Source of the DNA: a virus
Length of the DNA: 25,208 nt
Reading direction: 5' to 3' (one strand)
Virus record (IMG/VR): IMGVR_UViG_3300034374_004737
Coordinates: 1 to 25,208 of that record
Shown here in pieces: positions 1-25,208 of the stretch; the first letter of the stretch is position 1, and every line of letters starts with the position of its first letter. Both the position numbers and the translations under genes were made by a program. The notes below the pieces were generated by a model, which was not told the origin of the DNA, ran no database searches, and worked only from the letters and a program-made list of their open reading frames with translations.

Positions 1-817
1 CACCCCCGGCACCACGCCTGGCACCTCGCTCGTTCTGTTGCAGGCGCAGCAGAAGCTCAACGAGGCCGCTGCGGGCATGGCGCCGCGCTACGCGACCGTC
101 AACCCTGCCGCCAACGCCGCGTTGGTCGAGGGCATGAAGGGTCTTTTCAACCCAGTTGACTCCATCAGCCGTCAGTTTAAGAACGGCATGATGGGCGAAG
201 GCATCTTGGGCTACGACGAGATCAACATGTCTCAGTCGATCAAGCAGCACACCAACGGTTCGGCCTTGCGTTCGGATACTCCGATTGTCAAGACCACGCT
301 GACCGAAGGCGCCAACACGCTGACGTTCGATAACGTGACCGACGGCAACACCCTCGTCCCTGGCGACGTGTTCACGATTGCTGGCGTGTATGCGGTCAAC
401 CCGCAGACCCGCGAGTCAACCGGCGCGTTGCAGCAGTTCGTGGTGCAGAACACCGTCACCTCGGCTTCGACCGAGTTTGCGGATGTGGAGTTTGCGCCAG
501 CGGTCTACGGCCCGACTCACGCTCTCGCCACCGTCAGCAAGCTGCCGGAAGCCAGCGACGTCGTAACCTTCTTGGGTGCGGCTAGCGGCCAGTACGCGCA
601 GAACTTGGTGTACCACAAGGACGCGATCACGTTTGCCACCGCCGACCTCCTGCTCCCGCAGGGCGTTGACATGGCGAGCCGTCAGGTCCACAACGGCATC
701 TCTATGCGCGTTGTCCGTCAGTACGACATCAACAACGACCGTATGCCTTGCCGTATTGACGTACTGTACGGGTATGGGGTCATTCGTCCGCAGATGGCCG
801 TGCGCCTCTGGGGCTAA
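1..817 (+). CDS. P22-like major coat protein, 3' part (5' end outside window)
   Basis: The reading frame is open from base 2, so the gene begins upstream of the window; about 271 C-terminal residues are present. The TTG at 38 lies inside the open frame and is not needed as a start. Recognisable P22 coat family (HK97-fold) stretches are SRQFKNGMMG followed by an HTNG segment, the inserted-domain-like GDVFTIAGVYAVNPQTRE and LQQFVVQN, and the C-terminal block with YHKDAITFATADLLLP, VRQYDINND and CRIDVLYGYGVIRP. The product builds the icosahedral capsid shell around a scaffold. P22 coat is about 430 residues, so roughly the C-terminal 60% is visible. It is followed 30 bases later by a decoration/head-fibre candidate. 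The family assignment is from remembered conserved motifs and is strong; T-number and scaffold gene cannot be judged here. Confidence 0.93.
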   Translation, partial: TPGTTPGTSLVLLQAQQKLNEAAAGMAPRYATVNPAANAALVEGMKGLFNPVDSISRQFKNGMMGEGILGYDEINMSQSIKQHTNGSALRSDTPIVKTTLTEGANTLTFDNVTDGNTLVPGDVFTIAGVYAVNPQTRESTGALQQFVVQNTVTSASTEFADVEFAPAVYGPTHALATVSKLPEASDVVTFLGAASGQYAQNLVYHKDAITFATADLLLPQGVDMASRQVHNGISMRVVRQYDINNDRMPCRIDVLYGYGVIRPQMAVRLWG

Positions 818-847
818 TGTTTAACCTTATTCACGGAGTATTGAAAA

Positions 848-1249
848 ATGGCAATTTCTAATGGTACTGGTGGCTATCAGATCAGCGCTGGCAATGTTGG
901 CGAGCCGGTCATGTTTGCCCAAGGCGCCCCTGTGGCGCTTACGGCAGGCGCAACGGCTACGCCAGCGCAGCTTGCAGGCGGTCTTTTCACCTTCAACGGC
1001 ACGGCAGGCAATCTGACCCTTCCGACCGTTGCGGATTGGGAAGCTGCTTATTCGTCCACTGCAAAAGTTGACGCAGCGTTCGACTTCTTCGTCATCAACA
1101 TTGATGCGTCGGGTTCGGATGCGATCACGGTTGCTGCGGGCACGGGCTGGACGCTTGTAGGCGCAGGCGCTGTAGCGGCGGCCACGTCAGGTCACTTCCG
1201 TTGCCGTAAGACCGGCGACGGTGCGTGGACTGTCTACCGCATCTCGTAA
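848..1249 (+). CDS. putative head fibre / capsid decoration protein
   Basis: A 133-residue protein directly after the coat gene, with GGAG nine bases before the ATG. It is rich in Ala, Gly and Thr, has only two Cys/Met-type outliers and no membrane segment. The C-terminal half (FFVINIDASGSDAITVAAG, then a GWTLVG turn, and a final AWTVYRIS strand) has the alternating strand pattern seen at the tips of phage fibres, where each strand pair packs in a trimer. Position after coat and before the tail genes fits a head-decoration or head-fibre protein. I see this by pattern and position only; there is no diagnostic motif, and a minor head protein of other function is possible. Confidence 0.55.
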   Translation: MAISNGTGGYQISAGNVGEPVMFAQGAPVALTAGATATPAQLAGGLFTFNGTAGNLTLPTVADWEAAYSSTAKVDAAFDFFVINIDASGSDAITVAAGTGWTLVGAGAVAAATSGHFRCRKTGDGAWTVYRIS

Positions 1250-1257
1250 TAGCAAAC

Positions 1258-1285
1258 GCCCCCTACGGGTGATACCGTAGGGGGC
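1258..1285 (+). terminator. strong hairpin after the head genes (terminator-like, no U-tract)
   Basis: GCCCCCTACGG at 1258-1268 pairs perfectly with CCGTAGGGGGC at 1275-1285 around a 6-base loop: an 11-bp, GC-rich stem immediately after the stop of the decoration gene and 21 bases before the next start. The bases that follow (ACTGCC) are not a U-run, so it may be a leaky terminator, an RNA-processing or a 3'-end-stabilising hairpin that lowers expression of downstream tail genes relative to capsid genes. Confidence 0.6.
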
Positions 1286-1306
1286 ACTGCCTAGAGGACT
1301 ACGCTC

Positions 1307-1585
1307 ATGCCTAACACCAAGCCGATTGGTGTCGCCTATGCAGATCAGCTTTTGGACGGGGCTCGCTTCGTTCCGGAAGTGGCTGCGAATACGACGGCAC
1401 TTACCGACATTACCTTTACCGCTCCTGGCTCACCTGACTACGCAATTCAGGATCTAACCAACAGCTCTCCGTTTGGCTTCGTTACTAAAGATGAAGGCAA
1501 CACGGTGTTGTCTGTGGTCAAGAACCTTCAGGATCGCGTGTCGGAACTAGAGAGCAAACTGCAAACTTACGGTATTCTTCCGTAA
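1307..1585 (+). CDS. hypothetical protein with C-terminal coiled coil
   Basis: A 92-residue protein with an AGAGGA ribosome site eight bases before the ATG. I do not recognise the family. Residues 1-60 are mixed and Thr/Pro-rich; the last 25 (VVKNLQDRVSELESKLQTYG) form a short heptad-like amphipathic helix that could trimerise. It lies between the capsid genes and the gp4-like connector gene, so a minor structural or assembly role is likely. It is the first gene after the 1258-1285 hairpin. Confidence 0.7.
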   Translation: MPNTKPIGVAYADQLLDGARFVPEVAANTTALTDITFTAPGSPDYAIQDLTNSSPFGFVTKDEGNTVLSVVKNLQDRVSELESKLQTYGILP

Positions 1586-1587
1586 CT

Positions 1588-1782
1588 ATGCACTACTATC
1601 TTCGTCATCCCGTTCACGGGACCAAGGTGGCGATTTCCGATAGGGAAGTCGCTATGGATTACCAGAACGGATGGGAAGAGTACGACCCTGCGGGACCGGC
1701 GGTGCAAGAGGAAACTTTTGCACCGTCGGACTCCGTTATGGCCGACAACAAGTTAAGAACGCGTCGAAAGAGGAAGGAATAA
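1588..1782 (+). CDS. small hypothetical protein with basic C-terminus
   Basis: A 64-residue ORF starting two bases after the previous stop and ending three bases before the gp4-like start. There is no good Shine-Dalgarno, so translation is probably coupled to the upstream gene. The N-terminus (HYYLRHPVHGTKVAISDREV) looks like a small beta fold, and the C-terminus is strongly basic (RTRRKRKE), suggesting contact with nucleic acid or an acidic protein surface. Family not recognised. The tight spacing on both sides is the main support that it is real. Confidence 0.65.
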   Translation: MHYYLRHPVHGTKVAISDREVAMDYQNGWEEYDPAGPAVQEETFAPSDSVMADNKLRTRRKRKE

Positions 1783-1785
1783 GCC

Positions 1786-2496
1786 ATGACTACCGCCGCT
1801 GACCAAATTAACGGCGCGTTGCGGTTGATCGGACAGTTGGCAGAAGGCGAAGTCCCTTCTGCGGAAACTTCTGCCGATGCGCTTACCGCACTAAACCAAA
1901 TGATCGACTCGTGGAACACTGAGCGATTGTCAGTGTACGCCACGCAAGATCAAACCTTTTCGTGGACGCCTAGCGAGCGCGTTCGCACCATCGGTCCGAC
2001 GGGTAATTTTGTCGGCGCGCGTCCCGTGCAGATCTTGGACTCAACGTATTTTCGTGACCCCGCTACGAACGTGTCGTACGGCATCCGAATGGTCAATGAG
2101 TTGCAATATAACAACATTGCCGTGAAGACCGTTACGAGCACATACCCGCAAGTTATGTGGGTTAATATGACGCACCCCGACGTGACGATGTACTTATATC
2201 CAGTACCCACGCGTCTGCTAGAGTTTCACATCATTTCAGTGCTTGAGCTCTCTGAGCCGGCGACGCTTGATACAACGCTGGCCTTTCCGCCAGGTTACTT
2301 GCGCGCGTTTCGCTATAACTTAGCGATGGAGTTGGCGCCGGAGTTTGGGGTTGAACCGTCACCGCAAGTGCAACGCATTGCGATGACGAGCAAGCGCAAT
2401 CTCAAGCGCATCAACAACCCTGACGACATAATGTCGATGCCGTACAGCGTGATCGCACGCCGTAACCGCTACAATATTTACGCTGGGAACTTCTAA
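1786..2496 (+). CDS. P22 gp4-like tail accessory / head completion protein
   Basis: A 236-residue protein with AGGAAGGAA before the ATG. The N-terminal helical segment (DQINGALRLIGQLAEGE, then ALTALNQMIDSWNTERL) is the typical start of P22 gp4-type tail accessory factors; the middle (VPTRLLEFHI) and the helical C-terminal part (PPGYLRAFRYNLAMELAPEF) also fit. In P22, gp4 binds under the portal ring and extends the DNA channel towards the tail hub. Gene order coat, gp4, gp10 is the same as in P22. It is longer than the P22 protein (about 166 residues), as is common in distant relatives. The stop overlaps the next start by one base (TAATG). Confidence 0.85.
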   Translation: MTTAADQINGALRLIGQLAEGEVPSAETSADALTALNQMIDSWNTERLSVYATQDQTFSWTPSERVRTIGPTGNFVGARPVQILDSTYFRDPATNVSYGIRMVNELQYNNIAVKTVTSTYPQVMWVNMTHPDVTMYLYPVPTRLLEFHIISVLELSEPATLDTTLAFPPGYLRAFRYNLAMELAPEFGVEPSPQVQRIAMTSKRNLKRINNPDDIMSMPYSVIARRNRYNIYAGNF

Positions 2497-4205
2497 TGAA
2501 GACGCCGATTCTCGGCTCCTCATACGTACTTCGGTCGGTTAACGCCGCCGATAATCGTATGGTTAATTTGTACCCCGAGGTCATACCGGAAGGGGGCAAA
2601 GAGCCTGCGTATTTACAACGTTGTCCGGGCTTGAGCTTTAAGACAACAGTAGGCACGGGGCCCATTCGCGGGCTGTATACGCTTAAAAATCATATTTACG
2701 TAGTTTCTGGCAATGAGTTTTATAAGCTCGACGCAAATTTTGCGCCTAGCGCATTAAACCAACTATTGCTAGAAGACGGCTCGTTAGCCCTTCTTGAAGA
2801 CGGTGGCGGAATCTTGCAAGAGAACGCGTCGCCTAACGTTATCGGAACTATCTCAGGCACGGGCCCTGTGTCGATGGCGGACAACGGTATTCAAATTTTT
2901 ATCGCGGCAAACCCAGACGGTTACATCTACAACAGTTTGTCAGACACGCTTGTCCCGATTACGGATCCTGATTTTCCAGGCGCCGTGACTGTTGGCTATT
3001 TAGATGGCTATTTTGTTTTTAACGAGCCCAACAGCCAACGTGTGTGGATTACGTCACTCTTTGACGGCACTTCAATTGATGCACTTGATTTTGCTAGCGC
3101 GGAAGCCGCGCCAGATAATTTAGTTGCGCTGATTGTCGATCACCGCGAGGCGTGGCTGTTTGGCACCAACTCCACTGAAGTTTGGTACAACTCAGGCGAT
3201 CCCGATTTCCCTTTGACGCGCATCCAAGGCGCGTACAACGAGATCGGCTGCGTTGCGCCATATTCAGTAGCTAAGATGGATAACAGCGTGTTTTGGCTCG
3301 GCGCCGATGCGCGCGGTCAAGGCATCGTCTATCGCGCGCAAGGCTATCAAGCCGCACGCGTTTCAACGCACGCGATTGAGTACGCCATTCAACAGTACGA
3401 AAACATGTCGGACGCGTTTGCGTATACCTATCAGCAAGACGGGCACATGTTTTACGTGTTGATCTTCCCGTCTGCCAACACAACGTGGGTCTACGATGCC
3501 GCGACCGGCGCTTGGCACGAGCGAGCAGGGTTCAAGCTCGGACGCTTTACGCGCCATCGCTCGAACTGCCACACTGCGTTTAATGGCGAGCCGATTGTAG
3601 GCGACTATGAAAACGGCAATTTATATGCGTTCGATTTGTCAGTTTATGCAGACAACAACGCGACGCAAAAATGGCTGCGGTCATGGCGCGCACTGCCGAC
3701 GGGAGCCAACAATCTAAACCGCACGGCCCAGCACACGCTACAGATCGACTGTGAGACAGGCGTGGGCTTGCCAGGCGTCGATGCGTTCGATGACCCTACA
3801 GAGATTACGAACGAATCACAGGTCATCATTAACACAGAGACAGGCGCGCCGCAGTTGGTAGCTAATCTTGGGACGAACGTGCCGCAAGACATCCAAACAC
3901 AGCCGTGCGATAACTTGTTAGGTGTTGTAGAAGATGAAGGGTTGAGCTTAGTCATCGAGTCAAGCGCGACCGTGGGAGTCAACCCCCGTCTAATGTTGCG
4001 ATGGTCTGATGACGGCGGGCACACATGGAACGGCGAGCGCACTGTGTCGATGGGGCGTTCAGGTCAATACGGCACCCGCGCCATCTTCCGGCGCCTTGGC
4101 ATGACGACTAAGTTGCGAGATCGCGTGTATGAAATCTCAGGCACCGATCCGGTTAAGGTTGCGATCATGGGCGCTGAACTGCGCTTAAGTGGGACAGCGG
4201 CATGA
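2496..4205 (+). CDS. P22 gp10-like packaged DNA stabilisation / tail hub protein
   Basis: A 569-residue protein beginning MKTPILGSSYVLRSVNAADN followed by RMVNLYPEV, the hallmark start of the phage stabilisation family (P22 gp10). Through the body there are repeated blade-like segments (for example LYTLKNHIYVVSGNEFYKL, WITSLFDG, WLFGTNSTEVWYNSG, GHMFYVLIFPS) consistent with the beta-propeller of gp10. It forms the tail hub that seals packaged DNA below gp4 and anchors the spikes. It is about 100 residues longer than P22 gp10, the extra being mostly in the C-terminal third. Translation is coupled on both sides (TAATG in, ATGA out). Confidence 0.88.
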   Translation: MKTPILGSSYVLRSVNAADNRMVNLYPEVIPEGGKEPAYLQRCPGLSFKTTVGTGPIRGLYTLKNHIYVVSGNEFYKLDANFAPSALNQLLLEDGSLALLEDGGGILQENASPNVIGTISGTGPVSMADNGIQIFIAANPDGYIYNSLSDTLVPITDPDFPGAVTVGYLDGYFVFNEPNSQRVWITSLFDGTSIDALDFASAEAAPDNLVALIVDHREAWLFGTNSTEVWYNSGDPDFPLTRIQGAYNEIGCVAPYSVAKMDNSVFWLGADARGQGIVYRAQGYQAARVSTHAIEYAIQQYENMSDAFAYTYQQDGHMFYVLIFPSANTTWVYDAATGAWHERAGFKLGRFTRHRSNCHTAFNGEPIVGDYENGNLYAFDLSVYADNNATQKWLRSWRALPTGANNLNRTAQHTLQIDCETGVGLPGVDAFDDPTEITNESQVIINTETGAPQLVANLGTNVPQDIQTQPCDNLLGVVEDEGLSLVIESSATVGVNPRLMLRWSDDGGHTWNGERTVSMGRSGQYGTRAIFRRLGMTTKLRDRVYEISGTDPVKVAIMGAELRLSGTAA

Positions 4206-4909
4206 CGCAAAACGTTACGCAAATCCCCGCACCGCGAGTGCCGCTCATCGACGCGCAAACAGGTCAAATCTCGCGCGAGTGGTTTCGGTTCTTTAATAAC
4301 CAGTTTCAATTAACGGGTGGCGGCACGACGGCGGTTACGATAAACGATTTAGAGTTAGCGCCGTTTAGCGACGCGGCCACCGAAGCTGAGCTCGCCGCAA
4401 CTCAAGCGCGGGTGCAGGCGTTGGAGCTAGCACCGCGCGCGCCGGAGATAACCCCTGTGAGTTTTGGTTCGTTTCAAGACACCACGACACAGGCGGCGAG
4501 CGCAATCAATACCGCAACGGCGATTACGTACAATACGACCGACGCCAACTACGGGGTCTATCTTGACCCCGCAGATAGTAGCAAGGTCAAGGTATCGCGG
4601 CCTGCGATCTACAACATTCAGTTTTCAATTCAGGTTGATAAAACATCGGGCGGTACAGGCCGGTTTTATATATGGCCCGCTATTAACGGAACGGCGGTGC
4701 CAAGCTCAGCTTGTTTAGTTCAAATCCAAGGCAATGATGCGGAAATCTTTTCCGCTGCTAACTATTTTTTACCTTTATCAAACGGCGATTACTTTCAGCT
4801 TTACTTTTCAGTTGATAGCATTGACGTGCAGTTACAGCATTTCGCTGCCTCGGCCCCCGTCCCCGCCATTCCGTCCATCATTTTGACAGTTATGCAGGTG
4901 TATATATGA
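4202..4909 (+). CDS. candidate tail needle or tail fibre protein
   Basis: A 235-residue protein at the position of P22 gene 26 (tail needle, about 233 residues), directly after gp10 and joined to it by an ATGA overlap. The N-terminus (RVPLIDAQTGQISREWFRFF) is a segment frequent at the start of podovirus tail proteins; residues about 60-78 (EAELAATQARVQALEL) are a short coiled coil; the remainder is beta-rich and ends in a jelly-roll-like series (YNIQFSIQVD, GRFYIWPAING, DYFQLYFSVDS), resembling the TNF-like knob known on the Sf6 needle. Position and architecture suggest a needle; the short coiled coil argues for a fibre or adaptor instead. Not resolved. Confidence 0.6.
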   Translation: MTQNVTQIPAPRVPLIDAQTGQISREWFRFFNNQFQLTGGGTTAVTINDLELAPFSDAATEAELAATQARVQALELAPRAPEITPVSFGSFQDTTTQAASAINTATAITYNTTDANYGVYLDPADSSKVKVSRPAIYNIQFSIQVDKTSGGTGRFYIWPAINGTAVPSSACLVQIQGNDAEIFSAANYFLPLSNGDYFQLYFSVDSIDVQLQHFAASAPVPAIPSIILTVMQVYI

Positions 4910-5706
4910 GCGTTTTTCTTTCGCCTTTTGCGGGCGCTGGAGCACAGTTTTTTACCGATGACGGTGCTGTGCTGGCAGGCGGAAAAATCTACACGTATGC
5001 GGCAGGCACTACGACCCCGCAAACGACGTACACATCCGTAACCGGCGTTACCGCTAATGCTAACCCTATCATTCTTGACTCTTCGGGCCGATTGCCTGAA
5101 GACATGTGGCTGACCGAAGGCGTCGCGTATCGGTTTGTGCTGCGCGATTCTTGTGACGTGCAGTTGGGTGAGTACGACAATATTTCGGGCGTTAATGACA
5201 TCGCGTTGCTGTCGTATCCGTGGGCGAACGTGACGGGCACACCGACCACGCTCTCAGGCTACGGCATTACCGATGCGCTGTCAGCGGCGACCGCTGCGGC
5301 GACTTATGCGCCGATTGCTAGCCCGACATTTACGGGCACTGCGCTCATCCCTGACAACGCGCCGTCAAGCAACAACTATCCGGTAGGCTACCGCGAGGCG
5401 CCGCTGAACAGCCAAACAGTCAACTATGATCTGATCGCTTCGGATGCAGGCAAGACGATTTTGATGAATGGCAGCAGTATCACGCTGACCATCCCCGCCA
5501 ACGCCTCGGTGCCGTTTCCGACAGGTACGGTGTTTATTATCATTAACGGCAATGCTAGCGCGCTCTCGATTGCGATTACGTCGGACACGCTGACGTTGGT
5601 TAACAGCACCACAACCGGCACGCGGACATTAGCTCAAAATGGTGTGGCGACTTGTATTAAGATTGGCGCGACATCTTGGCTGATTAGCGGAGCAGGCTTG
5701 ACCTAA
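4906..5706 (+). CDS. tail fibre/spike with head-binding-like N-terminus
   Basis: A 266-residue protein. The N-terminal 90 residues (DDGAVLAGGKIYTYAAGTTT, then NPIILDSSGRLPEDMWL and AYRFVLRDS) match the pattern of particle-binding domains of P22-type tailspikes. Next comes a fibre repeat segment (TPTTLSGYGITDALSAATAA, IASPTFTGTALIP) and a C-terminal beta tip (GTVFIIINGNASALSIAI, ending SWLISGAGLT). No catalytic depolymerase domain is visible and the protein is short for a spike, so it may be a tail fibre or an adaptor carrying the glycine-rich protein encoded next. Overlaps both neighbours (ATGA, TAATG). Confidence 0.8.
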   Translation: MSVFLSPFAGAGAQFFTDDGAVLAGGKIYTYAAGTTTPQTTYTSVTGVTANANPIILDSSGRLPEDMWLTEGVAYRFVLRDSCDVQLGEYDNISGVNDIALLSYPWANVTGTPTTLSGYGITDALSAATAAATYAPIASPTFTGTALIPDNAPSSNNYPVGYREAPLNSQTVNYDLIASDAGKTILMNGSSITLTIPANASVPFPTGTVFIIINGNASALSIAITSDTLTLVNSTTTGTRTLAQNGVATCIKIGATSWLISGAGLT

Positions 5707-6335
5707 TGAGCGGAGCCATCTTAGCCGCGTTCATCAACGGCAGCACAGGCGGTGCTGGCGCGGGTGTGTACGACTACACCGAGCCCAGTGCAGGTGTAGT
5801 CGCTATTCCAGCAAGTGCCACAGGCGTCACGATTGAGGTCTGGGGCGCAGGTGGAGGCGGTGGCGCGCGCTACGAAGGCGAGATCGTGCCGGGTGAGCCG
5901 GAGATCTTCGCAGGTGCAGGTGGCGGTAGCGGCGGCTACAGTAAGACAGTCTTGGTGCTATCTGGCGATGACGGCAAGACGATTAGCTACACCGTCGGTG
6001 CTGGCGGTGTCGGTGGCACAAGCGCAACACTTAATGGTAGCGCAGGCGGCTTCTCGAACGCGTACGCCGGCACCTACGCTTTGGCGACCATGACCGGCAA
6101 CGGCGGTCAAGGCGGCACGTGGGGCTTGTTTGCGGTGCAAGGCGCCGGAGGCACTGCCACAGGCGGTAATACGACCAACACGACTGGCAACGGCGGTGCG
6201 GTCGGTGTAACCGTCGGCGCTATACCGATTACGGGTGATAATGGTTTAACCGGCGGCGCAGGCGGCGATGGGGGCATCACAATAAGCGGTGAGACGGGGT
6301 ACGCCGGTCGCGTGCGCATGGTCTTTACATTCTAA
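5706..6335 (+). CDS. glycine-rich tail tip / adhesin candidate
   Basis: A 209-residue protein of which roughly a third is glycine. After a short N-terminus there is a conserved-type strand (GVTIEVWGAGGGGG) and then repeated Gly-runs separated by short variable loops (GAGGGSGGYSKT, GAGGVGGTSATL, GNGGQGGTW, GAGGTATGG, GNGGAVGV, GGAGGDGGITIS), ending in GRVRMVFTF. This is the composition of glycine-rich phage adhesin domains, in which poly-Gly-II helices form a sandwich with receptor-contacting loops at the edge. It starts at the stop of the fibre gene (TAATG). A receptor-binding role is inferred from fold type and position; there is no direct evidence for the receptor. Confidence 0.7.
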   Translation: MSGAILAAFINGSTGGAGAGVYDYTEPSAGVVAIPASATGVTIEVWGAGGGGGARYEGEIVPGEPEIFAGAGGGSGGYSKTVLVLSGDDGKTISYTVGAGGVGGTSATLNGSAGGFSNAYAGTYALATMTGNGGQGGTWGLFAVQGAGGTATGGNTTNTTGNGGAVGVTVGAIPITGDNGLTGGAGGDGGITISGETGYAGRVRMVFTF

Positions 6336-6343
6336 GGTGACGT

Positions 6344-6679
6344 ATGGCAGTTAATGTAAAAGTTCTGATTCCAGCCAAGATCGCGGAAGCCGCACAAACG
6401 ACGCAGTACACGGCGACAAACGTGTCAGCGATTGTGGATAAGTTCACAGCGACAAATTACAGCGCATCGGCGGCGACCATCTCGATCAATCTCGTTACGC
6501 AATTTGATTCGGCAGGCAACCAGAACTTGACTATTAAAGCCAAGACGCTGCTACCGTCAGAGACATACACGTTTCCAGAACTGATCGGCCAGATTCTTGC
6601 GCCAGGCGGCTACATCTCAACGCTTGCTGGCACAGGGTCTGCCATCAACATCCGCTGCTCGGGGCGTGAAGTGTCGTGA
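6344..6679 (+). CDS. hypothetical beta-rich virion-associated protein
   Basis: A 111-residue protein with AAGGTGA before the ATG. It is composed almost wholly of short beta-strand-like stretches (AAQTTQYTATNVSAIVDKFT, ATISINLVTQF, INIRCSGREVS), resembling a small immunoglobulin-like or C2-type beta sandwich found among phage tail and head proteins. Family not recognised by name. It sits between the adhesin candidate and the GNAT-like gene, with a GTGA overlap to the latter. A structural or chaperone role for the fibres is plausible. Confidence 0.7.
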   Translation: MAVNVKVLIPAKIAEAAQTTQYTATNVSAIVDKFTATNYSASAATISINLVTQFDSAGNQNLTIKAKTLLPSETYTFPELIGQILAPGGYISTLAGTGSAINIRCSGREVS

Positions 6680-7029
6680 CGCATCTAAGCGACAACCGCG
6701 ACCTAGCCTTGCGTGTCGGATACGACGCGACAGATTGGGCGTCGGACGTGTCGTTTGAGCAATACGCTGATGCAGTGAAAGACTGGACAATTAAAGGCAT
6801 TTTTCGAGATGACAAATGCATTGGCGCTGTGTATTTTAACGGCGACGAATTGCATGTTTCGATACTGCCCGAGTGGCGCCGCAAATGGGCCACAAAAGGT
6901 TTTCTTTCAGAACTGTTTGCAAAGGATCGGGTAGTAACCCGCGTAACGCCGGGGCATGAGTACATGCACGGCATTTTGAAACGATTAGGTTTCGTCCAGC
7001 AAGACGACATGTTTATACGAGGCCACTGA
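6676..7029 (+). CDS. GNAT-fold acetyltransferase-like protein
   Basis: A 117-residue protein starting at a GTG whose last two bases open the previous stop (GTGA). The central part has the GNAT arrangement: strand GIFRDDKCIGAVYFNG, strand DELHVSILPEWRRKWATKGF, which is the acetyl-CoA-loop position (R/Q-x-x-G/A; here RRKWATKG), and a C-terminal strand-helix (VTRVTPGHEYMHGILKRLGF). T7 gp13, an internal virion protein encoded just before the ejection genes, has this type of fold, and this gene holds the equivalent place. It corresponds by position to P22 gene 14. Whether it is an active enzyme or only a structural remnant cannot be told from sequence. Confidence 0.65.
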   Translation: MTHLSDNRDLALRVGYDATDWASDVSFEQYADAVKDWTIKGIFRDDKCIGAVYFNGDELHVSILPEWRRKWATKGFLSELFAKDRVVTRVTPGHEYMHGILKRLGFVQQDDMFIRGH

Positions 7030-7030
7030 T

Positions 7031-7786
7031 ATGGGTATTGAAGCTGCAATTATAGGAAGCGCAATTGTCGGGGGCGCTGTCTCATCCCGCGCGGCAAGCA
7101 AAGCCGCTAAAGCGCAAACACAAGCTGCTGACCAAGCCGCTCAAGTGCAGCGCGAGATTTTTGAGAAGCAAACCGAGCTTCAGGAGCCGTTTCGTCAAGC
7201 CGGAATGACCGCGCAGAACGAACTGCTGCGGATGCTAGGGCTTGGCGGCGAGGCGGGCACACCGGGCTACGGCGCCATCGGTGCGCCGGTTACGATAGAA
7301 CAAATGCAAAGGGACCCTGGCTTTGCTTTCCGTTTAGCGGAAGGCGAAAAGGCGCTGGAGCGCATGCAATCAGCTCGCGGACAATTGCTTGGTGGCGGTG
7401 CGATTAAAGCAGGCGTGCGGTACGGGCAGGAGATGGGTTCGCAAGAGTACATGAACGCGTTTAACCGCGCGCAAGCCTTAATGGGCACTCGCTTGGGCGC
7501 GTTAGGCAGTCTCTATGGCGCAGGCCAAGCCGCCGCGCAGCAAGTCGGCCAGCAGGCAGGGCAGTACGGTACTAACGTCGGCAATTTGTTAATGGGTGCG
7601 GGGCAAGCGCGCGCTTCGGGTTATCTTGGTCAAGCGAACGCGCTGTCGCAGGCGTTAGGACAAGGCGCGTTAGGGTACGGACTTTATAAAGGCGGGTACT
7701 TTGGCCCGACTAATGTAACGCCGGGCGGCGGTCAAAATTTAATGGCCCTTAACTATCAAGGCCCGCAATACGGGAATGTGGGGTAA
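7031..7786 (+). CDS. ejection protein, gp7-like (DNA transfer protein)
   Basis: A 251-residue protein with GAGG eight bases before the ATG. It begins with a hydrophobic, Ala/Gly-rich segment (IIGSAIVGGAVSSRAASKAA), followed by a Gln-rich helix (AQVQREIFEKQTELQEPFRQ), a conserved-type PGFAFRLAEGEKAL motif found in phage DNA transfer proteins, then helical Ala/Gln repeats and a Gly-rich tail. Such proteins sit inside the capsid, are ejected ahead of DNA and help to form a channel through the envelope. Order gp7-, gp20-, gp16-like matches P22. Confidence 0.75.
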   Translation: MGIEAAIIGSAIVGGAVSSRAASKAAKAQTQAADQAAQVQREIFEKQTELQEPFRQAGMTAQNELLRMLGLGGEAGTPGYGAIGAPVTIEQMQRDPGFAFRLAEGEKALERMQSARGQLLGGGAIKAGVRYGQEMGSQEYMNAFNRAQALMGTRLGALGSLYGAGQAAAQQVGQQAGQYGTNVGNLLMGAGQARASGYLGQANALSQALGQGALGYGLYKGGYFGPTNVTPGGGQNLMALNYQGPQYGNVG

Positions 7787-7789
7787 GTC

Positions 7790-9031
7790 ATGGCAGTCAT
7801 TGGCGCAACACAACTTGAGCCTGTTAACGTATTGGGCTCGTACATACAAGGCGCGCAGCTTGGTCAACAAATGCGCGCGCAGCAGCGGCAGGAAGCCGAA
7901 GCGTTGCGTACGGCGCAACAAGAGCAAGCTCTTAACGCGTTAGTGCGCTCAGGTGCTTTGACGACGCCAGAGGGCCGCAACCAACTTATGCAAACTCCTG
8001 GTGGTCTTGCTTTGTTGGAGTCGTACGGCAAAACACAAGAACAGTTAGGTAAAGGCACTAAGGCGCAGTCAGATGCGTTAACGGCGCGCGTAGAATATTT
8101 CCGAAAAAACATACCCTTTACCCCCCGAGCAGCGGCTTCTTGGATCACTAATATGTACCGCGATCCTCTCATTGGTCCCGAGCTACAAAAAGCCGTATCA
8201 CTTGAAGAAGCCGTGGCGGCTATTCCGCAAGACGAAGCAAACTATTTGAAGTGGATGGAGGGCATGTCTAATTTTGCCGATGATTACATCGAACGCCGCG
8301 TGCCAACCGCCGAAGCGTTATTGCCTTACGATCAACCATTGGCACCGGAAGTGTTTGAACAGCAACGGGAATTGCGCGGCGCAGGCGCGTCACGTACAAC
8401 GATTCAACTGCCGGGTCGCAAACGCGGAGAAAAACTGGAAGAGTTAGGCGCTGCAGATTTAGCTGCAGAATATAATGCGGTTAAATCAGCCGCGCGCGGG
8501 CTGCCAAAAGACTACGAAACTTTGCGCCTATTGCGTGAGGGCAAACCTTCCACTGGCATTACATCAGAGCTTTCCACTAACTTTAATCGTATTATTTCAG
8601 CGGTGGCTGACGATCCTGAAGCCGCAGAACGCGTAGCTGATTCGCAATACTTGGAAGCTTTGCTTGGCTCCGATGTATTTCAGCAAATATCTGCCTTGGG
8701 CGTCGGTGCTCGAGGTCTTGATACGCCAGCCGAACGTGAGTTCTTGCGCGAAGTTGTTTCGGGCACACGTAAGTTGGATAAGGACACGCTTATTCGCATG
8801 GCCGAAATGCGGGCAAAATATAAAGAAGATCTTGTGCAGGATTACAATGCGCGCATTGAGTCAGGCGAACTTGATGATTTTTTTGAAAATTATGGCCGAC
8901 CGAAGCGAACATTTAATTTGCCTGAGCGCCCAGTAACATTGTCCCCCCAAGACCAACAAGCTCTTGATTGGGCTAACGCTAACCCTGACGATCCGCGCGC
9001 TGCGCAAATTAAACAACGGCTTGGAGTGTAG
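7790..9031 (+). CDS. ejection / internal virion protein (gp20 position)
   Basis: A 413-residue largely helical protein. The first 120 residues are Gln/Ala-rich coiled-coil-like (AQLGQQMRAQQRQEAEALRT), the middle is charged and helical (ERVADSQYLEALLGSDVF), and the C-terminus ends in a short D/P-rich segment. No catalytic motif is visible. It lies three bases after the gp7-like gene and five before the largest ejection protein, which is the place of P22 gene 20. The function is inferred from position and composition, since ejection proteins diverge beyond recognition. Confidence 0.65.
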   Translation: MAVIGATQLEPVNVLGSYIQGAQLGQQMRAQQRQEAEALRTAQQEQALNALVRSGALTTPEGRNQLMQTPGGLALLESYGKTQEQLGKGTKAQSDALTARVEYFRKNIPFTPRAAASWITNMYRDPLIGPELQKAVSLEEAVAAIPQDEANYLKWMEGMSNFADDYIERRVPTAEALLPYDQPLAPEVFEQQRELRGAGASRTTIQLPGRKRGEKLEELGAADLAAEYNAVKSAARGLPKDYETLRLLREGKPSTGITSELSTNFNRIISAVADDPEAAERVADSQYLEALLGSDVFQQISALGVGARGLDTPAEREFLREVVSGTRKLDKDTLIRMAEMRAKYKEDLVQDYNARIESGELDDFFENYGRPKRTFNLPERPVTLSPQDQQALDWANANPDDPRAAQIKQRLGV

Positions 9032-9036
9032 TAACA

Positions 9037-10944
9037 ATGGCCTTCGATCCAGACGCGTATCTGGCGCAAACCGAACCGTCTGCTGCACCTGCTTTTGATC
9101 CAGATGCGTATTTGCAGCAACGACAGCAAGATGCCATGCCAACGGGGCGCACTTGGGCTCAAGTGGGGCAAGAGGCGCTGACAAACATTGGTCCTAGCGC
9201 GCTAGAGTTTGGGCGCAGTATGCTGACTGCTGTTTCGCAGCCGCGAGAAACGCTAGAGCAGTTGGGCGAAGTGCTGACGGGTGTTTATGCGCGATTTATT
9301 CCGCAAGAGTGGATGGCGCGACCAGATAAGGCTCAAGAGTTTATTGAAAAAGCCAATGCAGTTGGCGGTGTTTACAGAGATCGTTACGGCAGCGTCGAGG
9401 CGCTCAAGAACACCATCGCTACCGATCCGGTAGGTTTTTTAGGTGACGTGTCAACTTTGGCGGGAGCGTCGGCTGTAGCCGCGCCAGGGCGCGCAGGTCG
9501 CGTGCTAGAGACCGTATCACGAGTTACTGATCCTTCCCGCGTTATCACCGCGCCTGCGGCAGTAGCGGGGCGTGCGGGCGTCAACGTGTTAGAACGTTTA
9601 GCGACAGGCCCAAAAACTAGCTTGCTGCTTGAAGCGGCTGAAGGTCGCGGACCCGAGATCGTCAATATGCTGCGCGGGCAAACTGAGATCGTGCCAGGCG
9701 CCATGCCGACCGCCGGCGAAGCCGCATCGCCGCTTGGCGTCACGCGATATTCGGCATTACAAGAGTCTGCCGAGCGCGTGTTGCCCTCTCAATACTTAGC
9801 ACGGCAACGCAGCCAAGATGCGGCTCGCGCGGCGTCTATTCGCGAAGTGGGCGGTACACCTATTCAGTTAGAAACAGCTAAAAAAGTTCGCGATGCCACG
9901 GCTAAAACTAACTATGGCGCAGCAGGCAAACAGCTTGTAGACGTAGACGAAGTGTTTAGCGAGCTTTTGACACGCCCGTCAATGAGTAGCGTACTGGCCC
10001 GCGCGGCAAAAATTGCCGCCGAAAAGAAACAGCCGTTTGTAATTGGCAAAGATGTACCGGAGCAACGCATACCGTCATCCATTCTTGACCCTAGCGGTGC
10101 CCCTTCACGAGAAATCGTCATACCGGCACAGGTCGCGCAGTATCCTGTGCAAAGTCTGCATTACGTCAAAATGGCGTTTGATGATCTGATTAGAGATCCC
10201 GCGACGTTTGGCATTGGTAAAACCGAAGCCGCCGCTATTACTGGAACGCGGGCTGAGTTTTTGAACTGGCTTGAGGGCAAAGCTACTGGGTACAAAGGCG
10301 CACGCGAGACGTTTGCCAAACAGAGCGGGCCGATTAACCAAATGGAAGTCGGTCAATTTTTGGAAAGCAAACTTACGTCGGCGCTAGAAGGCGAACAAAA
10401 GTTACGTCCTGCGGCGTTTGCGGGGGCGGTCGAAACTGCGCCGCAAACTATTCAGCGCGCAATTTTAGGCGCACCCCGCTTCAAAAAATTGTCCGACGTA
10501 TTGACGCCTGATCAAGTCAAAATTGTTGAAGACATCCGAAAGGACTTAGCGCGCCAAGCGGACTACCGCACGCAAGCTCGCGCAGCGCGGCCTATTGGTC
10601 CAACCGCCGAGCGCGCAGGTACGGGGCTATTGGTTGAAGCCGTAGGTGGCGTAACCATGCCTACGTTACTTAACCGCATCGCTACGGTAGCTAACGCTAT
10701 CTCACGGCGTTTGGCGGGCAAGATTGACCGCAAGTTGTCTATTGAAATTGCAACCGAGATGCTGCGACCTGAACTCGCCGCACAAGCGTTAGAGCAGGCA
10801 ATGTCCCGCGCCGCAGGCGTACAGGCGGTAACAGGCGGCATTCGTCAAGCAGGCGGGATAGCTCAACGCGCAGCGACTCCTGCTGCGGCGTTTACTAACG
10901 CTTTGGCTGAAGCCGAAGCGCGGCAAAATCAATTAGCCCCTTAA
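9037..10944 (+). CDS. large ejection protein (gp16 position) with duplicated FDPDAYL motif
   Basis: A 635-residue protein with GGAG ten bases upstream. The N-terminus carries two copies of AFDPDAYL (residues 2-9 and 19-26) joined by a Pro/Ala linker, and the rest is helical with Ala-rich segments (ASAVAAPGRAGRVLETVSRV) and a C-terminal helical region rich in Ala/Gln. No lytic transglycosylase motif is seen. P22 gp16 is of similar length (about 609) and is the last ejection gene before the lysis genes, as here. The FDPDAYL repeats are probably short docking peptides that bind another virion protein; this is inference. Confidence 0.65.
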   Translation: MAFDPDAYLAQTEPSAAPAFDPDAYLQQRQQDAMPTGRTWAQVGQEALTNIGPSALEFGRSMLTAVSQPRETLEQLGEVLTGVYARFIPQEWMARPDKAQEFIEKANAVGGVYRDRYGSVEALKNTIATDPVGFLGDVSTLAGASAVAAPGRAGRVLETVSRVTDPSRVITAPAAVAGRAGVNVLERLATGPKTSLLLEAAEGRGPEIVNMLRGQTEIVPGAMPTAGEAASPLGVTRYSALQESAERVLPSQYLARQRSQDAARAASIREVGGTPIQLETAKKVRDATAKTNYGAAGKQLVDVDEVFSELLTRPSMSSVLARAAKIAAEKKQPFVIGKDVPEQRIPSSILDPSGAPSREIVIPAQVAQYPVQSLHYVKMAFDDLIRDPATFGIGKTEAAAITGTRAEFLNWLEGKATGYKGARETFAKQSGPINQMEVGQFLESKLTSALEGEQKLRPAAFAGAVETAPQTIQRAILGAPRFKKLSDVLTPDQVKIVEDIRKDLARQADYRTQARAARPIGPTAERAGTGLLVEAVGGVTMPTLLNRIATVANAISRRLAGKIDRKLSIEIATEMLRPELAAQALEQAMSRAAGVQAVTGGIRQAGGIAQRAATPAAAFTNALAEAEARQNQLAP

Positions 10945-10954
10945 GGAGAGACTT

Positions 10955-11164
10955 ATGACTTCAGACATGCTTAAAGGCGCGCTCAAGTCCAAGACTGTCT
11001 GGTGGAACGTGTTGCTTGCTTTGCTTGCGAGCTTAGAGATGTTCGCCGGCAACTTGACCGTGCTCTTCGGTCAGGACGTTGCAGCGTCAATTCTTTTAGT
11101 AGGCGCGTTAGCTAACCTAGTCTTGCGCACCGTCACCACACAGGCTTTATCAGAGAAGCGATGA
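10955..11164 (+). CDS. small two-helix membrane protein, holin-like
   Basis: A 69-residue protein with AAGGAGAG before the ATG. Two hydrophobic segments are visible (TVWWNVLLALLASLEMFAG, about residues 14-32, and SILLVGALANLVLRTV, about 45-60) joined by a short loop, with a basic end (SEKR). A two-TM small protein opening a lysis cassette is a typical holin or holin-like pattern, but a second, larger holin candidate follows. It may act as holin, antiholin or a pinholin partner. Confidence 0.65.
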   Translation: MTSDMLKGALKSKTVWWNVLLALLASLEMFAGNLTVLFGQDVAASILLVGALANLVLRTVTTQALSEKR

Positions 11165-11165
11165 C

Positions 11166-11390
11166 ATGGACTATCAAGCGGCTTTTAACATTGCGATCAT
11201 GGTAGCAGCAGCCTTTGGAGGGTGGACGCTGCGCTCGATCACAAACAGCTTAGAGAATCTTCAGCGCGATCATAAAGAGATGATGAACCAGTTTGTTCGA
11301 CGTGATGATTACCGCGACACATTGGCTGAGATCCGCGAGATTCTAGGCCGCATTTGGGATCAGCTAAATCAAAAAGAAGATAAAAAATGA
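11166..11390 (+). CDS. one-TM protein with coiled coil, lysis cassette
   Basis: A 74-residue protein. Residues 5-22 form an N-terminal membrane anchor (AAFNIAIMVAAAFGGWTL), followed by a charged coiled coil (SLENLQRDHKEMMNQFV, then AEIREILGRIWDQLNQKED). This topology is like haemolysin XhlA-type or short Rz-like proteins: an anchor and a soluble coil. No outer-membrane lipoprotein partner was seen, so a spanin role is only a possibility. The stop overlaps the next start (ATGA). Confidence 0.6.
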   Translation: MDYQAAFNIAIMVAAAFGGWTLRSITNSLENLQRDHKEMMNQFVRRDDYRDTLAEIREILGRIWDQLNQKEDKK

Positions 11391-11782
11391 TCGAGTCGCT
11401 GATCGGCCCGATTACAGGGCTGCTCGACAAGTTCATTCCCGATAAAGATCAAAAGGCGAGACTTGCGCATGAGCTCGCCACAATGGCTGAGCGTCACGCC
11501 CAAGAGATCGCCAATGGCCAGATCGAGGTCAATAAGGTAGAGGCCGCTAACCGTAGCCCGTTTGTGGCAGGCTGGCGCCCTTTCATTGGTTGGACCTGCG
11601 GCATTGCGCTCGCTTGGCATTTTGTGTTGTTTCCCGTTACGTCTTTTCTCGTCGTGCTGAGCGGCGAAGAGATCCCACCTTTGCCCGTCTTTAACATGGA
11701 CAGCCTGATGACCATCTTGCTTGGGATGCTAGGCTTGGGCGGTTTAAGGACGTTTGAAAAGTTCAAAGGGGTGGCTAAATGA
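11387..11782 (+). CDS. holin of the 3TM / gene-transfer-release type
   Basis: A 131-residue protein. An N-terminal amphipathic region (LLDKFIPDKDQKARLAHELA, then ERHAQEIANGQIEVNKVEAA) is followed by RSPFVAGWRPFIGWTCG, the RP-W signature of the GTA-type 3TM holins, membrane segments at about residues 60-95 (ALAWHFVLFPVTSFLVVLSG) and about 105-122 (LMTILLGMLGLGGLRTFEKF). It is coupled to the endolysin by ATGA. It would permeabilise the inner membrane to release the M15 peptidase. This is the most secure holin call in the cassette. Confidence 0.8.
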   Translation: MIESLIGPITGLLDKFIPDKDQKARLAHELATMAERHAQEIANGQIEVNKVEAANRSPFVAGWRPFIGWTCGIALAWHFVLFPVTSFLVVLSGEEIPPLPVFNMDSLMTILLGMLGLGGLRTFEKFKGVAK

Positions 11783-12153
11783 TCGACTGGTCAAGCTACC
11801 AGAACTTTTCGGCGGACGAGTTTAACTGCTCACACTGCGGCAAGAACGAGATGCAGCCGGATTTTCTACAGAAACTTCAAACTTTACGAAGTGTCTATGG
11901 AAAGCCTGTGCGTATCACATCAGGATACCGATGCCCCGAGCACCCCATTGAAGCAAAAAAGACGCAACCTGGCGCACATACGTCGGGGTGCGCCGCCGAC
12001 ATTTCGATTGATCGAGCGGAGGCGCATCAATTCTTAAAATTAGCGTTTGCCGCAGGGTTTACGGGCGTTGGCGTACAGCAAAAAGGTAGCGGACGGTTTA
12101 TTCATTTGGACACATTAGAAGGCCCATCACGCCCTAATTTGTGGTCCTACTAG
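11779..12153 (+). CDS. M15-family endolysin (zinc peptidase)
   Basis: A 124-residue protein with the M15_3 peptidase pattern: SYQNFSADEFNCSHCG at the N-terminus, then RITSGYRCPEHP, GAHTSGCAADI (first zinc ligands: His of GAHTSG and Asp of AADI, spacing HxxxxxxD) and a C-terminal GRFIHLD (third His ligand). Such enzymes cut peptide cross-links of peptidoglycan (D-Ala-D-Ala or L-Ala-D-Glu peptidases). No signal peptide or anchor, so it depends on the holin. Full family length. The ATGA overlap with the holin supports the start. Confidence 0.88.
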   Translation: MIDWSSYQNFSADEFNCSHCGKNEMQPDFLQKLQTLRSVYGKPVRITSGYRCPEHPIEAKKTQPGAHTSGCAADISIDRAEAHQFLKLAFAAGFTGVGVQQKGSGRFIHLDTLEGPSRPNLWSY

Positions 12154-12161
12154 GAGGCGAC

Positions 12162-12458
12162 ATGCGAGAGGACGGCGTTCCACGGTCTTTTGCTTTAGGC
12201 CCTCACAAGATCAAAGTCGTCAATGTCCCCGCCAAAAAATGGAAGTGGGGCGATACGGTGCTCGCAATGTGGATGCCATCTGAGTGTCGCATTGAGCTAA
12301 TATCAACGTTGTCAGGTACTTACAGACAAACTGTATTTTTACATGAAGCTGTACATGCTATTCTTGACACCTGTGGATATTACGACATCTCCGAAAACGA
12401 AGATTTTGTGGATCGTTTTTCGGTAATGCTCCATCAAATGCTGACCACAATGAAGTAA
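12162..12458 (+). CDS. HExxH zincin-like phage protein
   Basis: A 98-residue protein. I chose the ATG at 12162 because AGGAGG precedes it by five bases; the GTG further upstream (12141) lies inside the endolysin gene with no site. The helix TVFLHEAVHAILD carries HEAVH (two zinc ligands and catalytic Glu), and ENEDFVDRF about 20 residues later could supply the third ligand, as in ImmA/IrrE- or SprT-like proteins. Between endolysin and phosphoesterase, its substrate is unknown; a small protease acting on host or phage protein is possible. Confidence 0.75.
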   Translation: MREDGVPRSFALGPHKIKVVNVPAKKWKWGDTVLAMWMPSECRIELISTLSGTYRQTVFLHEAVHAILDTCGYYDISENEDFVDRFSVMLHQMLTTMK

Positions 12459-12460
12459 CC

Positions 12461-13492
12461 ATGCCAGAAAAAAGAGTAACGGATGAAGAACTTTTAGCGG
12501 CACTAGAGCGACACAACGGAAATCGCACTGCCGCTGCGGCGGCTATAGGCTACAACGTTCGTACCTTTTTAAGCCGATTAGCCAACATCAAAAACAAGCG
12601 CGATGTTGATACGCCTGAGTATTCGTTTACGCCGTTGCCGCTTGATGACGTGCCGATTGAAGATTTAATCGAGCATCGTAAGCGGCAGTTTGCTAATAAG
12701 CGCAACCACGAAGAAGCGAGTAAGCTGATCCCCATACGGATCAAACTAGCAGGGCCGATTGGCCTTTTGTTTTTTGGCGACCCGCACGTCGATGACGACG
12801 GCACCGACATCGAGGCGCTAGAGCGGCACACGCAACTTGTTGCGGATACGGAAGGTTTGTTTGCCGTCAATGTGGGTGACACGACTAACAACTGGGTAGG
12901 CCGGCTGGCACGGCTCTACGGCGATCAAAGTACGTCTGCCGCGCAGGCGTGGCGGTTAGCCGAATGGTTCGTAGGCCGCTGCGATTGGCTTTGGATCATC
13001 GGCGGTAATCACGATCTGTGGTCGGGTGCGGGTGATCCGATGCGCTGGATTGCTAAACAATCTGACGCGCTCTACAAATCAAGCGAGGCGCGCATCGCGT
13101 TGCGCTTCCCGAACGGGCGCGAGGTGCGCGTCAACAGCCGGCACGATCATGCGGGATCTAGCATCTGGAACCCTGCGCACGGGCCGATGAAGGCCGCAAT
13201 CATGGGTACGCGTGATCATCTTTATGTCGCTGGGCATAAACACGAGTCAGCCTACAGCGTGCTTAAAGATCCGATCAATAACATCGCCATGCACGCGCTC
13301 AAAGTGTCGAGCTACAAGGTCTATGATCGCTTTGCTAAAGAACGCGGATTTAGAGACAACACGCTGAGCCCTTGCGCGCTCGCTATCATCAATCCCAATC
13401 TACCGCCTGAACACCCCGATCTCGTTAAGATTTGGTGGGACCCCGAGGAAGGCGCCGACTACTTACGCCGCTTGCGAAGTCGGGGCGATTGA
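12461..13492 (+). CDS. calcineurin-like metallophosphoesterase with N-terminal HTH
   Basis: A 343-residue protein. Residues about 6-42 (TDEELLAALERHNGNRTAAA, then AAIGYNVRTFLSRLANI) form a Fis-like helix-turn-helix. After a linker the metallophosphoesterase motifs follow in order: GDPHVDDD, VGDTTNN, GGNHD, HDHAG and a C-terminal GHKHES. All metal-ligating positions are present, so it should be an active phosphodiesterase or DNA/nucleotide phosphatase. The HTH suggests DNA targeting. The 3' end overlaps the convergent small gene at 13463-13660 by 30 bases. Substrate unknown. Confidence 0.85.
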   Translation: MPEKRVTDEELLAALERHNGNRTAAAAAIGYNVRTFLSRLANIKNKRDVDTPEYSFTPLPLDDVPIEDLIEHRKRQFANKRNHEEASKLIPIRIKLAGPIGLLFFGDPHVDDDGTDIEALERHTQLVADTEGLFAVNVGDTTNNWVGRLARLYGDQSTSAAQAWRLAEWFVGRCDWLWIIGGNHDLWSGAGDPMRWIAKQSDALYKSSEARIALRFPNGREVRVNSRHDHAGSSIWNPAHGPMKAAIMGTRDHLYVAGHKHESAYSVLKDPINNIAMHALKVSSYKVYDRFAKERGFRDNTLSPCALAIINPNLPPEHPDLVKIWWDPEEGADYLRRLRSRGD

Positions 13493-13660
13493 AGCCATGA
13501 GCTCAGCGCGCTCGCGGCTAGCTCGCAACGCGCAATAGCGCTGGTGTAGACGCTCGATAAAGGTCACGCGTTGCGCGCCAACCATCTCTTCATCAAGCAT
13601 CCGCTTAACGTCCGCTTCGCTCATGTCGTTGAGCGTCGCGTTTAATTGTCTCCAGTTCAT
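13463..13660 (-). CDS. small hypothetical protein, coupled to helicase
   Basis: A 65-residue protein. I start it at the ATG ending at 13660 because GGGAG lies five bases upstream and the ATG shares ATGA with the stop of the helicase gene; a GTG four codons earlier is less likely. The sequence (MNWRQLNATLNDMSEADVKR, then ERLHQRYCALRASRERAELM) is helical and charged, with no recognised family. Its end overlaps the phosphoesterase gene from the other strand. It may be a helicase partner protein. Confidence 0.65.
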   Translation of the reverse strand: MNWRQLNATLNDMSEADVKRMLDEEMVGAQRVTFIERLHQRYCALRASRERAELMASIAPTSQAA

Positions 13661-14994
13661 TTTAGCTCCCACATCGCTACGTCTGACAGCGCGCGCTTGT
13701 CATGTAGCGCCGCCCAAATTTTCTCGTCAATCGTCTTGTTTGTTAACAAGATGTACACCCACACGTCATGCCGTTGACCGCTGCGGTGTAATCGACCGAT
13801 GACCTGCTCGTACTCTTCAAGCGACCACGGCAGCGAGACGAACACCATCCGGCTGCCGCCGTGCTGCAAGTTGAGTCCATGGCCTGCGGACTTAGGGTGG
13901 ATCAATAGCAGTTCGATCTCACCTCGGTTCCATGCGTCGATTACGCCAGGCTGGTCAATCGTCGCCGCTTTAGGGTAACGCTGCCGCAACTCGGCCAGTT
14001 CAGCTTGGTAATTGTAAACAATTATTGTATTGGCGTGCTGGTTTTCTTCAAGCAATTCATCCAGCAGCTCAAACTTGTGGTCTGAAAACCACACGGTCTT
14101 TTGCGTCACATCGAACTTGCCGGGTCGTTCCGATGCGGTATGGGTCGTCTCGTACACAAACCCGCTTGCCATCTGTTGTAGCTTAGACGTGACCGCCGCC
14201 GCGTTCGCAGCGATAGCCCTAGCGTCGGGGAACTCGACGATAAAGTCGCGCTTCATCGTCTCGTACGGCTCGCGGTCAACCAGATCGCAGCGCATCTCCA
14301 CCGTGTGCAGCGGCGGCAGCTTGTCGCTGTATTCGCCAGGCTCTAGCACAAAGGTCGCGGGCTTGATCCGCGCCATCACCTGCGCGAGCGCCCCCTGCGC
14401 GGGGGTCCATTCGCCATACTCCCGATTGAGGCAGATAAAATACTGTTGTAAAAACGCACCCTTGCTGCGCCCGAGAAGGCTTTGGTCGATGATTTTGCAT
14501 TGCCCAAACACGTCCTCTAAGCCGTTTGAGGTAAAGCTACCCGTCAGACCCCAACGGATTTTAACGGGCTCTAGCGCCTTTAGAATCGCTTTAAAGCGTA
14601 CGCCTGATGGATTCTTAAGCCGAGTCAGTTCGTCAAAAACAACACCGTCAAAATTGAGCGGCTGTTTTGCCAACCATTGCAGATTGTCATAGTTAGTCAC
14701 CACGACGCGCGCGTCAGACTCCAACGCCTTTGTCCGCCATGCGGGGGAACCAATGGCGACAGCAAGGTCTAAGGCGGGCGCCCACTTCGGCGCCTCGACC
14801 GGCCACACATGCTGGGCCACACGCAGCGGCGCAACGACGAGCCAGCGCGTGACGACGCCATCCTCTAGCGCGTCCTGCATCGCCGCAAGCGTCAGCGCCG
14901 TCTTGCCCGCGCCCACAGGCGCCAGCACCATCGCACGGTCGTGCTCGTAGAGGAAGTCAGCCGCGCTCTCTTGATACGGTCGCAATGAAAGCAT
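13657..14994 (-). CDS. SNF2/DEAD-like superfamily 2 helicase
   Basis: A 445-residue protein from the ATG at 14994, chosen because GAGG lies six bases upstream; an ATG at 15000 abuts that site and is too close. Motifs: LRPYQ (Q-motif-like), Walker A APVGAGKTAL (Lys about 31), DExx-box VVFDELTRLKN, motif III-like WGLTGSFTSNG, a second RecA-like domain with IIVYNY, and motif VI QVIGRLHRSGQ typical of SNF2 enzymes. It is an ATP-driven DNA translocase/helicase, probably for replication or recombination together with the VRR-NUC nuclease whose 3' end overlaps it by about 38 bases. Confidence 0.88.
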   Translation of the reverse strand: MLSLRPYQESAADFLYEHDRAMVLAPVGAGKTALTLAAMQDALEDGVVTRWLVVAPLRVAQHVWPVEAPKWAPALDLAVAIGSPAWRTKALESDARVVVTNYDNLQWLAKQPLNFDGVVFDELTRLKNPSGVRFKAILKALEPVKIRWGLTGSFTSNGLEDVFGQCKIIDQSLLGRSKGAFLQQYFICLNREYGEWTPAQGALAQVMARIKPATFVLEPGEYSDKLPPLHTVEMRCDLVDREPYETMKRDFIVEFPDARAIAANAAAVTSKLQQMASGFVYETTHTASERPGKFDVTQKTVWFSDHKFELLDELLEENQHANTIIVYNYQAELAELRQRYPKAATIDQPGVIDAWNRGEIELLLIHPKSAGHGLNLQHGGSRMVFVSLPWSLEEYEQVIGRLHRSGQRHDVWVYILLTNKTIDEKIWAALHDKRALSDVAMWELK

Positions 14995-15244
14995 CGACAT
15001 CCTCGGTGCTAAAGAGCACGCAGTAGTTTTGATTGGTCTGCTCCATGACCGACGCAAACACGCGTTGCAGCGGCGACAGTCGGCCTCGGTCAGCCTTTAG
15101 CTCTACAAACCACGTCTGCCCGTCCGGCAAACAGACAATACGGTCGGCCACTCCGCGCTGGCTTGGGCTTCTAAACTTAAACGTCACGCCGCCCACTCGC
15201 TCGACCGCCCACGTCAGATATTCTTCAATAGTCTTCTCTCGCAT
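14957..15244 (-). CDS. VRR-NUC domain nuclease
   Basis: A 95-residue stand-alone VRR-NUC protein of the PD-(D/E)xK superfamily. It has RGVADRIV (catalytic Asp), WFVELKADRGRLSPLQ (the E-x-K pair followed by the family's typical RLSPLQ) and a C-terminal helix. Stand-alone VRR-NUC proteins are frequent in phages next to SNF2-type helicases and cut branched DNA. There is no Shine-Dalgarno before the ATG, and the promoter found upstream would start transcription about at the A of the ATG (see the entry at 15251-15279), so the message may be leaderless. Confidence 0.88.
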   Translation of the reverse strand: MREKTIEEYLTWAVERVGGVTFKFRSPSQRGVADRIVCLPDGQTWFVELKADRGRLSPLQRVFASVMEQTNQNYCVLFSTEDVDAFIATVSRERG

Positions 15245-15260
15245 AAGAAGATCTTATGCG
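15240..15260. promoter_or_regulatory. operator-like palindrome over the leftward start
   Basis: CGCATAAGA at 15240-15248 is mirrored perfectly by TCTTATGCG at 15252-15260 around the three bases AGA. It covers the leftward -10 (15251-15256) and the first codon of the VRR-NUC gene, so a bound dimer would block leftward transcription. The half-site CGCATAA also occurs in the palindrome at 25100-25115. Confidence 0.6.
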
Positions 15261-15279
15261 ATAAAACAATGCTTGACAA
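15251..15279 (-). promoter_or_regulatory. leftward promoter for nuclease-helicase block
   Basis: On the minus strand TTGTCA (15279-15274), a 17-base spacer and TAAGAT (15256-15251) form a sigma70-type promoter. The expected start is about 15244, the first base of the VRR-NUC ATG. Its -35 overlaps that of the rightward promoter. Confidence 0.5.
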
Positions 15280-15301
15280 GCCATGGATGCCGGTCTACGC
15301 T
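15273..15301 (+). promoter_or_regulatory. rightward promoter for replication block
   Basis: TTGACA (15273-15278, consensus) with a 17-base spacer and TACGCT (15296-15301). It is about 30 bases before the ribosome site of the DUF2800 gene. The shared CTTGACAAG palindrome (15272-15280) serves as -35 for both directions. Confidence 0.5.
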
Positions 15302-15330
15302 TGCTCAAACACACTAAAGGAGACTACACG

Positions 15331-16455
15331 ATGAGCCATAGCAACATAGTCGGCGGATCGACAGCAAAGCGTGTGATCAACTGCCCAGGCAGTGTTGCGC
15401 TGTGTCAAAAAGTCCCGCCGAAACCATCGAGTAAATACGCTGACGAAGGCACGCTTCTGCACAATGTGATGGCAGAGCTTTTGGGCAGCGACAAAGAATT
15501 ACGCCATGTCCTCGACATGGAGTACAGCGGCATCAAACTGACAGGCGACCTGATTGACAGCAAGGTGCGGCCTGCGATGGGAGCGCTCAATGACATCGAC
15601 CCCGAGGCCAAGCTTGAATTCGCCGTTGAACAAACAGTCGGCTTTGGTGATTTTTTACCGGACGTGTTTGGTTCTTGTGATCTTATCGGTCGGATTGATG
15701 ATCGCGCTGTTATATTGGATTGGAAATTCGGTGATGGCGTGGCCGTCGAAGCTGAAGAAAACGCTCAGCTACTATTTTATACGGCTGCGGCGATCCGCAC
15801 GCCGAGCCTATCGTGGGTTTTTGACGGCGCGAAAGAGATTGAACTGATCATTGTCCAGCCGCCCTCGGTCAAGCGTTGGATGACGACGTTTGATCGCGTG
15901 CGGCAGTTCGAGCGTGAGCTTGCCTACGCGGTCAAGCAATCAGAGAAGCCGAACGCCACGCTGAAAGTAGGCGACCATTGCCGTTGGTGCGCGGCGAAGC
16001 CGATCTGCCCGCTGATGACCGGCGCCGTAGACCGAGCACTGCAAACTCAGATCAAAGAATTAGACGCCGAGCAGTTGAGCGCCATGCTTGAGCGCGCCAA
16101 TGTGCTTGAGCAATGGATTAGCGATCTGCGCGGTCTTGCGCTGCAAGTGTTAGAGTCAGGCAACCCTGTGCCGAACTATAAGCTTGTGGCGAAGCGCGCC
16201 ACACGTAAATGGGTCGATGAAGAACAAGCGAAGCAGGCGTTATTGAAACACCTGCCGCAAGAGGACGTGATCGAGACGAGTGTAGTGACGCCGGCACAGG
16301 CGGAGAAGAAGCTCAAAAAGCTGAAGCTCCGCTTGCCGGATGATCTCGTCGTTTCGGTCTCGACGGGTAACACGTTTGCGCCGGAGAGCGATCCTCGGCC
16401 AGCCGTGTTGCAAATCGGGCAGCAGTTAACTGCGGCTCTTTCTAAACTATTGTAA
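15331..16455 (+). CDS. DUF2800 protein, RecB/AddB-like nuclease with Fe-S cysteines
   Basis: A 374-residue protein; I use the ATG at 15331, preceded by AAAGGAG eight bases upstream, not in-frame codons further left inside the promoter region. It matches the DUF2800 pattern found beside phage PolA genes. RecB-type PD-(D/E)xK residues are visible: His44 (TLLHNVMAE), Asp117 (SCDLIGR), Asp130-x-Lys132 (ILDWKFG) and the Gln of ENAQLLFYT. One Cys near the N-terminus (Cys18, INCPGS) and the C-terminal CRWCAAKPIC (217, 220, 226; C-x2-C-x5-C) have the spacing of the 4Fe-4S cluster in AddB and Cas4. A DNA-end-processing exonuclease is likely. Confidence 0.85.
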   Translation: MSHSNIVGGSTAKRVINCPGSVALCQKVPPKPSSKYADEGTLLHNVMAELLGSDKELRHVLDMEYSGIKLTGDLIDSKVRPAMGALNDIDPEAKLEFAVEQTVGFGDFLPDVFGSCDLIGRIDDRAVILDWKFGDGVAVEAEENAQLLFYTAAAIRTPSLSWVFDGAKEIELIIVQPPSVKRWMTTFDRVRQFERELAYAVKQSEKPNATLKVGDHCRWCAAKPICPLMTGAVDRALQTQIKELDAEQLSAMLERANVLEQWISDLRGLALQVLESGNPVPNYKLVAKRATRKWVDEEQAKQALLKHLPQEDVIETSVVTPAQAEKKLKKLKLRLPDDLVVSVSTGNTFAPESDPRPAVLQIGQQLTAALSKLL

Positions 16456-16467
16456 GGAACCATAGTA

Positions 16468-17106
16468 ATGTCAAATATCACTGCGTTTAGTTCTGCGGGT
16501 CTTCCCGCTGTTACGTCTCTGTCCACCGCCCTGCGTAACATCGAGGTCGATGTCGGTCCTGCCGGCACCGCAATCCTCAAGATGGATAAGACGGGCCACT
16601 GGGTCTTTGGTGCGGATCAAACCGAGGCTGAAGAAGACAGTAAGTGGGCGATCAATCCGTTCTCGTTTGTCCACGGCTTCATTGCTTGGGGCGACGGCGA
16701 GGTGCTTGGCGAGAAGATGGTGTCGGTGTCACAGCCGCTACCTGAGCTTGAGCCTGCACCCCCGCAGTCAAAGAAGGGTTGGGAGACGCAGGTTGGCTTG
16801 AGCTTGAAGTGCATCAGCGGACAGGATGCAGGGCTGGAGGCCCGCTATAGCACCACGTCCGTGGGCGGCAAGCGTGCCGTTCAGACCTTGGCAGCCGCCA
16901 TCGCTGCGCAGGTCGAGCGCGATCAAGACAAGCCGGTGCCGGTTGTGCTGTTAAAGAAGGAACATTATCAGCACAAGTCGTACGGTCGCATCTACACGCC
17001 GGTCTTTGAGATCGTCGAGTGGGTGTCGATGGAAGGTGACGCGTCGTCAGGTGATGACGAGACGCCACCGCCCGCCGCAGCAGCCCGCCGCCGTCGCGCG
17101 GCCTAA
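16468..17106 (+). CDS. replication-block protein, possible ssDNA-binding protein
   Basis: A 212-residue protein with AAGGAA nine bases before the ATG. A beta-rich central part (GTAILKMDKTGHWVFGADQ, WAINPFSFVHGFIAWGDGEV, WETQVGLSLKCISGQDAG, YTPVFEIVEWVSM) is followed by a disordered tail with DDE, then a proline run and RRRRAA. It lies between DUF2800 and the polymerase, where other phages encode ssDNA-binding (DUF2815-type) proteins. The sequence itself is not one I recognise as that family, and the basic tail is unlike the acidic tail of most SSBs. Function is an inference from place and predicted strand pattern. Confidence 0.5.
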   Translation: MSNITAFSSAGLPAVTSLSTALRNIEVDVGPAGTAILKMDKTGHWVFGADQTEAEEDSKWAINPFSFVHGFIAWGDGEVLGEKMVSVSQPLPELEPAPPQSKKGWETQVGLSLKCISGQDAGLEARYSTTSVGGKRAVQTLAAAIAAQVERDQDKPVPVVLLKKEHYQHKSYGRIYTPVFEIVEWVSMEGDASSGDDETPPPAAAARRRRAA

Positions 17107-17112
17107 AAGGAG
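17107..17112 (+). promoter_or_regulatory. Shine-Dalgarno of polymerase gene, separated by hairpin
   Basis: AAGGAG here is 29 bases before the polymerase ATG at 17142, too far for normal use. The 22-base hairpin at 17113-17134 begins at the very next base; with it folded, seven bases (TCTTTTG) remain between site and start. No other ribosome site is present. Confidence 0.6.
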
Positions 17113-17134
17113 CGGGGGTCGGCAACGGCCCCCG
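17113..17134 (+). terminator. GNRA hairpin before polymerase (terminator-like / translational)
   Basis: CGGGGGTCG (17113-17121) pairs with CGGCCCCCG (17126-17134) around the GCAA tetraloop, with a single G-U wobble; 9 bp. TCTTTT follows at 17135-17140. It resembles a weak intrinsic terminator that would partly stop messages after the upstream gene, and it also places the Shine-Dalgarno near the polymerase start. Both roles could coexist. Confidence 0.65.
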
Positions 17135-17141
17135 TCTTTTG

Positions 17142-19097
17142 ATGGCGATACTTTGGTTAGACTTCGAGACGCGTAGCCGCTGCGACCTGAAGAGCGCAGG
17201 CGTCTACAACTACGCGCGCGACCCGAGCACCGAGGTGCTCTGCATGTCGTACGCGTTCGACGATGAGCCCGTCGAGACGTGGCTTCCAAAGTATCCATTT
17301 CCTGAGCGCGTGGCGAACTGGACAGGTCAGATCCGCGCGCATAACGCCGCGTTCGAGCGCCTAATCTTTTGGCATGTGCTCGACATCCCGTTCGCATTGA
17401 CTCAATTTTTCTGCACAGCGACACAGGCACGCGCTAACTGTCTGCCTGGTAGCCTTGAAGACATAGGCCGCGCTCTGTCGTCTAAGATGAAGAAAGACCA
17501 TCGCGGCGCGCAGTTGATCCGGCAGTTGTCGATCCCCAAGGCTGACGGCACGTTCAACAACGATCCCGAGCTCATGGCCGAGATGATCCGTTACTGCGAG
17601 CAGGATGTCCGCGCGATGCGCGAGATTAGTAAGGCGATGCGTATCCTATCGGATACAGAGCTTGCCGATTACCACGTCAACGAGCGCATCAACGACCGTG
17701 GCGTGCGCGTGGACGTGCCGCTCTGCGAGGCCGCCGTGCGCTACGCCGAGGCCGAGTTGCAAGACATCGAGCAGATCGTGACTGACGTTACGCGCGGCAT
17801 GATTACGAGCGTGCGCAGCCCGCGCATGCGCGAGTGGGTGCTCGCGCGCGTCGGCCCTGAAGCGAAGAAGCTGATGACTGTTTACAAGGACGGTGAGTCT
17901 AAGTTCAGCATCGACAAGACCGTGCGCGCTAATCTATTGGCCATGGACAACCCCGATGAGTTGCCCGCTGATGTGGCCGAGGTCGTGCAGTGTGCGGATG
18001 ATCTCTGGGCGTCGTCGGTCGCTAAGTTTAAGAGGTTAGCTAACCTAGCGGGCCAAGATGCTCGCGTGCGTGGTGCGTTTGTCTTTGCAGGCGGCAGCGC
18101 CACAGGCCGCGCGTCGAGCTACGGCGCGCAGGTGCATAACTTCACACGCAAGTGCCACAAAGAGCCCGAGGCCGTGCGACAGGCGCTTGTGCGCGGGCAT
18201 AGCATCGTCCCGCGTTACGGTATCCGTGTCACGGACGTGCTCAAGTCCATGCTGCGCCCTGCGCTCGTGCCCGCCAAAGGTAACGTCTATGTCGTCGCGG
18301 ACTGGAACGCCATCGAGGCGCGTGCGACCGCGTGGCTTTCGGCTGACCGCACTGCCGAAGACGTGCTCAATGTATTCCGTGTCGGCGGTGACATCTATAA
18401 GCGTGAAGCCGCTGGCATCTACCGCACCGACGTCTCAAAGATTACCGACGAGCAGCGCCAGATCGGCAAGGTGGCGATCCTAAGCCTTGGCTTTGCGGGC
18501 GGTATCGGTGCGTTCGGCAACATGGCCCGCGCGTACGGCGTGACCATGAGCGAGTCGGACGCTCAGCGGATCGTAGACGCGTGGCGCCGTGCGAACGGCT
18601 GGGCCGTGCGCTACTGGCAAAAGCTCGAAGAGGCGTACACCCGAGCGATGCGAAATGTCAACCATGAGTTCCGTGCTGGCCGCGTGGCGTACCTTTTTGA
18701 TGGTCAGCATCTTTGGTACGCACTGCCGTCGGGCCGCGTGTTATGTTACCCGTTCGCTCGGCTCGATGAGGACGGCGTGAGCTATCTTAAAGCTGCGTGG
18801 AAGCCTGCCGCCGATGCGACCGAGTGGCCGCGTGCGCGGCTCTGGAAGGGCTTGGCGACGGAGAACATCACGCAGGCGGTTGCTAACGATCTGCTGCGTG
18901 AGGCACTGCGTGAGCTCGACCGTCGAGGCTTGCAGACGGTGCTGCATGTGCATGATGAGATTGTCTTAGAGTGTCCTAGCGGAGCCGCCGAGGCGGTCGC
19001 TGAGACGCTCGTTGAGGTGATGTGTGCGGCCCCACGTTGGGCCGAGGGCTTTCCGCTGCGCGCCGAGGTAAAGGTGATGCAGCGGTACGGTAAATAG
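17142..19097 (+). CDS. family A DNA polymerase with 3'-5' exonuclease (Leu762 type)
   Basis: A 651-residue DNA polymerase I-like protein. The start is the ATG at 17142; the TTG just before it is unnecessary. The exonuclease domain has Exo I DFETRS (Asp7, Glu9), Exo II HNAAFERL and Exo III RYCEQDVRAM. The polymerase has motif A VVADWNAIEARA (Asp387, Glu392), motif B from Arg439 (RQIGKVAILSLGFAGG, Lys443) and motif C HVHDEIVLE (Asp605). Aligned to E. coli Pol I, the Phe762 position is Leu447 and the Tyr766 position is Phe451. No 5'-nuclease domain. It replicates the phage genome; it has all catalytic acids. Confidence 0.93.
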   Translation: MAILWLDFETRSRCDLKSAGVYNYARDPSTEVLCMSYAFDDEPVETWLPKYPFPERVANWTGQIRAHNAAFERLIFWHVLDIPFALTQFFCTATQARANCLPGSLEDIGRALSSKMKKDHRGAQLIRQLSIPKADGTFNNDPELMAEMIRYCEQDVRAMREISKAMRILSDTELADYHVNERINDRGVRVDVPLCEAAVRYAEAELQDIEQIVTDVTRGMITSVRSPRMREWVLARVGPEAKKLMTVYKDGESKFSIDKTVRANLLAMDNPDELPADVAEVVQCADDLWASSVAKFKRLANLAGQDARVRGAFVFAGGSATGRASSYGAQVHNFTRKCHKEPEAVRQALVRGHSIVPRYGIRVTDVLKSMLRPALVPAKGNVYVVADWNAIEARATAWLSADRTAEDVLNVFRVGGDIYKREAAGIYRTDVSKITDEQRQIGKVAILSLGFAGGIGAFGNMARAYGVTMSESDAQRIVDAWRRANGWAVRYWQKLEEAYTRAMRNVNHEFRAGRVAYLFDGQHLWYALPSGRVLCYPFARLDEDGVSYLKAAWKPAADATEWPRARLWKGLATENITQAVANDLLREALRELDRRGLQTVLHVHDEIVLECPSGAAEAVAETLVEVMCAAPRWAEGFPLRAEVKVMQRYGK

Positions 19098-19103
19098 AGG
19101 GCT

Positions 19104-19132
19104 AAAAAAATGCCCGGCGGGTTAGGCCGGGC
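19104..19132 (-). terminator. leftward intrinsic terminator between polymerase and primase
   Basis: On the minus strand GCCCGGC - 7-base loop - GCCGGGC (19132-19112) is followed by A and seven Us (19110-19104, AAAAAAA on the plus strand). It is a textbook intrinsic terminator for leftward transcription, but no leftward gene lies within 1900 bases to the left and the neighbours read rightward. On the plus strand no U-run follows the hairpin. Confidence 0.65.
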
Positions 19133-19169
19133 GAGGTTCTCTAGGGGAATAACAATCGGAGAAAACACA

Positions 19170-21476
19170 ATGAGCTCGTTCACGGATTATCTTACATCAA
19201 TTGCGCCCGAAGGGGAAACAATTTTATTCGTACTGCAAAAGCCGGTGAAGCGCGGCGGCAAGTTCGTCTGCCACAACGACGGCACGCCTAAGTACGTCTG
19301 GATTCCGCACCTGCCGCCGTACAAGGCGCCGCTCGCGCGCAAGTCGGCTTGGTACTGCAACACGGGTTGTTTCATCGAAGATCGCCTTGAAGAGAAGCTC
19401 TCGGCATCTGCGGCCAATTGTGAGCGCGTGGCGTTCATGGTGCTGGATGACATCGGCACGAAGAGTAAAGCGCCGCCGATTGAACCGACGTGGAAGATTG
19501 AGACGAGCCCCGGCAACTACCAGTGGGGCTACACGTTCGGGCTCGATGATCAGCCGACCAAAGGCGAGTTCAGCGCGGCGATTAAAGCCATTGCCGAAGC
19601 GGGTTTCACTGATCCTGGCGCCGTCAATCCCGTACGCAACTTCCGCATCCCTGACAGCGTAAATCTTAAAGAAGGCCGTGACAACTTCAAAGCCGTGCTG
19701 ACCGAGTTTCACCCCGAGCGCGAGTTCACTTTAACGCAGATCGTTAAAGCCTGCGGCGTCACGCCTGGGCCTGTCGATACGGCGTATATACGCGGCGTAT
19801 ATCTCGAAGACGACGGGCTCGACACAGTGCTAGAGTGGCTCCGCGAGCGCGGGTCATTGCTAGACCCCGCCAACGGCGAGGGTTGGTACGGCGTCGTGTG
19901 CCCGAACCACGCGGCGCACACCACAGGCGACCCGAGCGGGCGCTATAACCCTGTCAGTCGGAGCTATACTTGTTTCCACGGTCATTGTGATGAGTGGGAC
20001 AGCGAGCGCTTCTTGCGCTGGGTCGAGGCCGAGGGTGGCCCTAAGACGGGCTACGGGTTGCGTGATGATTTATTAGCTAAAAAATTTGGTGATGCCTTGT
20101 CAAAGATTACCCCCACTGAAGAATTCCCGAACGACGCCGCCAAGGTGATCCAAGAGGTCGAGCGCCGCGAGTTAGGCCGTGTCGAGAAGGCCGGCTGGTA
20201 CGAGCGCTTTGCCTACGTCGTCGATGACGACGCCTATTTTGATTTAGTCGAGCGCCAAGAGATTACACGCACCGCGTTCAATGCGCTCTATCGGCATGTG
20301 ACCTGTCATAGCATCCACAATAACCGACGTATCGAGGCGTCCGTTTGCTTCGATGAGAACCGTCAAGCGATGGGCGCTCGCGCATTGACGGGTGTCACGT
20401 TCGCCGCCGGCGAGTCGATGCTGTGCTCACGCGGCGGCCTCGTGTTTGGCAACCGCTGGCGCGACGCGCGTCCCGAGGGCGTGCCTGGCGATGTGACCCC
20501 GTGGCTTCAGCACGCCGAGCACATGATCCCCGATCCTGCCGAGCGCGAGCACGTCCTCGATGTGATGGCGTACAAGCGTCAGCACCCCGAGCATAAGATC
20601 AACCATGCGATCTTGCACGCCGGCAAGCCCGGCTCTGGCAAAGATACGCTCTGGGCGCCATTCCTGCACGCCATCGGCGGCGCGGCCAGCGACCGTGCGA
20701 ACGTGGCGACTATCAAAAATGAAGAGCTCAGCTCTCAGTGGGGTTATGCGTTCGAGTCCGAGGTCATCGTGATCAATGAGCTCAGGCAAGCTGAAGCCAA
20801 AGATCGCCGCGCGCTTGAGAATAGTTTGAAGCCCGTCATCGCTGCACCGCCTGAGACGCTCACGGTGAACCGTAAGGGCTTGCACCCGTATGACGCCTTG
20901 AACCGCGTGTTCGTACTGTCATTCTCGAACGAACGCTCCGCGATTAGCCTCCCATCAAACGACCGCCGCTGGTTCGTACTGTGGTCTGAGGCCGAGCGGA
21001 TGGCGACTGAAGACGCTTCGCGGCTCTGGGCGTGGTATCAGGCGGGCGGGTTCGCTGCGGTGACGGCGTGGCTCGATGCGCGCGACGTGTCGACGTTCAA
21101 TCCTGGCGCCGCGCCGATGATGACCGAGGCCAAGGCCATTATGATCGATGCGGCCATGAGCACTGCCGAAAGTTTTATTGTCGATATGATCCAGCGTCGC
21201 CAAGGCGACTTCACGCGCGGTGTCATCGCGTCGCCGTTCTACGCGGTCTGCGACCGCCTGCAAGGTCTTGCGCCGTCGGGCGTCAAGGTCGTACAGGCGG
21301 CGCTACTGCACGCGCTACGTGAGGCGGGGTGGGTTGACTGCGGGCGTGTACACTCGCGCGAGTATCCGACCAAAAAGCACGTCTTCGCGCACCCGCAGTT
21401 CGCGCTGCTCAATCGCTCAGACTTGCGACGCATGGCCGAAGGTCAAGAGCCTACGCTCTCAATCGTCGGTCAGTAG
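19170..21476 (+). CDS. primase-SF3 helicase
   Basis: A 768-residue protein. I choose the ATG at 19170 (GGAG eight bases upstream); an in-frame ATG at 19110 lies within the hairpin and has no site. N-terminal 200 residues look like an archaeo-eukaryotic-type primase/RepB domain (FMVLDDIGTKSKAPP acidic pair, VRNFRIPDSVNLKEG). A zinc-binding-like segment follows (Cys244 PNHAAH, Cys268 FHGHC273). The helicase domain has Walker A GKPGSGKDT (Lys491), Walker B VIVINE (Glu537) and the SF3 motif C asparagine (Asn587, FVLSFSNE), plus LPSNDRRWFVL. It would open the origin and prime for PolA. Confidence 0.85.
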   Translation: MSSFTDYLTSIAPEGETILFVLQKPVKRGGKFVCHNDGTPKYVWIPHLPPYKAPLARKSAWYCNTGCFIEDRLEEKLSASAANCERVAFMVLDDIGTKSKAPPIEPTWKIETSPGNYQWGYTFGLDDQPTKGEFSAAIKAIAEAGFTDPGAVNPVRNFRIPDSVNLKEGRDNFKAVLTEFHPEREFTLTQIVKACGVTPGPVDTAYIRGVYLEDDGLDTVLEWLRERGSLLDPANGEGWYGVVCPNHAAHTTGDPSGRYNPVSRSYTCFHGHCDEWDSERFLRWVEAEGGPKTGYGLRDDLLAKKFGDALSKITPTEEFPNDAAKVIQEVERRELGRVEKAGWYERFAYVVDDDAYFDLVERQEITRTAFNALYRHVTCHSIHNNRRIEASVCFDENRQAMGARALTGVTFAAGESMLCSRGGLVFGNRWRDARPEGVPGDVTPWLQHAEHMIPDPAEREHVLDVMAYKRQHPEHKINHAILHAGKPGSGKDTLWAPFLHAIGGAASDRANVATIKNEELSSQWGYAFESEVIVINELRQAEAKDRRALENSLKPVIAAPPETLTVNRKGLHPYDALNRVFVLSFSNERSAISLPSNDRRWFVLWSEAERMATEDASRLWAWYQAGGFAAVTAWLDARDVSTFNPGAAPMMTEAKAIMIDAAMSTAESFIVDMIQRRQGDFTRGVIASPFYAVCDRLQGLAPSGVKVVQAALLHALREAGWVDCGRVHSREYPTKKHVFAHPQFALLNRSDLRRMAEGQEPTLSIVGQ

Positions 21477-21480
21477 CCAG

Positions 21481-21684
21481 TCAACGATCACCGCGCCGAG
21501 CACGGTCAAGACAAAGTACAACACGCTTAGAGCCTCTTAAGTAGTTGATGCGAGCCGCGATGACGTCGCGCCGTGCGGGCGCTTTAAAGCGGCGTCCCTC
21601 GCCTCTGCGCGCGTCCCTGCGCGCTAGGTCAATCCATCGACAGAGACGACGGCGCCACCACTCAAACGTCGGTAATCGGCTCAC
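21481..21684 (-). CDS. small arginine-rich protein
   Basis: A 67-residue frame from a GTG at 21684, inside the end of the upstream gene (stop at 21662) and with no clear ribosome site, so coupling is presumed. The protein (FEWWRRRLCRWIDLARRDAR, then RFKAPARRDVIAARINYLRG) is Arg-rich with a Trp cluster and helical propensity. It ends four bases from the convergent primase-helicase stop. Not a known family. Without it there would be a 185-base gap in a dense gene chain, but arginine-rich frames arise easily in GC-rich DNA, so confidence is limited. Confidence 0.45.
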   Translation of the reverse strand: MSRLPTFEWWRRRLCRWIDLARRDARRGEGRRFKAPARRDVIAARINYLRGSKRVVLCLDRARRGDR

Positions 21685-21850
21685 GTTTGAACCGTGCGAG
21701 CGCGCCTTGCGCGATGTTCTCTGCGTCCGTCGGATTGCGGATGATCATATTGAGCGCCAACTGATAGTGCAGCATCTCTTCGACCGCTTTGGAATAGTTG
21801 TCTACGATCCGCCCGAATTGCTCGCTTGAAAGCATAGCGTCGCGGCTCAT
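21662..21850 (-). CDS. small helical hypothetical protein
   Basis: A 62-residue protein starting at ATG 21850, with AAGGGG seven bases upstream. The sequence (LSSEQFGRIVDNYSKAVEEM, LHYQLALNMIIRNPTDAENI) is a helical small protein of the type seen in phage early regions; no family recognised. It has a perfect inverted repeat with GTTAAC cores (21862-21898) just upstream, which may control it. Its 3' end overlaps the arginine-rich frame. Confidence 0.7.
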   Translation of the reverse strand: MSRDAMLSSEQFGRIVDNYSKAVEEMLHYQLALNMIIRNPTDAENIAQGALARFKREPITDV

Positions 21851-21861
21851 GGCTCGCCCCT

Positions 21862-21913
21862 TAACGTGTTAACAAAATCAAAAAACGTTAACACGTTATG
21901 CCAACATGTTAAC
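21862..21913. repeat. GTTAAC inverted repeat plus third copy (operator-like)
   Basis: TAACGTGTTAAC at 21862-21873 and its exact reverse complement GTTAACACGTTA at 21887-21898, separated by 13 A-rich bases, followed by AACATGTTAAC at 21903-21913 (one mismatch to AACGTGTTAAC). The cluster fills the gap between two leftward genes. Confidence 0.6.
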
Positions 21914-21917
21914 GGCG

Positions 21918-22214
21918 TCATCGCTCGCACTCCCGTACTAATCGCTCGATGAACCAGAGCGCCTTGCGGTACTCTTCCGCTCGCGCGGCGTCATGGTCGC
22001 CGTGCTTATGCCCGACGCGCGATAGGTACTTGATCGCGGACAGGCGCAAGTAGCCCTCGAACTCTTCAGGCGTACTTTTGGCGCGCATGTAATCGATGGC
22101 CTCAAGCCCGCCGACCTTGTAATGGCTCGGGTTGATTGCATCGGGTGTTGGGTCAGGCGGTCGTCCAATATCGGCGGCAAATTCCAAATATTCGTTTACT
22201 GTTAGCTTTGTCAT
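21918..22214 (-). CDS. DUF3310 protein
   Basis: A 98-residue protein with GAGGGG before the ATG at 22214. It has the DUF3310 hallmarks: INPSHYKVGGLEAIDYM, then a helix with GYLRLSAIKYLSRVGHK, charged DHDAARAEEYRKALWF and a final helix. This family is common in phages (SaV-like protein), usually in early or nucleotide-metabolism regions; its biochemical role is not settled. The upstream 38-residue gene ends within its ribosome site region, so their translation is probably coupled. Confidence 0.88.
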   Translation of the reverse strand: MTKLTVNEYLEFAADIGRPPDPTPDAINPSHYKVGGLEAIDYMRAKSTPEEFEGYLRLSAIKYLSRVGHKHGDHDAARAEEYRKALWFIERLVRECER

Positions 22215-22223
22215 GTGAGCCCC

Positions 22224-22340
22224 TCAATAGTAGTCGATACCGTTGCGCTGACAGCGTACGTTAGGTGCGGGCACGCGCCGCCAGTCGTACGACCGTGCGG
22301 CGCGCCATCGCTCGCGTAGTGCTCGCAACCAACGGATCAT
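22224..22340 (-). CDS. 38-residue arginine-rich peptide gene
   Basis: A short frame from ATG at 22340 (sharing ATGA with the stop of the preceding gene) to TGA at 22224, just before the GAGGGG site of the DUF3310 gene. The product (MIRWLRALRERWRAARSYDW, then a segment RVPAP, ending RNGIDYY) is short, basic and Trp-rich. It exactly fills a 120-base gap with the same coupled layout as its neighbours, which is the main evidence. Family unknown. Confidence 0.55.
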   Translation of the reverse strand: MIRWLRALRERWRAARSYDWRRVPAPNVRCQRNGIDYY

Positions 22341-22609
22341 GGCTCTGCCTGCACGCGCGCTAGTATCGTGCGGGCGTGATCAAACGCCGCGCAATGGTCG
22401 GGGTCGGGGTCGTCGTCGATCTGATCGAGCGCCCATGCGAGCGCGTCAGCGAGTGCGGGCGCGTTGGCAATCAGGCGCGCGTTGGCGTCTCCCATGGGCG
22501 AGGGGTTGCAGATCGTAAACCCGTCGGCGTCGACAATCGCACGCACGCCCATTTCAGCGCCTTCCATATCGTCGCAGTAGTACCAGGGTGCGGGCGTATA
22601 GGCGCTCAT
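22337..22609 (-). CDS. small conserved-type phage protein (NARLIA motif)
   Basis: A 90-residue protein. The ATG at 22609 is preceded by GGAGA seven bases upstream and shares ATGA with the preceding stop; an in-frame codon at 22666 lies inside the upstream gene without a site. The pattern TPAPWYYCDD ... GFTICNPSP ... ANARLIANAPALADAL is a widespread phage early protein type (TPGPW ... ANARLIAAAPEL), of unknown function. Coupled to its neighbours. Confidence 0.8.
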   Translation of the reverse strand: MSAYTPAPWYYCDDMEGAEMGVRAIVDADGFTICNPSPMGDANARLIANAPALADALAWALDQIDDDPDPDHCAAFDHARTILARVQAEP

Positions 22610-22800
22610 GGGTGCGTCTCCGGTAAATCGTCCGCTGAGCCTATCGTCCACTCGATGGCTTCCCATTCGAGCTCTGCATGCGGCGTGTAGCCCGCGCGTA
22701 CTATGCGCTCGGCGACGTCGTGCGCGTCGTCCACGTTGTCCGCTGCGACGGTCACCCGCTCGGTGACGGTGGCTCGGAATGTCACCTCATAGATGGTCAT
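22606..22800 (-). CDS. small DpnD/PcfM-like protein
   Basis: A 64-residue protein starting with ATG at 22800 in an ATGA overlap. Its TIYEVTFRATVTERVTVAAD, NVDDAHDVAERIVRAGY pattern (two beta strands then a helix with D/E-A repeats) fits the small DpnD/PcfM-type proteins often found in phages and plasmids. The C-terminal part is acidic. Function unknown. The assignment is by pattern. Confidence 0.65.
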   Translation of the reverse strand: MTIYEVTFRATVTERVTVAADNVDDAHDVAERIVRAGYTPHAELEWEAIEWTIGSADDLPETHP

Positions 22801-23054
22801 GGCTGCACCCCCACTGCATCAAGCGCTGCAGTCATGTTGTCGAATTGATCGGACGTGGCCGACGCCAATATAGAGTCTGTCGGATCATCGCCAAAGGCGC
22901 CCTCGGACGTGTAAACGCAGACGTTGAAATCATGCGGCTCTGGGTAGCCCATGCCGCCCATATCAGTAATGACCACATAGCGCCCATCGTCAAGCGTGAG
23001 CGACAGACACTGAAAGCGACCGTCGTCGTGAGCGTTGAAGTTTGGGATGTTCAT
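22797..23054 (-). CDS. small hypothetical acidic protein
   Basis: An 85-residue protein with GGAGG eight bases before the ATG at 23054 and an ATGA overlap at its end. It is acidic, with a beta-rich middle (RFQCLSLTLDDGRYVVITDM, FNVCVYTSEGAF) and a helical end. No family recognised. Likely a small early phage protein, possibly acting on host proteins, as is common in such clusters. Confidence 0.75.
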   Translation of the reverse strand: MNIPNFNAHDDGRFQCLSLTLDDGRYVVITDMGGMGYPEPHDFNVCVYTSEGAFGDDPTDSILASATSDQFDNMTAALDAVGVQP

Positions 23055-23057
23055 TGC

Positions 23058-23339
23058 TTACGCCTCCGCCTTGATGTCATCGATCATGTGCTCGGCAATT
23101 TCGTACCAATTCACATCAGATAAGAAGGCGCGGGCGTAGTCGGCAGCTAGTCCCTCAACGGTGGCGCACTCAAACAGCACTTGGTCGGCGTAGTCCGACA
23201 ACCCGCCCGCCAATGCGCTGATATCTTCAGGGTCAAATGCGCTGTAGTAGTCCGACGGGTCGAAACCGTCGAATATCTCTAGATTGACTCGCCATGTGGC
23301 GTAGTTAGTCCAACCGTTGTACTTGGTGTCAGTGCTCAT
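23058..23339 (-). CDS. NGWTNYATW-type small phage protein
   Basis: A 93-residue acidic protein with GAGG eight bases upstream of the ATG at 23339. The N-terminus KYNGWTNYATWRVNLEIFDG is a well-known phage and plasmid signature (DUF7249-like; NGWTNYETW). The rest is helical and acidic, ending DVNWYEIAEHMIDDIKAEA. It is the first gene after the 90-base gap downstream of the clamp-like gene. Function unknown. Confidence 0.8.
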   Translation of the reverse strand: MSTDTKYNGWTNYATWRVNLEIFDGFDPSDYYSAFDPEDISALAGGLSDYADQVLFECATVEGLAADYARAFLSDVNWYEIAEHMIDDIKAEA

Positions 23340-23375
23340 CGTAGTGTCCTCAAGTTTAGGTTATAGGCTCATCAG

Positions 23376-23423
23376 TACGGGTTGCACCCGTAGACGCGCG
23401 GCGCTCGCATGGGCGTCGCGCGT
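23376..23423 (-). other. paired stem-loops after the clamp-like gene
   Basis: Two hairpins occupy the gap: TACGGGT (23376-23382) with ACCCGTA (23386-23392), loop TGC; and ACGCGCG (23394-23400) with CGCGCGT (23417-23423). On the minus strand they directly follow the clamp-like stop at 23430. There is no U-run, so they may shape mRNA processing or stop transcription partly. Confidence 0.4.
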
Positions 23424-23429
23424 TTCGCC

Positions 23430-24119
23430 TTATGCCGCCTCGTCTGCTACTTGCTCGGCGGTCTCCGCACTGTAGGCGAGCGCGTCCGCATGCGCCATGC
23501 TGCACGCAACGCGCGCGGTCTCCGCCCGCAGATCGTTACGCATGGGCATCACAAGCGCGAGCGTGTCGCCGGTAGTGTCGGCGATGACGGTAGGAAGCTC
23601 GCCGCGCATATGGATCCGGATAGCGTGCTGCCCCGCGACTTTTTTGGATATGTTGCGCGCAATCGAAAGCGCGTCACAAGCATCGGCAAGATATTGCGTA
23701 TTGAGTACAGCGGGCACTTGCTCGCCAATATCCTCAGGCTTAGGCACTACGCGGCGCCATTCTGGGAACGTACCGTCTAACGCCTTACCCGTTACGGATC
23801 CGGTAGGCGTGTCAATCGCGATATGCGTGCCGTCAATCGTGATCTTAACCTCGACGCCGCCTAAATTTTTACCGCGCGCATACTCGCCCCGAAATTGTTG
23901 CAATGCCGCATCTAGCGTCTCGTTCGGAATGATGACGGACGGATAGGCGGACTTGACGCCGCGTGCATTGGCAACAAATAGCCGGTGGCCGTCCGTTGCG
24001 ACAATCTTGCCCGCGCCGGTATCAAGATAGACGCCTTGCAGATAGTAGCGAATATCCTTTTCGGCGGCATGAGTGCGGGCGGCGCGCAAGTGAGCGAGCG
24101 AAACAGTGAGTGTATACAT
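23430..24119 (-). CDS. two-domain beta sliding clamp-like protein
   Basis: A 229-residue protein with AAAGGAAA upstream of the ATG at 24119. LQGVYLDTGAGKIVATDGHR followed by LFVA matches the DnaN domain II segment (VATDGHRLAV), and the later GDTLALVMPMRND matches the end of DnaN (YVVMPMRL). E. coli DnaN is 366 residues with three domains; this protein would correspond to domains II and III, lacking domain I, and carries 35 extra C-terminal residues. It would be the processivity factor of PolA, loaded or self-loading. No clamp loader gene is seen in the window. Confidence 0.75.
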   Translation of the reverse strand: MYTLTVSLAHLRAARTHAAEKDIRYYLQGVYLDTGAGKIVATDGHRLFVANARGVKSAYPSVIIPNETLDAALQQFRGEYARGKNLGGVEVKITIDGTHIAIDTPTGSVTGKALDGTFPEWRRVVPKPEDIGEQVPAVLNTQYLADACDALSIARNISKKVAGQHAIRIHMRGELPTVIADTTGDTLALVMPMRNDLRAETARVACSMAHADALAYSAETAEQVADEAA

Positions 24120-24170
24120 GGTGCTAGTTTCCTTTAGGTTAGTTTAATGAACGGAAATAGGTTACAGAGT

Positions 24171-24302
24171 TTAGTCACGAGCCGCAAGGCACACGAGCCC
24201 GAATGTTTGACAGTAGGCGGCGGCTAGTAGCGTTGGCGCGCCAAAGTACGCGCCGCCAATGCATAAGCCGGTGATGATGAAAAAGAGTGTGGAGAATTTC
24301 AT
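24171..24302 (-). CDS. 43-residue membrane peptide
   Basis: The ATG at 24302 follows GGAGG by seven bases and shares ATGA with the stop of the gene at 24299-24475; the longer frame further upstream lies in that gene. The product is almost entirely hydrophobic (KFSTLFFIITGLCIGGAYFG, then APTLLAAAYCQ), one or two membrane segments, ending in AARD. Perhaps an early membrane peptide such as a superinfection-exclusion protein; function unknown. Confidence 0.65.
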   Translation of the reverse strand: MKFSTLFFIITGLCIGGAYFGAPTLLAAAYCQTFGLVCLAARD

Positions 24303-24475
24303 TCTGCATCCTCCAACATGTAGGGGTAAACGGACTCGATAGATGGGACGACGTAGTCCCACACTACCGGCTGAATATCGACGCGCCCATTGGCATTGGG
24401 CTCAGACGTGACTGCGTAGAGTAGGCCAACCTCATTGGCGGCGCGGTATTCTTGTTTGATGTATACCAATCTCAT
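24299..24475 (-). CDS. 58-residue hypothetical protein
   Basis: An open frame from ATG at 24475 to TGA at 24299, with ATGA overlaps to both neighbours (24472-24475 and 24299-24302). The product (MRLVYIKQEYRAANEVGLLY, a middle with VDIQPVVWDYVV, ending YMLEDAE) has balanced composition and alternating strand/helix, unlike a chance frame. The ribosome site GGAGG of the next gene lies within its last codons. No family recognised. Confidence 0.75.
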   Translation of the reverse strand: MRLVYIKQEYRAANEVGLLYAVTSEPNANGRVDIQPVVWDYVVPSIESVYPYMLEDAE

Positions 24476-24660
24476 ATGGCACCATTTTTCGCAATGGCAT
24501 TAAATGCGCGCCAGTAGTCGAGCGCCATGCGGTAGTCATCGCATCGCACCTTGTCATGTAGATCGCCGGCGGCATTGCGGACGTGGACGCAGTACCACAT
24601 GCCAGACTTTTCAAGCATGGTTGACCAATCGTTCCGATATGTTTTTACTTTCGTTTGCAT
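24472..24660 (-). CDS. small hypothetical protein
   Basis: A 62-residue protein. The ATG at 24660 has GAGGAG seven bases upstream; an in-frame codon at 24675 lies before that site. The sequence (YRNDWSTMLEKSGMWYCVHV, DDYRMALDYWRAFNAIAKNG) has a small alpha/beta pattern with a Trp/Tyr-rich centre. No family recognised. It couples to the next gene by ATGA. Confidence 0.75.
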   Translation of the reverse strand: MQTKVKTYRNDWSTMLEKSGMWYCVHVRNAAGDLHDKVRCDDYRMALDYWRAFNAIAKNGAI

Positions 24661-24682
24661 GTTGTGTCTCCTCAAGAGAATG

Positions 24683-24703
24683 GGCGGCGGTTAAACCGCC
24701 GCC
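24683..24703 (-). other. GC-rich stem-loop at end of first early gene
   Basis: GGCGGCGG (24683-24690) pairs with CCGCCGCC (24696-24703) around TTAAA, forming an 8-bp stem (10 bp if the TT/AA pairs add). It contains the stop of the 24691-24882 gene and lies 10 to 20 bases before the next ribosome site. No U-run follows on the minus strand; it may attenuate the operon or protect the mRNA. Confidence 0.45.
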
Positions 24704-24882
24704 TTACCCACTAATGATTTGGCGTAGGCCGCCGCCTTGTCGACATTGTCGAAAATGCGGGAGGGCTGGACTCGCATGTCAGAGTCGAGATCGTCTAGGT
24801 GAACGATGAAACGGCCATCCATTTTCTGATGTACCGACGCCATCATGGCTGTGTTGTAATCGATGAAATTGATGATTTCCAT
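24691..24882 (-). CDS. first gene of the leftward early operon, hypothetical
   Basis: A 63-residue protein from ATG at 24882, with an AGAGGT ribosome site. The sequence (MEIINFIDYNTAMMASVHQK, RFIVHLDDLDSDMRVQPS, KAAAYAKSLVGKAAV) is a small alpha/beta protein. Not a known family. It is the promoter-proximal gene after the candidate promoter at 24919-24947, and first genes of early operons often encode host-directed or regulatory proteins; that is inference only. Confidence 0.7.
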   Translation of the reverse strand: MEIINFIDYNTAMMASVHQKMDGRFIVHLDDLDSDMRVQPSRIFDNVDKAAAYAKSLVGKAAV

Positions 24883-24918
24883 TTTTCGTGTACCTCTATT
24901 TAGTTAACCCACAAATGC

Positions 24919-24947
24919 AGTAGACCATAACTCAAAACGCTTGTAAA
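24919..24947 (-). promoter_or_regulatory. candidate leftward early promoter
   Basis: On the minus strand TTTACA (24947-24942), 17-base spacer and TCTACT (24924-24919) resemble a sigma70 promoter. The start would fall near 24912, leaving a leader of about 30 bases before the ATG at 24882. An ACCCACA motif (24907-24913) overlaps the expected start, and the tandem repeats lie about 18 bases upstream of the -35. Confidence 0.45.
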
Positions 24948-24964
24948 GCATTTTCTTACATAAA

Positions 24965-24997
24965 TGTGGGTAGCGTGTGGGTAGCGTTTGGGTAATG
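24965..24997 (+). repeat. three tandem 11-bp repeats
   Basis: TGTGGGTAGCG at 24965-24975 and again at 24976-24986 are identical and abut; TTTGGGTAATG at 24987-24997 is a diverged third copy (3 mismatches). The exact head-to-tail phasing of about one helical turn places the motif on the same face of the DNA. Confidence 0.8.
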
Positions 24998-25099
24998 AAA
25001 ACGAGGGCAGATTGCCCACACAAAATGCCTATATACATAGGCTCAAGTGGCTCTGTGGGCAAAATGGTCATGTAATCTTCTGAACCTAGGATTTCTTAA

Positions 25100-25115
25100 T
25101 TTTATGCGCATAAAA
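25100..25115. promoter_or_regulatory. 16-bp perfect palindrome with CGCATAA half-site
   Basis: TTTTATGCGCATAAAA reads the same on both strands. Each half contains TTATGCG or CGCATAA, the half-site of the palindrome at 15240-15260, so both may bind the same phage regulator. Confidence 0.5.
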
Positions 25116-25153
25116 CGTGTGGCCGTGCATAAACTCGAGCGCCGCCAACTTTG

Positions 25154-25187
25154 GTGGGTATGCCCACATTGCCCACATGACCCACAA
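25154..25187. repeat. 9-bp tandem TGCCCACAT repeats
   Basis: TGCCCACAT at 25161-25169 and 25170-25178 abut, followed by GACCCACAA at 25179-25187. They are inverted relative to the 24965-24997 copies. GTGGG at 25154-25158 pairs with CCCAC at 25163-25167 as a small stem. Confidence 0.7.
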
Positions 25188-25208
25188 ACTCCCCCGCCCC
25201 CATGCCCC

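Follow-up and report, generated by a model that had tools for sequence, protein, structure and literature searches.

Split ribosome-binding sites and reinitiation

Split ribosome-binding sites, in which a hairpin is looped out between the Shine-Dalgarno sequence (SD) and the start codon, are documented mainly for two genes of bacteriophage T4. According to PMC3014915 both are proven by mutation and probing: folding reduces the distance from 22 to 5 nt in gene 38 and from 27 to 11 nt in gene 25, which lies at the 26-25 junction (work of Nivinskas, 1999, and Malys and Nivinskas, 2009, cited in PMC3014915). Related measurements concern reinitiation in E. coli, where a gap of 14 nt costs 40-80% and a linear gap of 38 nt nearly abolishes it (PMC10666635). 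Searches of an open-access library gave no account of a split site at a polymerase junction. The junction described here, a candidate for such a site, lies in a stretch of viral DNA of 25,208 nt (positions 1 to 25,208 of IMG/VR record IMGVR_UViG_3300034374_004737), which is called the window throughout.

Anatomy of the junction

The gene order at this locus is a DUF2800 exonuclease gene, a gene of family PHROG 9528 and a family A DNA polymerase gene. The features of the last two and of the gap between them are as follows.

16468-17106, plus strand: upstream gene of 212 aa (PHROG 9528, in the position of the SSB gene); its stop codon TAA (17104-17106) abuts the SD
17107-17112, plus strand: AAGGAG, the only SD of the polymerase gene; a GGAG-type site is found in all direct siblings
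17113-17134, plus strand: 22-nt hairpin with stem 17113-17121/17126-17134 and loop GCAA (17122-17125); the stem persists despite sequence changes among siblings
17135-17141, plus strand: pyrimidine-rich spacer UCUUUUG, which gives the 7-nt folded spacing, can pair with AAGGA and resembles a U-tract
17142-19097, plus strand: family A DNA polymerase gene of 651 aa, starting with ATG at 17142, its N-terminus aligned with those of 80 relatives

From the stop codon to the ATG there are exactly 35 nt, made up of AAGGAG, the hairpin and UCUUUUG. The stem, CGGGGGUCG paired with CGGCCCCCG, has nine pairs, one of them U-G, and AAGGAG lies 29 nt from the ATG when the RNA is unfolded and 7 nt from it when the hairpin is folded. 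The initial annotation had named AAGGAG as the sole ribosome site of the polymerase gene and had described the hairpin as filling the gap; the coordinates are exact on both counts, and no second SD was found in the 45 nt upstream of ATG 17142. Normal SDs are present at several other genes of the same phage. There is an in-frame TTG at 17139, and across the 80 aligned N-termini only the ATG at 17142 is conserved.

The upstream protein has a basic tail, and its AlphaFold model gives weak, non-significant matches to SSB/OB folds; it is no more than a candidate SSB. The plus-strand replication module is flanked by minus-strand genes, an SNF2/DEAD-type helicase gene (13657-15057) and a gene with a DNA polymerase III beta-clamp domain (23430-24119). 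The only hints of the host are Rhodoferax and betaproteobacterial MAG contigs, which point to a betaproteobacterium.

The predicted fold

The 35-nt gap folds with a predicted energy of -23.6 kcal/mol, which was matched by 2 of 5000 dinucleotide shuffles and by none of 5000 mononucleotide shuffles, and only four plus-strand sites in the window fold equally well within 35 nt. Taken as a whole, the 121-nt context is unremarkable (z -0.14), because the GC-rich coding flank folds just as well. The hairpin stem has a predicted probability of about 1. Below it the predicted fold continues, a point that the initial annotation had missed: AAGGA pairs with UCUUUU (p about 0.65-0.8), so that the SD would be partly masked. 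That the SD is mostly paired in the prediction counts against a split site. Opening the AAGGA/UCUUUU pairing costs about 4 kcal/mol, as against about -8.5 kcal/mol for the SD with the 16S tail.

Another very stable hairpin, GCCCCCUACGG...CCGUAGGGGGC, occupies an intergenic gap at 1250-1306 of the window; there a normal SD (GAGGA) follows, 8 nt before the next ATG.

Conservation among close relatives

A total of 185 distinct junctions were collected from IMG/VR, from the 80 best polymerase relatives and from loci found via the upstream protein (the best 80 loci per query); all are metagenomic contigs, cited here by L numbers, and junction counts are raw, without correction for ancestry. A search of GenBank phage DNA gave only weak coding matches to other polymerase genes; the nearest polymerase is 57% identical, with a different upstream gene and no hairpin.

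Every direct sibling junction has the arrangement, and in its compact form the stop-start gap measures 33-37 nt. Wherever the polymerase gene comes next in the close clade, the gap is of 33-35 nt and holds an SD, a GC hairpin and a pyrimidine-rich spacer. The GGAG-type site abuts the hairpin in 17 distinct sibling junctions, and constrained folding reduces the spacing from 28-31 to 6-11 nt, counted from the first SD match, so that a value may exceed the exact one by a base or two. GGAG is constant while the bases around it vary, and loops and inner stems vary as well: examples are GGGGGUCG-GCAA-CGGCCCCC, GGGGGCUG-GCAA-CAGCCCCC, GGGGGCCG-GUAA-CGGCCCCC and GGGGGC-GCCCUCG-GCCCCC, and the sibling loops include GCAA, GUAA, CCUC, CUGC and CUGUAC. 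The flanks of the insert are constant (5-9 nt from stop to stem, 6-11 nt from stem to start), whereas the insert between them varies from 19 to about 92 nt. The stem-loop does not have the constant length of 22 bases that had been expected: siblings have 19-24 nt, more distant relatives about 48-92 nt, and what is constant is the folded distance. Of the covariation anticipated for the stem there is little, which counts against a split site: the stem is kept through sequence changes, but the close clade offers one clear double change (C-G to U-A in L017) and one change between U-G and C-G, and covariation is strong only in the closing stem of a larger element at the homologous position in more distant relatives. 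The outermost pair is lost in L002, L015, L017 and L026. These pairs were counted by position, since MAFFT did not align the compact hairpins in register.

The position of the SD varies. Of 65 junctions whose hairpin is compact, none has an SD on both sides of it: the SD lies either before or after. It precedes the hairpin in 23 of the 50 junctions whose start lies within 11 nt behind the hairpin, as opposed to none of the 15 with a distant start (Fisher p 5.6e-4, a value that ignores shared ancestry). Of these 15, 14 have their own SD behind the hairpin; in most of the remaining adjacent-start junctions the SD either forms part of the stem or fits into the short stretch between hairpin and start. 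An SD that stands in front only where the start is adjacent matches what is predicted of a working, looped-out SD.

A module of the junction

The initial annotation had assigned to the hairpin a control specific to the polymerase, a view that the relatives contradict. In five of them (L016, L018, L020, L026 and L305) a gene for a Dcm-like methylase or an MRVLVACEFSG protein is inserted behind the hairpin at unchanged spacing, and in L163 an HNH-type gene is inserted behind the same SD-hairpin cassette. In each case SD and hairpin still follow the upstream gene, the ATG of the insert replaces that of the polymerase, and the insert overlaps at its end with the polymerase start, which in the first five has neither hairpin nor SD. 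In other relatives the upstream and polymerase genes are joined by an ATGA overlap. The hairpin is therefore not polymerase-specific, and the polymerase does not need it; to judge from these arrangements, the SD-hairpin element is an initiation cassette for whichever gene comes next at the junction.

In these six relatives the position behind the PHROG 9528 gene is also an insertion hotspot: methylase-like, HNH and zinc-ribbon genes lie there, and they end either directly next to the polymerase start or overlapping it.

Larger inserts in distant relatives

Longer inserts retain the same plan. In L022-L024 and L556 a structure of about 48 nt comes after the SD, with GGGAGCC/GGCUCCC as its closing stem, and GAUUCUG-AUG comes next; in L041 the structure after the SD measures about 92 nt, its closing stem is GGGGGCG/CGCCCCC, and 10 nt remain to the ATG. 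On the same count from the first SD match, folding shortens the spacing from 58 to 9 nt in L023 and from 104 to 12 nt in L041.

Many distant relatives (L034, L036-L050, L055-L080) carry a larger RNA without an SD between the PHROG 9528 gene and the next start, as at 2945-3000 of L070; a structure kept at this place with no SD counts against the split-site reading. Its layout is GGGG-NAAAGCGGAUGC...GCAGCGAGUA-CCCC with a variable inner arm, and it contains a conserved, asymmetric loop-E-like motif, NAAAGC...GAGUA. The closing stem was tested by anchored counting rather than with a covariance model, because closing stems of unequal length are out of register. The 18 distinct arm pairs show only standard pairing at the four inner positions, pair 1 being C-G, U-A, G-C or U-G, pair 2 C-G or G-C, and pair 4 A-U or G-C; none of 2000 partner shuffles reached this pairing (shuffle maximum 0.90), and sliding the partner by one base lowered it to 0.72-0.80. 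The closing stem of the larger RNA is a real, covarying RNA helix. Rfam returned nothing credible for the larger RNA or for the element in the window, at gathering or permissive thresholds.

Several of these loci (L036-L040, L046-L049, L055, L060-L062, L068 and L072) have a second, tandem structured element just before the polymerase ATG, which begins at an ATG-like site behind the first element. It has closing stems of the GGCUCC/GGAGCC type with a conserved UUGGUCGG inside, followed by ACCCUCUACC-ATG.

Alternative roles for the hairpin

The hairpin had also been described as terminator-like, and in the window this is correct: with its GC stem and UCUUUU it scores +24.5 on a terminator score, and no other GC-stem terminator match between 13 and 22 kb ranks higher. 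Its strength, however, is not conserved. Scores in siblings span -10 to +29, many of them between -10 and +4, and L163 and L636 lack the U-tract, so a terminating function may be common to all. Strong terminators do occur at the same junction in nine other relatives (L622, L653, L658, L666, L678, L660, L032, L628 and L630), the first six being convincing terminators with the SD behind them. In some lineages, then, the element could plausibly serve in addition for attenuation, acting between an abundant upstream protein and the polymerase, and a terminator may have been the ancestor of the split site. That the hairpin is chiefly an intrinsic terminator or attenuator, which lowers the polymerase relative to the upstream protein and whose A side is the A-rich, SD-like stretch, is nevertheless rather unlikely. 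For such an element alone a flush SD and an AUG 6-9 nt downstream would be superfluous, the polymerase would be left without a ribosome site, and junctions in which an SD of the next gene follows the hairpin lack the SD in front.

In T4, gp32 and gp43 repress translation by binding structured RNA at the SSB and polymerase genes (PMC3014915), and the hairpin could likewise be an operator to which the upstream protein or the polymerase binds. The position of the upstream gene, the basic tail and weak SSB-fold matches of its product and the conserved internal motif of the more distant relatives agree with such a role, which is nonetheless quite improbable given that the sibling loops differ and that the same cassette also precedes methylase-like and HNH genes. 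Least probable of all, and to our minds very far from likely, is a GC-rich intergenic hairpin present by chance, with the polymerase translated by coupling alone. Relatives with overlapping genes do translate the polymerase without hairpin or SD; however, the shuffled sequences seldom fold so well, SD, stem and folded spacing recur in all direct siblings, and a linear gap of 35 nt is poor for coupling.

A probable looped-out ribosome-binding site, with proposed coupling to the upstream gene

We consider it reasonably probable that the junction is a split (accommodated) ribosome-binding site, by which the next gene is translated via a looped-out hairpin and in dependence on the upstream gene. 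The initial annotation had likened it to T4 gene 38, and the likeness to the sites of genes 38 and 25 has held up in that no close relative has lost the SD, the hairpin or the folded spacing. Because the folded distance is kept while the sequence and size of the hairpin and the next gene change, this is probably a working phage version of the T4-type arrangement.

In the proposed mechanism, the 30S subunit would pair with AAGGAG directly behind the upstream stop codon, while the GC hairpin, folded up, would be looped out; the AUG, then at 7 nt from the SD, could be selected normally. The SD would be weakly closed by the pyrimidine spacer, and a ribosome finishing the upstream gene would melt this pairing; since the upstream stop touches the SD, the second gene would be translated mainly when the first is. 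Folding would also bring stop and start closer together, from 35 nt apart to about 13 nt. The position of the SD, its weak pairing with the spacer and this shortening suggest coupling to upstream translation, and the use of the folded form by the ribosome is postulated by analogy with T4. The element would act as a module of the junction that serves whichever gene comes next, perhaps with a partial terminator effect superimposed.

Recurrence at other genes

A pattern scan found the same layout at unrelated genes. The best case is a tail protein of PHROG 394 (L210, L228, L255, L260, L331, L539 and L541), an independent recurrence that speaks for the split-site reading. Here the order is stop, SD, hairpin, 8 or 9 nt and ATG, without a U-tract; relatives found by protein search all keep the stop, SD, stem and 8-9 nt, with differing loops. 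A family of 130-131 aa (L212, L213, L215, L270, L304 and L306) has a GGGAG site, a GC hairpin with changing inner pairs, 8-10 nt and ATG; the label helix-hairpin-helix-like, given to L212, L213, L215, L304 and L306, is our reading of the sequence. A small-protein family, MxxIYLxHPxHGxKVA (L316, L319, L341, L360, L364, L374 and L403), has its ATG 6-9 nt behind a GC hairpin, with an SD on neither side in most members. The MAKSPAWTRKEG family, which the pattern search had also brought up, only looks similar and was set aside: its start is more likely an in-frame ATG that follows GGAGGG.

Phage-wide enrichment of SDs before start-adjacent hairpins was rejected: at unselected phage loci an SD precedes the hairpin in 11 of 50 start-adjacent and 4 of 48 start-distant cases (p 0.09), which is not significant and weighs against the split-site reading; no general rule is therefore claimed. 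A wider scan gave 21 of 142 near and 25 of 726 far, 11 of the 21 near cases being the PHROG 9528/polymerase junction itself. It is a tentative idea, and one that we hold to be doubtful, that inserts of foldable RNA serve phages generally as bridges between genes, with any GC-closed RNA of 19 to about 92 nt, including the loop-E-like RNA, keeping the stop or SD at no more than about 13-17 folded nt from the next start, whether or not an SD is present, and that this was arrived at independently in SSB-position/polymerase, tail tubular and other families. If so, translation of the next gene would depend on RNA folding and on upstream translation.

The replication-gene junction offers a natural and nearly complete series in which the folded spacing is constant while stems, sizes, downstream genes and SD positions vary, and the tolerance of the 30S subunit for looped-out RNA is thus directly testable. 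Starts of this kind are missed or wrongly scored by gene finders for which the SD has to lie at 4-14 nt from the start.

Comparison with known systems

With intrinsic terminators the element in the window shares a GC stem, a short loop and a U-rich tail; in contrast to them, the strength of its U-tract varies, and the flush SD and fixed distance to the start are not terminator features. The translational operators of T4 genes 32 and 43 (PMC3014915) are likewise structured RNA before replication genes, whereas here the structure lies between SD and AUG and has variable loops. As in termination-reinitiation coupling (PMC10666635), the same two genes overlap in some relatives and the upstream stop adjoins the SD; the linear gap of 35 nt, however, is past the range measured in E. 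coli, and it takes folding to reduce it to about 13 nt.

The closest resemblance is to T4 genes 25 and 38 (PMC3014915). There too the SD is too far from the AUG and an intervening stem restores the spacing; the site is intercistronic in gene 25, and it is kept in close relatives and absent in distant ones. Unlike those sites, the present candidate lies at the SSB-position/polymerase junction of unrelated freshwater phages and has a GC-rich stem of 9 bp, the inserts of its relatives reach about 92 nt, and its cassette stays with the upstream gene before varied downstream genes.
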